Shown: positions 1 through 55,191 of the stretch, piece after piece | How the letters are laid out: each line of letters begins with the position of its first letter | Numbering within the stretch: the first letter of the stretch is position 1 | Origin: Bacillota bacterium | Lineage (GTDB): Bacteria > Bacillota > Bacilli > Alicyclobacillales > SLC66 | NCBI GenBank assembly: GCA_021821085.1 | Contig: JAKACV010000013.1 | Location: forward strand, 1-55,191 | Length of the DNA stretch: 55,191 bases | Direction of reading: 5' to 3' | Program-made: the position numbers and the translations under genes | The notes under the pieces: generated by a model | The model's database searches: none | Told to the model about the DNA's origin: nothing | The model's input: only the letters and a program-made list of their open reading frames with translations

Positions 1-141
1 TTCCGAGCCATACGGGTCTGAAGACAACCAACCACTCAGGAACAGGGTGTCATTTCTGCAAAAAGCGGCTCTCCAACAGGCGGGATATGGTCGCTTAGTT
101 CACAAAAAACAACAACGCAAATAGCTCCATTCAGAATGCAC

Positions 142-170
142 TTGTGTTTTTGCTATATCTTTAGTATAAT
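142..170 (+). promoter_or_regulatory. Probable housekeeping promoter of the ribosomal superoperon
   Basis: A -35 box TTGTGT (142-147) and a perfect -10 box TATAAT (165-170) are separated by 17 bp, the ideal spacing for the vegetative sigma factor. It lies about 140 nt upstream of rpsJ. The leader (about 177-312) has two short hairpins: GTACC/GGTAC around 220-238, and CCGG/CCGG around 269-282. Nothing in 1-141 could be identified as a gene. Confidence 0.75.
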
Positions 171-312
171 TTCATACTGTTGGTTTCTGACTGCGATGAT
201 GCAAAAGGTTGCTCATGTACCAAAGCCATATGGGTACCAATGAGGATATTTTTGCGGAGTATGTCCAGCCGGTTGAGAGCCGGAACAATTGGGCGATGAA
301 GGAGGGAAACAT

Positions 313-621
313 GTGGCAAAGCAAAAAATTCGTATCCGACTCAAAGCGTACGATCACCGACTGTTAGATCAATCAGCTGAAAAAATTGTGGAGACAGCTA
401 AGCGGTCAGGCGCAGGAGTAGCTGGACCAATTCCGTTGCCAACGGATAAGTCTGTGATTACAGTTCTGCGTTCTCCGCACAAATACAAGGATTCGCGCGA
501 ACAGTTTGAAATGAGAACTCATAAACGACTGATCGATATATTGAGTCCAACGCAACAGACTGTAGATGCATTAATGCGCTTAGATTTGCCGTCAGGCGTT
601 GATATTGAGATTAAATTGTAG
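313..621 (+). CDS. rpsJ: 30S ribosomal protein S10
   Basis: S10 is part of the 30S subunit head and, as NusE, also joins antitermination complexes. The 102-residue product has the usual length and the family start [21 protein letters not shown], split here as [10 protein letters not shown] then AYDHRLLD, plus the [20 protein letters not shown] segment typical of the long loop. The start is the GTG at 313, preceded by GGAGGG at 301-306; an in-frame TTG at 289 has no site, and an ATG at 311 is out of frame. It is the first gene of the superoperon. Confidence 0.97.
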
Positions 622-652
622 AAACTGTGCAGGGTCTTAGGAGGTGCAGGTA

Positions 653-1273
653 GTGAAAGGGATTTTGGGACGCAAACTTGGTATGACGCAAGTGTTTCTG
701 GAAGACGGAAACGTAGTTCCTGTGACGGTGGTTGAGGCGGGTCCTTGTGTCGTATTGCAAGTAAAAACTCCTCAAACAGATGGTTACAGCGGCGTTCAAC
801 TCGGGTTCGCAGATATGAAGCGACCGAGCAAACCATTGGCTGGTCATGCTGCGAAAGCCAATACGGTGGCCAAGCGCTACGTCCGTGAACTTCGTGGTCC
901 GCTTGATCAAGAATATGAAGTAGGTCAAGAAGTGTTTGCAGATACCTTTGCTGTGGGTGACGTAGTCGATGTTGTCGGTGTGTCAAAAGGTAAAGGAACT
1001 GCTGGTCCTGTGAAACGCCACAATCAATCGCGTGGGCCAATGGGACATGGATCGAAGTATCATCGTGGTACGGGTTCACTTGGTTCGATTGATGCAAACC
1101 GTGTATTCAAGGGGCAAACCATGGCCGGGCGCATGGGTCACGAACGTGTAACTGTGCAAAATCTTCAAGTGGTGCGAGTGGATCGCGACAGGAACTTGCT
1201 GTTGATTAAAGGAGCGATTCCGGGTCCGAAAAAAGGATTCGTAACCGTTCGTACTGCTGTTAAACATCGCTAA
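653..1273 (+). CDS. rplC: 50S ribosomal protein L3
   Basis: L3 is an early-assembly 23S rRNA-binding protein close to the peptidyl-transferase centre. The 206-residue product begins [15 protein letters not shown], the universal L3 start, and has the glycine-rich [17 protein letters not shown] loop near residues 125-141. The start is the GTG at 653, seven bases after AGGAGGT (639-645); the in-frame GTG at 644 lies inside that ribosome site. It sits 31 bp after rpsJ. Confidence 0.97.
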
Positions 1274-1298
1274 TTAGTGAGAAAGGAGGTTGCGAGAC

Positions 1299-1925
1299 AT
1301 GCCGAAAGTGCCTGTATACAATATGAGCGGCACCGCAGTTGGGGAGATTGAGCTTTCTGATGGAGTGTGGAATGTTGCGGTTCATCAAGCCGCCATGTAT
1401 GATGTGGTGCAAAGCTTATTGGCGTCGAAGCGGGCTGGGACACATAAGGTCAAGGGACGTTCTGAGGTTCGTGGCGGTGGCCGCAAACCGTGGAAACAAA
1501 AAGGGACGGGGCGCGCTCGCCAAGGGAGTATTCGTTCGCCGCAATGGGTTGGCGGAGGCGTGGTGCATGGTCCTACACCCAGGTCTTATGCCTATCAATT
1601 GCCAAAGAAAATTCGTCGGTTAGCATTGCGGTCGGCGCTAACGACTAAGGTGCAAACGGGAACTATTATTGTGCTTGATGAATTATCTGTGCCGCAGGTG
1701 AAAACAAAACAAATGACTGCAGCGCTGAAAGCATTAGGGGTATCGAGCAAGGCATTGCTCGTTGATGCAACAAAAAGCGACCAAGTGTATCTATCTCTTC
1801 GTAATATTCCCGGCACGTCCTATTGTGCCGCTGAGGGTCTGAATGTTTATGATATTCTTGCCTACGATCGTCTGATTATTACGAAGGCTGGCATTGCGCG
1901 TGTGGAGGAGGTGTTTGCGAAGTGA
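1299..1925 (+). CDS. rplD: 50S ribosomal protein L4
   Basis: L4 lines the exit tunnel of the large subunit with its extended loop. The 208-residue product shows the family signature [20 protein letters not shown] and then [10 protein letters not shown] around residues 45-78. The ATG at 1299 follows AAAGGAGGT (1282-1290). The end overlaps the start of rplW by 4 bp (GTGA), so the two are probably translationally coupled. Whether L4 feeds back on this operon, as in E. coli, cannot be read from the leader. Confidence 0.97.
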
Positions 1926-2215
1926 AAAACCCTCACGATATTATCAGAAGGCCACTTGTGACAGAAAAGTCTATGGCTCTTGCGGAACGTATGGTCTATA
2001 GCTTTGAGGTTTCTGGCGATGCAAATAAAATCGAGATTGGAAAAGCGATTGAAGCAGTATTTCCTGGAACAAAAGTGGTTAAAGTCAACACGATGTGGGT
2101 GCCGGCTAAGCGCAAACGCTTTGGTAAACATGTCGGGTATAAGTCGAAGTGGAAGAAAGCATTAGTCACCTTGACGGAGGATTCGCAACAACTGGATTTC
2201 TTCGGTCAAGCGTAG
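1922..2215 (+). CDS. rplW: 50S ribosomal protein L23
   Basis: L23 sits at the tunnel exit and is the docking point for trigger factor and SRP. The 97-residue product begins [18 protein letters not shown], the standard L23 N-terminus, and keeps the VKVNTMWVPAKRKR basic strand. The GTG start overlaps the rplD stop by 4 bp; the upstream GGAGGAGGT within the rplD end can serve as ribosome site. Confidence 0.96.
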   Translation: MKNPHDIIRRPLVTEKSMALAERMVYSFEVSGDANKIEIGKAIEAVFPGTKVVKVNTMWVPAKRKRFGKHVGYKSKWKKALVTLTEDSQQLDFFGQA

Positions 2216-2239
2216 GTCTGAGTAAAGGAGGTATCCTCG

Positions 2240-3070
2240 TTGGCAATTAAAAAGTATAAACCGACTTCGCCGGGACGCCGTTTTATGTCTGTATCGGCAT
2301 TTGATGAAATTACTACCGATAAGCCGGAGAGATCGTTGCTTGAGGCGTTGCCGAAGCGCGCTGGTCGCAATCATCAAGGGAAGATCACAACTCGCCATCG
2401 CGGGGGCGGTCATAAGCGCCAGTATCGGATTATCGATTTTACGCGAAACAAAGATGGCATACCCGGCCGTGTTGCCACGATCGAGTATGATCCAAACCGT
2501 TCATCACGCATTGCGTTGATTCACTATGTGGATGGTGAAAAACGATATATTTTAGCCCCGGTGGGATTGAAGGTTGGCGATACCATTCACTCGGGACCTG
2601 GGTCGGATATTAAAGTTGGCAATGCTATGCCGTTATCATTCGTGCCGGTTGGTACGGTTGTGCATAACGTGGAATTAAAACCTGGTAAAGGCGGTCAACT
2701 TGCACGTGCTGCAGGTGCGGAAGCGCAATTGCTCGCAAAGGAAGGCGATTACGCACAACTGCGACTGTCTTCAGGTGAAGTTCGCATGGTGCGCATTGAG
2801 TGCCGCGCTACGATTGGACAAGTTGGAAATCTTGATCATGAGAATGTGAACTACGGAAAAGCTGGTCGTAAGCGCTGGTTGGGAATTCGTCCGACGGTTC
2901 GTGGTGTAGTAATGAATCCGAATGATCACCCACATGGTGGTGGTGAAGGTCGCGCTCCAATTGGACGTAAATCGCCAATGTCACCTTGGGGTAAACCGAC
3001 GCTTGGTAAGAAGACGCGTAAGAAGAATCATAGGACCGACAAATACATTGTTCGTCGTCGTAAGAAGTAA
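2240..3070 (+). CDS. rplB: 50S ribosomal protein L2
   Basis: L2 is needed for subunit association and peptidyl-transferase activity. The 276-residue product begins [17 protein letters not shown] and has the C-terminal [19 protein letters not shown] motif with the conserved histidine of the catalytic core. The start is a TTG at 2240 preceded by AAAGGAGGT (about 2224-2232). Length and motifs are normal. Confidence 0.97.
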
Positions 3071-3104
3071 TCTTATGTGACTTGCGAGAAGGGAGGACGT
3101 TATC

Positions 3105-3386
3105 GTGGGCCGTTCATTGAAAAAGGGGCCGTTTGCTGACGATCATTTACTTAAAAAAGTCGATGCCTTGAATACAGCAAACGAAAAGCGCGTGATTAAA
3201 ACGTGGTCGCGCCGTTCGACGATTTTCCCGCAGTTTGTGGGGCATACCATTGCAGTTCATGATGGTCGCAAACATGTACCGGTCTATATCTCGGAAGACA
3301 TGGTTGGCCATAAGTTAGGGGAATTTGCGCCGACGCGGACCTTTAAGGGGCATGCTGGGGACGAGAAGGCTTCGCGTTCGCGTTAG
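3105..3386 (+). CDS. rpsS: 30S ribosomal protein S19
   Basis: S19 sits in the 30S head and forms a pair with S13 near the A-site tRNA. The 93-residue product begins [18 protein letters not shown] and carries the [19 protein letters not shown] and [14 protein letters not shown] segments of the family. The GTG start at 3105 follows GGGAGGA (about 3091-3097). It is 34 bp behind rplB. Confidence 0.97.
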
Positions 3387-3428
3387 AGAATGGGAGCATT
3401 TGTAGATTGAAGTGAAGGAGGTACAGAG

Positions 3429-3761
3429 ATGGAAGCCAAAGCTATTGCGCGGCATATTCGGATCGCTCCGCGAAAAGTGCGCTTGGTTGTAGACCTGATT
3501 CGCGGTAAGCGCGTTGGTGAAGCGATTGCTATTTTGCGCCACACACCAAAGGCGGGTTCGCCTGTCGTGGAAAAGGTGTTGCGTTCGGCGATTGCCAATG
3601 CGGAACATAACTACAGCATGGATGTGGAACAGCTGGTCATTACGAAAATTTTCGTTGATCAAGGGACAACGTTGAAACGGTTCCATCCACGTGCGCAGGG
3701 TAGGGCATTCAGCATTCTAAAGCACACGAGTCACATCACAGTGGTTGTGGGCGAAAAGTAG
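3429..3761 (+). CDS. rplV: 50S ribosomal protein L22
   Basis: L22 lines the exit tunnel opposite L4; its beta hairpin is the site of some macrolide-resistance changes. The 110-residue product shows [20 protein letters not shown] at the N-terminus and the [20 protein letters not shown] hairpin-end signature at the C-terminus. The ATG follows AAGGAGGT at about 3415-3422. Confidence 0.97.
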
Positions 3762-3776
3762 GGAGGGATTAACTGC

Positions 3777-4430
3777 ATGGGGCAAAAGGTGCACCCAATC
3801 GGCATGCGAATCGGAATCATTCGCGACTGGGAATCAAAGTGGTTTGCCAATAAGAAGGAATACAGAGGCTTATTGCATGAAGATCTCAAGGTGAGGCAGT
3901 TTGTTCTGAAGCGTTTGAAGGATTCTGCAGTATCTCGTGTAGGAATTGAGCGTTCTGCCAATCGTTTAAATGTGACGGTGTATACAGCGAAACCTGGAAT
4001 GGTCATTGGTAAGGGTGGTTCGGAAGTAGATACACTTCGCAATCAACTTTCCGCATTGACTGGAAAGCGTGTCCATATCAGCATCAATGAGATTAAGATT
4101 GCGGATCTCGATGCAAAGCTCGTAGCAGATAATATTGCGCTGCAACTTGAGCGCCGTGTCGCATTTCGTCGTGCGATGAAGCAGGCGATGCAAAGAACGC
4201 TTCGAGCGGGAGCGAAGGGCGTAAAAGTGCAAGTGTCCGGTCGCCTAGCAGGTGCAGACATTGCACGGAGTGAAGGATATTCAGAAGGAACTGTGCCATT
4301 ACACACATTGCGAGCGGATATTGATTACGCGATGAGTGAGGCGCACACAACGTACGGAAGAATCGGAGTTAAGGTGTGGATCTACCGCGGTGAGATTTTA
4401 CCAACACGCGGGAAGAAAACTGCCGAATAG
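3777..4430 (+). CDS. rpsC: 30S ribosomal protein S3
   Basis: S3 binds the 30S neck at the mRNA entry channel and contributes to helicase activity. The 217-residue product begins [20 protein letters not shown]. The KH domain is visible as [16 protein letters not shown] around residues 65-80 (GKGG loop), followed by the C-terminal domain with [30 protein letters not shown] (quoted in parts: [26 protein letters not shown]). The ribosome site GGGAGGG lies just upstream of the ATG. Confidence 0.97.
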
Positions 4431-4444
4431 GGAGGTAACAAACC

Positions 4445-4879
4445 ATGTTGATGCCGAAACGCGTGTTGCACCGCAAGGAACATCGCGGGCGTATGAAAGG
4501 CATGAGCAAGGGTGGCAACGAGGTCACGTTTGGTGAATATGGCCTTCAGGCGATGGAACCAGCGTGGATTACCAATCGTCAGATCGAAGCTGCTCGTATT
4601 GCTATGACGCGTTACATCCGCCGTGGTGGTAAGGTGTGGATTAAGATTTTCCCGAGTAAGCCTGTAACGGCTAAACCTGCTGAGACCCGTATGGGTAGCG
4701 GTAAAGGTTCTCCGGAGAAGTGGGTCGCTGTAGTTAAGCCGGGACGTGTGTTGTTTGAACTGGCGGGCGTACCTGAAGAAGTAGCACGGGAGGCGCTGCG
4801 GTTAGCGTCGCACAAACTACCTATTAAGACGAAGTTTGTGGTTCGTGCGGATATGGGAGGTGAACCAAATGAAAGTTAA
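4445..4879 (+). CDS. rplP: 50S ribosomal protein L16
   Basis: L16 helps position A-site tRNA in the large subunit. The 144-residue product begins [19 protein letters not shown] and contains [20 protein letters not shown] and [20 protein letters not shown] (quoted separately, both family signatures). The ribosome site GGGAGGT precedes the ATG. The end overlaps the rpmC start by 11 bp, which suggests coupled translation. Confidence 0.97.
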
Positions 4880-5066
4880 GGACCTCCGTTTGAAAACGAA
4901 TGGTGAACTGGTCGAAGAAATTGGTTCTCTGAAGGGTGAACTGTTCAATCTGCGCTTTCAATTGGCGACAGGGCAATGTGAAAACCCGATGCGCGTGCGC
5001 GAAGTGCGCAAGGCTATTGCGCGGGCCAAGACGATTCTTCGCGAACGTGAACTTGGAATCGGTTGA
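4869..5066 (+). CDS. rpmC: 50S ribosomal protein L29
   Basis: L29 is a small two-helix protein near the tunnel exit. The product from the ATG at 4869 is 65 residues ([20 protein letters not shown]), the usual size. A longer in-frame GTG start at 4836 lies inside rplP and is rejected because GGGAGGTG at 4856-4863 places initiation at 4869. The conserved [12 protein letters not shown] segment is present. Confidence 0.95.
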
Positions 5067-5093
5067 GCTTAAAGGAAAGGGGAATCGATCTGC

Positions 5094-5360
5094 ATGGCTG
5101 ATACCCGTAACGAACGGAAAGTAAGAACTGGTACTGTCGTGAGCGATAAAATGCAAAAGACGGTAGTTGTGGCTGTAGAGACCACAAAACCGCACCCGCT
5201 TTATGGCAAACGTGTAAAGCATTCTAAACGCTTTAAGGCACATGACGAGCAAAATGAAGCTAAAATTGGCGATGTTGTTCGAATCATGGAGACACGTCCA
5301 TTAAGTAAAGATAAGCGCTGGCGCCTAGTAGAAATTGTGAAAAAAGCAGAAATTTTATGA
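5094..5360 (+). CDS. rpsQ: 30S ribosomal protein S17
   Basis: S17 is an OB-fold protein that binds 16S rRNA early in assembly. The 88-residue product has [20 protein letters not shown] near residue 12 and the [20 protein letters not shown] signature. The ATG follows a GGAAAGGGGA ribosome site. Normal length and position between rpmC and rplN. Confidence 0.96.
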
Positions 5361-5411
5361 GGCTATTTTCAGTATGGTGTGTACCATGCTGCTTGAAGGG
5401 AGGCACTTGCT

Positions 5412-5780
5412 GTGATTCAACCCCAAACAAGACTTGCTGTGGCGGATAACTCCGGTGCGAAGGAAATCATGTGTTTTCGCGTACTTGGCGGATCAAATCG
5501 CCGTACTGCAAATATTGGAGATGTCATTGTGGCTTCTGTAAAAAGTGCAACACCAGGTGGCGTTGTCAAGAAGGGCGATGTTGTTAAGGCTGTTGTAGTG
5601 AGAACCCGTCGTGGAGTTCAGCGTTCGGATGGGACGTATATTCGTTTTGATGAAAATGCTGCGGTTATCATTCGTGAAGACAAAAGTCCCCGCGGAACAC
5701 GGATCTTTGGTCCAGTGGCTCGCGAACTACGTGACCGAGATTTCATGAAAATTATTTCGCTTGCTCCTGAGGTACTGTAG
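5412..5780 (+). CDS. rplN: 50S ribosomal protein L14
   Basis: L14 forms part of the intersubunit bridge with 16S rRNA. The 122-residue product begins [20 protein letters not shown] and has [20 protein letters not shown] and the [21 protein letters not shown]-terminus. The start is a GTG at 5412 behind GGGAGG (5399-5404). The spacing of 51 bp from rpsQ is the widest gap in this part of the operon and holds no gene. Confidence 0.97.
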
Positions 5781-5809
5781 GAGCTGCTTTGGATCAAGGA
5801 GGTGTGATG

Positions 5810-6139
5810 ATGACGCAACCGAAGCTGAAGATCAAAAAGGGCGACCAGGTCATCGTAACGACTGGCAAAGATCGCGATAAAAAGGGGCAAGTACTCGCGG
5901 TCTTTCCGAAAAAAAATCGCGTTTTGATTGAAGGCGTGAATATGATCAAGCGCCACACGAAGCCAAGTATGGCGATGCCCGATGGCGGAATCGTGGAGCG
6001 CGAAGCATTGATTCACGTCTCAAACGTTGCGATCGTGGATCCGAAAACCGGAACTCCCACGCGCGTTGGATATAAGTTTTTAGAAGATGGAACGAAAGTC
6101 AGATACGCGAAAAAGTCTGGCGAAGTCCTTGATAAGTAG
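5810..6139 (+). CDS. rplX: 50S ribosomal protein L24
   Basis: L24 is an assembly initiator of the large subunit with a KOW motif. The product is about 109 residues, with [20 protein letters not shown] at the N-terminus (KOW) and [13 protein letters not shown] downstream. AAGGAGGT at 5796-5803 favours the second of two tandem ATG codons (5807, 5810), six bases away. A TTG at 5789 in the same frame lies upstream of the ribosome site and is rejected. Confidence 0.95.
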
Positions 6140-6164
6140 CCAGGTTGGAAAAGAGGTGTAGGAT

Positions 6165-6707
6165 ATGGCGCGTTTGCGCGATCAGTATCAAAAAGAAGTG
6201 GTTCCGCGCTTGATGCAAAAGTTCGAGTATCGCAGTGTCATGCAGGTGCCGCGACTCGAGAAGGTAGTCATCAATATGGGAGTCGGAGAAGCGGCTCAGA
6301 ATGAGAAGGTTATGGACAACGCTGTCGGTGACCTCAGTCTTATCACTGGTCAAAAGCCAGTGGTAACCCGCGCAAAGAAATCGATCGCTGGTTTCAAGTT
6401 GCGGGAAGGACAAAAGATTGGCGCCAAGGTAACCCTGCGTGGCGCACGGATGTATGAGTTTTTAGATAAGCTGTTTAACATTGCGCTCCCACGTGTTCGT
6501 GACTTTCGCGGAGTTTCGCCAAAGGCTTTTGATGGTCGCGGCAATTATACACTTGGGCTTCGGGAACAATTGATCTTTCCAGAAATCGAGTACGATCGGA
6601 TTGACAAGGTACGTGGAATGGATGTAGTGGTTGTGACAACAGCAAGAACCGATGAAGAAGCACGCGGCTTGCTCACTGAACTCGGAATGCCATTTCGTAA
6701 ATCTTAA
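6165..6707 (+). CDS. rplE: 50S ribosomal protein L5
   Basis: L5 binds 5S rRNA and contacts P-site tRNA. The 180-residue product has the family N-terminus with [20 protein letters not shown], the [20 protein letters not shown] segment, and the [20 protein letters not shown] motif in the second half. The ATG at 6165 follows AGAGGTGTAGG. Length is standard. Confidence 0.97.
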
Positions 6708-6728
6708 GAGGTTGTAGGGGGTAGAGTT

Positions 6729-6914
6729 GTGGCCAAGAAGTCAATGATTATTAAGGCTCAGCGTCCGCCGAAATTCAGCACCCGAGGTTACACGCGCTGC
6801 GAACGTTGCGGCCGTCCGCACTCCGTGCTGCGCAGGTTCGGTATTTGTCGGATATGCTTTCGCGAATTGGCGCACCAGGGACAACTTCCTGGAGTGACCA
6901 AGGCAAGCTGGTAA
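6729..6914 (+). CDS. rpsN: 30S ribosomal protein S14, zinc-binding type
   Basis: S14 is a 30S head protein. The 61-residue product is the short, zinc-binding form: [20 protein letters not shown] gives two CxxC pairs (residues about 24, 27, 40 and 43). The start is the GTG at 6729 behind GGGGGTAGAG. S14, S4 and L36 of this window all keep their zinc ligands. Confidence 0.97.
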
Positions 6915-6941
6915 GGGTAAACGGAAGGAGGTTGTCTTGGC

Positions 6942-7340
6942 ATGGTGATGACAGATCCGATTGCGGATATGTTGACCCGCATTCGCAATGGCAACATGGT
7001 CGGCCATGAGAAAGTGGATATTCCTGGGTCGCGGGTCAAGCATGCGATTGCTGATATTTTGAAATCAGAAGGGTATATTCGGGATACGGAGTTCATTCGC
7101 GATAATAAGCAAGGGACAATCCGTGTTCATCTCAAGTATGGTCCGAATAATGAGCGTGTGATTACGGGATTGAAGCGTATTAGTAAACCTGGTCTTCGCG
7201 TGTATGCTGGATCGGAAGAGTTACCCCGAGTTCTTGGTGGACTTGGTATTGCGATCGTCTCAACATCGCACGGTATTATGACTGATCGTGAAGCACGCAA
7301 AAATAAAGTTGGCGGAGAAGTACTCTGCTACGTGTGGTAA
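6942..7340 (+). CDS. rpsH: 30S ribosomal protein S8
   Basis: S8 is a primary 16S rRNA binder and, in several bacteria, the repressor of the spc operon. The 132-residue product begins [18 protein letters not shown] and ends with the [20 protein letters not shown] signature. The ATG at 6942 follows GGAGGT with about 9 nt spacing. No S8 target site could be identified in the neighbouring spacers. Confidence 0.97.
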
Positions 7341-7373
7341 GGCAATATCGTTTAATCTAAAGGAGGTGTGATC

Positions 7374-7913
7374 GTGTCCCGGATCGGTAAAAGGTCTATC
7401 GCAGTTCCAAGCGATGTGAATGTGGAGATTGCCGGTAACGTTGTTACGGTTAAAGGCCCTAAGGGCACATTGACACGCGAATTGCACCCGGACATGATTG
7501 TGCGAATCGAAGGCAGCGAGATGCATGTCGAGCGCCCGAGTGATGGCAAGCTTCATCGCAGTCTGCACGGAACAACCCGGAGCGTTGTTGCCAACATGGT
7601 TGAGGGTGTGACGACTGGGTTCCAAAAGACACTCGAGCTTGTGGGTGTAGGTTACCGTGCAGCTAAAAGTGGAGATAAGGTAACATTGTCACTTGGCTTT
7701 TCGCACCCAGTTGAGATTCGTCCAGAGGACGGTCTTGAGCTTGATGTACCTGCAAATAATCGCGTAATTGTCAAAGGCATTGACAAAGAGAAAGTCGGGA
7801 TTTTTGCCGCGAAAATTCGTGATTTGCGCAGACCGGAGCCATATAAAGGAAAAGGTATTCGCTATGAGAATGAGGCGGTACGTCGTAAAGTCGGTAAAAC
7901 TGGTAAGAAGTAA
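7374..7913 (+). CDS. rplF: 50S ribosomal protein L6
   Basis: L6 lies near the sarcin-ricin loop and factor-binding site. The 179-residue product begins [20 protein letters not shown] and ends with the [20 protein letters not shown] signature. AAAGGAGGTG (about 7359-7368) favours the GTG at 7374 over the GTG at 7368 inside the ribosome site. Confidence 0.97.
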
Positions 7914-7932
7914 GGCTTAGGAGTGTGAAAAC

Positions 7933-8301
7933 GTGATTACCAAACCGGACAAAGAAGCCGTACGGGCGCGCAGACATGCGAGGATTCGGAGACAATTAAG
8001 CGGCACGGCTGCGCGTCCCCGTTTAAACGTGTTCCGTTCTGAAAAGCACATTTATGCACAAATGATCGATGATGTGGATGGTCGTACCATTGTTTCAGCA
8101 TCTACTGTCGAAAAATCGGTTCGGGAGAGCATTCCGCATGGCAATACGGTGGAAGCAGCGGAAGCAATCGGTCAACTTGTGGCAGAGCGTGCCGTTGAAA
8201 AGGGAATTTCTAAAGTAGTGTTTGATCGCGGTGGATATTTGTATCATGGGCGGATTCAGGCGCTTGCAGATGCAGCACGTAAAGCAGGTCTTGAATTTTA
8301 A
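7933..8301 (+). CDS. rplR: 50S ribosomal protein L18
   Basis: L18 binds 5S rRNA together with L5. The 122-residue product has the basic [20 protein letters not shown] stretch near the N-terminus, [20 protein letters not shown] next, and ends [20 protein letters not shown] then AARKAGLEF. The start is the GTG at 7933; its ribosome site (TTAGGAG) is weaker than those around it. Confidence 0.96.
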
Positions 8302-8330
8302 TTGCCTAAAGTAAGGGAGGGAAGTTGCTC

Positions 8331-8828
8331 GTGCGTATTGATCCATCAAACCTTGATCTGTCAGAGAAGGTGGTCTCGATCAATCGTGTCTCTAAAGTCG
8401 TTAAAGGTGGTCGGCGTTTTAGTTTTAGTGCGCTGGTTGTTGTGGGCGATGGTCAGGGACATGTGGGGGCCGGCCTTGGCAAAGCTTCTGAAGTACAGGA
8501 AGCGGTTCGTAAGGGTGTCGCAGATGCAAAGAAAAATCTCATCAGTGTTGCCATGCGTGGAACTACGGTTCCTCATGAAGCAATTGGGCGTTTTGGTGCA
8601 GGTAAAGTGTTGATTAAGCCAGCACGCGAGGGAACTGGTGTTATTGCCGGTGGCCCAGTTCGTGCCGTGCTCGAACTGGCTGGTATTAAGGATATTGTTA
8701 CAAAATCTCTCGGCTCATCTAACTCGATCAACATGGTTCATGCTACGTTGCAAGGCTTAGGAGCCATCAAACGCCCGGACGAGGTAGCTCGGTTGCGCGG
8801 GAAAACACTTCAGGAATTGCGCGGGTAG
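8331..8828 (+). CDS. rpsE: 30S ribosomal protein S5
   Basis: S5 controls decoding fidelity at the mRNA channel. The 165-residue product begins [20 protein letters not shown] and contains [19 protein letters not shown] and [20 protein letters not shown]. The GTG at 8331 is chosen over the TTG at 8325 because it matches the usual N-terminus and is better spaced from GGGAGG (8315-8320). Confidence 0.96.
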
Positions 8829-8841
8829 GAGGCGAATCTCG

Positions 8842-9027
8842 ATGAAACAATTGCAGATTAAACTGGTTCGGAGCTTGATTGGCCGTACCGAATCGCAACG
8901 CGAGACTGTGAAGTCGCTTGGTCTGCGTAAGATGAATCAAGTTGTGCTCCGTGAGGATAGTCCTTCGGTGCGTGGCATGGTGAACAAAGTGAGGCACTTG
9001 ATCGAGTTGACGGAGATCGACGCCTAA
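8842..9027 (+). CDS. rpmD: 50S ribosomal protein L30
   Basis: L30 is a small peripheral large-subunit protein. The 61-residue product has [20 protein letters not shown] and [20 protein letters not shown], the family signature. The ATG follows TAGGAGGCG with a short spacer, 13 bp after rpsE. Confidence 0.96.
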
Positions 9028-9049
9028 TAGGCTTTTGGAGGGGTAACAG

Positions 9050-9493
9050 ATGAAATTGCATGAACTTGCACCAGTTCCTGGATCTCGCCACTCGCGAAAG
9101 CGGCTTGGTCGTGGAATTGGCTCTGGACTTGGCAAGACGTCTGGACGGGGCCATAAAGGTCAGTGGGCTCGGTCCGGCGGGGGTGTCCGCCCTGGATTTG
9201 AAGGGGGTCAGACACCACTTTTCCGGCGTCTGCCTAAGCGTGGCTTTACAAACGCGCCATTTAAGAAAGAATGGTCAGTTGTTAACCTAAAAGACCTAGA
9301 GCGTTTCCCTGCTGGAACAATTGTGACACCAGAGCTGCTTCAGGAGCAGGGATTAGTAAAGGCGATGCAACATGGAGTGAAGGTACTTGCAGTAGGCGAC
9401 TTGTCCGTAGCGCTGACGGTTCGCGCACACGCTTTTTCAGGTGCGGCGAAAGAAAAGATTGCAGCGGCTGGCGGCACAGTCGAGGTGATCTAA
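9050..9493 (+). CDS. rplO: 50S ribosomal protein L15
   Basis: L15 is a late-assembly large-subunit protein. The 147-residue product has the glycine- and arginine-rich N-terminal extension ([20 protein letters not shown]) and [17 protein letters not shown] near residues 50-66. The stop codon TAA (9491-9493) directly abuts the secY ATG, so the two are probably coupled. Confidence 0.97.
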
Positions 9494-10792
9494 ATGCTGC
9501 AAAGCTTCGGGCGTGTCTGGCGTGCAAAGGATTTGCGCAGGCGCTTGTTGATTACCTTATTGATTCTGGCGGTTTATCGCATTGGCGCTGTCATTCCAGT
9601 GCCTGGCGTCAATGCCACCATGTTGCAGTCGCTTGCTGCCAAGAGCCCTGTGGTGGGATTGCTTAACACATTTTCCGGTGGGGCGTTGTTTAATTTCTCG
9701 GTTTTTTCCATGAGCATTTATCCCTACGTTACGGCGTCAATCATTGTGCAGTTATTGCAAATGGGCGTCATTACACAATGGGAGGATTGGTCGAAGGAAG
9801 GCGAGACGGGACGCGCAAAGCTGACGCAATGGACGCGCTATCTCACCATCATTCTCGGTCTTGTACAGTCTGCTGCGCTGACGTTCTCATTTAGTCGGCA
9901 GTTGGGGAACGGGTTTATCGTTGATCCTAGCATATGGACGTACATTTTGATCGGAATTACACTTACGGCAGGCACTACGTTTTTGATGTGGCTTGGTGAA
10001 CAGATCACAGATAAGGGTGTAGGTAATGGGATTTCGGTAATTATCTTTTTAAGCATTCTGTCGCGGCTTGAGACGGTAATTCCAGAAATTTACACCAACT
10101 GGTTCTATGCACATCCGGATCAATTATTCCTTAATATCATAAAGGTTGTCGTGATGTTGCTGGGCGTTCTGATTCTCGTCGTATTTGTGGTGTTTGTGCA
10201 GCAGGGGGTAAGACGTATCGCTGTGCAATATGCGCAAAAGCAAGTAGGCCAGAAAGTATATAGCGGACAGAGCACCTTTATTCCTATCAAGGTTAATGCG
10301 GCCGGTGTTATCCCGGTGATTTTTGCGACCTCCGTGTTGTTCTTCCCGACTATTATCGCGCAGTTCTTTCACGGGAATAAGGTTGCCAACTGGATCACAG
10401 CGACACTCAATCCTTCTTCGGCAGTGTTTATCGTTGCGGAAATGGTGCTTATCATTGGATTCACCTTTTTCTATACGCTGATTCAGATCAATCCAAGCCA
10501 ATTGGCTGAACAGATGCAGAAAAATGGTGGATACATTATTGGTATAAGACCTGGAATGGCCACGGAACAGTATTTGGTTCGCATTATGAATCGACTGTCA
10601 CTTGTAGGGGGGATTTTCCTGGCGGTTGTCTCTGCTATTCCCTATCTGTTTGTGGGGATTACTGGGTTGTCGGGAGTGGCGTTGTATTTTGGGGGCACGT
10701 CGTTGCTGATTGTCATCGGTGTTGCGCTCGATACAGTGCGACAGTTGGAAGGGTTGGTATTACAGCGGAGCTATAAGGGGTTCATCCGATGA
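9494..10792 (+). CDS. secY: Protein translocase channel subunit SecY
   Basis: SecY forms the membrane channel for protein export. The 432-residue product has about ten hydrophobic segments and the family signatures VPGVNATMLQ, PYVTASIIVQLLQMGV (plug and TM2 area), and WLGEQITDKGVGNGISVIIF in the middle. The ATG starts at the base after the rplO stop. It is followed, after 34 bp, by adk, the usual Firmicute order. Confidence 0.97.
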   Translation: MLQSFGRVWRAKDLRRRLLITLLILAVYRIGAVIPVPGVNATMLQSLAAKSPVVGLLNTFSGGALFNFSVFSMSIYPYVTASIIVQLLQMGVITQWEDWSKEGETGRAKLTQWTRYLTIILGLVQSAALTFSFSRQLGNGFIVDPSIWTYILIGITLTAGTTFLMWLGEQITDKGVGNGISVIIFLSILSRLETVIPEIYTNWFYAHPDQLFLNIIKVVVMLLGVLILVVFVVFVQQGVRRIAVQYAQKQVGQKVYSGQSTFIPIKVNAAGVIPVIFATSVLFFPTIIAQFFHGNKVANWITATLNPSSAVFIVAEMVLIIGFTFFYTLIQINPSQLAEQMQKNGGYIIGIRPGMATEQYLVRIMNRLSLVGGIFLAVVSAIPYLFVGITGLSGVALYFGGTSLLIVIGVALDTVRQLEGLVLQRSYKGFIR

Positions 10793-10826
10793 ACAGCTTA
10801 GTTTGGCAAGAAGGAGTGGGATTAGC

Positions 10827-11480
10827 GTGCAAGTCGTATTTTTAGGGCTTCCGGGTGCCGGAAAAGGTACGCAAGCAGCGAACATCACGGAAGATTTCGG
10901 CATTCCGCACATTGCAACTGGGGATATGTTTCGCTCTGCGATTGCTGCGGAGACTGCCCTTGGTAAAGAGGTCCGGGGATACCTTGATGCTGGTCTCCTT
11001 GTGCCGGATGAACTGACGATTCGGGTGGTCAGCGATCGTTTGCAAGCAAGCGATGCAAAACAGGGTTTCTTGCTTGATGGGTTTCCGCGTACACAACCGC
11101 AGGCAGTCGCATTGGATCGAATCCTCGCGGATCTTGAGCGGCCTTTGACTCATGTTCTATACCTCGAAGTCGCTGAAGAAGAATTATTGCGGCGATTGAC
11201 AGGACGAAGAGTATGTAAGCAGTGCGGCGCAAGTTATCACAGCAAATTTAATCCGCCTCACGTAGACAACGTGTGCGATCGCTGCGGTGGAGAGTTGTCA
11301 ACCAGACCTGATGATGAACCGCAGGCAGTTGCTGTTCGTCTGAGGGAAAACATGCAGCGAACGGAAGAACTTGTTTCATTCTACACAGCGCGTGGTCTTT
11401 TGGCTAAAATTGACGGTGAACAACCGATTGGGCACGTGTATGATGAAATACGGTGGATATTGCGAGGAGAACGGGTATGA
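10827..11480 (+). CDS. adk: Adenylate kinase
   Basis: Catalyses ATP + AMP to 2 ADP. The 217-residue product starts [17 protein letters not shown], with the P-loop GLPGAGKGT at residues 7-15, followed by the AMP-binding TGDMFR and the [10 protein letters not shown] motif. The lid carries four cysteines (CKQCGASYH and CDRCGGEL), so it is the zinc-lid form of Gram-positive adenylate kinases. The GTG at 10827 follows AAGGAGTGGG; longer in-frame starts lie within secY. It overlaps map by 4 bp (ATGA). Confidence 0.97.
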
Positions 11481-12223
11481 TCACCGTGAAATCCCATCGC
11501 GAGTTGGAGATTATGCGTGAGGCTGGCCGCATTGTTGCATTGGCACACGCAGAAGTCAAACGGGTGCTTTGTTCTGGAATGACAACGCGCGAGTTGGACT
11601 CGGTGGTGGAAAATATCATTCGTAAGGCTGGTGCGATTCCCTCGTTTAAAGGCTATCAGGGTTTTCCGGCTTCTAGTTGCATCTCGATCAACGAAGAGCT
11701 GGTTCACGGGATCCCAGGAGATCGAAAGATTCAAGCGGGAGACATTGTGACAGTTGACATCGGCGCCCAGTTCAAGGGCTACCACGGGGACGGTGCCCAT
11801 ACGCATGCGGTCGGGGATGTAGCGCCGGAGGCGCGGCGGTTACTGGACGTGACGGAGGCTTCGCTGTATGAGGGCGTCAAACAGGCGCGAGTCGGTAATC
11901 GTCTGTCAGATATCTCCCATGCGATTCAGGTGTACGTAGAGTTGCAGGGTATGTCCATTGTTCGAGAATACGTAGGCCATGGGATTGGTCAGGAAATGCA
12001 TGAGGAACCGCAAATCGCAAACTATGGACCAGCTGGCAAGGGTCCACGCCTGAAGGCAGGTATGGTTCTTGCTATAGAACCTATGGTGAATTTGGGTGGG
12101 CCTGAAGTCCGGACGTTGCTCGATAACTGGACAGTAGTGACAGAGGATGCTTCACTTTGTGCGCACTTTGAGCATAGTGTGGCAATCACTGAAGAAGGAC
12201 CGCTGTTATTGACGGTTCTGTAG
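11477..12223 (+). CDS. map: Methionine aminopeptidase, type I
   Basis: Removes the initiator methionine from new proteins, using two divalent metals. The 248-residue product shows the ligands of the family in order: D in [13 protein letters not shown] and the second D a few residues on, H in [14 protein letters not shown] in [10 protein letters not shown], and E in FEHSVAI near the C-terminus. The ATG at 11477 overlaps the adk stop and follows GAGGAGAA. An in-frame start at 11453 lies inside adk and lacks a site. Confidence 0.97.
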
Positions 12224-12246
12224 CCGATGAGGGAGGGAGTTAGCGC

Positions 12247-12465
12247 ATGGCCAAGGATGATGTGATCGAAGTAGAGGGGAAGGTTATTGAACCTCTACCA
12301 AATGCCATGTTCCGAGTAGAACTTGAGAATGGGCACAAGATTTTAGCGCATGTCTCAGGGAAAATTCGTATGAATTACATCAAGATTTTACCTGGAGATC
12401 GTGTTACGGTAGAATTGTCACCATACGACTTGTCAAGGGGTCGGATTACCTATCGGTATAAATAG
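12247..12465 (+). CDS. infA: Translation initiation factor IF-1
   Basis: IF-1 blocks the A site during initiation. The 72-residue product is standard in length: [20 protein letters not shown], then [20 protein letters not shown], then [16 protein letters not shown]. The ATG follows GGGAGGG. The map-infA-rpmJ-rpsM order is typical of Firmicutes; no KOW-domain gene lies between map and infA. Confidence 0.98.
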
Positions 12466-12493
12466 CCGGCAAGTTTGCAAGGAGGTTTAAACG

Positions 12494-12607
12494 ATGAAGG
12501 TGCGTCCTTCGGTAAAACCCATGTGCGAAAAGTGCAAAATTATTCGCCGTAAGGGTAATGTGATGGTTATTTGTGAGAATCCTAAACACAAACAGCGTCA
12601 AGGTTAA
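12494..12607 (+). CDS. rpmJ: 50S ribosomal protein L36, zinc-binding type
   Basis: A 37-residue protein starting [20 protein letters not shown] and ending NPKHKQRQG. Its zinc knuckle is C11, C14, C27 and H32. The ATG at 12494 follows AAGGAGGT at about 12479-12486. It lies between infA and rpsM where L36 is expected. Confidence 0.98.
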
Positions 12608-12636
12608 GTTAGTTTATAGCATAGGAGGTGCATGGA

Positions 12637-13005
12637 ATGGCTCGGATCGCAGGCGTTGACTTACCACGCGACAAGCGAATTGAAATCGGCCTGACCTATA
12701 TTTTTGGCATTGGACGTCCGACCGCAAATCTGATTCTCGCAAATACAGGTGTAGACCCTGACAAGCGGGTGTCGGACCTCTCGGAAGAAGAAGTGCAAAA
12801 ACTTCGCGACGAAATTGATCGCACTCAAAAAGTCGAAGGCGATCTCCGTCGTGAGATTGCGCTTAACATTAAGCGATTGATTGAAATTGGATCATACCGT
12901 GGCATGCGCCATCGTAGAGGACTTCCTGTGCGTGGGCAGCGTAGTAAGACGAATGCGCGTACGCGTAAAGGTCCACGGCGTACTGTAGCCGGAAAGAAAA
13001 AGTAA
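12637..13005 (+). CDS. rpsM: 30S ribosomal protein S13
   Basis: S13 sits in the 30S head and touches P-site tRNA. The 122-residue product begins [20 protein letters not shown], has the helix-two-turn-helix region, and ends with the basic [20 protein letters not shown] tail. The ATG at 12637 follows TAGGAGGTG; the GTG at 12628 in frame overlaps that site. Confidence 0.97.
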
Positions 13006-13025
13006 GTAAGTAAGGAGGCGTAAAG

Positions 13026-13436
13026 GTGGCTACAAAGGTTAAACGCAAGTCTACTGCAACTGTGCGGACAAAGCGCCGCGACCGGAAAAATGTAGAGAGC
13101 GGAATTGCACACATTCGGTCAACATTTAACAATACGATTGTCACGATTACTGATCCTACGGGAAATGCACTGAGTTGGGCAAGTTCTGGAGCTCTTGGCT
13201 TTAAAGGGTCTCGTAAGAGTACTCCGTTCGCAGCTCAGATGGCCGCTGAGTCAGCAGCAAAGACTGCGATGGAGCACGGTATGAAGATTGTTGAAGTGTA
13301 TGTAAAAGGACCGGGTGCCGGTCGGGAGGCAGCCATTCGCTCCTTACAGACCGCTGGTTTGGAAGTATCAGCAATTCGAGATGTAACACCGATTCCGCAT
13401 AATGGGTGTCGGCCACCCAAGCGTCGTCGTGTCTGA
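13026..13436 (+). CDS. rpsK: 30S ribosomal protein S11
   Basis: S11 is on the 30S platform next to the Shine-Dalgarno helix. The 136-residue product has [20 protein letters not shown] and the C-terminal [17 protein letters not shown] signature. GTG start at 13026 behind AAGGAGGCG. The N-terminal basic extension ([20 protein letters not shown]) is slightly longer than in many Bacilli. Confidence 0.97.
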
Positions 13437-13521
13437 GTGAGGATAATCGGTTAGGTTATGCGAGTTTGACGCAAAATATGCGCAGAATCGCATAAAAATA
13501 CCAGGAGGTGTCAATACTAGA

Positions 13522-14148
13522 ATGGCGAGATATACGGACCCCGTATGCCGGATTTGCCGTCGTGAGGGCCTTAAGCTGTACTTCAAAGGTGAACGCTGCT
13601 ATACGGACAAATGTGCCATTGATCGCCGCGGATATGCACCTGGACAGCATGGTCAAGGTCGCAAGCGTACGAGTGAATATGGTATCCAATTACGGGAAAA
13701 ACAAAAGGCACGACGCCTCTATGGTGTGTTAGAAAAGCAATTTCGCGCTTATTATGAAGAAGCTGCGCGTCAAAAAGGAATTACTGGCGACCGTTTACTC
13801 ACGTTGCTCGAAACGCGGCTTGACAATGTCGTCTATCGTTTGGGTTTTGCAGGTTCGCGTCCAGAAGCTCGACAGTTGGTTAAACATGGCCATTTTTCAG
13901 TAAATGGGCATCGGGTTGACATCCCGTCGTATTCAGTGCGAATTGGAGATGTGGTGACTGTTCGTGAAAAGAGTACGGCGTCACAAAAATTCAAGGATGT
14001 CCTAGAGGCGGCAGAAAGTAAAACAGTCGTTGCTTGGTTAGAGCGCGACATGGTTGCTCACAGTGGGAAAGTTGTCCGTTTCCCTGAACGTCAAGAAATT
14101 GATGTACCTGTCACTGAGCAATTAATTATTGAGTACTATTCGCGTTAA
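13522..14148 (+). CDS. rpsD: 30S ribosomal protein S4, four-cysteine zinc form
   Basis: S4 starts assembly of the 5' domain of 16S rRNA and guards decoding accuracy. The 208-residue product has four cysteines at residues 9, 12, 26 and 31 (VCRICRREG and [14 protein letters not shown]), the pattern of zinc-binding S4; the B. subtilis protein, as I recall it, lacks these. The S4 RNA-binding domain is visible as [20 protein letters not shown] then [18 protein letters not shown]. The ATG follows AGGAGGTG. It lies in the alpha operon, not as a separate autoregulated gene. Confidence 0.97.
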
Positions 14149-14232
14149 TTTTACGCTAGCGGGTGCTGATCACTCGTTTCGCGGTATAGTCTCATTGTGC
14201 GCGCTGGCGTCGCCCGAAGGAGGGTTATGTGG

Positions 14233-15177
14233 ATGATCGAGATAGCAAAACCCAGGATTGAAACGGACACGCTGAGTGAAGACGGCAAGTATGGCAGATT
14301 TATTGTCGAGCCGCTCGAGAGAGGTTACGGCACGACGCTTGGGAATTCTCTTCGGCGAATTCTCTTGTCGTCGTTGCCTGGAGCGGCTGTTACTTCCGTC
14401 AAAATCGAAGGTGTACTGCATGAATTTTCGACTATTCCAGGCGTGGTTGAAGATACGACTGAGTTCATTTTGAATATGAAGCGTCTCGCGCTAAAAATCC
14501 ACTCGGATGAGGAGAAGCGTCTTTTTATTGATGTGGATCAGGCAGGCGAGATAAAAGCAGGAGATATTCGCGCAGACTCTGATGTGGAGATTTTGAATCC
14601 GGATCTGCATATTGCCACACTCGCACCAGGAGCGCGTATTTACGCTGAGGTAGCGGCGCGCAATGGACGAGGGTATGTACCTGCTCACTTAAACAAATCG
14701 GAGGATCAAGAAATTGGCGTCTTGCCAATTGATTCTATTTATTCTCCGATCTATCGTGTCAATTATCAGGTGGAGAATACGCGCGTAGGTCAAGTTACTG
14801 ACTATGACAAGTTGACTTTGGAACTGTGGACAGATGGCAGTGTAAAGCCTGATGAGGCGGTAAGTATGGCAGCGGGTATACTATCAGATCAATTGTATCT
14901 TTTTATGGGTCTGACGGATCGTGTGCGACACCATGAGCAACCGATTGATTTGGGCGATGAACGCAAGGATAAAGTTCTCGACATGACAATCGAAGAATTG
15001 GATTTGTCGGTGCGGTCTTATAATTGTCTGAAGCGTGCTGGAATTAATACGGTGCAGGAATTGTGCTCGAAAACGGAAGATGAAATGATGAAGGTGCGTA
15101 ATCTCGGGCGTAAATCGCTTGAAGAAGTTCAAGAAAAGATGGAACAACTTGGACTTCATTTGCGCGAGGAAGAATAA
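14233..15177 (+). CDS. rpoA: RNA polymerase alpha subunit
   Basis: Alpha nucleates polymerase assembly and contacts UP elements and activators. The 314-residue product has the N-terminal dimer domain ([33 protein letters not shown]) and the C-terminal domain from about residue 245 ([20 protein letters not shown], then [20 protein letters not shown]). The ATG at 14233 is eight bases from AAGGAGGG (14217-14224); other in-frame starts upstream are badly spaced. Confidence 0.97.
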
Positions 15178-15213
15178 TTCATTTTTTAATCACGCAATAA
15201 GGAGGTATCCACA

Positions 15214-15582
15214 GTGAGGGGATATCGAAAACTGAATCGTCGCACGGGATCACGTGAAGCACTCATGCGCAGTTTAGTGACTGACTTGTTCATGTATGGA
15301 CGGATCAAGACGACGGAAGCAAAAGCGAAAGAATTGCGCAAAGTGGCGGACAAGATGGTCACTCTCGCAAAACGTGGAGATTTACATGCGCGCCGGATCG
15401 CAGCTTCCTATGTGCGTCCTGAACCCATTGAAGGACTGGAACGGCAAAATGTTCTACAAAAACTTTTCTCCGAGATTGGTCCCCGATTTGCAGACAGAAA
15501 TGGCGGGTATACTCGCATTCTTAAACTCGGGCCTCGTCGTGGCGACGCCACCGAAATGGTGTTCATCGAACTCGTCGACTAG
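15214..15582 (+). CDS. rplQ: 50S ribosomal protein L17
   Basis: L17 lies near the tunnel exit. The 122-residue product begins [20 protein letters not shown] and includes [19 protein letters not shown], then RGGYT-like [21 protein letters not shown] near the end (quoted without gaps only as [20 protein letters not shown]). GTG start behind AAGGAGGT. In many Firmicutes ecfA1-ecfA2-ecfT follow; here truA follows directly. Confidence 0.97.
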
Positions 15583-15592
15583 TGTTTCTTGT

Positions 15593-16369
15593 ATGATGCA
15601 TAAGGTTAAATGTATTGTGTCTTATGAGGGTACAGATTTTCATGGATTTGCCCGCCAACCGCGTCAGCGGACGGTACAGGGGGAGATTGAGCGTGTGCTC
15701 TCTGAAGTATTCGACTGTCCAATTGAGACTGTGACCGCCAGTCGAACGGATGCGGGCGTGCACGCACGAATGCAGGTCATTCACTTTTCTCTACCCCATG
15801 AACGTATTGCAGTTGATAATTTGCCATACATTTGTTCACGTCAGTTGCCTGTAGACGTACAGATACAAAGTGCGTCATTGGTGGACGCAGGTTTTGACGC
15901 ACGCCGATCTGTTTTATGGAAAACATACCGCTACTCGATTATGACGGGGCTTATTCCGGATGTATTTTGGCGGCGGTATGCGATTCATGAACCGCGTCCG
16001 CTACATGTCGATGCAATGCGAAGTGCCGCAGAGCATTTGCTTGGCGAACACGATTTTAGCAGCTTCTGCACGGCCAGGGCACAGCAAATTTCAAAAGTAA
16101 GGACTGTACATCGCATTCATTTCATTTATGATGACGTGTCACAGTGTTTGCAGATTGAAATTACAGGTAATGGGTTTCTGCACAATATGATTCGTATTAT
16201 GGTAGGAACGTTGTTGAACGTGGGGCGTGGCAAATGGCAAAGCACAGAGGTTCAACAAATATTACGGGGCCGAGACCGAAAGTTGGCAGGTCCAACTGCT
16301 CCGGCACATGGACTGTGTTTATGGCATATTGAATATCCTGGTATCGATCATTTGCTTGACGATGCATAG
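15593..16369 (+). CDS. truA: tRNA pseudouridine(38-40) synthase
   Basis: Converts uridines 38-40 of tRNA anticodon arms to pseudouridine. The product is about 258 residues, with CIVSYEGTDFHGFARQPRQR at the N-terminus and the catalytic aspartate in TASRTDAGVHARMQVIHF. The second half has FHNMIRIMVGTLL-type sequence (NGFLHNMIRIMVGTLLNVG). Tandem ATG codons at 15593 and 15596 have no clear ribosome site, so translation is probably coupled to rplQ, ten bases upstream. The frame stays open upstream inside rplQ, but that part is a shadow. Confidence 0.95.
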   Translation: MMHKVKCIVSYEGTDFHGFARQPRQRTVQGEIERVLSEVFDCPIETVTASRTDAGVHARMQVIHFSLPHERIAVDNLPYICSRQLPVDVQIQSASLVDAGFDARRSVLWKTYRYSIMTGLIPDVFWRRYAIHEPRPLHVDAMRSAAEHLLGEHDFSSFCTARAQQISKVRTVHRIHFIYDDVSQCLQIEITGNGFLHNMIRIMVGTLLNVGRGKWQSTEVQQILRGRDRKLAGPTAPAHGLCLWHIEYPGIDHLLDDA

Positions 16370-16429
16370 GTTGCTGCGTTACACTCATGTTTAGCATATT
16401 GAACGTATTGGAATTGAGGAGGGACACCC

Positions 16430-16867
16430 ATGCGGACGACCTATATGGCCAAACCGGGTGCCGTCGAGCGGAAATGGTATATTGTCGATGCGACAGGAAA
16501 GCGCGTCGGCCGTTTAGCGACAGAGGTTGCATCCATTCTGCGCGGCAAGCATAAGCCGGAATATACACCTCATGTGGATACTGGTGATTTCGTTATCGTC
16601 ATTAACGCTGAGAAGGTTGTATTTACAGGGAAGAAATTGCAAGATAAACGGTATTATCGCCATTCTGGATATCCAGGTGGATTGAAGACGACGACCGCAG
16701 AAGATATGTTAGCAAAGCATCCGGAGCGCGTGATGGAGATGGCGATCAAAGGTATGTTACCGCATAATCGCCTTGGCGCGGATCAGTACCGCAAACTTAA
16801 AGTGTACGCGGGAGCAGAACATCCACACGCGGCACAACAGCCGGAACTGTTAGAAATTGCTGAATAG
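16430..16867 (+). CDS. rplM: 50S ribosomal protein L13
   Basis: L13 is an early-assembly large-subunit protein. The 145-residue product begins [20 protein letters not shown] and contains [20 protein letters not shown] and [20 protein letters not shown], all family signatures. The ATG follows GAGGAGGGA. It forms the usual pair with rpsI. Confidence 0.97.
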
Positions 16868-16935
16868 CACCTGCTAATTTTCATTTCTTATGTGGATGAA
16901 CGTATTAATCGTTGAGTAAAGGAGGGTCATCTGGT

Positions 16936-17328
16936 TTGGCACAATTACAATATTGGGGCACCGGACGCCGAAAGACTTCGGTTGCACGTGTCCGTTTGTT
17001 GCCAGGGGAAGGCCGCGTGGAGATTAACCATCGGACGATGGACGAGTATTTTGGTCTTGAAACATTAAAGTTGATTGTAAAACAACCATTACTCGTTGCT
17101 GATGTGATGGGCCGTTATGATATTGTTGCAAATGTACGTGGGGGCGGTATTTCCGGACAGGCTGGCGCAATTCGTCATGGCATTGCTCGTGCACTGCTAA
17201 AAGTAGATCCTGATCTCCGTTCAGCGTTAAAGCGTGAAGGCTTGCTTACACGTGATGCGCGAATGAAGGAACGGAAGAAATATGGATTAAAAGCAGCTCG
17301 TCGTGCACCGCAATTTTCGAAACGTTAG
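16936..17328 (+). CDS. rpsI: 30S ribosomal protein S9
   Basis: S9 reaches the P-site tRNA with its C-terminal tail. The 130-residue product begins [20 protein letters not shown] and ends [19 protein letters not shown], with the conserved terminal KR. The start is the TTG at 16936 behind AAAGGAGGG; an in-frame TTG at 16912 precedes the ribosome site. It is the last gene of the block and is followed by a terminator. Confidence 0.97.
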
Positions 17329-17355
17329 GTTGCGTCTCTTTTTTTCGAGTAGAGG

Positions 17356-17383
17356 AAGGCACTCCACGTGGGAGTGCCTTTTT
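17356..17383 (+). terminator. Intrinsic terminator after rpsI
   Basis: AAGGCACTCC (17356-17365) pairs with GGAGTGCCTT (17371-17380) around a short loop and is followed by a run of T. It closes the ribosomal superoperon. A group IIC intron remnant begins five bases beyond it. Confidence 0.92.
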
Positions 17384-17387
17384 GCGT

Positions 17388-17602
17388 GTGCGCCCAGCAT
17401 GGGTGGACTCTGTTGGATGCAAGTCCAGCGCGAACAGTTGGCGACACACTTACTCGGTATGCATTACGACTCTCGTTGTGAAGAGTATGCAGAAGAGCGA
17501 TATACAACTACTCATTATTCTTGAAGAACCGTATGTGGGGGCGTTTGTATCGGGTTGTGAGAAGTCGCAGGCAGGCTTTCTCCACCTCGGTTATCGACGA
17601 CT
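17388..17602 (+). mobile_element. Degenerate, internally deleted group IIC intron
   Basis: The 5' end GTGCGCCCAGCATGGGTGG (17388-17406), followed by GATGCAAGTCC, CGCGAAC and TTGGCGACA, matches domain I of group IIC introns, as I recall the Oceanobacillus iheyensis intron. About 140 bases on, GAACCGTATGT (from about 17526), GGTTGTGAGAAGTCG and CTCCACCTCGG resemble the domain V/VI end of this class. There is no room for the reverse transcriptase or the middle domains, so this is a relic. The site, directly behind a terminator, is the known target preference of group IIC introns. The right edge is approximate. Confidence 0.75.
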
Positions 17603-17671
17603 CTTATTTGATAAAAACCGCAAGGCGTCATCAAGCTGTTGGAAATGGTCATTTTTATAATCTGTATCACA

Positions 17672-17680
17672 TGATATAAT
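17672..17680 (+). promoter_or_regulatory. Extended -10 promoter of mrp
   Basis: TGATATAAT is a TGn-TATAAT extended -10 element, 53 bp before the mrp ATG. The -35 region 17 bp upstream is only T-rich (17652-17657), which an extended -10 can tolerate. It lies between the intron scar and the gene. Confidence 0.5.
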
Positions 17681-17733
17681 AAAAGTGTATGTCCATATAG
17701 TTAGGCTTATTGTGGGTTTGGGAGGCGGTCGTT

Positions 17734-18816
17734 ATGGTGAAATCAAAAGTGACGGAAGAAGTGGTCTTGGAGGCTCTTCGTATTGTAGAAGACCCTGAGG
17801 TGCGGCGTAGTATTGTTGAAATGGATATGGTGAAGCAGATTGTAATCGATGGGTCAAAGGTCGAGGTCGAGGTCTTGTTAACCATTAGGGGGTGTCCGCT
17901 GCGATCGGTGATCGAAACCCAAGTGCGGGATGCGCTTCTAGGGATTCCGGGGGTGACGGAGGCCGCAGTTACGGTTGGCACGATGACGGACGAAGAACGA
18001 GAGCGTTTTGCGGGTAAACTCCGCGGAAAGGATGGGCAAACGGCTGAGTCGCCGCTGTTGAATCCCGATGCACCGACACAGTTTATTGCAGTAGCCAGTG
18101 GGAAGGGTGGCGTAGGAAAGTCTACTGTCACCGCCAATCTTGCAGTGGCATTTGCGCGTTTAGGATATCGCGTGGGCGTTGTTGATGCCGATATTTACGG
18201 GTTCTCCTTGCCAAACATCTTTGGCATCGCAGATGTTAAACCAGTTGTGGTATCGAATTTAATCTTGCCTGTGCAGACGCATGAGTTAAAGCTCGTTAGT
18301 ATGCACTTTTTTGTGCCGGAGAATAGACCTGTAATATGGCGGGGACCCATGTTAGGGAAAATGCTGCGCAACTTTTTCCAAGAAGTTCACTGGGGTGATC
18401 TTGATATTATGCTTCTTGATTTGCCACCAGGTACGGGTGACGTTGCACTGGATGTTCACAATATGCTGCCAAAGAGCCGAGAGCTAATTGTGACGACACC
18501 ACACCTCAATGCGGCGGATGTTGCAGTGCGCGCTGGGTTCATGGCGCAGCAAGTGCAACACGAAATTATCGGGGTTATCGAGAATATGGCTTATTATCAG
18601 TGTGCAAAATGCGGAGAAAAGGCGTATCTGTTTGGTCAGGGTGGAGGCGATCAAGTGGCGGGAACGCTCGGGACGGAGTTGCTTGCACAAATTCCTCTTG
18701 GTTCCGCAGGTGAGACGACGGGTATCTTTACTAACGATAGTATTCAGGGCGAGGCGTTCTACGAATTAGCGCAATCGCTAGCAGAAAAGCTCAATATGCG
18801 TTCTGTCACGGGGTAA
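17734..18816 (+). CDS. mrp: Mrp/ApbC-type Fe-S cluster carrier ATPase (SalA orthologue position)
   Basis: P-loop ATPase of the Mrp/NBP35 family; family members bind and transfer iron-sulfur clusters, and the B. subtilis homologue SalA also acts as a regulator. The 360-residue product has an N-terminal MIP18 (DUF59) domain (about 8-85), a deviant Walker A GKGGVGKST (about 123-131), the VDADIYG and DLPPGTGD motifs, and a CxxC at about residues 290 and 293 (YQCAKCGEKAYLFG). The ATG at 17734 follows GGGAGGCGG. In B. subtilis salA lies between cwlD and gerD; here cwlD is absent and an efflux cassette separates mrp from gerD. Confidence 0.93.
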   Translation: MVKSKVTEEVVLEALRIVEDPEVRRSIVEMDMVKQIVIDGSKVEVEVLLTIRGCPLRSVIETQVRDALLGIPGVTEAAVTVGTMTDEERERFAGKLRGKDGQTAESPLLNPDAPTQFIAVASGKGGVGKSTVTANLAVAFARLGYRVGVVDADIYGFSLPNIFGIADVKPVVVSNLILPVQTHELKLVSMHFFVPENRPVIWRGPMLGKMLRNFFQEVHWGDLDIMLLDLPPGTGDVALDVHNMLPKSRELIVTTPHLNAADVAVRAGFMAQQVQHEIIGVIENMAYYQCAKCGEKAYLFGQGGGDQVAGTLGTELLAQIPLGSAGETTGIFTNDSIQGEAFYELAQSLAEKLNMRSVTG

Positions 18817-18832
18817 GCAATCGTTCAATTAT

Positions 18833-18888
18833 TATACAGCAATAAAAAGTGTCTGAATTACATTTCAGGCACTTTTTATTGCTGTATA
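18833..18888 (+). terminator. Long-stem terminator after mrp
   Basis: A 25-bp arm starting TATACAGCAATAAAAAGTG pairs, with one G-U, to its copy ending at 18888 around a loop of about six bases. The arms contain A-rich and T-rich runs, so it can work on both strands. It is longer than needed for termination and separates mrp from the efflux cassette. Confidence 0.85.
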
Positions 18889-18893
18889 AAACC

Positions 18894-18923
18894 TTGCATC
18901 TAGGCACATAAATAAAGTATAAT
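18894..18923 (+). promoter_or_regulatory. Promoter of the tetR-efflux cassette
   Basis: TTGCAT (18894-18899) and TATAAT (18918-18923) are 18 bp apart. The operator palindrome starts at the very next base, so a bound repressor would block initiation. The tetR start lies 64 bp downstream. Confidence 0.75.
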
Positions 18924-18939
18924 GCAAGTACGTACTTGC
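18924..18939. promoter_or_regulatory. Palindromic operator, probably of the TetR regulator
   Basis: GCAAGTACGTACTTGC is a perfect 16-bp palindrome touching the -10 box and covering the expected transcription start. Its position in front of a tetR gene makes autoregulation by that protein the simplest reading (inference). Further downstream, TGCATGCA adds a second, shorter palindrome around 18961-18968. Confidence 0.7.
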
Positions 18940-18986
18940 GCATGTGCGTGATAACTTACATGCATGCATAGAAAGGAGGAGGTTTG

Positions 18987-19607
18987 ATGACTGAAACCTT
19001 CCACTCATCAGGAGAGGCAGGTACGCATCAACGGATTATCGAAGCTGCCTTACAAGAATTTATACAAAAGGGCTATAAAGGTGCCAGTACCCGGGCCATT
19101 GCTGAGCGAGCTGCCGTAAATGAAGTTACACTGTTTCGGCATTTTGGGAGTAAGCTGGATCTTTTGCGAATTGCAGTCGAGTATGAAGTGTCGCGGATGC
19201 ATTTTCCCAATACAATTGAATCCTATGTGGAATTGGATTTACAAGAGGGATTCCATAAGTTTATTTTGGAATACTTAATGCAGCTAACGCGTCAAAGTGA
19301 CATTTTGATGTTGGGATTCGCCGAATCATACTCACATCCACAAGTTGTAGATTCTTTAAAGCATATGTTTTGGAGAGTGAGAACTTCGTTGCAAGAGTAC
19401 TTTTCGTCGATGCAAGAACGTGGGAAAATGCGTGCGGCTGACAATTATGTACTCGCACAAATGGTGATTGCCACACTTCATACGGCGCCATTGATAAGAA
19501 AGAATGCGCCGAAAGATGTCGCAAATCAACTGACCGATGAACGTCTGATTGCTATGCTTGTCGAAACGATCTCATCTGCCTACGGGGTATCAAGCGCCAG
19601 ACCCTAG
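18987..19607 (+). CDS. TetR/AcrR-family transcriptional regulator
   Basis: The 206-residue product has the N-terminal helix-turn-helix of the family: RIIEAALQEFIQKGYKGAST then RAIAERAAVNEVTLFRHFGS (residues about 16-55), followed by a ligand-binding region without recognisable detail. The ATG at 18987 is seven bases behind AAAGGAGG (18972-18979). It is the first gene of a cassette with two membrane-fusion proteins and a DHA2 exporter, so it most likely represses them until a toxic compound binds (inference). Confidence 0.92.
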   Translation: MTETFHSSGEAGTHQRIIEAALQEFIQKGYKGASTRAIAERAAVNEVTLFRHFGSKLDLLRIAVEYEVSRMHFPNTIESYVELDLQEGFHKFILEYLMQLTRQSDILMLGFAESYSHPQVVDSLKHMFWRVRTSLQEYFSSMQERGKMRAADNYVLAQMVIATLHTAPLIRKNAPKDVANQLTDERLIAMLVETISSAYGVSSARP

Positions 19608-19630
19608 AATAAATAAAGGGGGCATACTGA

Positions 19631-20272
19631 ATGAAGAGTGCACGCACGTTAGGTATTATCATTATTTCCATTTTTGCAGTTCTGGTCATTTTAATTGGCG
19701 GCGGCTGGTATGTATACCAAAGAGCTAATTACGTGGTCACTTCCGATGCAAATGTTCAAGGGACGCTCGTTCCCCTTACATCGCCTGGTGACGGTACGTT
19801 GCAAAATTGGAATCTTACAAACGGCGATTTGATCAGCAAGAACGAGGTCATCGGAAAGACGGATGGATTAACAGGTACAACCGCGATCCAAGCACCTGTT
19901 GCAGGTACAGTCGTGCAAAATAATGCAGTGAGCAATGAGATGGTGGTTATTGGGCAGCCGCTAGCTTATTTGGTTAATTTGAATAATTTACAAATTATAG
20001 CAAATGTTCAAGAGACGGAGATCAACAATGTGGCTGTGGGGAAAACGGTGGATATTACAATCAATGCGCATCCAAATACGAGTTTCACTGGAAGGGTAAC
20101 ACAAATAGGCGCAGGATCTACAGTCGTAACGCAAGGCGTACCTAACACGAGTTTAAGCGGTGCGTTTAATAAGCAAACTCAACGTGTCCCAGTGTATATC
20201 TCAATCTCTGGTAGCGAAGGTAAGACGCTGATGCCAGGTATGTCAGCGAGCGTTTCTATTCATCGCAATTAA
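19631..20272 (+). CDS. HlyD/EmrA-type membrane fusion protein, first copy
   Basis: The 213-residue product has one N-terminal membrane segment (about residues 8-28), the family motif YVVTSDANVQGTLVPLTSP and a split biotinyl-lipoyl-like region (GTLQNWNLTNGDLISKNEVI and IQAPVAGTVVQNNAVSNEMV), then a beta-barrel with the C-terminal MPGMSASVSIHRN. The long coiled-coil hairpin of Gram-negative EmrA is missing, as expected without an outer membrane. It lies 23 bp after tetR and next to a second adaptor. Substrate unknown. Confidence 0.88.
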   Translation: MKSARTLGIIIISIFAVLVILIGGGWYVYQRANYVVTSDANVQGTLVPLTSPGDGTLQNWNLTNGDLISKNEVIGKTDGLTGTTAIQAPVAGTVVQNNAVSNEMVVIGQPLAYLVNLNNLQIIANVQETEINNVAVGKTVDITINAHPNTSFTGRVTQIGAGSTVVTQGVPNTSLSGAFNKQTQRVPVYISISGSEGKTLMPGMSASVSIHRN

Positions 20273-20306
20273 CCGACAAGTCATAAGTAGACTGGAGTGA
20301 ATTCGC

Positions 20307-21044
20307 ATGCAGGGTGCAAGTGCCATTCGTGTTATTCTGATCAATTTAATTGTAGTTATTGTTCTTTTTGCGCTCATTATTGCGGGATACTTTTACTACA
20401 CAAACTCAACGAACTACGTGACAAGCCAGGATGCACAGGTTGCGGGTGTCATTGTTCCAATTACAGTTCCTTTCACTGGGCGAATCAATCATTGGTACGC
20501 TACGATCAACAGTACGGTGAATCAGGGTGATCTCCTCGGGAATCAATTGAATACTTCCGTATTGGCGCTAAATCCGGGTCTATCCCAGATGGTTGCGCAT
20601 AATAGCACCATGTCAAAGAAGTTAACTGATGAAGAAACAGTCACCTCTCCGATCAGCGGGACGATTATTCAAAATAACGTTACAGTGGGTCAGATCGTAC
20701 AACCAGGTCAAGTTCTGGCCGAAGTTGTCAACCTTGGGAAATTGAATATTATCGCGAACATTTCTGAAACTGAAATTCGTCATGTGAGCGTGGGACAAAC
20801 GGTTGATATTTCTATCGATGGAATTCCTAATACCAAATTCAAGGGAACCGTTCAATCTATTGACGATGCGACAACGTCCGCTTTCTCCATTGTGCCGAAC
20901 CCGGATGCCGCGCAAGGGAGTTTTACGCCTGTGACGCAACGGATTCCTGTTACGATTAGCCTGAACGGCGGCTATGCAGGAAAGGCGCTGGTCCCAGGGA
21001 TGAGCGCGCATGTAACGATTCACGTCAACAGTAATAATGGATGA
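20307..21044 (+). CDS. HlyD/EmrA-type membrane fusion protein, second copy
   Basis: The 245-residue product has the same layout as the gene before it: one N-terminal membrane segment (about 8-30), NYVTSQDAQVAGVIVPITVP, a lipoyl-like region (TSPISGTIIQNNVTVGQIVQ), and the C-terminal VPGMSAHVTIHVN. The two adaptors are clearly related but diverged, so this is an old duplication or a hetero-oligomeric pair. The ATG follows CTGGAGTGA with moderate spacing. It lies directly before the MFS exporter. Confidence 0.88.
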   Translation: MQGASAIRVILINLIVVIVLFALIIAGYFYYTNSTNYVTSQDAQVAGVIVPITVPFTGRINHWYATINSTVNQGDLLGNQLNTSVLALNPGLSQMVAHNSTMSKKLTDEETVTSPISGTIIQNNVTVGQIVQPGQVLAEVVNLGKLNIIANISETEIRHVSVGQTVDISIDGIPNTKFKGTVQSIDDATTSAFSIVPNPDAAQGSFTPVTQRIPVTISLNGGYAGKALVPGMSAHVTIHVNSNNG

Positions 21045-21080
21045 TGGGGTCTAATCGTATGGTGAAAGGGGGTTTTGCGA

Positions 21081-22625
21081 TTGTCGTTTAAAGAGCGCTT
21101 TGGGATCAGCTTCCCCGCGTTGTTTGCGGTTGTGCTTGGCGTATTCATGGCGATTCTCGACACGACGGTTGTAAACGTCGCGATTCCAAAGATGATGGCC
21201 GTTTTCAATGCTACTCAAGATGAGATGCAATGGGTGATTACTGCCTATTTATTGGTCACAGGTATGTTGACGCCAATTAGCGGCTATTTAGGAGATCGAT
21301 TTGGACAGAAGCGAATTTATTTAATCGCACTTGCAATTTTCACGATCGGCTCGGCTCTATGTGGACTTGCGTGGAGTACGGATGCGCTTATTTTTTTCCG
21401 GGTGCTTCAAGCCGTAGGCGGCGCCATGCTCATGCCTATTAGTATGACCATTTTGTTTTCTTTGTCGAAACCTGAACGTCGTGGTGCGATCATGGGCATA
21501 TGGGGGATTGCTCTCATGTTTGCGCCAGCTCTGGGGCCGACGCTCAGTGGCTATCTCGTGGAGTATGTCGATTTTAGACTTATTTTCTACATCAATGTAC
21601 CCATTGGGATTTTTAGTTTCCTTCTCGTCACAGCGACGATTCCGGATTTTCCAGCTAAACATACAGAGAAAATGGATGTGCCAGGTCTCATTACCTCCGT
21701 GGTTGGGTTCTTTTGTTTACTCTTTGCTTTATCTGAAGGACCGACAGATGGTTGGGGGTCAATCACGATCATTTCACTATTCTTTGCTTCGGCCGTCTTA
21801 CTTTCCATGTGGATCGTGATCGAGCTCACAGCGAAAAACCCGATGCTAGATCTTCGCTTATTTAAGCGAAGAGTATTTACCGTTTCTATCATTACGAGTA
21901 GCTTGCTAAATGTAGCGATGTTAGGAGCACTCTTTATCCTGCCTGTCTTTTTGCAAGATGGACTAGGGTTAACCCCATTGCAAACAGGTTTATTAACATT
22001 ACCTGGTGCGATGTTAACCGGTATTCTCATGCCGATCAGCGGGTTTTTATTTGATAAAATCGGTGCTCGACCGCTCGGGGTCATTGGATTATTCGTTCTT
22101 ATGGTTACGACCTTGCAAATGGTTCATATGAATTACGATTGGACCTTCGGGGCGATACTTGTTATTTATATGTTTCGACAAGCAGGTATGGGTCTCGCGA
22201 TGATGCCATTAACAACGGCTGGGATGAACGATGTTCCACGTGACAAGATCAGTCGTGCTACGGCGTTGCAAAATACCACGCGAAACATTGCAGGTTCGAT
22301 TGGCACAGCGTATCTAAGCACGGTGATGCAAACGAATGAAACAAAGCATCTTGCACAGTTATTACAGCGCATGACAGCACATGCGTTTCAAGGGCTGCAC
22401 GTGGCAGGGCAAATGCCGACAGTGTTTGGCCCGGCAAATAGTAACGCGGTCTCAATGGTCATGAGTATCATTGAGCAAATCGCTTTTGAACGAGGAACTC
22501 AAGATGCCTTCGGTGTGTCTGCAATCATTGCGGTTATTGCTTGGATCGCTGTCTTTTTCATCGGGAAGAGACGTCCTCCTCTCGTCATGCCAGAAGCAGA
22601 GAAATCTCATATGATGATGGAATAG
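21081..22625 (+). CDS. DHA2-family (EmrB/QacA-type) multidrug efflux transporter
   Basis: Proton-driven exporter of the major facilitator superfamily. The 514-residue product has about 14 hydrophobic segments. Visible motifs are the DHA2 motif D1 (LDTTVVNVAIPKM, residues about 28-40), motif A (GYLGDRFGQKRIY), and motif C (MFAPALGPTLSGYLVEY). AAAGGGGG at 21065-21072 favours the TTG at 21081 over the TTG at 21075. With the two adaptors it forms an EmrAB-like pump; substrates cannot be read from the sequence. Confidence 0.93.
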   Translation: MSFKERFGISFPALFAVVLGVFMAILDTTVVNVAIPKMMAVFNATQDEMQWVITAYLLVTGMLTPISGYLGDRFGQKRIYLIALAIFTIGSALCGLAWSTDALIFFRVLQAVGGAMLMPISMTILFSLSKPERRGAIMGIWGIALMFAPALGPTLSGYLVEYVDFRLIFYINVPIGIFSFLLVTATIPDFPAKHTEKMDVPGLITSVVGFFCLLFALSEGPTDGWGSITIISLFFASAVLLSMWIVIELTAKNPMLDLRLFKRRVFTVSIITSSLLNVAMLGALFILPVFLQDGLGLTPLQTGLLTLPGAMLTGILMPISGFLFDKIGARPLGVIGLFVLMVTTLQMVHMNYDWTFGAILVIYMFRQAGMGLAMMPLTTAGMNDVPRDKISRATALQNTTRNIAGSIGTAYLSTVMQTNETKHLAQLLQRMTAHAFQGLHVAGQMPTVFGPANSNAVSMVMSIIEQIAFERGTQDAFGVSAIIAVIAWIAVFFIGKRRPPLVMPEAEKSHMMME

Positions 22626-22644
22626 GAATTTTGATGGTAGACAA

Positions 22645-22679
22645 ATGAATGCGCGAGAATCATCGTCTCGCGCATTCAT
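22645..22679. terminator. Convergent hairpin between the efflux gene and gerD
   Basis: ATGAATGCGCGAGA (22645-22658) pairs perfectly with TCTCGCGCATTCAT (22666-22679) around a seven-base loop. It lies between two convergent genes, 19 bp from one stop and one base from the other. The T-run is weak on both strands, so it may act partly by blocking read-through. Confidence 0.65.
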
Positions 22680-22680
22680 A

Positions 22681-23442
22681 TTAGCTGCCACTCTCGCTGC
22701 TCCCTTCGCTGCCTCCACCGCTGCTGTCGCCTTGGTCAGAACCCCCGCCGCTTCCTTTTTCGTCGCCACTTTTTCCTTGACTGCTTCCTTGTGATTTCTG
22801 CTGTGTCATTTGTTTGGCATTGCCGCCGCCAGCCGATTTGACAGCTTCTTTCATACTGTCCATAAAAAGCAGGCGAAAGGTTGGTTGCTGCAGTGCTTCT
22901 GTCATGATCTTCATGATTTCTTTGCGGTATTCAGGACTTTGTAATAAGTGAAATTGAGTCTGCTGATTTTCAGGTGACGCCATAAGTGAAAGTAAGGATT
23001 TTTGATATTCCGGATCCTTCATCAGTTGCTTTTGAACCTCAGTCATTTGTGGTTTTGCCGCCTTTACTACCGCTGCAGCGAACTGCGTATCTTTCATTTG
23101 CGTAGCGAGAAACGCTTTGTTTTGGCCTTGGTTGAGTGTTTTTTCTACGGCAGTAGAAATGTCCGCTGGAGTGATGGCGATTTGGTGCTTAAACTCAGGA
23201 CTAGATATGGTATCTTTTAGTGTGTTCATTCCCTCTTTGCTATGCAAAATGTCGAGAACCATTGTTTTAATATCAGGGTAACTGGCCTTGGTTCCAGACT
23301 GACTATTTGCTTGTTGTTGTCCCGTGTTGCCTGTTGTTTCACTGTTTGCCGTTTGCTCTCCGCTGCTCAGTCCGCAGCTTGTAAGAAAAAGTGTCGTTGT
23401 AAGAAATAAAGGTGACATTATTTTAGTGAATCGTTGTGCCAT
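22681..23442 (-). CDS. gerD: Spore germination lipoprotein GerD
   Basis: GerD is a scaffold lipoprotein of the spore inner membrane that clusters germinant receptors. The 253-residue product has a signal peptide ending in the lipobox LTSC (C23), a linker rich in Q, T, S and N, a helical core (about residues 56-205, including KEGMNTLKDTISSPEFKHQI and KDPEYQKSLLSLM), and a low-complexity Gly/Ser tail with acidic residues. The start lies behind AAAGGAGGAA and a sigma-G-like promoter. Its position between mrp and pdaB agrees with B. subtilis, where kbaA also lies in the interval but is absent here. Confidence 0.88.
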   Translation of the reverse strand: MAQRFTKIMSPLFLTTTLFLTSCGLSSGEQTANSETTGNTGQQQANSQSGTKASYPDIKTMVLDILHSKEGMNTLKDTISSPEFKHQIAITPADISTAVEKTLNQGQNKAFLATQMKDTQFAAAVVKAAKPQMTEVQKQLMKDPEYQKSLLSLMASPENQQTQFHLLQSPEYRKEIMKIMTEALQQPTFRLLFMDSMKEAVKSAGGGNAKQMTQQKSQGSSQGKSGDEKGSGGGSDQGDSSGGGSEGSSESGS

Positions 23443-23467
23443 GACTTTGTTCCTCCTTTCTATTGGG

Positions 23468-23496
23468 TACTATGTCCAGCGTGAAAGGGGTTATTC
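23468..23496 (-). promoter_or_regulatory. Sigma-G-like promoter of gerD
   Basis: On the minus strand, GAATA (23496-23492) and CATAGTA (23474-23468) are 17 bp apart, a full match to the forespore sigma-G pattern as I recall it. The expected start site is about 20 nt before the gerD ATG, just upstream of its ribosome site. B. subtilis gerD is under sigma-G control. Confidence 0.7.
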
Positions 23497-23520
23497 AAAG
23501 GGAAGGTTAGGGCTATCCTA

Positions 23521-23556
23521 AAGAAAAAAGCCCGAAACTGAATTCCCGGGCTTTTC
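23521..23556 (-). terminator. Intrinsic terminator after pdaB
   Basis: Read on the minus strand, AAAAGCCCG pairs with CGGGCTTTT (9 bp, loop of 12), and the stem runs on into TTTTTTCTTT. It lies 21 bp past the pdaB stop and upstream of the gerD promoter. Confidence 0.85.
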
Positions 23557-23577
23557 TAAGCATGTGGTGCGCATAGA

Positions 23578-24324
23578 CTATTGAACGGTGGAATGAATCT
23601 TAGCTCCAGACATTAATTCGGACACGGTTGCAAATTGATATCCTTTTGCGCGCAATCCGTCGATAATCGTAGGGAGTGCAAGGTGAGTTTGTTTGCAACT
23701 ATCACTAGCGTGCATTAAGATGATGTCGCCTGGGATTGCACGTGTGAGTACACGTTGTTTGATTTGCTCCACACCCGGATTCATCCAGTCAAGCGAGTCT
23801 GTATTCCATTGAACCACCGTATATCCCATGTGTGTCAACACTTGAATGGTATGCTTGTTAAAGTCGCCATTCGGAGTGCGAATCAAGGTTGTTTTGATGT
23901 TCAGGACGTCCTTTATCGCTTGTTCTGACTTCTGCACCTGTTCACGCACCCAGTTGTCTGTGTGCTCTGAATAGTTTTTGTGCATGTGGCCGTGACTTCC
24001 AATCTCAAATCCCATGGTCTTAATGCGTTTGGCGATTTCTTGGTGGTGTAAGACCCAAGGTCCGGATAAGAAAAATGTCGCATTTGTCACATGCTTGGCC
24101 TGAAGGATATCAAGGATAGGACCAGGTGATTTGTCGCCCCATGAAATGTCGAACGTGAGCGCGAGTACTTTATTTGACGTATCGACTTTGTAGATCGCAG
24201 CAGGTGGCTGAGCTTTTGTTGGACTTTGCGCTGCAAATGTTGCTGGTGCGGTCAAGGCGAGACTTGTGCAAAATAATGTGGCAGCCAGGCCGACACGTGC
24301 AACAAACCGCCGTATCGAGTTCAT
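23578..24324 (-). CDS. pdaB: Polysaccharide deacetylase family sporulation protein PdaB
   Basis: Member of the NodB-homology carbohydrate esterase 4 fold; B. subtilis PdaB is needed to keep spores stable after the late stages of sporulation. The 248-residue product has a signal peptide (cut near AAQS, residues about 30-32), then LALTFDISWGDKSPGPILD (the PdaB version of motif 1), SHGHMHKNY (metal-binding HxxxH), RTPNGDFN and ILMHASDSC. The ATG at 24324 follows GGGGGTG; a longer in-frame ATG at 24351 lacks a site. Confidence 0.92.
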   Translation of the reverse strand: MNSIRRFVARVGLAATLFCTSLALTAPATFAAQSPTKAQPPAAIYKVDTSNKVLALTFDISWGDKSPGPILDILQAKHVTNATFFLSGPWVLHHQEIAKRIKTMGFEIGSHGHMHKNYSEHTDNWVREQVQKSEQAIKDVLNIKTTLIRTPNGDFNKHTIQVLTHMGYTVVQWNTDSLDWMNPGVEQIKQRVLTRAIPGDIILMHASDSCKQTHLALPTIIDGLRAKGYQFATVSELMSGAKIHSTVQ

Positions 24325-24405
24325 ATTGGGCACCCCCGTATGTTCAGTCATGCAAAGTGTGCTCGAAAAGGTTGGATTGCATACGAAATTAGGGGAGAGT
24401 TTGTA

Positions 24406-24993
24406 ATGATTTATCTTTTGCGTCGATATGGTGGGCTGTCTTTTCTATTCTTTGTCGTAGGAGCGATTCTAGGAGCTGTACTGGCACATCCGTTGCAGCA
24501 TCTTTTGCTGCCCTTTGTACGTGATATTCGCAAGGTTGGAGTCAGTTTACGTGGGGAGTCGTTTGTGCAAGTGGCATTTACGATTTTTACACATAATCTC
24601 ATGACGAGTTTAATGATGTTGATTGGCGGACTGTTACTTGGCATTATTCCACTCGTATCGGTGATGATTAACGGTGCGCTAGTGGGGTATGTACTTACGG
24701 TGCTGACTGCGAGCACACATGTTAATCCGATTTTGTTGTTTTTTACAGGTATTTTTCCACATGGGATATTTGAGATTCCTGCCTATCTGCTCGCTAGTGG
24801 ATTCGGGCTTGAACTGGGATTCACCGTTTTTCGCTCTTTGTGGCGTCGTAAGGCAGTCTCTTCGGAATGGACGCGTCTGCGTAATGACCTTGGACCCACG
24901 ATCTTGTGGGTCATCGTATTATTGGCTGTGGCAGCCTCTGTTGAAGCGGGCATAACGCCACATTTATTGGCATGGGCGATGTCGACCAAATGA
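24406..24993 (+). CDS. spoIIM: SpoIIM-family membrane protein
   Basis: SpoIIM belongs to the peptidoglycan-remodelling complex that drives engulfment of the forespore. The 195-residue product is mostly hydrophobic, with about five membrane segments and the DUF95 core: FTHNLMTSLMMLIGGLLLGI then PLVSVMINGALVGYVLTVL, and PHGIFEIPAYLLASGFGLEL. The ATG at 24406 follows GGGGAGAG; an in-frame ATG at 24340 lies in the pdaB 5' region without a site. Divergent from pdaB. Confidence 0.85.
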   Translation: MIYLLRRYGGLSFLFFVVGAILGAVLAHPLQHLLLPFVRDIRKVGVSLRGESFVQVAFTIFTHNLMTSLMMLIGGLLLGIIPLVSVMINGALVGYVLTVLTASTHVNPILLFFTGIFPHGIFEIPAYLLASGFGLELGFTVFRSLWRRKAVSSEWTRLRNDLGPTILWVIVLLAVAASVEAGITPHLLAWAMSTK

Positions 24994-24995
24994 AA

Positions 24996-25244
24996 TCAAA
25001 CGAAATTTTCTACTTCATCAACTGCAAACGAGATGATTTGTTGTTCCCCGTCTATCTGAAAAGCCACAGTATAGAAATCTATTGAACGAGCAAGAATCAG
25101 TAATTGTGAAATGCCATAAGTCGTTTCAAGGCGGGCTTCAACCGCGTTCTTTGCGGTAAGATAATCTGCATGGGTAGGTGTTAGGACGAGCGCAGTCGCA
25201 AGTTGTGCATAACTTAGAATAAATAATTCCGCATCGGGTGACAT
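24996..25244 (-). CDS. Small protein of unknown function
   Basis: An 82-residue acidic protein (MSPDAELFILSYAQLATALV at the start, IDFYTVAFQIDGEQQIISFA near the end) with a predicted helix followed by beta strands. No family was recognised. It is supported by a strong AAGGAGGGAG ribosome site in front of the ATG at 25244 and by its packing, with a convergent stop two bases from spoIIM. It is divergent from the arginase gene, with a palindrome between them. Confidence 0.65.
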   Translation of the reverse strand: MSPDAELFILSYAQLATALVLTPTHADYLTAKNAVEARLETTYGISQLLILARSIDFYTVAFQIDGEQQIISFAVDEVENFV

Positions 25245-25265
25245 GCTTCTCCCTCCTTTTTGTTT

Positions 25266-25279
25266 ATATGGTACCATAT
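25266..25279. promoter_or_regulatory. Palindrome between the small gene and rocF
   Basis: ATATGGTACCATAT is a perfect 14-bp palindrome in the 86-bp divergent spacer. It may be an operator for one or both genes. No matching regulator is known from this window. Confidence 0.35.
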
Positions 25280-25330
25280 GAAGAGTTGGATGTATCGTCG
25301 GGCAATGGATTTTGGAAAGGGTGTATGAAG

Positions 25331-26242
25331 ATGGATCGAGTGAGTGGCAAGCGATTACGAGTTATCGGAGTTCCTTCTGATTTGGGTCAAGGACGACGCG
25401 GAGTTGATATGGGACCAAGTGCGATTCGGTATGCAGGTCTCTCAGATCGACTAAAAGAACTTGGTTATGAAGTACAAGATCTTGGAAACGTGGATGTGCC
25501 AACTCCGGAATCTCGTGTGCAAGGTTTGGAAAAATTGAAGTATCTTGATCAGGTACGAGCAGTTTGTGATGAATTACGGGTGCTTGTTCGCGATTCCTTG
25601 CAGAATGGTTTCATGCCGATCGTACTCGGTGGCGATCACAGCTTATCGATCGGCAGTGTCGCAGGTGCTGTCGAGGCGCGCGGAAAGCTAGGCTGTATCT
25701 GGTTTGATGCACATGGGGACATGAATACGGACGAAACGACGCCAAGTGGGAATATTCATGGAATGCCACTTGCCGCTTCGCTTGGACTTGGTCATTCAGA
25801 TTTGGTATCGCTTGGTGGATTTAGTCCGAAGTTGCATGCTGAGAATGTCGTTCTCGTTGGGGCGCGTTCCATTGATCCAGAAGAACGGGCACTGATTCGG
25901 AAGTCAGGTATGCATGTGTTCACGATGGCTGATGTGGATGAGATGGGAATCGGTGCTGTGATGCATAAAGCGATTGAATTAGCTTCGAACGGAACAGATG
26001 GGGTTCACCTGAGTGTTGATTTGGATGCGATAGATCCGATGTATGCACCGGGTGTCGGTACGGCTGTAAATGGTGGATTTACCTATCGCGAGGGGCATCT
26101 CGCAATGGAAGTACTCGCGACAAGTGGATGCGTGACTTCCGTGGATTTTGTTGAAGTAAACCCGATACTTGACTCGCAAAATCGAACAGGGATCATGGCG
26201 GTAGAACTTGCGTCGTCTTTGCTTGGACTCACAGTGATGTAG
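25331..26242 (+). CDS. rocF: Arginase
   Basis: Hydrolyses L-arginine to ornithine and urea with two manganese ions. The 303-residue product shows the ligand motifs in order: VLGGDHSLSIGS, WFDAHGDMNTDETTPSGNIH (DAHxD), and SVDLDAIDPMYAPGVG. The N-terminus with LGQGRRGVDMGPSAIRYAGL is typical of Bacillus RocF. The ATG at 25331 is about ten bases from AAAGG; the ATG at 25325 is an alternative start. It stands alone here, apart from rocD-type genes. Confidence 0.92.
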   Translation: MDRVSGKRLRVIGVPSDLGQGRRGVDMGPSAIRYAGLSDRLKELGYEVQDLGNVDVPTPESRVQGLEKLKYLDQVRAVCDELRVLVRDSLQNGFMPIVLGGDHSLSIGSVAGAVEARGKLGCIWFDAHGDMNTDETTPSGNIHGMPLAASLGLGHSDLVSLGGFSPKLHAENVVLVGARSIDPEERALIRKSGMHVFTMADVDEMGIGAVMHKAIELASNGTDGVHLSVDLDAIDPMYAPGVGTAVNGGFTYREGHLAMEVLATSGCVTSVDFVEVNPILDSQNRTGIMAVELASSLLGLTVM

Positions 26243-26273
26243 TGATTAGTGGAGAAGAAGGTATGCTTGTAGA

Positions 26274-27353
26274 ATGTTTGTAGAAAAACGTTATGAGGAG
26301 ATCGCGAAACGGAGCGACATCGTGTGGATTGACGTGCGATCGCGCAGTGAATTTCAAGAAGCGACGATTCCGGACGCTGTAAATATTCCGTTGTTTAGTG
26401 ACGAGGAACGTGCGCAAATAGGTACTGTTTATAAACAGGTGAGTAAGGAAGTTGCGATGGAACTTGGACTTACTCTTGCGTCTGCAAAGCTTCCCGCTCT
26501 TGTTGCGGACATTCGCAAGCACGCGCATGGGAAGATGCCTGCGATCTTTTGTTGGCGTGGGGGTATGCGCAGTAAGACGGTTGCTACTGTTTTGGATTTA
26601 ATGGGGATATCCAGCATTCGACTTACGGGGGGCTATCGCGCCTATCGCCAAGTAGTAGTAGATACGCTTAATCGGTGGACGATGCAGGATCTCCCTCCCA
26701 TCGTGGTACTGCATGGAATGACTGGAGTAGGGAAAACATCTGTGTTGCATATGTTAGCTGAGCGTGGGGAACATGTGTTAGATCTAGAAGGGCTTGCAGG
26801 CCATCGCGGATCAGTTTTTGGCGGGATTGGTCTTGAAGTAGCGAATCAAAGGCAATTCGATAGCTTACTCGTGACGCGGCTTGAGGAGTTAAAAGACAGC
26901 CCATATCTTTTTCTTGAAGCGGAAAGTAGGCGTATTGGGCGTGTGACGATGCCGACATTTCTATTTGAAGCGAAACAGGCTGGATTCAACATTGAACTGA
27001 CTGCTCCGCTTGCTGTACGAGTGGCACGAACGATGTTTCAATATCACTTAGATAACGAACCACTCTTCGCCGAGCAAGTGCGGCAGGCGTTACAGTATAT
27101 CGAAAAGCGATTTTCGCCTGATTTGCGTATACGTGTGACAGAGTGGTTAGCTGCTGGAGACTACGCCTCGCTTATTGAAGCACTGCTTGTTGAATATTAT
27201 GATCCGCGCTATCAGCACGCGATGGATCGCTATTCGCGTGAATTTACCGTGATCGATGCGACCCGTTTTGATCGTGCCATTGAACAAATCAAGGCATTCG
27301 TTGTAACAAAATGGCCCGCTCCCGCATGGAATAGAGAACGCGATTCTTTCTAG
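26274..27353 (+). CDS. mnmH: tRNA 2-selenouridine/geranyl-2-thiouridine synthase
   Basis: MnmH (SelU, YbbB) changes wobble 2-thiouridine in some tRNAs to the geranylated and selenated forms. The 359-residue product has an N-terminal rhodanese domain with the active cysteine C93 in FCWRGGMRSKT and a P-loop GMTGVGKTS around residues 147-155. It needs selenophosphate for its second step; no selD is in this window. The ATG lies 31 bp after rocF with a weak ribosome site (GGAGAAGAAGG at some distance). Confidence 0.92.
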   Translation: MFVEKRYEEIAKRSDIVWIDVRSRSEFQEATIPDAVNIPLFSDEERAQIGTVYKQVSKEVAMELGLTLASAKLPALVADIRKHAHGKMPAIFCWRGGMRSKTVATVLDLMGISSIRLTGGYRAYRQVVVDTLNRWTMQDLPPIVVLHGMTGVGKTSVLHMLAERGEHVLDLEGLAGHRGSVFGGIGLEVANQRQFDSLLVTRLEELKDSPYLFLEAESRRIGRVTMPTFLFEAKQAGFNIELTAPLAVRVARTMFQYHLDNEPLFAEQVRQALQYIEKRFSPDLRIRVTEWLAAGDYASLIEALLVEYYDPRYQHAMDRYSREFTVIDATRFDRAIEQIKAFVVTKWPAPAWNRERDSF

Positions 27354-27371
27354 CGGCGGGTGGGATAGTCC

Positions 27372-28109
27372 ATGATTTATCTCGCATTAGGCGATTCGAT
27401 CACGTTTGGGTATGATGCATCGGATGAAGCGCATCGTTTTGTCAATATTTTGGCTGGGGAATTAAATCAGGTTATGCGTACAAGTATTCATTTGCATGCA
27501 AAACCGGGGTGGACTTCAAGCCAACTGTTGCGTTCTCTGGAGAAGATCCCTGACTGCATTTTGGAAGAGGCACAACTAATCAGCCTGATGATCGGAGGTA
27601 ACGATCTCATCAAGGTGATGCCTTGGTACCTTGATGATCCTGAGCGTGCGCAGGAACGGTTGCGTAAATCGTTCTACCCTCAAGTACTGGCGATCGTTGA
27701 TAAGGTTAAGCGCAACTCGGATGCGATTCTCATGATTTGTACGGTGTATAATCCATTTCCCAAGTCAGAAATCGCACAGAAGGCGCTGGCTGATCTCAAT
27801 GGATTTTTGCGGGATGTTGCTGCAAAGCGATCGTGTGTGGTCGTTCCCGTAGATGAGTGGTATGGGGGAAGTGAAGAACATTTTGTGAATGGGTATCGAC
27901 GGGGGGAATTACAAGATTTCCGTCTGGTTCGCAACCCCATTCACCCTAATGATGCTGGACATGAACGGATTGCAAAGGCCATTTTAACTAGATATCTAAC
28001 GATTCGTCGTCAGAGACAGGCCGTTCGCAAACGGTCACAGCTCACAACAGCCGCGAAGCCAAAATCGAAAAAACGATTGAAGAGACGCAAAAGTGCTTCT
28101 GGTGTATAA
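27372..28109 (+). CDS. SGNH/GDSL-family hydrolase
   Basis: Serine esterase or lipase fold; substrate unknown. The 245-residue product has block I LALGDSITFGYDA with the nucleophilic serine (S9), block III LMIGGNDL, and block V RNPIHPNDAGHERIA with the Asp-His pair. No signal peptide is visible, so it is probably cytoplasmic. The last 30 residues are strongly basic (KPKSKKRLKRRKSASGV), unusual for this family and possibly for binding to nucleic acid or anionic polymers. It lies 18 bp after mnmH. Confidence 0.88.
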   Translation: MIYLALGDSITFGYDASDEAHRFVNILAGELNQVMRTSIHLHAKPGWTSSQLLRSLEKIPDCILEEAQLISLMIGGNDLIKVMPWYLDDPERAQERLRKSFYPQVLAIVDKVKRNSDAILMICTVYNPFPKSEIAQKALADLNGFLRDVAAKRSCVVVPVDEWYGGSEEHFVNGYRRGELQDFRLVRNPIHPNDAGHERIAKAILTRYLTIRRQRQAVRKRSQLTTAAKPKSKKRLKRRKSASGV

Positions 28110-28313
28110 TGTGTAAAGTAACGCGTGGCTCGTAGAATGAGCAGATATGATAAAAGGCTCAGGATACGGTGCAAGAGACACTGCTGCGCGTCTATTTCTC
28201 ATTTTATGCTCTATATAGGCATCATCAGGTTATGGACAAGCTGAGTGAAGACTAGGACAGGATCTGACACGTACAAATAGGCAGGAATCGATGCCGGTAG
28301 TTGGGTGGACTTT

Positions 28314-29141
28314 ATGAATCAATTCATGGCTCTGCTGTATAAGTTCACGATTTTTGATGTTGTCGACATTTTGATTGTGTCGTATGTCTTTTATCGGGGA
28401 ATCTTACTCATTCGTGGTACGCGAGCAGTCCAACTGCTAAAAGGAATAATCGTGTTGCTTATGGCGACTGGACTAAGTGGACTATTTCATTTGCAGGCGC
28501 TCAATTGGCTGTTAAATCGAGTGCTTGAAATGGGACTATTTGCAATTCCTGTCGTGTTTCAGCCGGAACTGCGGCGTGCTCTCGAACAATTGGGGAGATC
28601 AAACTTATTAAGTCTTAGCAGACGTTGGCAACATGTTCCGGAAAGTCCCGCCCACGTGATTACAGAGATTGTAAATGCTTCGCAGGTATTTGCGAAGAAT
28701 CGTATTGGTGCTTTGGTTGTGCTAGAACGCGAAACAGGGCTCAATGAATACATCGAGACGGGAATTGCGATTGGCGGTGTACTGAGTTCGGAATTGCTAA
28801 TCAATAGCTTTATTCCAAATACGCCATTGCATGATGGCGCAATTATTGTGCGCGGAGATCAAGTTATCGCGGCTTCTTGTTACTTACCACTAAGCGATCA
28901 ATCTGATCTTGCGAAAGAATTAGGCACGCGCCACCGTGCTGCAGTTGGCATCACAGAACAATCTGATGCGCTTGTGGTCGTCGTTTCTGAAGAAACAGGG
29001 CAAATCTCAGTGGCGGAAGCGGGCCTTTTGACGCGAGGATTGGATGAACAGACATTGGCGGACAAATTGGCGATTGGCTTAAACTCACAGCGGCGCAGTG
29101 CAGGTCTGCGGTTTTTTTCGAGGAGAGTAGGTTCCCCATGA
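28314..29141 (+). CDS. cdaA: Diadenylate cyclase CdaA
   Basis: Makes cyclic di-AMP from two ATP. The product is about 275 residues, with three N-terminal membrane segments, FQPELRRALEQLGRSNLL, and the DAC domain with DGA in NTPLHDGAIIVRGDQ and RHR in GTRHRAAVGITEQSDALVVV. The ATG at 28314 has GGGTGG five bases upstream; a GTG at 28305 is an alternative. It overlaps cdaR by 4 bp (ATGA). The sigW-rsiW pair that precedes cdaA in B. subtilis is absent. Confidence 0.95.
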   Translation: MNQFMALLYKFTIFDVVDILIVSYVFYRGILLIRGTRAVQLLKGIIVLLMATGLSGLFHLQALNWLLNRVLEMGLFAIPVVFQPELRRALEQLGRSNLLSLSRRWQHVPESPAHVITEIVNASQVFAKNRIGALVVLERETGLNEYIETGIAIGGVLSSELLINSFIPNTPLHDGAIIVRGDQVIAASCYLPLSDQSDLAKELGTRHRAAVGITEQSDALVVVVSEETGQISVAEAGLLTRGLDEQTLADKLAIGLNSQRRSAGLRFFSRRVGSP

Positions 29142-30367
29142 AGCGAGAACGCGATTTATTACAAAATAATAATTTCGTTCGACTTCTCTCTCTGATCATG
29201 GGCATCGCTTTATGGGTGATTGTGAATTCTGCGCCAGGTGGTCAGTCGAGTGGACTTGCGACGATCTCTCAGACACTTCGGAATTTGCCCGTAACGGTAG
29301 TGGCTCCATCAGATATGGTGGTTGTTTCACAGCAACCGCAAAGGCTTAATTTGAATATCTCAGGGAGTATTATTGACGTTGCAACTGTGCAGGCAGAAGT
29401 GGCGCAAATTCGTGTAGTTGCAAATGCGCTCGCGGTTGGGCCGGGGATTCACCAGGTGCCTGTGATTGTAGAACACGTACCGTCAAACTCAGTGAATTAT
29501 GTGCCGGATATGGGATTTGTAACTGTTGATTTACAGCCAAAGGTCGGACAATCTTTTTCATCAAAACTCACTATTGTGGGACAAGCAGCAGCAGGACTTA
29601 CACGTGGGGAGGCGATTGTTGCGCCGACACATGTGGTTGTGAGTGGTCCTGATACGCTAGTCCATCAAGTTGCAGCCGTTACTGCTAAACTTGACATATC
29701 TGGAGCGCAAAATAATGTGACACGAACTGTGCCTGTGTTCCCAGTATCCGAAGATGGACACATCGTACCTGGGGTGAAGTGTAGTCCATCGACGATTACA
29801 GTCACTGTTCCGATTGAAAATCCTGTGCATGCCGTAAAGCTCGTAGCGACTACGGTGGGGACGCCCGGACAGAATTATGTTGTGTCAGGAATCTCTGTAC
29901 AACCTTCCCAAGTTGACGTTCAAGGAAAAAGTTCAGTCGTTGATGCGCTTACGAGTATTGCGCTTCCGCCTATCCCTGTGGATAAGTTGACTAAGACACA
30001 GACAGTGCGTGTAGCGGTCCCGATTCCATTTGTCGGAGCCCATTTAAGTCGTCCTATGGTGAATGTCACTGTGACGATTTCACCCAAAGCGACAGTCACT
30101 TTGCAGGGGATTCCGATTTCTCTAGTGGGCAAAACGCAAGGGATTGCATACACTTTAAAAGGTTCTACAACAGCAAGTGTAACTGTTTCTGGACCCGCAC
30201 AGCTTGTTTCTACCTTGCAAGCTCAGGATATTCAAGCGTATCTAGATGTGAGCCAAGTTGCGGCAGGAGCTAGCAGAACACTGCCAATCCAGATTTCATT
30301 GCCACTCTATACACAGAATATCTCTGTGCAACCCGTAACGATATCCGTTTCAGCGGTGAAAGGTTGA
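29138..30367 (+). CDS. cdaR: CdaA regulatory protein CdaR (YbbR repeats)
   Basis: CdaR is the membrane-anchored, extracellular partner that modulates CdaA. The 409-residue product has one N-terminal membrane segment (residues about 14-32) and four YbbR-type beta repeats (about 45-135, 140-215, 225-305 and 315-405), seen by recurrent VxVSGP-like strands (THVVVSGPDTLV, TASVTVSGPAQLV). It overlaps cdaA by 4 bp, so the two are made together. Confidence 0.93.
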   Translation: MKRERDLLQNNNFVRLLSLIMGIALWVIVNSAPGGQSSGLATISQTLRNLPVTVVAPSDMVVVSQQPQRLNLNISGSIIDVATVQAEVAQIRVVANALAVGPGIHQVPVIVEHVPSNSVNYVPDMGFVTVDLQPKVGQSFSSKLTIVGQAAAGLTRGEAIVAPTHVVVSGPDTLVHQVAAVTAKLDISGAQNNVTRTVPVFPVSEDGHIVPGVKCSPSTITVTVPIENPVHAVKLVATTVGTPGQNYVVSGISVQPSQVDVQGKSSVVDALTSIALPPIPVDKLTKTQTVRVAVPIPFVGAHLSRPMVNVTVTISPKATVTLQGIPISLVGKTQGIAYTLKGSTTASVTVSGPAQLVSTLQAQDIQAYLDVSQVAAGASRTLPIQISLPLYTQNISVQPVTISVSAVKG

Positions 30368-30469
30368 TCGGGAAATGGTATATGTTGGTTGCTTGCGAGG
30401 ATTGTATTGCTTATGCGACAATATTGAGGTATAGATTTGAACTAGATTGTTAGGTAAGGAGATAGTCGT

Positions 30470-31810
30470 GTGGCGCGTTTGTTTGGAACGGATGGCGTTC
30501 GCGGAGTGGCTAATCGGGATTTAACTCCGGAACTTGCTTTTCAATTAGGGTATGCAGCGGCACGCGTTCTTTGGACTGCGCAAAGTAATCCCTTTTTTGT
30601 GGTGGGAAAAGATACGCGATACTCGGGGGACTTGCTCGAGAACGCTTTGATTTCTGGCGTACTCAGTGCGGGAGTTGACGCAGTCCAACTCGGCGTGTTG
30701 CCAACGCCTGGTGTGGCATATCTAACGCGAGCCATGAAGGCTACGGCGGGTGTGATGATTTCCGCTTCGCACAACCCGATGCAGGATAATGGAATTAAGT
30801 TTTTTGGCGCGGATGGGTTTAAATTACTCGATGCAATTGAAGATCTCATTGAGGCAGAACTTGAGAAGATTGCGGTAGTGGATCGTCCAATCGGAGATGC
30901 TGTTGGGCGCATCAGACATCATCATCAAGGATTAAAGGATTATATGGAATTTCTAAAGGGTACCGTACGACATTCTCTTTCTGGGATAAAGGTAGTTGTC
31001 GATGCCGCCAATGGGGCGGCTTATGCGATGGCAGGCGATATTTTGCGCGATCTTGGCGTAATGGTTAACGTGTTTCATGCAGAACCAGACGGTAAGAATA
31101 TCAACGTGAATTGTGGTTCGATGCATCCTGATACGATTGCACGTCTCGTGCAAGAGACGGGGGCCGATGTGGGACTTGCTTTTGATGGGGATGCAGATCG
31201 CTTGATCGCCATTGATGAAAAAGGTCAGTTTGTTGATGGCGACCGTATTATGCTGATTTGCGCGCTTGATATGGAAAGTCGTGGGGAGCTTGTGAATCAC
31301 ACGGTCGTGACAACGGTCATGAGTAACTATGGTTTTTTGAAGGCCTCTCGTCAACTTGGCTTGCAATTAGTCCGCACGGCGGTGGGGGATCGGTATGTGA
31401 TGGAAGCCATGCGCGAAGGCGGATATGTTTTGGGTGGAGAGCAATCGGGTCATGTGATCTTTTTACAGCACAACACGACCGGGGATGGCATGCTCACTGC
31501 TTTGCAATTGCTCGATGTTCTTGTAGGAACGAAACAACCATTAAGTGAATTATCGGCGGTTATGCGCTCTTATCCACAAGTTCTTGTGAATGTGCGCGTA
31601 CAGGATAAGGTAGCATGGCGTACGAATAGTGCCATTGCTACGGCCATTTCACAAGTGGAAGATCAGCTTGGCGACGACGGGCGGGTATTGGTTCGTGAAT
31701 CAGGTACAGAACCTATTGTGCGTGTGATGGTAGAGGGGCCGCGCGAAGATAGGGTAACTGAGTACGCGGAGTCGATTGTAGCCGTTTTAAAACGAGAATT
31801 AGGTGCGTGA
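30470..31810 (+). CDS. glmM: Phosphoglucosamine mutase
   Basis: Converts glucosamine-6-phosphate to glucosamine-1-phosphate for UDP-GlcNAc. The 446-residue product begins MARLFGTDGVRGVANRDLTP, has the phosphoserine loop ISASHNPMQDNG with S100, the metal loop AFDGDADRLIAID, and the sugar loop GGEQSGHVIF; the C-terminal RESGTEPIVRVMVEG binds phosphate. GTG start behind AAGGAGA. In B. subtilis GlmM forms a complex with CdaA. Confidence 0.96.
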   Translation: MARLFGTDGVRGVANRDLTPELAFQLGYAAARVLWTAQSNPFFVVGKDTRYSGDLLENALISGVLSAGVDAVQLGVLPTPGVAYLTRAMKATAGVMISASHNPMQDNGIKFFGADGFKLLDAIEDLIEAELEKIAVVDRPIGDAVGRIRHHHQGLKDYMEFLKGTVRHSLSGIKVVVDAANGAAYAMAGDILRDLGVMVNVFHAEPDGKNINVNCGSMHPDTIARLVQETGADVGLAFDGDADRLIAIDEKGQFVDGDRIMLICALDMESRGELVNHTVVTTVMSNYGFLKASRQLGLQLVRTAVGDRYVMEAMREGGYVLGGEQSGHVIFLQHNTTGDGMLTALQLLDVLVGTKQPLSELSAVMRSYPQVLVNVRVQDKVAWRTNSAIATAISQVEDQLGDDGRVLVRESGTEPIVRVMVEGPREDRVTEYAESIVAVLKRELGA

Positions 31811-31919
31811 TTCTACAGATAACAATAAAGAGGCGCAAAGGGGGTGATGAGGCGCGGAACGGTAGGAGAGGGATAGGCGTTCTTAGAGTCGCAACACGGG
31901 TTGGAAATGAGATGTGATA

Positions 31920-32085
31920 AGCGCCAGGGCTGTCGAGCGAATGTGGGCGCGGCAGTTGACGCGGTGGAGGTTAGCGAAGGGTTCGGCGGGTGCCTCCCGA
32001 TGTGATCCGCATTGTTATAGTGAGCCACAAAACTGCAGGGCAATCTGCAGGACAAAGGTAAACTAGGATGACCTCTTAAGGACAA
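31920..32085 (+). ncRNA. glmS ribozyme-riboswitch
   Basis: The class starts with the cleavage site A|GCGCC, here A31920 and GCGCC at 31921-31925. Downstream elements match the class as I recall it: CAGTTGACG (about 31953), GAGGTTAGCGAAG, then TTCGGCGGGTGCCTCCCG (31982-31999), and the later hairpins including CTGCAGGGCAATCTGCAG (32034-32051) and GGTAAAC-type bases. The RNA cuts itself when glucosamine-6-phosphate is high and so lowers glmS mRNA. It ends about 100 nt before glmS; the 3' edge is approximate. Confidence 0.93.
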
Positions 32086-32186
32086 GTGAAAATGCCCAAT
32101 CTCCGTTTTGCATATTGTGATCATGCAAGCGAAGTTGTTGATGAAGGCACAAATGAGTGCTAACGTGGATGGGGGTATGGGCATTT

Positions 32187-34016
32187 ATGTGTGGGATTAT
32201 GGGTTATATTGGAGATCGACAAGCACAGAGTGTGCTATTAAGCGGACTGAACAAATTGGAATATCGTGGATATGATTCGGCGGGTGTGGCGATTGCTGGG
32301 GATGCGGAACTGCAAGTGGAAAAGTCAGTCGGCCGACTGGCGGTGCTAGCCGATCACCTGGCCATGTCGCCGATTGTAGGAAAAGTCGGCATCGGGCATA
32401 CGCGTTGGGCGACTCATGGCCGTCCATCGGATGAAAATGCACATCCCCACACAGCGTGTGATCGGGAATTTGCAGTTGTGCACAATGGCATCATCGAGAA
32501 CTATTTACAACTTAAAGAACATCTTTTATCGCGTGGACATCGCTTTACCTCTGAAACTGACACGGAAGTTGTAGCCCATTTACTTGAAGAGTATTTTACG
32601 GGAGACTTATTTTCCACAGTGCTGCGTGTTATTAAGGAAATTCGCGGTGCCTATGCGTTAGCCGTTGTAGCAGAAAAAGAACCGGAGAAAATTGTCGCTG
32701 TGCGGAAGCACTCACCTCTTGTGGTTGGATTTGGTGACGGAGAGCAATTTCTGGCTTCAGATATTCCAGCACTACTTGACTATACGCGTGAGGTACACAT
32801 TTTGGCGGAAGGCGAAATCGCCGTACTGACTAAGGATGGAATCGCATGCTATGATTTAGCGGGTGAACCAATGACTGTTGAACCTTTCTTTGTAACCTGG
32901 GATGCACAAGCTGCAGAAAAGGGTGGATACGCTCATTATATGCTTAAAGAGATTTACGAGCAGCCAAAAGCGGTGCGCGATACGCTCAGTGGCCGTTTGA
33001 CAGAGGAAGGACGGGGTGTCGTCCTTCCTGAACTCGCGTGGACAGTTGAGGAAATCAAGAAGATTGATCGCATTCATATTGTTGCCTGCGGTACGTCTTA
33101 TCATGCGGGGCTTGTGGGGAAAGCGGCGATTGAACAGCTTGCGCGCATTCCTGTTGATGTAGAGGTAGCCTCAGAGTACCGCTATCGCGACCCGATTTTA
33201 TCGGCGGATACATTGATTCTTGTCATCTCGCAGTCGGGTGAAACGGCTGATACGCTTGCTGCGCTGCGCAATGCCAAGGCATGTGGCAATCGTGTATTGG
33301 CAATCACAAATGTAGTGGGCAGTTCTGTGGCGCGTGAGGCAGATGACGTGATGATCACGTGGGCTGGCCCAGAGATTTCTGTTGCGTCGACTAAAGCGTA
33401 TACGACGCAGTTGATCGCGTTGTACTTGCTTGCGATCTATCTCGGGCAATCTTTGCAGGTCATTGATGCCGTGTTTATATCTGAGCTAGTTCATGAGATG
33501 CAAACATTGCCGCAAAAACTTGACGATGTGCTGGAGACCGCACCACAAATTGAAAAAATTGCGCAGGCCTTTTCTACCTGGGATGACGCTTTTTTCCTGG
33601 GGCGCGGGATTGATTACTTTGTGGCACTTGAGGGAGCACTAAAATATAAAGAGATCTCTTATATTCACGCGGAGGCGTATCCCGCAGGAGAACTTAAGCA
33701 CGGAACGCTCGCTCTCATCGTAGAGCAGGTGCCTGTGATTGCACTCGTGACGCAAGATGTCCTGTACGAAAAATCACTCAGTAATATTAAAGAGGTGAAA
33801 GCACGAGATGCATACGTGCTTGGCATTGCATGGGCAGGCGATGATGAGATTGCAAAGTCGGTCGATCGTGTGCTGTATGTTCCTCGGACGATGTCCTTTT
33901 TCGCGCCGGTGATGCTCATTGCTCCACTACAGTTGCTTGCGTACTACGCATCTGTTGCACGCGGCAATGATGTCGATAAGCCGCGCAATCTAGCAAAGAG
34001 TGTCACGGTGGAGTAG
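32187..34016 (+). CDS. glmS: Glutamine--fructose-6-phosphate aminotransferase (isomerizing)
   Basis: Makes glucosamine-6-phosphate, the entry point to UDP-GlcNAc. The 609-residue product begins MCGIMGYIGDRQAQSVLLSG, with the N-terminal cysteine nucleophile after Met removal, then GHTRWATHGRPSDENAHPH. The two SIS domains hold ACGTSYHAGLVGK and ISQSGETADTLAALR, and the end is LAKSVTVE. The ATG at 32187 is chosen because Cys must follow Met; the longer in-frame GTG start at 32157 would bury it. Expression is controlled by the ribozyme upstream. Confidence 0.97.
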   Translation: MCGIMGYIGDRQAQSVLLSGLNKLEYRGYDSAGVAIAGDAELQVEKSVGRLAVLADHLAMSPIVGKVGIGHTRWATHGRPSDENAHPHTACDREFAVVHNGIIENYLQLKEHLLSRGHRFTSETDTEVVAHLLEEYFTGDLFSTVLRVIKEIRGAYALAVVAEKEPEKIVAVRKHSPLVVGFGDGEQFLASDIPALLDYTREVHILAEGEIAVLTKDGIACYDLAGEPMTVEPFFVTWDAQAAEKGGYAHYMLKEIYEQPKAVRDTLSGRLTEEGRGVVLPELAWTVEEIKKIDRIHIVACGTSYHAGLVGKAAIEQLARIPVDVEVASEYRYRDPILSADTLILVISQSGETADTLAALRNAKACGNRVLAITNVVGSSVAREADDVMITWAGPEISVASTKAYTTQLIALYLLAIYLGQSLQVIDAVFISELVHEMQTLPQKLDDVLETAPQIEKIAQAFSTWDDAFFLGRGIDYFVALEGALKYKEISYIHAEAYPAGELKHGTLALIVEQVPVIALVTQDVLYEKSLSNIKEVKARDAYVLGIAWAGDDEIAKSVDRVLYVPRTMSFFAPVMLIAPLQLLAYYASVARGNDVDKPRNLAKSVTVE

Positions 34017-34046
34017 GGTGAAATCTTGTCCCAAGGATGTCAATTC

Positions 34047-34084
34047 AGGTAAAGAGCAGGTATACGCCTGCTCTTTACCTTTTT
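34047..34084 (+). terminator. Intrinsic terminator after glmS
   Basis: AGGTAAAGAGCAGG (34047-34060) pairs perfectly with CCTGCTCTTTACCT (34067-34080) and is followed by five T. It is the second terminator in this window with a group IIC intron 5' end just behind it. Confidence 0.93.
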
Positions 34085-34087
34085 GTG

Positions 34088-34190
34088 GTACGCCCGGCAT
34101 GGGCAGAGTTAGGGTACAAGTGTCAAGTGAAGATTGACGAAGGAGAGTGATGTGAAGCTGGATTTTAATCTGGGGTGATCTCGGCGCTGT
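34088..34190 (+). mobile_element. 5' fragment of a group IIC intron
   Basis: GTACGCCCGGCATGGGC (34088-34104) is identical to the first 17 bases of the intron at 55092, and AGGGTACAAGTGTCAAG that follows resembles AGGGTGCAAGTCCCGAAC there. Similarity fades after about 34125 and no domain V could be seen, so this is a truncated, decayed copy. It begins three bases beyond the glmS terminator T-run. The right edge is set by the marC stop and is not certain. Confidence 0.7.
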
Positions 34191-34192
34191 AG

Positions 34193-34825
34193 TTAGTGTA
34201 CAAGTCCTGGGAAGAGACCGACAAGTCCTTCGACGGCCATTTGTACTGCAATCACGGCGAGCAGAAGTCCCATGAGGCGAGATATTACGTTTAGTTCGGT
34301 CTGACCAAGTCGTTTGCTAATTGCGCCCGCATAATGAAAAATCACATAGGTTCCAGCGAGTACGATGGTGAAACCTATGAAGACGGCAATTGAGTTGAGG
34401 AAGATAGTAGGGCCTGCCGCTAAAGCCATGACAGTCGCAATGGTCCCTGGTCCTGCAATGAGCGGAGTTGCCAGTGGAGTCACGGAAATATCATCTTTAT
34501 CTCCGCTCTCTGCTTCTTCTGCTGAGTTAGGCGTATGAATGTGCGATGGTTTCGCATGGAGTAGATGATAGGCGATTCCAAAGATCAGAATCCCCCCAGC
34601 GACGCGAAAAGCATCCACAGTAATTCCAAAGACACTGAAGATCACTTGACCAAGAACGAGGAACAGCATGAGAATCACAAAGGCAATTATAATCGCCTTG
34701 CGAGCCGTTTTGCGCTGTTCAGAAACACTCTGATCCTGAACGAGACCCATGAAGATCGGCAGATTTCCTAAAGGATTCATGACTGCAAAGACAGACACCA
34801 AAGCGTGAATCGTGTAAATGATCAA
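34193..34825 (-). CDS. MarC-family integral membrane protein
   Basis: MarC-like (UPF0056) proteins have no established function. The 210-residue product has six hydrophobic segments, the family start VSVFAVMNPLGNLPIFM, and TPLATPLIAGPGTIATVMAL in the middle. A loop of polar and acidic residues (NSAEEAESGDKDDIS, about 98-112) separates the two halves. The start is a TTG behind AAGGAAGGTG. It lies 34 bp after the desaturase-like gene and is probably co-transcribed with it. Confidence 0.87.
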   Translation of the reverse strand: MIIYTIHALVSVFAVMNPLGNLPIFMGLVQDQSVSEQRKTARKAIIIAFVILMLFLVLGQVIFSVFGITVDAFRVAGGILIFGIAYHLLHAKPSHIHTPNSAEEAESGDKDDISVTPLATPLIAGPGTIATVMALAAGPTIFLNSIAVFIGFTIVLAGTYVIFHYAGAISKRLGQTELNVISRLMGLLLAVIAVQMAVEGLVGLFPGLVH

Positions 34826-34859
34826 TATAAATTCACCTTCCTTTTCGATCGCGTAGACT

Positions 34860-35771
34860 CTAATAACTGCCTTTACTCGCTAAACGTTCGCTAATGCGTT
34901 TCAATTTTAACGAGTAGTTGAGTAGATCTTGTCGTGCACTTTCTGATTCTGCGCGACTTGGTTTTAGATCTGCAATAGCCCAAGAGTTCATTAGATAACT
35001 AAATACCTGATTAAAATACGCGACAGGACCATAATTGGCGTGTTTCGCGATGACATCCATTCTCTTTTTGAACGAAGGCATGGAAATTCCAGGCATTGAA
35101 AAACTTGTCATTGCCTTATGGATGTAATATACAAAATTATGATCTACCCCCAGGTAGCCTTTCACTGCGTCACGGTAAAAGGCAAAGTGGAGAGTTTCAT
35201 CTTTTGCAATTCTACGCAATAGGCGAGTCAAACGTTGATCGAATGCGTTTGCTGCTTTGGCGACATTGTTGTAAAACACCATCGTGGCTAGCTCCTGAAT
35301 AGTTGTATAAACCATTGTTTCCATGGCAGTGTCGAAATCAGGCGAAAATCCACCTTGCACGACCTCCTTGCGAAGCCGGTGCAGTTCTGTCGGATTAGCA
35401 TTTCGCGTGATAATCAGGTAAGTCTCGAGTAGAGAGGAATGTTGATCTTCCTCAGATACCCACGTGTGAATAAAATCCTGCAATACATGCAGCGAGCCTT
35501 TAAATGTTTCAGCTAAATGGTGATAGAAAAAGGGTAAGTTTACTTCTGTCAATAACGAGGTTTCAACCGCAGTGTAAATGGCATGCGGCAGTGAACGTTG
35601 TTCAATCCGCCAAGGCTCTTCTACAAAGGATCGACCAAGTTCCCAAGGGATAAATTCGTGGTAACTCCAATCGATTGCAGTTGCGCGTTTGCGGTGTTGT
35701 GAATAAAGTTCTGTGAAGTAAGGTTCCAATTGGGGGTCAAACACATTTAGATTGTAATTTTGAAATGGCAT
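34860..35771 (-). CDS. Acyl-ACP desaturase-like diiron protein
   Basis: Ferritin-like diiron protein of the acyl-ACP desaturase (FA_desaturase_2) family, which puts double bonds in fatty acyl chains. The 303-residue product has candidate metal ligands in three helices: E in TEVNLPFF, ExxH in WVSEEDQHSSLL, and ExxH in AKDETLHFAFYR. The start used is the ATG at 35771, with GAGGGG about ten bases upstream; an in-frame start at 35828 has no site. A role in membrane-lipid adjustment fits the family but is not shown by the context. Confidence 0.82.
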   Translation of the reverse strand: MPFQNYNLNVFDPQLEPYFTELYSQHRKRATAIDWSYHEFIPWELGRSFVEEPWRIEQRSLPHAIYTAVETSLLTEVNLPFFYHHLAETFKGSLHVLQDFIHTWVSEEDQHSSLLETYLIITRNANPTELHRLRKEVVQGGFSPDFDTAMETMVYTTIQELATMVFYNNVAKAANAFDQRLTRLLRRIAKDETLHFAFYRDAVKGYLGVDHNFVYYIHKAMTSFSMPGISMPSFKKRMDVIAKHANYGPVAYFNQVFSYLMNSWAIADLKPSRAESESARQDLLNYSLKLKRISERLASKGSY

Positions 35772-36228
35772 TCCTAGTCGTCCCCTCGGATGTCTCGAAT
35801 TTTTCGCGGCATTGCTGAAAGCATACAAAACATCTCTTTGTAGGGCAACCAGTATGTATTTCAGCCAACGTGATTTACGATAGACATACCGGGGTCATTT
35901 GGAGTGGTCGCCTATTTGTATTTCATCCTTCTCAAATTAGCAACGTAAGACTACTTAATCTATTATGTATGATAAAAATAAAAAATGATAGAGTAATTAA
36001 TTAAGGGCATTTTGCGCTGTCCTTATTTTTTCAGAAACGAGACCTTTCAAAGGCCCTTTTTGAGCAAATTTGTGCTACGGGCGGTCACGCATACTGGCCC
36101 CCTGTTCAAACACGGCTGCACCGAACACGCTACGGGCTAAGTATACGTGACCACCCGTAACGTGTTAATTGGTTTCAACTATTCACTTTCATCGCTAGCT
36201 CCGCGTTTGCGCGGAGGAGGAAGTTAAC
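35772..36228. other. 457-bp spacer with AT-rich and repeat segments
   Basis: No gene was found. The stretch holds the 5' region of the desaturase gene (35772-35950), an AT-rich part (35960-36010), a short hairpin with a T-run (AAGGGCA pairing with TGTCCTT, then ATTTTTT, about 36003-36030), the inverted repeat 36076-36159, and a GC-rich hairpin (CTCCGCG and CGCGGAG) just below the msrB stop. Confidence 0.6.
36076..36159. repeat. 20-bp imperfect inverted repeat, possible mobile-element relic
   Basis: TACGGGCGGTCACGCATACT (36076-36095) is repeated inverted at 36140-36159 with two mismatches. The 44-bp centre has a second inverted pair (GTTC and GAAC). It looks like the joined ends of a small non-autonomous element, but no flanking target duplication could be seen. 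Confidence 0.55.
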
Positions 36229-36657
36229 TCATTCAAATAAATAAAGGTATTCGCTGTATCCTTCACGTTCTAAATCTTCCTTTGGTATAAAGCGCAGGGA
36301 GGCAGAATTGATACAGTAGCGAAGCCCCCCTGATTCCACTGTTCCATCATTAAAGACATGTCCTAAATGGGCATCGACGTTCTTGCTTCTCACCTCAACG
36401 CGAAGCATTCCGTGATTGCGGTCTGTTCTTTCTTCAATCGCTGATTGGTCAAGTGGTTTTGAGAAGCTCGGCCAGCCACACCCGGAGTCAAATTGATCGA
36501 GGGAGGAGAAGAGAGGTTCCCCAGACACGATATTGACGTACAGGCCTTCGCGGTGATTATCCCAATATTCGTTGTGAAATGGCGGTTCTGTAGCGTTGTT
36601 TTGTGTGACTTCATATTGCATTGGCGACAATTTCAGTTTAAGTTGCTCTCTGTTCAT
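36229..36657 (-). CDS. msrB: Peptide-methionine (R)-S-oxide reductase
   Basis: Repairs oxidised methionine. The 142-residue product has [20 protein letters not shown], the [12 protein letters not shown] motif, HLGHVFNDG, and the catalytic cysteine in [14 protein letters not shown]. The two CxxC zinc pairs found in many MsrB proteins are absent. It stands alone; no msrA is fused or adjacent. Confidence 0.94.
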
Positions 36658-36819
36658 ACGCTCACTCCGTTCTTTTCGTGCTGAAATGCAACAGCCAATT
36701 GTTCGTATGAAAAAAGTTTATACGCAGATTCGTCAATTGTAATTATGCCATAGTAGTATACAGCTATTTACATAATATCACTTCATTTCTCAGATGAGAA
36801 GAAGGCGCACCAAGTTTCC

Positions 36820-36850
36820 ATCACGGATATAAACGCATAAGCATAGATTA
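36820..36850 (+). promoter_or_regulatory. Possible sigma-K-like promoter of the plus-strand GT2 gene
   Basis: CAC (36822-36824) and CATAGATTA (36842-36850) have the spacing of mother-cell sigma-K promoters (mACm, 16-17 bp, CATAnnnTA). The predicted start site would fall on the ribosome site GAGGTG (36855-36860), which weakens the call. Confidence 0.35.
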
Positions 36851-36866
36851 AACTGAGGTGTAAGTA

Positions 36867-38045
36867 GTGACTCCTTTGATTGCATTGCTTCGCACACAGG
36901 ATGGGATGCCTCAAGTGCGTGCTCATATGGATCAGCCATGGGTGATGTGGAGTGGGGCGCTTAAAGAATGGCGGCGCCCTCCAGCAGACGACGAACTCAT
37001 GCAATTGTCCAGTTCTACAGAGTGCGTCGTCGTTGGTCAAGAAAAGCCTGGCGGTATGGAGTGGAGTGAATATTTCATCTTAGGCCTTGGAATCCCTGCC
37101 ATCTGGCGGACAGAAATACTCATACACTTCATGCGAGATGTAAAACAAGTTGAACCATCGGCTAAATATCGCGCGTATATGTATGCACTTCAGCTTCGAC
37201 CACAACAGATTGCCATTATTAGCGAATCTACCTGTTTTGGAGTTGCGGGGCTCGCAGCTATAGAAAAAGTTACTGCAAAGGTGGAGTTGTCGCACATTTT
37301 ACCCATGGTGTTGAGCGGAGGTCAGAAGGAAAGGGCTCAGTATCCTTCCTATCCGGAAGTTACGATTGTCATCTGTACTTTCAATGAAGAGCAGAGAATC
37401 GGGTGGGCGCTTCAATCTGTGTTCGCTCAAACTGGGAATCATTTTGAGTGTATCATAAGCGATGATGGTTCTACAGATCGCACTATTGACAGGGTGCGAA
37501 TGATTGACGATCCACGGCTGCGTATCACATCACTTCCATCTAATCGCGGGAAAGCTCATGCGTTGAATGCAGCTTTACGCATCGCACGGGGGAAGTACTT
37601 ATTGGAGTTGGATGCGGATGACTGGCTGCCGCCACATGCCGTCACAACTCTTTTTGAAGCGATGGATTGCGAGGCCAGTGACGTGGGACTACTCACCTCA
37701 TTTTACCACTTATGGCGGCGCAATCGCTATGACGATCTGATCTATCGTGGGATTCAGGAGAGCCAGCAGATCACTGTGAGCAATCACTTTGCAAAAGTCC
37801 CCATCCCCCGATTATATCGTACAGATGTCTTACGAGAATTCGAAGGATGGGATGTACATGACTCTTCACGGGGACGACTCTACGAAGACGTGGCGATGAC
37901 TGCAAGATTTTTGAAACAAAGTAAGATCGCCATGGTCAAACAGGCACTTTACCATCGTGTGATTCGCCATTCGAGTATCAGTCAACAACATGACCACGAG
38001 TACACGGTGTGGGCACGTGAAAATCTCGATGGAGGAGATGATTGA
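36867..38045 (+). CDS. GT2 glycosyltransferase with an extra N-terminal domain
   Basis: The 392-residue product has a GT-A domain from about residue 165: VTIVICTFNEEQRIGWALQS, ISDDGSTDRTIDR, and ELDADDWLPPHA (DxD), with RGRLYEDVAMTARFLK as the acceptor-side motif. The first 160 residues (GMPQVRAHMDQPWVMWSGAL at the start) belong to no family I recognise. GTG start behind GAGGTG. It is convergent with two DUF2642-type genes and close to a glycosyltransferase operon, so it may decorate the spore surface (inference). Confidence 0.8.
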   Translation: MTPLIALLRTQDGMPQVRAHMDQPWVMWSGALKEWRRPPADDELMQLSSSTECVVVGQEKPGGMEWSEYFILGLGIPAIWRTEILIHFMRDVKQVEPSAKYRAYMYALQLRPQQIAIISESTCFGVAGLAAIEKVTAKVELSHILPMVLSGGQKERAQYPSYPEVTIVICTFNEEQRIGWALQSVFAQTGNHFECIISDDGSTDRTIDRVRMIDDPRLRITSLPSNRGKAHALNAALRIARGKYLLELDADDWLPPHAVTTLFEAMDCEASDVGLLTSFYHLWRRNRYDDLIYRGIQESQQITVSNHFAKVPIPRLYRTDVLREFEGWDVHDSSRGRLYEDVAMTARFLKQSKIAMVKQALYHRVIRHSSISQQHDHEYTVWARENLDGGDD

Positions 38046-38064
38046 CCAGAATCTCTGTAAAGAA

Positions 38065-38262
38065 TCAGACCAAAATACGAACATAATCAATGTTTGTCGT
38101 TGGGATGGTCACTGTAACAGGTTGACTGTATACGATAGGCGGTTCCTGGACTTGGATAAAACTTATTTGTACAACGGTAAGTGTTCCTTCATACATGGAT
38201 CCAGGAACGACGACTTCGACTGTCCGGCCGATAAAGGAAGACAGGATCGATACGAAGTTCAT
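38065..38262 (-). CDS. Small DUF2642-like (Sm-like) protein
   Basis: A 65-residue product: MNFVSILSSFIGRTVEVVVP then GSMYEGTLTVVQISFIQVQE, a short beta barrel of the kind found in DUF2642 proteins such as the B. subtilis spore-associated YuzF type (from memory). It follows the longer DUF2642-like gene by 18 bp with GAGGGGTG as ribosome site, so the two form an operon. Function unknown; a spore coat role is an inference. Confidence 0.68.
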   Translation of the reverse strand: MNFVSILSSFIGRTVEVVVPGSMYEGTLTVVQISFIQVQEPPIVYSQPVTVTIPTTNIDYVRILV

Positions 38263-38280
38263 ATTCTTTCACCCCTCTTT

Positions 38281-38736
38281 TTATTGAACAGCGTTAATTT
38301 TGGCATAGGGAATGACCACAATGTCCCCTGTGCTTTCAATGAGTTCCACTGCATTCGTTCCAACGACAGTAACGGTTCCTGTAATTGACCCTCCGCTTGT
38401 TGCTATTGTGACCGTTTGACCCTGACGACTTGTGAAGTATGATTGCAATGCGGGATTTGCAGGTAATCCACTGGCAAGTTCCGCTTTTAGCGCCCTAACT
38501 TCACGTTGCAGTGCGCGCAGTTGCTCCTCTTGATGGTGCAACTCTTTTTCAATGTGGTGAAGTTCCGTGTGTAATTCGTGTAGTTCGTGACGAATTGCAT
38601 GGATTTTCTTGCGCACATCATATCGTAGTGGCACGCAATGCTTTGCTTTTTTGACGCGTGCAACGTTAAGGGTTGCGGCGTTAATGGTTTTTACCCGTAA
38701 AGTCTGAATCTGAGCTTCAGCAGGTGCACGATGCAT
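38281..38736 (-). CDS. Coiled-coil protein with a C-terminal DUF2642-like domain
   Basis: The 151-residue product has a basic N-terminus, a histidine- and glutamate-rich coiled coil at about residues 43-90 (KIHAIRHELHELHTELHHIE then KELHHQEEQLRALQREVRAL), and a C-terminal Sm-like barrel at about 100-151 (RQGQTVTIATSGGSITGTVT). The barrel resembles the gene downstream. The heptads place His at many outer positions, so charge may switch near pH 6. AAAGGGGT precedes the ATG. Probable spore-surface structural protein (inference). Confidence 0.68.
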   Translation of the reverse strand: MHRAPAEAQIQTLRVKTINAATLNVARVKKAKHCVPLRYDVRKKIHAIRHELHELHTELHHIEKELHHQEEQLRALQREVRALKAELASGLPANPALQSYFTSRQGQTVTIATSGGSITGTVTVVGTNAVELIESTGDIVVIPYAKINAVQ

Positions 38737-38880
38737 GTAGGTGTACCCCTTTCGGTAAGGTGTGGTTGTCTCTATGCAATCTATTCATGCTACAATGCGT
38801 CTGACTCGGCAAATAACTAGATTCACGTAAATATGCAAATCGCACGATGAGAACTGCATAAAAAAGAAGTGCGTTGCATG

Positions 38881-39717
38881 TCAGAATTCTTCATGTTGAT
38901 AGAAGGGACGCGCTGTGGGCACTTGGTTTTCCATTAAATCAGTCCACGTCATTCCTTCGAAATGTCCAGTCCACTTGTGATTGAAGTGCGCCCAACTGCG
39001 ATCGATCCTGCTCTTACCAAGGTCAGACAACAGGTGAAAGGAACTGTGATTGTCGTGCCAAACAAACGTGTCCAGTGCGAGAGTAAGTTTCCAGCCGGCC
39101 AGTCTGGCTCGTAAGCACCAATCTGCATCATCTGCGCCGTATGCACAACCTGGATCAAGTCCGCCAATGTGATCGTGTGCTGCTCGTCTGACGTATAAGA
39201 GCGTGCCTTGTAGATTTTTTGTAGTCATCGCGCAGGGCGTGATCTGCGCAAGATGCGAGTTGACCTCAGCGAGTGCGATTTCACTGTAAGCAAAATTGCT
39301 TTGCGGTAGCTGATAACTGATCATATCTTGCCTGCCGCCGATGCCTCGACCGATCGGCGCGACAGCTGCAATCTGTGAATCATGTGTGAGATGATGCTGT
39401 AAACGCATGATCCACTGGGGTCCTACGTATACGTCTGAGTTTACGTAACACAGATCAGAGATTGCATCGAGATGTGGATAAACCTGGTTGACGGCAGGAG
39501 CGTAGCCAAAATTTTTTTCGTTTTCGATGACAGAAAGGATGGATGGATTCAGTTGTTGATATTCGCGCAACATGTTGCGTGATCCATCTGTGGAGGCATT
39601 GTCTACGATCCAGATGTGAAATGGAACATTTGTTAGCTTAATAAGGAGATCTAAGCATTGGCGTGTTTTGTGGACCGTATTAAAACTGATTAGGATGATG
39701 GTAACGGGATTCTCCAT
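38881..39717 (-). CDS. GT2 glycosyltransferase (rhamnosyltransferase-like)
   Basis: The 278-residue product has ILISFNTVHKTRQCLDLLI, WIVDNASTDGSRNMLREYQ, and VNSDVYVGPQWIMRLQHHL, with GADDADWCLRARLAGWKLTL as the C-terminal ED-type motif. The ATG at 39717 is one base beyond the stop of the preceding gene, with GGGTGGA as ribosome site; the upstream extension of the frame overlaps that gene and is rejected. Last gene of the rmlA-GT-GT-GT operon. Confidence 0.85.
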   Translation of the reverse strand: MENPVTIILISFNTVHKTRQCLDLLIKLTNVPFHIWIVDNASTDGSRNMLREYQQLNPSILSVIENEKNFGYAPAVNQVYPHLDAISDLCYVNSDVYVGPQWIMRLQHHLTHDSQIAAVAPIGRGIGGRQDMISYQLPQSNFAYSEIALAEVNSHLAQITPCAMTTKNLQGTLLYVRRAAHDHIGGLDPGCAYGADDADWCLRARLAGWKLTLALDTFVWHDNHSSFHLLSDLGKSRIDRSWAHFNHKWTGHFEGMTWTDLMENQVPTARPFYQHEEF

Positions 39718-39718
39718 G

Positions 39719-40441
39719 TTATTCCACCCACGGTTCAAGGATCGGTGATTCGTCCAGCATAGAGTCATAATGGCTGCGCGGGCAAAATGCAGAATGAGGA
39801 TCGCGCTCGACATAAAATTGGTACTTTTGAAGCGTTTCTTCTTTAGAACCCGCATAACCGTAATGTTTGATGCGGATATCGGAAGTAGTACCAGGAAAAT
39901 CGGATACTAAATTCTGCGGTAAACTTCCTCCATGCAGGGCTTGATCATTCCATTTATAGGGTTCCCGAGGAAGATAGCGAAATAGGCGTGGCCCATATTG
40001 GACTGGTGCCCATAACTTATCCACTCGGTAGTGCGTGAGAGAATGCCAGAAATGATAGAAACGAAACGCATACCAATCGATTGTGGGTTGATTAATCAAG
40101 GCGCGAACTTCATGTTTGAACCGCGATTCGAATATTTCATCCGCGTCAAGGGCTAAGATCCAATCGGGTTTTGTTGCAATAGTGCGCCGAAATAATCGGA
40201 GTTTCAATGCCATCTCATTAATGCCGTAGAGAGACTGATCGGATCGTCCAAGGGATATGACTTTTGCATAGGAAGCACAAATAGCTATCGTGTCATCTGT
40301 AGATCCGTCATCGAGGATGACAATTTCATCGACGTATTCAGATAAGTCATTGAGAACTTCACGTAAATAGCGATTGGATTCGTTGCGTACTTGCATCATC
40401 GCAGTTAGCTTATTGCCATCCGTTTTGCGAGATTGTGCCAT
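39719..40441 (-). CDS. GT2 glycosyltransferase (WaaE-like)
   Basis: The 240-residue product has KLTAMMQVRNESNRYLREVL, EIVILDDGSTDDTIAICASY, and DWILALDADEIFESRFKHEV (DxD), followed by a region with DKLWAPVQYGPRLFRYLP as in sugar transferases that act on lipopolysaccharide-like or protein-linked glycans. It is third in the operon, 17 bp after the previous gene. Substrate not known. Confidence 0.84.
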   Translation of the reverse strand: MAQSRKTDGNKLTAMMQVRNESNRYLREVLNDLSEYVDEIVILDDGSTDDTIAICASYAKVISLGRSDQSLYGINEMALKLRLFRRTIATKPDWILALDADEIFESRFKHEVRALINQPTIDWYAFRFYHFWHSLTHYRVDKLWAPVQYGPRLFRYLPREPYKWNDQALHGGSLPQNLVSDFPGTTSDIRIKHYGYAGSKEETLQKYQFYVERDPHSAFCPRSHYDSMLDESPILEPWVE

Positions 40442-40458
40442 TGTAGATGTTCCCTTCT

Positions 40459-41208
40459 TTATCCCTCGGATTCAATTAGCAAATGTGCCCACTTTTTCCG
40501 AAAGTAATGTTCGCTGTCTTCAAATAAAGCACGTAACTTGCCGTGATCTTTGCAACTTTGTCCCATCAGATGATAGATGGTGCTTTCTGGGCAGTACACA
40601 ACGCGATATCCTTGGCTACGGGCGTTGAAAGAGTAGTCTGTTTCCTCGAAATAAAAAAAATAGTTTTCGTCAAATAGTCCTAATTGGGCGAGTAGGTCAC
40701 GCCGAATCAGATATGCGGCGCCGCAAACACTGATGCAATCCTCTTGTTGATCGTACTTGCCTATTTCATTTCGTTCGAATAGACCGCGCGGCTCATGGTG
40801 GGCATTGGTGCCAACGATCCCAGCTCCGGTAATTTGCCCATGGTGATCAATCATTTTAGGACCGACTACTGCGATGCGCGGATCGCTGTCCATACAGTGC
40901 AGCAAGGGTTCCAACCAGTGAGCAGTGACTAAGACATCGCTATTGAGAAGAAGAATGTATGGACTCGTTCCTGCTAGAATTCCTTGGTTGCAGGCTTTTG
41001 CGTACCCTTCATTCTTTGTGTTTGCGATCATGATCAGGTGATTGGATGCCATTTGTGAGAGCATCTCTAGGGAACCGTCTTGACTTCCGTTGTCAACGAC
41101 AATCACCCGGTGGGGAAGGGGAGTATAGGCTTCAATACTCTGTAAACATTGGAGCAAAATTTTTTTTGTATTAAAATTCACAATGACGAGGTCGATGATT
41201 GTTTTCAC
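40459..41208 (-). CDS. GT2 glycosyltransferase (rhamnosyltransferase-like)
   Basis: The 249-residue product has DLVIVNFNTKKILLQCLQSI, VIVVDNGSQDGSLEMLSQM, LLLNSDVLVTAHWLEPLLHC, CGAAYLIRRDLLAQLGLFDE and FYFEETDYSFNARSQGYRVV, the set of motifs of rhamnosyltransferase-type GT2 enzymes. The GTG start follows AGGAGGA. It directly follows the nucleotidyltransferase gene, suggesting that it uses its deoxysugar product (inference). Confidence 0.87.
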   Translation of the reverse strand: MKTIIDLVIVNFNTKKILLQCLQSIEAYTPLPHRVIVVDNGSQDGSLEMLSQMASNHLIMIANTKNEGYAKACNQGILAGTSPYILLLNSDVLVTAHWLEPLLHCMDSDPRIAVVGPKMIDHHGQITGAGIVGTNAHHEPRGLFERNEIGKYDQQEDCISVCGAAYLIRRDLLAQLGLFDENYFFYFEETDYSFNARSQGYRVVYCPESTIYHLMGQSCKDHGKLRALFEDSEHYFRKKWAHLLIESEG

Positions 41209-41226
41209 TTCCGATCCTCCTAAACG

Positions 41227-42288
41227 TTATGACCATTCACAGATTGATTGATCGCCAAGCACCATGCGCACGGAACGAGGATTTCGTGTGGTTCGGACAA
41301 TTTCTACATATCGACCCAGTAGACATTGATCGAGCCGTGGCGCTTGATCAATGATACAACCGGAGAGAATCACGCTATATTCGACGTCCGTTCCATGGAT
41401 GGTTACGTCGTCTCCGATTGAGGTATAGGGGCCAATGTATGCATTTTCAATGTGAACGTTGTGACCGATCGAAATGGGCCCTCGCAAGGTGCTTTTTCGA
41501 ATTGTTGTGCCTGAGCCTACTTGAATGGGACCTGTGATCACTGATTCGTGATCAATCGATCCTTGAATATCTGGCGTGAGATCCTCTAAAAGGAGACGAT
41601 TTGCCTCGAGTAAGTCGTTTGGTCGCCCCGTATCTTTCCACCAACTTGTAACGACCGTATGGGAGACTGAAAAATGATGGTCGACTAGCCATTGCACCGC
41701 ATCTGTAATTTCCAGTTCTCCGCGTGGGGAGGGAGTAATGGCCCGAATTGCTGCATGAATGACAGGGTTAAAAAAATACACGCCACAGAGTGCAAGATTC
41801 CCCAGATCCCGAGATGGTTTTTCAACAAGGCGAACGATGCGATCTCCCTGTAGTTGGACGATGCCAAAGTGCTGAGGATCGTCTACGGGTCCAGTTAGGA
41901 CGAGCGCATCTACGCGTGTTTGCATAAACTGCTTCATGGCATGCTGAAATCCGCCGTGAATCACATTGTCACCAAGCATCATGACAAATGGTTCTTCTCC
42001 TAAAAAGGGTCTCGCTAAGGAGACAGCATGTGCGAGGCCAAGTGGCTCAGATTGATGGAGATACGTCACTTGAATGCCAAAGGATGAGCCATCACCAAGG
42101 GTGTTTTTCACCTCCGGCGCAGTGGTTCCAACGACGATTCCAATATCGTGAATACCCACATCGCGTAGTGCGTCAATCGCGAAACACAAAATGGGGCGAT
42201 TTGCCACAGGCAGCAGTTGCTTGGCGCTCGTAAAGGTCAATGGGCGTAAGCGAGTTCCCGTACCACCAGAAAGAATGAGCCCTTTCAC
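41227..42288 (-). CDS. Glucose-1-phosphate thymidylyltransferase, long form
   Basis: Activates a hexose-1-phosphate with dTTP, the first step to dTDP-deoxysugars. The 353-residue product begins MKGLILSGGTGTRLRPLTFT, with FVMMLGDNVIHGG and VEKPSRDLGNLALCGVYFFN, then a left-handed beta-helix tail (about 245-350; hexapeptide repeats such as ITGPIQVGSGTTIRKSTLRG). The long tail is as in the RfbA form of actinomycetes and archaea, not the short RmlA. GTG start behind GGGAGGAA. No rmlB, rmlC or rmlD lies in the window. Confidence 0.88.
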   Translation of the reverse strand: MKGLILSGGTGTRLRPLTFTSAKQLLPVANRPILCFAIDALRDVGIHDIGIVVGTTAPEVKNTLGDGSSFGIQVTYLHQSEPLGLAHAVSLARPFLGEEPFVMMLGDNVIHGGFQHAMKQFMQTRVDALVLTGPVDDPQHFGIVQLQGDRIVRLVEKPSRDLGNLALCGVYFFNPVIHAAIRAITPSPRGELEITDAVQWLVDHHFSVSHTVVTSWWKDTGRPNDLLEANRLLLEDLTPDIQGSIDHESVITGPIQVGSGTTIRKSTLRGPISIGHNVHIENAYIGPYTSIGDDVTIHGTDVEYSVILSGCIIDQAPRLDQCLLGRYVEIVRTTRNPRSVRMVLGDQSICEWS

Positions 42289-42322
42289 AGATGTTCCTCC
42301 CTTCTCGTTTGTGTAGTCCCCC

Positions 42323-42351
42323 TACAATATGAACAAACTGAAAACTTTGTA
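42323..42351 (-). promoter_or_regulatory. Sigma-K-like promoter of the glycosyltransferase operon
   Basis: On the minus strand, TACA (42351-42348), 16 bp, then CATATTGTA (42331-42323) fit the mother-cell sigma-K pattern mACm-16/17-CATAnnnTA except for the first base. The expected leader is about 28 nt and leaves room for the GGGAGGAA ribosome site. Confidence 0.5.
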
Positions 42352-42410
42352 TGGACGTCTTGCCATATAGAAGTGAGGTTGATTTCATTACGGAGTGTCA
42401 CGACGATGCT

Positions 42411-43535
42411 TCATCGGACGTCCCGTGGCGAATGTATGGTCCGTTGTTTGAAATTCATCATTTTCTTTTTTATCCATGTCATCAACCAGAGCAGCATTGG
42501 GAAAAGACTCAATACGCCAAACAGGGTGTATAGGGTAATGGTTTGTTCAATGCGCGCATGATCCTTTGCGAGATACCAAGCCACAACCGCAAACGCACTG
42601 AAAGTGAGAAGCATCCACAAATGATTCCAGGTCAACACAGCTTTACGGGTTTCTTTTATTGGAAAGAAAAGTTCCCACCCTAACTGAAAATAAAGGACGG
42701 TACGGATATAGGCTCCAAAGGTCATTAAGATCAAGCCATAAATATCGAAACGTTCAATGATAAAGAGATGGATATTTCGTAAGATTTCCTCGGTGGGATA
42801 AGTGAGGGACATCGCAAATCCTAGTCCAAACATGGCAATCACACCAACTACCGGCATGATCATCATGAATGCCTGTATACCACTATTGATCATCCATAAT
42901 CGAATAAATTTTACATTGTTCTCGGTTTTAATGGGGATTATTAATAAAAATAAGAGTTCGGTCCAGATGCTGAGAACCAGCCAAACGCCCCAGAACACTG
43001 GTTTTATCCCGTATTCCAAGATAGGGAGTAAATGACTGAAGTCTTTCATGGGGGTACTTATGAACGTAACCGATGATCCGGTGAGAAGGCTTGCAATACC
43101 AATAATAATGCACGTTCGCAAAATAATATTTGGTCCTTTGAGTATGGCATAGAGACAGCCCAGAGAGAAGAAAGTGATTAACGAGATCAGTGGTGTTTCT
43201 GGATAAAAGTTGATATGGATAAAGTCAGCAAAAAATGCAATCGAACTGCATGAAAGAAAGAAGAGATAGATGCCTAAGACCGCTACGAGTGGGAAGCTGA
43301 TTAGGGGGCCAAATTGTCGCTTCATCCACTTCTGAAGAGGTGTAGTTTCTACTTGTTTTTTCACTCTCCATATTGCATGGATGATCAGTATCGCGATGGG
43401 AAGAGACACAAGAACAGATAGCCACGCATCTCTTCCAGCAGTTTGCAATAGGAAGGGAACCATCACCTCATGACCCATAATAGGCAAGGTCATCACCATT
43501 GCAAAAAAAGTTTCCCAATAGGTTGCGTTTTTCAT
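42411..43535 (-). CDS. Germinant receptor permease subunit (GerB family)
   Basis: B subunits of germinant receptors are amino-acid permease-like membrane proteins that bind the germinant. The 374-residue product has about ten hydrophobic segments, starting MKNATYWETFFAMVMTLPIM, with the family region LVLSIWTELLFLLIIPIKTE in the middle. It is the third gene of gerA-gerC-gerB, four bases after gerC. The specific germinant cannot be predicted. Confidence 0.9.
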   Translation of the reverse strand: MKNATYWETFFAMVMTLPIMGHEVMVPFLLQTAGRDAWLSVLVSLPIAILIIHAIWRVKKQVETTPLQKWMKRQFGPLISFPLVAVLGIYLFFLSCSSIAFFADFIHINFYPETPLISLITFFSLGCLYAILKGPNIILRTCIIIGIASLLTGSSVTFISTPMKDFSHLLPILEYGIKPVFWGVWLVLSIWTELLFLLIIPIKTENNVKFIRLWMINSGIQAFMMIMPVVGVIAMFGLGFAMSLTYPTEEILRNIHLFIIERFDIYGLILMTFGAYIRTVLYFQLGWELFFPIKETRKAVLTWNHLWMLLTFSAFAVVAWYLAKDHARIEQTITLYTLFGVLSLFPMLLWLMTWIKKKMMNFKQRTIHSPRDVR

Positions 43536-43539
43536 TCGA

Positions 43540-44733
43540 TTATCCTCCCACTTTTAAAAATCCGACAGGGGGTGAAGGTAGCGGGATCTTTGGATAGACA
43601 TATCGAGCGAGCCCGGGATGAACGATGTGCACATTTACCGAAGTTGTGATGTGTGCATGTGTAAATAGGTCATCCCATTGTGGGCTCACTTGATGCCACA
43701 CGTGAGGGTGTGTTCGATATAAATGCAAGCCAATACTCAGAATATCGGTGTGATCTTTTTTCTGTAAAGTGGTAATCGTGTCGGTGAGAATGGTTTGCAC
43801 TTTCGTGGCAATGGCGCGTTCCATCTGCTGAGTTGGAATAGATTGTGCCATGTTGTGACCACCTGAATCCTGTGCAACTGTCCCTTCAAGATGGAGTGAA
43901 AAATGAGCCGCCAGATGATCGTGCACGACATTCATTTGTAGAGTGGTTTTTTCGTTTGTCAGTTCAATCGCTTGTCGCGTATGATTTCTTGGATTGATGA
44001 CATCGATTGCTCCCCCTTTTTCCTGGCCAAGAAGCCAAACCAGTCCTTGTGTTTCTCGCGTAGTTAACTGTTCGACCATGTGATTGTGATGAATGACGGC
44101 CGTTCCAGCATACTCGACTAATGGAATTTTCGATAAATCGTGTCGAATGTGAAGCATCGGTAAATACCCATTATTGACTGGCCCGTACATATCCCGAAGA
44201 AACTCCCGCATGGTATGTGTAGTGTAATTTGATATGAAATGGATGTTCTGCATTCCTGCAGAAAGGGGAAACTCTGCGCTCGATCCATATGCCGTAGAGG
44301 CGCGTAAGACGTCTTGAACCGGATCATCAGTGACGAAGAGATACGCACCGAGTTGTGGTTGTTGATCTCGAACCCATATATCAAATATCCAATACAGATC
44401 CTCCCTAGCCATCGTGTGACTCAGTACTATGGACTTTGCATGTGTAAAGAGAATTCGCCGCTTCATATCGCGCACCATCTCTCGGGCGATATCTAACATC
44501 GTACGACCAACACGTGAGAGCATCGTATGACTCATTGTTTTTGTATTCTCTTCACCTGTTGGGGCTCCAATCATTTCCACGATCATTCGATAACGTTGTG
44601 AACTGACTTTTTCGACACCTACACCAGAGACAATGGCCGCGTCCCTCAGTTCAAGGTTGCTCCAACATCCCGATAAGAGTAAAGTCAGGAAAAAATAGAG
44701 AATGATCTGGGACAGATAGCGAGGCATGCTCAT
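43540..44733 (-). CDS. Germinant receptor lipoprotein subunit (GerC family)
   Basis: C subunits are lipoproteins on the outer face of the spore inner membrane. The 397-residue product has a signal peptide with lipobox LLSGC (C23), CWSNLELRDAAIVSGVGVEK after it (family signature), and a long C-terminal domain of repeated alpha-beta units. It overlaps the gerA end by 4 bp (ATGA), so subunits are made in fixed ratio. The order A-C-B is that of gerK-type operons. Confidence 0.92.
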   Translation of the reverse strand: MSMPRYLSQIILYFFLTLLLSGCWSNLELRDAAIVSGVGVEKVSSQRYRMIVEMIGAPTGEENTKTMSHTMLSRVGRTMLDIAREMVRDMKRRILFTHAKSIVLSHTMAREDLYWIFDIWVRDQQPQLGAYLFVTDDPVQDVLRASTAYGSSAEFPLSAGMQNIHFISNYTTHTMREFLRDMYGPVNNGYLPMLHIRHDLSKIPLVEYAGTAVIHHNHMVEQLTTRETQGLVWLLGQEKGGAIDVINPRNHTRQAIELTNEKTTLQMNVVHDHLAAHFSLHLEGTVAQDSGGHNMAQSIPTQQMERAIATKVQTILTDTITTLQKKDHTDILSIGLHLYRTHPHVWHQVSPQWDDLFTHAHITTSVNVHIVHPGLARYVYPKIPLPSPPVGFLKVGG

Positions 44734-46220
44734 GGATGACCTTCTCGTTTAGGTAAATTTTTAATTCTTGTTTGTTGTTGAACGGGGATACTGTGAGGGC
44801 GTTTTCGAAAAAAACGAATAGGCATCCGTATGATCGTATCCTTCCAATCGGAAAAATAGAGCGGAACGAGTGGAGCCATAAATGAAACACCAAAGGAAGT
44901 CAGTGAAACCACGTGAGTAAAAGTCACGAGTGTCACCATAATGACGCCAAATAATCCAAACACACTGGCATTAAGCAAATAGATGAAACGTAAGATCGAA
45001 ACGACATCCGCAATGGACGTCAAAAGAAAACCCGAAATAATCGAGATCGCCACGACGATGATGGCAGGAGGTGTCATGAGCCCAGCATCTACGGAGACTT
45101 GACCGAGAATGAGTGCCCCCACAATGCTCACGGCGGAACCTACTGTTTTAGGTAAACGAATTCCTGCTTCGCGAACTAATTCAAATCCAATGAGCATGAT
45201 GAGAATCTCAAAAGAAACAGGAAATGGCGCCTTTTCGTTGAATCCTTGGAAACTGGGGATAAGAGCTAAAGGAACCATTTCTTTATGGAAATTTGTAGCG
45301 GAAATATAGAGACTGGGAGTAAGGACACTCACCGGTAAGCTTATAAATCGTAAAATACGTAACAAAGTTGCGTAATAGGGACGGGAACTATAATCTTCAA
45401 CGCCCTGAACGGCTTCTATAAACAAATGCGGTCCATAGAGTGCAGTGGGATCGCCATCCACTAAAATGATAATCCGCCCCTCTGTCAAAAGAGCGGCTGC
45501 ACGATCTGGCTTCTCAGTATTTCCGATGGTTGAAAAGATACTCCACGGGTTATCTTCAATGATCTGTTCAATTTCGCCTGAACTTGTGATACTGTCTAGT
45601 TCGATTGATTGCAACTTTTGTAATACATAGTTTAGCAACTCAAGTGCCGTTAGCCCTTCAATATACGCTATTACAAGTTTCGTATGTGTGATCGAGCCGA
45701 ACTCACACGGATGGAAACGCAGTCGCGGATCTTTAATTCGCTTGCGAATAAGGGCTATATTCGTTCCGAGTGATTCCACAAAACCCTCGTGAGATCCCCG
45801 AACGGACATTTCAAACCCAGGCTCTTCGATGGACCGTTCTGGAAGGGCTGGTGCATTTATGACTAAAGATTCATCTAATCCTTCAAAAAACAGTGCAATT
45901 CCGCCTTGTAAGAGCATGTTTAGACAGGGTTCAAGCTCGTGGAAACAAGTGGTGTTTTTAATGATAATTTGATTTTGTGCTTCCTCTAGGATGGATGTCG
46001 TTGGATCGAATATATGTTGCAACAGCGGTGTGATGACACTAGGGTGAATTTGATCTTTATCGGCTAATCCTGAAATCACCACGGCCATGGTTTTAATCGG
46101 AGTAGAATTCAATGTATTTAATTGAAAATAATCAAATTGAATATCGTCACTATCTCCAAAGCGATTTTTGATGAGTTTCAGGTTATCATCCAGATTGAGT
46201 GAAATTTCATGAATGATCAT
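44730..46220 (-). CDS. Germinant receptor subunit A (GerA family)
   Basis: The A subunit is now viewed as part of a germinant-gated ion channel. The 496-residue product has a soluble N-terminal half (to about 245) and a membrane half with about five to six segments. Family motifs are IAYIEGLTALELLNYVLQKL, GRIIILVDGDPTALYGPHLF, and KEMVPLALIPSFQGFNEKAP then FPVSFEILIMLIGFELVREA. First gene of the operon; a sigma-G-like promoter lies upstream. Confidence 0.94.
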   Translation of the reverse strand: MIIHEISLNLDDNLKLIKNRFGDSDDIQFDYFQLNTLNSTPIKTMAVVISGLADKDQIHPSVITPLLQHIFDPTTSILEEAQNQIIIKNTTCFHELEPCLNMLLQGGIALFFEGLDESLVINAPALPERSIEEPGFEMSVRGSHEGFVESLGTNIALIRKRIKDPRLRFHPCEFGSITHTKLVIAYIEGLTALELLNYVLQKLQSIELDSITSSGEIEQIIEDNPWSIFSTIGNTEKPDRAAALLTEGRIIILVDGDPTALYGPHLFIEAVQGVEDYSSRPYYATLLRILRFISLPVSVLTPSLYISATNFHKEMVPLALIPSFQGFNEKAPFPVSFEILIMLIGFELVREAGIRLPKTVGSAVSIVGALILGQVSVDAGLMTPPAIIVVAISIISGFLLTSIADVVSILRFIYLLNASVFGLFGVIMVTLVTFTHVVSLTSFGVSFMAPLVPLYFSDWKDTIIRMPIRFFRKRPHSIPVQQQTRIKNLPKREGHP

Positions 46221-46282
46221 GCTGCATACCTCATGATGAATATGTCGTATAGTCGAACGGACAAGGGGATAAATTCCATATA

Positions 46283-46312
46283 TAGAGTGTGCAAAAGATA
46301 ACCCATCTATGC
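46283..46312 (-). promoter_or_regulatory. Possible sigma-G-like promoter of the gerA operon
   Basis: On the minus strand, TGCATA (ending 46308) and CACTCTA (46289-46283) are 18 bp apart; the -35 fits the sigma-G pattern and the -10 differs at one base from CATnnTA. The start site would be about 55 nt before gerA. Germinant receptor operons are usually sigma-G-dependent. Confidence 0.45.
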
Positions 46313-46377
46313 ATCCATTCTCTATACGAGGAGCCTGGGAAAATATTCAGATTCAGTGATACAGTCAACTTCTATAA

Positions 46378-46533
46378 GAGCCTGTTCAAAAAGGGTTGAG
46401 GTAAGATGCAAGCAGGGGTTTGGTGAAGTCTGGACATGCGCGCGGAGTGTACGAAGGAGGTACATGAGCACGCATGTCCAGCACAAGCCGAAGCCCTGCG
46501 TCGCAGAGTTCTCGACCCTTTTTGAACAACCTC
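46378..46533. mobile_element. Fold-back miniature mobile element (MITE-like)
   Basis: Two 63-base arms (46378-46440 and 46471-46533) are inverted copies matching at 42 of 63 positions without a gap; the outer part (TGTTCAAAAAGGGT, GAG) and the inner part (CTGGACATGCG) are perfect. The 30-base centre has no gene. TATAA lies directly outside both ends (46373-46377 and 46534-46538), a likely 5-bp target duplication. Open frames across it are by-products of the palindrome. It lies between the gerA promoter and the oxidase gene. Confidence 0.82.
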
Positions 46534-46631
46534 TATAAGAGTCCTTGGAACAGAAGCATACTCCAATAGAGTGTGATAAAATTAATCGTCTACAATTCAC
46601 GCGTTCGTGATGGTGAGAGGAGCCTGGTGAC

Positions 46632-47366
46632 GTGTCATTATCTTTTACCCCCGAGCAACTGGGGAGTTTAGAATTAGTGGAACAGGCAATGAATCAAGTC
46701 GTTCAGCGTTACTTTTATGACGGCCAATTCTTTCAAACGTTACGCAATGGAGACTATTCAATGCTTCAATTGCGCTATTTCGCTATTCAATACAGCTACT
46801 ATAGTCGGCATTTTCCGCGCGTACTTGGAGCTGCGATCTCTGCCATGGAACCTCGAAGTACATGGTGGGTTCCGCTGGCCGACAATCTTTGGGATGAGGC
46901 TGGTCGGGGGATTCGGGGACATTCACATGAAGCTTTATATCGAACTTTTCTTCATTCGGTGGATCCAACGATCGAATTAGATCCATACGGAATTCCGCTC
47001 GTGCCGATGTCTTGTGCGGTATCTGAGGCAATATCTGAATTTATCACTTTCTTCCACCATGCGAAGCCACTGGAGGCAATGGCTGCAGTGGGACTTGGTT
47101 CGGAATTTTTCGCGGGCGCAGTGATGGGAACGATTAGTGAAGGATTACGGCATGCAACATACCATCGTGCGCATTCGTTAGATCTGACCTTTTGGGACGT
47201 TCATGCAGAGGAGCATGAACCGCGGCACTATCAGTTGTGCAAAGAAATTCTTGCCCAATGTGAAGATGCAGGAAGTCTTCACATCATGTATGAGACAGGT
47301 AAGAAAATCGCCATTTCAGAAGCCATGATGTATGCCAACTTACATGATGAGATGATTGCGCTTTGA
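46632..47366 (+). CDS. Heme-oxygenase-like diiron oxidase family protein
   Basis: The 244-residue, all-helical product fits the iron-containing redox enzyme group (TenA/PqqC fold, with CADD- and UndA-type diiron oxidases). Candidate metal ligands are E in NLWDEAGRGIRGHSHEALYR with its H, E in GLGSEFFAG, and D/E/H in FWDVHAEEHEPRHYQLCKEI. YFAIQYSYYSRHFPRVLGAA in helix 2 also fits. Substrate unknown. The GTG start follows GAGAGGAG about ten bases away. It is followed by a lipoprotein gene, with no obvious pathway partner. Confidence 0.75.
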   Translation: MSLSFTPEQLGSLELVEQAMNQVVQRYFYDGQFFQTLRNGDYSMLQLRYFAIQYSYYSRHFPRVLGAAISAMEPRSTWWVPLADNLWDEAGRGIRGHSHEALYRTFLHSVDPTIELDPYGIPLVPMSCAVSEAISEFITFFHHAKPLEAMAAVGLGSEFFAGAVMGTISEGLRHATYHRAHSLDLTFWDVHAEEHEPRHYQLCKEILAQCEDAGSLHIMYETGKKIAISEAMMYANLHDEMIAL

Positions 47367-47528
47367 GTCTGCATTGCATTGTAGACTCGCTTTGTGATAA
47401 AAAATCTAAGTATTATGTTAACGAATTTGCGGATGAACACCTTGTCCCCCTTAACGAGTGGTTTGGTATTTTTGATTAGTATGTTGTTCATGTGTCTACT
47501 CCATCATGGTAAGTTGGGAGGCTATTTT

Positions 47529-48695
47529 TTGAAGTTGCATCGAGTACGGGTACTACTTACTGGGGTATTGGCGATGATGATGACAGGATGCGCAACGGCC
47601 AATCCGTCCGCTTCTAGTCAAACTCCGCCGGGTGTGCAAAATCCCACCAGTGCATCGCAACGTGCGAGTAGTCAGACAGGGTTTGCCGCGCACGATGCAC
47701 CTGTTGAAATGATGGGACTGGCGGGTGCTTTCTACTCAAATGTTGCTTGGCCATTCCAGGGTGCTACCCTATCTGGTAGTGATGCAGGTATGCAAGCGAT
47801 GAATTTTAGCAAGAATGGGTTTACTCTCGACGGCGTTCATTGGACATGGCCGCATACAGATGACTCACCATCACATTACATCGTCACTCCCACTGAGGTA
47901 CAGGGTAAACCTTATCTGGTGTGGATTCATCTTGCACCTTTGCACAGTCTAGCACCGCATGGTGGTGCGGGATACAATGATCATCAACTGGAGGCGACTG
48001 GACCGTCGCAGGTGTGGTTGACACCTTGGCGTAAAACGGGGGGATCACTCCAAAAGGAAGCGCAGTTGATCACAAATGATGTGCCTCCAGTATGGAGCAC
48101 TACAGGAGCATACGTATTTCCAGCTCATCTTACCTCGAAAGGCTTAACAGACCTCGCAGGCAGTGCTTGGACAGGGTGGTTTCATTGGGGGGCTGTGTCC
48201 CATCCCTTTACTGTGTCAGCGGCAAAAGCGCCTGTGGAACCGACGGTTGCTTTTCCGGTGGCGCTATATCCTGCGACAAATGGAGTTATTCTTTCGATCC
48301 GTTCCCAAGTTCTCTTTGCCAATCAGGGAACCACAACCAATTTATATGAACTCAATTTGGCACAACACAAGATCGTAGGCTTGGCCAGTTTGACAGCGGG
48401 TGGTGGGTTGTTTTCAACGATGCGCGTGGCATCAGGCATGGTTCTGACAGGAGAGGCGAGTGACCTTGTGCCGAGTGGTACATTTCAATTTGCTGCGTAT
48501 GCCTACAATGAACAGACCGGTTTGAGGACGACGATTAAATCATCTCCGTTCAATTCATTAAACACATTTCAGGATTGGAGTATCGTCGGTAACCGAATTA
48601 TCGATGCGAAGGGTACAGTGGTTACTCAATTAAATCTTTTACACGCGGCATTACGTGAACCATCAGCCGATGTATTTGGTGTTGTGGCCAAGTAG
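47529..48695 (+). CDS. Predicted lipoprotein of unknown function
   Basis: The 388-residue product from the TTG at 47529 (seven bases behind GGGAGG) has a signal peptide MKLHRVRVLLTGVLAMMMTG and lipobox TGC (C21), then a low-complexity linker rich in S, T, P, Q and a beta-rich domain with many Trp and Gly (THDS-like SKNGFTLDGVHWTWPHTDD). The pattern of repeated strands could be a beta-propeller, but I recognise no family. The upstream in-frame extension to 47394 would put the lipobox at residue 66 and is rejected. Confidence 0.75.
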   Translation: MKLHRVRVLLTGVLAMMMTGCATANPSASSQTPPGVQNPTSASQRASSQTGFAAHDAPVEMMGLAGAFYSNVAWPFQGATLSGSDAGMQAMNFSKNGFTLDGVHWTWPHTDDSPSHYIVTPTEVQGKPYLVWIHLAPLHSLAPHGGAGYNDHQLEATGPSQVWLTPWRKTGGSLQKEAQLITNDVPPVWSTTGAYVFPAHLTSKGLTDLAGSAWTGWFHWGAVSHPFTVSAAKAPVEPTVAFPVALYPATNGVILSIRSQVLFANQGTTTNLYELNLAQHKIVGLASLTAGGGLFSTMRVASGMVLTGEASDLVPSGTFQFAAYAYNEQTGLRTTIKSSPFNSLNTFQDWSIVGNRIIDAKGTVVTQLNLLHAALREPSADVFGVVAK

Positions 48696-49228
48696 AACGC
48701 ATTACCTACAAAAGTACATTTCACTGCCAATGCAGTTGTGCGCGGCGCCATTCCCATGTGAATACACATCACCCCAAGTGCTGGGTGGTGTTTTTTCGCT
48801 TTTGTCCGCATTTCTAGATCAGAAAGCAGATCTTCTCAACTGATGAATGTTTATGTAGCACCGAGGGGCAATGCTGTGTTGCGCATACCGGACAAAGAGT
48901 GCCTGCGATTCAAGGTGCAGGGCGTCTATGAGTCTCACCTATGTACAGGTATGGTAACATGTGATGGCTGTTGCGCATGGACGCTATCGACTTGGTGTGA
49001 ACGAGGGAGAAAGATGGTGCGCCACTTGTCACAGCCACTTTAAAAGCATTAATGCCCACTTGTGGCACATGTGAATGGAGGCTTGCTCTCGCAAAGTTGA
49101 TCATCCGCTGTGCAAGCACAGGAACAAGCAGGACAAGTGACACAGTTAAACAACTAAACAGGATCCACCATTACGCAATTGAGCACGTTAAATCACAAAT
49201 TGTCTGTATTGAAAATTCTCCCATAATA
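48696..49228. other. 533-bp spacer without a clear gene
   Basis: Between a plus-strand lipoprotein and the convergent end of a metallophosphoesterase. Besides the terminator at 48764-48796, I see no gene: a 66-codon frame at 48843 has no ribosome site and an unlikely composition (six Cys, many Arg and His). Two related blocks (CCACTTGTCAC near 49024 and CCCACTTGTGGCAC near 49053) form a loose inverted pair. Confidence 0.5.
48764..48796 (+). terminator. Intrinsic terminator after the lipoprotein gene
   Basis: ACATCACCC (48766-48774) pairs with GGGTGGTGT (48783-48791, one G-U pair) around a loop of eight, followed by TTTTT. It lies about 70 bp after the stop codon. Confidence 0.78.
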
Positions 49229-50710
49229 TTAACTCAAGACAAATTTATCATGGGTAAGATCGCATAGGATGGATCCTTGTGATAATCCTGCACGGAGAGT
49301 GGCATGTAAATCTTGTGGTAAAGGTGTCCAATCTGCAGGAAAGTCCTTTTGTACTTGCTCGCCTGCGATTACTACGTGATAGAGAGTATTGGGCTCGAGC
49401 GGGCGACCATTCACATCAATTTCTTGTACGCGATAGCCGTCAGGGTTATTGATACGGACAATCACATGCATACCCAGTTGACGAGTTACGTAGCCTCCTT
49501 TTTGGGACATCGGAGTGGTCATCACCTGTGTCAACCACTGCTCGACAGCATTGCGTATGGTTAAACCACTCACATCTGCTTCAAATAATTTCACGGGGAG
49601 CGGAACCATATCCCACACATCTCCTTCAGTAATGGGGCCAGCGGGTTTGGGCGGACAAAAACGCCAAGCTCGTGATACATATACATCTGATGGGTATGCA
49701 TGTTGCATACAGGAGAGAATGAAATTATCCATAGTTGATTCAAATGTGAGCATTCGATGTAGATCCGTTTTCACGTGGCCAAGGAGCGGAGTCAAGACCG
49801 CTTGATGTTGCAAAAAGAGCGCTTCCACTTGCTTGTCGACCACTGGATCTTTTGAAATCGATTCATCCATGATGTGTAGTTGGTAGGAGAAATCTTTTTT
49901 TAGTTGTCCGCTCGCTTCGCGGGTGAGTTGCAACGATAATCGACCTATAAATGACCCGCTAAATCCTGCCTGAATGATGATGGTGTCATCATGTGACTGA
50001 TCTCCAGGGACAATCACAGGTTGCCACAATCGATCGTGTGTGTGACCGCTAAAAATCACATCAATACCAGGGTTTCCTTTAGCGATGGCAATGTCCTGTG
50101 GCAGTCCCATATGCGAAATTAGGCAGCATATATCGGTTTTGGCGCGGATTTCAGGAAGTAGTGAGGGGAGCTCATCTTGTGCGATGCCATCTGTAAATTC
50201 AAGATTTCCTGCAAAGGATGCGGGCATGGAGTCGTCTACAATGGTTGCGGCGAGTCCTAGAACGCCAATGCGGATCCCTGCTTTTATTAAGATACCATAC
50301 GGAGAAAAAATGCGTTTGCGAGTTCCTTTTTCATAGACATTTAGCGCATAAAGAGGATAATTTAATAAGTGAGAGAGTTGTAGGAAATGTTCAGGACCAT
50401 AATAATATTCCCAATGACCTCCGTTGCTGGCGTCAATTCCAAGTTCATTTAGAAGGGGAACGATGGCTGCTCCTTGCTCGATTTGTGTAAAGTAGCTGCC
50501 GAAAAATGCATCACCGCAGTCGATGACAACGGTTTGTTCAGGCGCCTGTCTTTTGTGATTTTTTAGGAAGGCGGCTATTCGCGAAATACCGCCGATGTCT
50601 TGCCGAATGGCGGGGGTCCCAGATTTCCAAAAAACTTCAGGGTGGGCGCGTAATTGGCCATGAAGATCATTTAATTGCAAAAATGTGAGCTGTACAGAAG
50701 GAGAAGTCAC
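49229..50710 (-). CDS. SoxB-like metallophosphoesterase of the 5'-nucleotidase superfamily
   Basis: The 493-residue product has an N-terminal calcineurin-like domain: [38 protein letters not shown], and [14 protein letters not shown]. The C-terminal 5'-nucleotidase domain starts at about residue 310. In place of GNHEFDYG of ordinary 5'-nucleotidases the third motif is GHWEYYYG, close to the GHWEFTYG I recall for thiosulfohydrolase SoxB. There is no signal peptide, unlike periplasmic SoxB, and no other sox gene nearby. GTG start. Substrate (nucleotide or sulfur ester) remains open. Confidence 0.75.
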
Positions 50711-50834
50711 AGTGGAACATTCCTTTCACAAATCAATGGTGTGTGTACATGTCATTCAAGCAAGTGCACTTCATCGTTAGTGTGTGATGAGGGGTTAATT
50801 TCCATGTGCCTATTTTATTTTAAAAAGGGGGGAT

Positions 50835-50860
50835 CGGTTTGTATGTGCGCATACAAACCG
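50835..50860. repeat. Perfect inverted repeat over the start of the SDR gene
   Basis: CGGTTTGTATG (50835-50845) and CATACAAACCG (50850-50860) are perfect inverted copies around TGCG. The left arm contains the ATG at 50843, and the purine-rich ribosome site GGGGGG ends two bases upstream. It could be a protein operator or an mRNA hairpin that hides the start codon. Confidence 0.6.
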
Positions 50861-51628
50861 GAAGGAATGGATCTAAAGGGCAAGACGTTTCTTGTGACAG
50901 GTGGCGGGTCTGGACTTGGCGCGGCAACCGGAATTCTTTTTCGCGAGGCGCAAGCGAATATTGTGATTGCTGATGTGAATGATGCAGCAGGGGAAGACGT
51001 TGCGAGTGAGTTGGGTGGGGTCTTTGTACATACAGATGTGAGTGATCAGAAAAGCGTACAACAGGCGGTGAATGTAGCACTTGAACAGTATGGCGTAATC
51101 CACGGTGCAATCAACTGTGCTGGACTTGGGATCGCCTCAAAAGTCATTGGGAAACAGGGACCGCATGCACTTGAACGCTTTCAAAAGGTGATCGACGTTA
51201 ACTTGGTTGGTACATTTAATGTGATTCGGTTGGTTGCCGCAGCAATGATTGATACGGAACCAGATGGCGATGGGGAGCGCGGTGTATTCATTAATACAGC
51301 TTCTGTCGCTGCATTTGATGGGCAGATTGGGCAAGCTGCGTATTCAGCATCAAAAGGAGGAATTGTCGGGATGACACTTCCGATTGCACGTGAATTTTCA
51401 AAATATGGAATTCGCGTGGTGAGTATTGCCCCAGGGATTTTTGATACACCGATGCTTGGGCAGTTATCGGATGATGTCAGGCGATCACTTGGGGCGCAAG
51501 TGCCGTTTCCAAAACGCCTTGGACAGCCACGAGAGTTTGCGGCACTCGCTCGACATATTGTCGAGAATCGAATGATCAACGGAGAGGTCATTCGGCTTGA
51601 TGGAGCGATTCGCATGGCTCCACAATAG
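50843..51628 (+). CDS. Short-chain dehydrogenase (3-hydroxyacyl-CoA dehydrogenase type 2-like)
   Basis: The 261-residue product has the Rossmann motif [19 protein letters not shown], the serine in FINTASVAA, and YSASK of the catalytic Tyr-Lys pair. The C-terminal [20 protein letters not shown] and its length fit HSD10-type 3-hydroxyacyl-CoA dehydrogenases. The ATG at 50843 has AAAAGGGGGG ten bases upstream but lies inside a hairpin; the ATG at 50867 is possible but its GAAGG is one base away. Followed by an MBL-fold hydrolase gene 51 bp on. Confidence 0.85.
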
Positions 51629-51679
51629 AGCACTGCAACGATTGAAGGTCAGTTCGATTTGAGAGGAGAGTTTTGATTG

Positions 51680-52690
51680 ATGCTGTCGCCCGTTGCAGGA
51701 TTTCCACACATCGATCGGGTGACACTCCCGATTCCAACACCGCTACAACATGTCCATTGTTATTTGGTGGAGGGCAAGCACGGATTTGCGATCATTGATA
51801 CAGGGTTTTATACCCATGAGATAGAACGGGTCTGGGCTAATGCGTTGGCACAAAAGGGGATTCGCTTTGCGGATATTGAGCAAATTGTACTGACGCATGC
51901 GCATCCTGATCATTATGGTGCAGCAGGATGGCTTCAAGAACAAACAGGTGCCCCGATTTATTTGCTTGAGCAGGAACGGGATTTGATTGATCGGCATGCG
52001 ATGCGCAAAGATAGCTGGAGTGATGCATTGATTGCGTACTTCCGGCCATTTGGGCTGCCTTTTACCTATGAAGAGGAGGTTCGCGCGCATGAGGCGTTCA
52101 TGCTGCAACTGATCAGTCCTGCACCAACACAGATTACTTGGCTCCGCGAAGGTGACACTTTTGAACTGATGGATGTGCCTTTTGAAGTCATTTGGGTTCC
52201 TGGGCATAGCCCGGGACAAATGATGTTGTATCATGAACCCCAAAAAGTGGCGTTTGTAGGCGATCACGTTTTAATGGGGATTACGCCAATTGTGGGAGTT
52301 TGGTCAGAAGATGATCTATACGCATTAGACAACTATTTGCATGCATTGCGAAAAGTTGCAATGCTTGATCTGCGTGTAGGACTTTCTGGTCATCGTGAGC
52401 CCATTGAAGCATGGCAAAAACGCATCGGGGATATTCTTGGTCATCACGAGTGGAGGCTGAAACGAATCTTAGATGTAGTCCAGGAACCTCTTACTGCATG
52501 GGAGATCATGCTGCGTGTATTTCGCGTTAGACAACCAGAGCAACTGCTGTTTGCACTTGCGGAATCTATTGCACATTTGGAGTATCTCGTTCAGCAGGGA
52601 GCACTTCAAAAGAAAGTTCAGGATGGCACATATCTGTTCGTAAAAGGCGTTTCAATTCATGAGTTATCGACTGCGATGATCTCTTTTTGA
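51680..52690 (+). CDS. Metallo-beta-lactamase-fold hydrolase
   Basis: The 336-residue product has the zinc-binding THAHPDHYGAAGWL, further ligand candidates in WVPGHSPGQMMLY and FVGDHVLM, and GLSGHREPI near residue 235; the C-terminal 90 residues form a winged-helix-like tail as in LACTB2-type enzymes. Substrate not known. ATG at 51680 with AGGAG upstream; the TTG at 51677 is an alternative. The final codons TCT TTT TGA lie in a piece of mobile-element end (52684-52698), so the native C-terminus may have been altered. Confidence 0.85.
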   Translation: MLSPVAGFPHIDRVTLPIPTPLQHVHCYLVEGKHGFAIIDTGFYTHEIERVWANALAQKGIRFADIEQIVLTHAHPDHYGAAGWLQEQTGAPIYLLEQERDLIDRHAMRKDSWSDALIAYFRPFGLPFTYEEEVRAHEAFMLQLISPAPTQITWLREGDTFELMDVPFEVIWVPGHSPGQMMLYHEPQKVAFVGDHVLMGITPIVGVWSEDDLYALDNYLHALRKVAMLDLRVGLSGHREPIEAWQKRIGDILGHHEWRLKRILDVVQEPLTAWEIMLRVFRVRQPEQLLFALAESIAHLEYLVQQGALQKKVQDGTYLFVKGVSIHELSTAMISF

Positions 52691-52698
52691 ACAACCTC
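52684..52698 (+). repeat. Solo end of the fold-back element
   Basis: TTTTTGAACAACCTC is identical to the right end of the element at 46378-46533. The bases beyond it (TTTATAAAA) are A+T-rich like the TATAA target there. No second end is near, so this is a relic or a partial copy. It supplies the stop codon of the hydrolase gene. Confidence 0.6.
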
Positions 52699-52732
52699 TT
52701 TATAAAATTTTTGTATCTTGAATATCAACGCG

Positions 52733-52761
52733 ACAACCTGGTCATGACCAGGTTGTTTTTT
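52733..52761 (+). terminator. Intrinsic terminator after the hydrolase gene
   Basis: ACAACCTGGTCA (52733-52744) and TGACCAGGTTGT (52745-52756) form a perfect 24-bp palindrome followed by TTTTT. It ends the SDR-hydrolase transcript. Confidence 0.9.
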
Positions 52762-52783
52762 CGTCCATTTTTTACTATGTCTA

Positions 52784-52813
52784 TACAGAGAGCCCGTCCT
52801 GATACATACAGTA
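52784..52813 (+). promoter_or_regulatory. Sigma-K/sigma-E-like promoter of the cyclase gene
   Basis: TACA (52784-52787), 17 bp, then CATACAGTA (52805-52813) fit the sigma-K pattern mACm-16/17-CATAnnnTA except at the first base; CATACAGT also fits the sigma-E -10 box. The leader would be about 48 nt. No vegetative TATAAT-type box is better placed. Confidence 0.5.
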
Positions 52814-52867
52814 CGACATAGTGGAATTAGGTTATACCTCAAATGGAGCCGTTGTGGAGGGGAACGC

Positions 52868-54727
52868 ATGACGATCCGTACGGTGCAGGAAGTAGTTGAG
52901 GTGGTTGACTGTGAAACAGTCATTGAGGACGCGAAGAAAGTGCTCCTTCAAGAACAATCATTGGATGGGTCATGGTTACATGGGTGTGAAATGGGTGTTA
53001 TGCCCGATGCCCAGACGGCCATTTTTCTCTATTTACTTGGTCAACAGGATACGGCATGGACAGACGGTCTTCTGATACGGGTGCTTGGCATGCAACGAGC
53101 AGATGGTTCTTTTGGATCTTATGAGAATGCGAAGGGTGATCTCTCTACTACTGTAGAGTGCTATTATGCGCTTATGCTTTATGAAGCATGGAATAACTAT
53201 ACAGATGAGATGCAGCGTGCAGAGCAATTTATTATGAGAAATGGAGGAGTGAGAGCCTGTAGAAACCTAACGAAAGTGTTGCTCGCAATCGGCGGGGAAA
53301 TTACATGGGCAGATCTGCCTGCACCCTCGTTGTACGCTTGGTTGTTTACTACATTTTCTCCTGTCAATCTATATGATGTCGTGACATTTACGCGACTGCA
53401 TATTGCTTCTATGGTGATTCTTGCAGACGTTCAATATGTATCACCGTTTTCGCCTAAACCGATGTTACAGCATTTGCACTCTTTGCAATCAAAGAAGCGA
53501 AGAAAACGGAGACGTCATCAATACGTTCCGAAGTGGCTGATTACTAATTGTATCCAATTTCTCTTTAGTCAAAGAGAGCAAGATGGGACGTTAGCTGGGT
53601 ATCATTCCTCGACATTTCTCTTTCTATGTTCTTTGAGCGCATTAGGTTATCCGTCTTCCCATCCAGCTATCATACAACCGATACGTGCGCTACGGAAGAA
53701 TTTTGGCTTTCCGTTTGGTGATTTAAATTACCATCAACAAACTTGTGATGCTCATGTTTGGAATACAGCACTTGCAGTGCGCGTGTTGCGCCGAGTTGAT
53801 GTGCCCGAAAATCATCCGGCGCTGCAAACCGCATTCTGTTATTTGCAGAAAAAGCAACATGTGGATAGTTGGGATGCTTTTCGCCGTAGCTTAAGAAATG
53901 CAGGTGGATGGGGATTTTCTAGTAACAATACGTGCCATCCGGATACAGATGACACAGTCGCTTGTTTAGAAGCGTTAGCTGCAAGCCGTGCTAGCAAATC
54001 AGATAGTTGGCAGATCGGGGTTCAGTGGCTTTTGCAGAGACAAAATCGAGATGGAGGGTGGTCTGCTTTTGATCAAAATTGCGATAATAAATGGATGGAA
54101 TACATTCCGGCAAATGATATGAAACGTGCAATGTCCGATCCATCAACGGCTGATATCACTGGCAGTGTTATCGAGTTTTTTCTCAGTCACAACATCTTGC
54201 GCGAATCAGACAAACGAATTCAGCGCGCGTTGCGATGGTTATATCATGCGCAGGAACAAGATGGTTCATGGTATGGGCGTTGGGGCACAACCTATCTATA
54301 TGGGACTTGGTGTGCAGTAAGAGCACTCTCTGCTGCAGGCGAATCTGGTGAGAAGGAACATTTACAAAGAGCAAAGAGATGGTTATTACATGTTCAGTTG
54401 CAAGATGGTGGGTTTGGTGAATCATGCGCAAGTGATGAGTTAGGGAGGTACGACTCTCTGTTGATTGGGCAACCATCGCAGACTGCGTGGGGATTAGATA
54501 CAGCTTTGTCCTTGTATAAAGCAGAGACAAACGCTATTGAGAAAGAAAAGCTTGCACATATATGCCATCATTCTGCCGCTTGGTTAAAGAAACATCAACA
54601 CAAGGGAACCTGGGTGGAGACTTTGCCAACAGGTTCTGCATTTCCAGGAGCATTGCATATTCGGTATCACATCTACCCTAAAGTATGGCCTCTATATGCG
54701 CTATCTCATTATCGAGATACATTTTAA
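52868..54727 (+). CDS. Squalene-hopene/sporulenol-type triterpene cyclase
   Basis: Class II terpene cyclase. The 619-residue product has several QW repeats (QEQSLDGSWLHG, MQRADGSFGSYE, QNRDGGWSAFDQN, QEQDGSWYGRWG, QLQDGGFGESC) and the catalytic DxDD motif in HPDTDDTVACLEA with D359, D361 and D362. The barrel segment SPVNLYDVVTFTRLHIASMV looks more like sporulenol synthase (SqhC) than Alicyclobacillus hopene synthase, and the promoter looks sporulation-type; both readings stay open. A basic patch SKKRRKRRRHQ lies at about residues 212-222. ATG behind GGAGGGGAA. Confidence 0.85.
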   Translation: MTIRTVQEVVEVVDCETVIEDAKKVLLQEQSLDGSWLHGCEMGVMPDAQTAIFLYLLGQQDTAWTDGLLIRVLGMQRADGSFGSYENAKGDLSTTVECYYALMLYEAWNNYTDEMQRAEQFIMRNGGVRACRNLTKVLLAIGGEITWADLPAPSLYAWLFTTFSPVNLYDVVTFTRLHIASMVILADVQYVSPFSPKPMLQHLHSLQSKKRRKRRRHQYVPKWLITNCIQFLFSQREQDGTLAGYHSSTFLFLCSLSALGYPSSHPAIIQPIRALRKNFGFPFGDLNYHQQTCDAHVWNTALAVRVLRRVDVPENHPALQTAFCYLQKKQHVDSWDAFRRSLRNAGGWGFSSNNTCHPDTDDTVACLEALAASRASKSDSWQIGVQWLLQRQNRDGGWSAFDQNCDNKWMEYIPANDMKRAMSDPSTADITGSVIEFFLSHNILRESDKRIQRALRWLYHAQEQDGSWYGRWGTTYLYGTWCAVRALSAAGESGEKEHLQRAKRWLLHVQLQDGGFGESCASDELGRYDSLLIGQPSQTAWGLDTALSLYKAETNAIEKEKLAHICHHSAAWLKKHQHKGTWVETLPTGSAFPGALHIRYHIYPKVWPLYALSHYRDTF

Positions 54728-54756
54728 ACGAAGACGATGAAAGGAGGTGAACAAAA

Positions 54757-55038
54757 GTGGCTGTTCTCGATTCACAATTAATTGGCACCTTTCGGGGACG
54801 AATTGCCAATCCACTGTACTGGCGGCGGGTACATGGCATCCTTCGTTGCTATCCACGCGAGGCTTTGGCTACGCCAGAAGGGTGTGGAGCACTTGTTGAT
54901 CATATGTGTTCCGCGCTTGGCGTATCTTTGACACCGGCACAACGAGCAAATGCGATTAATTGGCTTGTGGCTCAACGGATTGATCCTCAACATCCATGGC
55001 ATCAAGCAAGAATGTGGAGTGTGGTGAACGGAATATAA
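54757..55038 (+). CDS. Small protein of unknown function downstream of the cyclase
   Basis: A 93-residue protein, MAVLDSQLIGTFRGRIANPL at the start and INWLVAQRIDPQHPWHQARM near the end, mostly helical, pI likely basic. No family recognised. Strong AAAGGAGGTG ribosome site before the GTG, 29 bp after the cyclase stop, so the two are probably one transcript. The stop codon is followed at once by a terminator. Confidence 0.75.
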   Translation: MAVLDSQLIGTFRGRIANPLYWRRVHGILRCYPREALATPEGCGALVDHMCSALGVSLTPAQRANAINWLVAQRIDPQHPWHQARMWSVVNGI

Positions 55039-55039
55039 C

Positions 55040-55090
55040 AAAGGAAGGCATGGTCATGCATCACTGACTGACCATGCCTTCCTTTATTAT
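55040..55090 (+). terminator. Intrinsic terminator after the cyclase operon
   Basis: AAAGGAAGGCATGGTCA (55040-55056) pairs perfectly over 17 bp with its complement at 55069-55085 around a 12-base loop, then TTATTATT. It begins one base after the stop of the small gene. It is the third terminator here with a group IIC intron start behind it. Confidence 0.92.
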
Positions 55091-55091
55091 T

Positions 55092-55191
55092 GTACGCCCG
55101 GCATGGGCGGAATCTTTAGGGTGCAAGTCCCGAACGGGGGTTGGCGACAAACCTACCGTTAGCCAAGGGCAAGGGTGTCCACCGCGAGGTG
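55092..55191 (+). mobile_element. 5' end (domain I) of a group IIC intron, running off the window
   Basis: GTACGCCCGGCATGGGCGG (55092-55110), AGGGTGCAAGTCCCGAAC, CCGTTAGCC, and AAGGGCAAGGGTGTCCACC follow domain I of group IIC introns closely, as I recall the Oceanobacillus iheyensis intron. All domain I pieces visible are well kept, unlike the copies at 17388 and 34088, so this may be an active intron with its reverse transcriptase gene beyond the window. The first bases GTACG differ from the usual GTGYG. Confidence 0.87.

Follow-up and report, generated by a model that had tools for sequence, protein, structure and literature searches.

A small transposon of Bacilli with IS1182-type ends and an interior hairpin conserved across its subfamilies

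The question raised by this locus is what a short fold-back sequence is doing between two divergent genes: whether it is a chance inverted repeat, a transposon without an enzyme of its own, or a signal serving its neighbours. The window analysed here is the whole stretch of 55,191 nucleotides (contig JAKACV010000013.1), and the fold-back element proper occupies 156 bp at positions 46378–46533. Read on the forward strand, it has the GGTAAGA-left orientation that corresponds to the putative RNA strand, and it represents a whole miniature inverted-repeat transposable element (MITE) of what we call subfamily A (166.9 bits against our model R1). To its left, the gerA-type spore germinant receptor gene (44730–46220, reverse strand; PF03323, E 4e-153) starts 157 bp away, and to its right a gene for a haem-oxygenase-like protein of the TenA/PqqC type (46632–47366, forward strand; PF14518, Haem_oxygenas_2, E 2e-13) starts 98 bp away. 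An earlier note on this DNA had named the neighbours gerA and an oxidase; the former name stands, and the latter is better replaced by the haem-oxygenase-like assignment.

A fold-back element in about ninety copies

The two 63-base arms can be aligned without gaps with 42 of the 63 positions matching, which is the best fold-back of this kind in the whole window, whereas the best match in ten dinucleotide-block shuffles of the window was 35. The coordinates given before for the fold-back with its duplication (46373–46538) and the count of arm matches were thus reproduced. The impression that the arms are best kept at their outer and inner ends has to be extended, since comparison with related elements brings out a third conserved block, TAAGA/GAGT, corresponding to an internal loop. 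The outer ends are 16-bp terminal inverted repeats, GAGCCTGTTCAAAAAG at 46378–46393 (forward strand) and GAGGTTGTTCAAAAAG at 46518–46533 (reverse strand), and they are flanked by TATAA on both sides (46373–46377 and 46534–46538, forward strand), a 5-bp target duplication of a position and length shared by 42 of 49 copies in the same genome. With its 16-bp ends and no open reading frame for a transposase, the element has the terminal repeats, the small size and the lack of coding capacity of a MITE. Two further features of the window may be mentioned here. A 20-nt direct repeat, ATAGAGTGTG..AAAA..TAA (80% identity), brackets the element at 46282–46301 and 46566–46585 and is possibly regulatory or a product of chance. 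At 52683–52703, CTTTTTGAACAACCTC followed by TTTAT forms a perfect right end of an element of this group; the rest is absent, and it is probably a truncated copy or an end of an insertion sequence (IS).

The element belongs to a small transposon that lacks an enzyme of its own and has recently spread to about ninety copies. At least 40 copies were scored in the genome to which the window belongs (2.85 Mb), with identities of 95–99% and a mean identity of 98% among copies within the genome. The end-word TGTTCAAAAAGGGT, with up to one mismatch allowed, occurs 95 + 88 times, as against 2 + 0 times for the reversed control, and the estimate of about ninety copies follows from this count. Many draft contigs of this assembly (C14, C17, C18, C19, C25, C6, C24 and others) end inside a copy; the repeat evidently fragments the assembly, and the genome may in fact contain more copies. 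Exact 5-bp AT-rich target duplications flank 42 of the 49 complete copies readable with both flanks, compared with 4.8 expected when the right flanks are shuffled among copies and 0–1 at offset positions, and they flank 43 of 61 copies in other genomes. The consensus of the target is T, A or T, any base (mostly A or T), A or T, A (TWNWA), with TATAA the most frequent form.

Empty sites were sought by searching the joined flanks of 11 sites from two related species against their congeners, and contiguous matches were obtained for five of them (L303, L309, L305, L312 and L300). At L303, L309 and L305 the allele with the insertion is longer than the empty one by the element plus exactly 5 bp (gap of 160–161); L312 is also unoccupied in the congener, with a less clean alignment at the junction, and as the junction alignment left the difference at L300 unsettled, four empty sites are counted. 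For the insertion in the window itself no empty site was found in relatives, because the gerA gene is not adjacent to the haem-oxygenase-like gene there and synteny has been lost. The genome search in both orientations and the comparison of empty sites suggested in the earlier note thus yielded some ninety copies, and four unoccupied sites elsewhere in related genomes (three of them resolved to the base), instead of a single copy with no related IS and no empty site. No matches to the element were found in the plasmids and phages searched.

That the fold-back arose locally or by chance is therefore a view to which we attach virtually no weight: it could appeal to nothing beyond the modest identity of the arms, and it is contradicted by the copies, their target duplications and the empty sites. 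A chance palindrome is ruled out by the count of end-words and the duplications, together with an arm match exceeding that of the shuffles.

An IS1182-like transposase as the probable partner

A scan of the genome collection with two transposases from the window's own genome (on contigs C37 and C92) revealed ISs of about 1.63 kb with ends of the form GAG(N)2TGTTCAAAAAG and 5-bp target duplications in Paenibacillus, Mesobacillus, Lysinibacillus, Halalkalibacterium and Aquibacillus. The IS of Paenibacillus baekrokdamisoli (L161) carries GAGCCTGTTCAAAAAG, identical in 16 of 16 positions to the left end of our element, at both of its ends and is flanked by the duplication TTATA, and the other ISs are alike. 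The ends and target duplications of the MITE are thus those of IS1182-like elements, and the search for an IS with the same ends proposed in the earlier note was answered in other genera of Bacilli. As for the suggestion that the transposase would be encoded elsewhere in the same genome, the evidence is divided. Contig C37 indeed encodes a DDE transposase next to an element end identical to the right end of the MITE (16/16; GAGGTTGTTCAAAAAG, L065:823–838), but this IS is truncated and its other end lost, the assembly being a draft. Contig C92 bears an intact cousin IS (target duplication TATTA), but its ends, GAGCGTGTCCGGAAAG, have diverged. Remnants of the same IS are represented by a 3' part on C37 and a 5' part in another genome of the same genus (G002). 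None of the other DDE transposases of the window's genome was found in an intact element whose ends match, and a search in two genomes rich in copies (G014 and G016) found no close homologue of the transposase.

The candidate partner transposases match NF033551 with E values of 1e-16 to 2e-31, and their scores of 58–109 bits lie far below the curated NCBIfam cut-off of 270 for that family, so that they represent a divergent branch and can be called IS1182-like only. We considered whether the MITE is an internal-deletion derivative of the ISs found, and rejected this, as only the 16-bp ends are common to both and the hairpin model finds no match in those ISs. From the identity of the ends we infer that the MITE is mobilised in trans by an IS1182-like transposase; the copy number, the same-ended ISs and the empty sites in relatives agree with the non-autonomous element moved in trans that had been envisaged before. 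A separate case is offered by Alicyclobacillus fastidiosus, in which an intact IS1182-like IS (L176–L190, L205) with the ends GAGCGTGTCCGAAAAG/GAGGTTGTCCGAAAAG is present at least 16 times. The right end of this IS matches the ends of subfamily B MITEs, and the two likely form an active partner pair.

A conserved interior hairpin and the strand on which it may act

The GGUAAGA strand of the element is predicted to fold into a single end-to-end hairpin (−93.6 kcal/mol, z = −10.8), whereas the opposite strand folds less well (−82.9). Related elements in the same family fall into subfamilies with differing stems, all folding alike. In one alignment (A2) both-sided changes occur at 26 of 48 predicted pairs; in an alignment of ten divergent subfamilies (A4) double changes occur at 22 of 37 pairs, 95.6% of cells are paired, and the covariation score of 0.495 (at most 0.137 for slid partners) was reached by none of 500 shuffles. 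Against these changing stems, the internal loop UAAGA/GAGU and the apex GGAGYGUAC..GUACRUGAG are near-invariant across subfamilies. In the window, the 5' side of the loop, UAAGA within AGGTAAGA, lies at 46402–46406 (forward strand) and is unpaired in the predicted folds; it reads UAAGA in nine of ten distinct subfamilies and UCAGA in the tenth. The 3' side, GAGU within AGAGTTCT, lies at 46506–46509 (forward strand), and GAGTT is invariant in the ten subfamilies of A4. The apical hairpin CGGAGTGTACGAAGGAGGTACATGAGCAC (46443–46471, forward strand) contains an invariant G-U pair, one pair being G-U in all sequences of three alignments (15, 10 and 13 sequences).

Of 398 Bacilli genomes searched with a covariance model, 35 (in 15 of 145 genera) contain relatives. 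A second group of elements, about 178 nt long and found in two other families, has the ends, the target duplication and the apex in common with the first and lacks the internal loop. Weak matches of the Paenibacillus-type 178-nt elements had been entertained as 6S RNA, an assignment that was dropped given their MITE ends and target duplications and no match in Rfam. For the element itself, the sole match in Rfam 15 is MIR862, at 24 bits against a gathering threshold of 100, and its relatives are likewise without a family. The interior does not stem from deletion within a transposase gene; it is a hairpin that many MITE subfamilies have inherited. Some copies have odd architectures: a subfamily C copy (L253, G016:C232:43334–43602) is split by a different palindrome of about 124 bp, making a fold-back nested in a fold-back, and elements of little beyond two joined ends are represented by L284 (G312:C12, 46 bp) and by contigs of G016 in which the end-words lie 26 bp from each other.

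Covariation exceeding the controls is in itself no proof of a role as RNA, because a DNA palindrome can also covary, its arms staying paired through correction at the DNA level. Several observations bear on the strand. Pairs found on both strands include 34 G-U as against 16 A-C cells, a modest excess among cells that are not independent, which makes it weakly informative as a strand indicator. In tandem gene contexts the element lies in the sense orientation 22 times and antisense 8 times in its own genome (the exploratory set; binomial p of about 0.016), and 23 and 12 times, respectively, in other genomes (the check set, in which the p values for the orientation bias range over 0.03–0.09). 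Copies within 60 bp of an upstream gene are in the sense orientation after its stop in 18 of 23 cases in the own genome and in 16 of 21 cases (p = 0.027) in other genomes. The TWNWA target can contain the stop codon TAA; this may explain why copies lie near the ends of genes, but it does not account for their orientation.

Hairpins with homology to the core of the MITE were also found directly upstream of 23S rRNA, in the 16S–23S spacers of two species, namely in all three operons read in one genome (G044; L371–L373) and in one operon of another (G033; L374/L270). They lie on the sense, transcribed strand and their ends are decayed or absent; the homology exceeds all 300 shuffles for some subfamilies and not for others. 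One of the G044 operons carries a further insertion of about 126 bp with a second apex hairpin, absent from the other two.

Three readings compete with selection on a transposon-borne RNA. According to one, the element would be an ordinary MITE with no RNA role for its hairpin, the arms being kept complementary by quasi-palindrome correction or template switching and the rest reflecting shared ancestry. Quasi-palindrome correction does occur in bacteria, the element is a DNA palindrome whose arms can homogenise without RNA selection, and the 98% identity of copies within a genome implies much shared descent, so we grant this reading a substantial minority chance. Correction would, however, erase the mismatched loop and the G-U pair, yet both are among the most invariant positions, and the orientation bias and the persistence on the sense strand of rRNA spacers suggest RNA. 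It is unlikely, in our opinion, that the interior was instead captured from a 16S–23S spacer, so that a spreading hairpin mimics a signal for pre-rRNA processing or antitermination. Such an origin would fit the sense hairpins adjoining 23S in both species and the subfamilies that beat all shuffles, but other subfamilies do not, only two species are involved, and the G033 hairpin seems to retain decayed MITE ends (GCCTGTC..GACAGGC), which makes it simpler to suppose that a MITE inserted into rDNA and then spread from operon to operon.

Still less probable is the role envisaged in the earlier note, that of a terminator (here taken as bidirectional) or an insulator separating gerA from the haem-oxygenase-like gene. 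In its favour, a G/C-rich stem is followed by CCCUUUUUG on each strand, but in the predicted fold the U-run pairs with the A-run rather than staying unpaired after the stem-loop, as in intrinsic terminators, and a simple terminator scan found none. The tandem sense placement of other copies between co-directional genes likewise ill suits a strong terminator. Because the two gene starts are divergent, no transcript passes from one gene towards the other that could be terminated here, and any local effect of an element lying in the sense orientation to the haem-oxygenase-like gene would fall on the 5' leader or the promoter spacing of that gene.

The likeliest target of selection would therefore seem to be the RNA of the GGUAAGA-containing strand, which is favoured by the mismatched loops and the G-U pair being fixed rather than corrected, by the better fold and (weakly) the G-U excess on that strand, by the sense bias in tandem contexts and after gene stops, and by the rRNA-spacer hairpins lying on the transcribed strand. 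Taken as a whole, we have considerable confidence in an IS1182-type MITE moved in trans, with an interior hairpin conserved probably through RNA selection. An IS1182-like DDE transposase would recognise the 16-bp ends GAG(N)2TGTTCAAAAAG in trans, and insertion at T-W-N-W-A sites would duplicate 5 bp, as the copies, duplications and empty sites document. In the interior, the stems change by compensation while the internal loop and the apex stay fixed, as the alignments display. RNA of the GGUAAGA strand would presumably arise where transcription of neighbouring genes reads through into the element, and would be retained for the most part in 3' untranslated regions, where, more speculatively, a host RNase or RNA-binding protein might recognise the hairpin, rendering read-through insertions tolerable or stabilising the transcripts. 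A bolder extension, which we offer as a tentative possibility, is that Bacilli-wide MITEs spread a functional RNA module (the fixed UAAGA/GAGU loop and apex), sense in transcripts, which entered the 16S–23S spacer beside 23S, where a host RNase or RNA-binding protein recognises it.

Relation to known elements and implications

The Correia/NEMIS and RUP/BOX elements, structured MITEs of intergenic regions, are likewise small and mobile hairpins; they become part of transcripts and can alter how the RNA is processed. The present family differs from them in ends, hosts and motifs. MITEs with IS1182-family partners are also known, such as those of ISMac2 in Methanosarcina acetivorans, which measure 160 and 169 bp and number 14 and 7 copies (PMC3852290). 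They resemble the present family in size class, in the kind of autonomous partner and in copy number, which ranges from several to tens in a genome. The main text of that study is silent on secondary structure, whereas the present family has a structured interior conserved across families of Bacilli and a 5-bp target duplication in nearly all copies. The bcr1–bcr3 repeats of the Bacillus cereus group are MITE-like elements of about 150 bp in up to 130 copies, with a conserved secondary structure and a frequent location in untranslated regions; a 5-nt AT-rich motif, TTTAT, is associated with their mobility, and they are reportedly restricted to that group and attributed to a mechanism resembling site-specific recombination (PMC6542083, PMC3446304; PMC2267715, Table 3). 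Similar as the two are in size, copy number, structure and the 5-nt AT-rich motif, our family is set apart from bcr, going by these descriptions, by its IS1182-type ends and its occurrence in many families. IS1272, a member of the IS1182 family, reportedly replaces inverted repeats rather than duplicating its target (PMC5678879), in contrast to the 5-bp duplication made by the present IS group. A literature search, with most subscription papers outside its scope, found no paper giving the end sequence or naming the family. IS1182-partnered MITEs are on record in Methanosarcina, as are MITE-like repeats with a secondary structure in the B. cereus group.

Most MITEs are regarded as shrunken transposons with interiors free to decay. 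Here it is the interior that is conserved from one subfamily to another. This raises the question of whether a transposon pays its way with an RNA hairpin, and of what reads it. The family would also account for assembly breaks in this genome, would supply RNA family libraries with a new entry, and would link a mobile element to the evolution of ribosomal RNA spacers.
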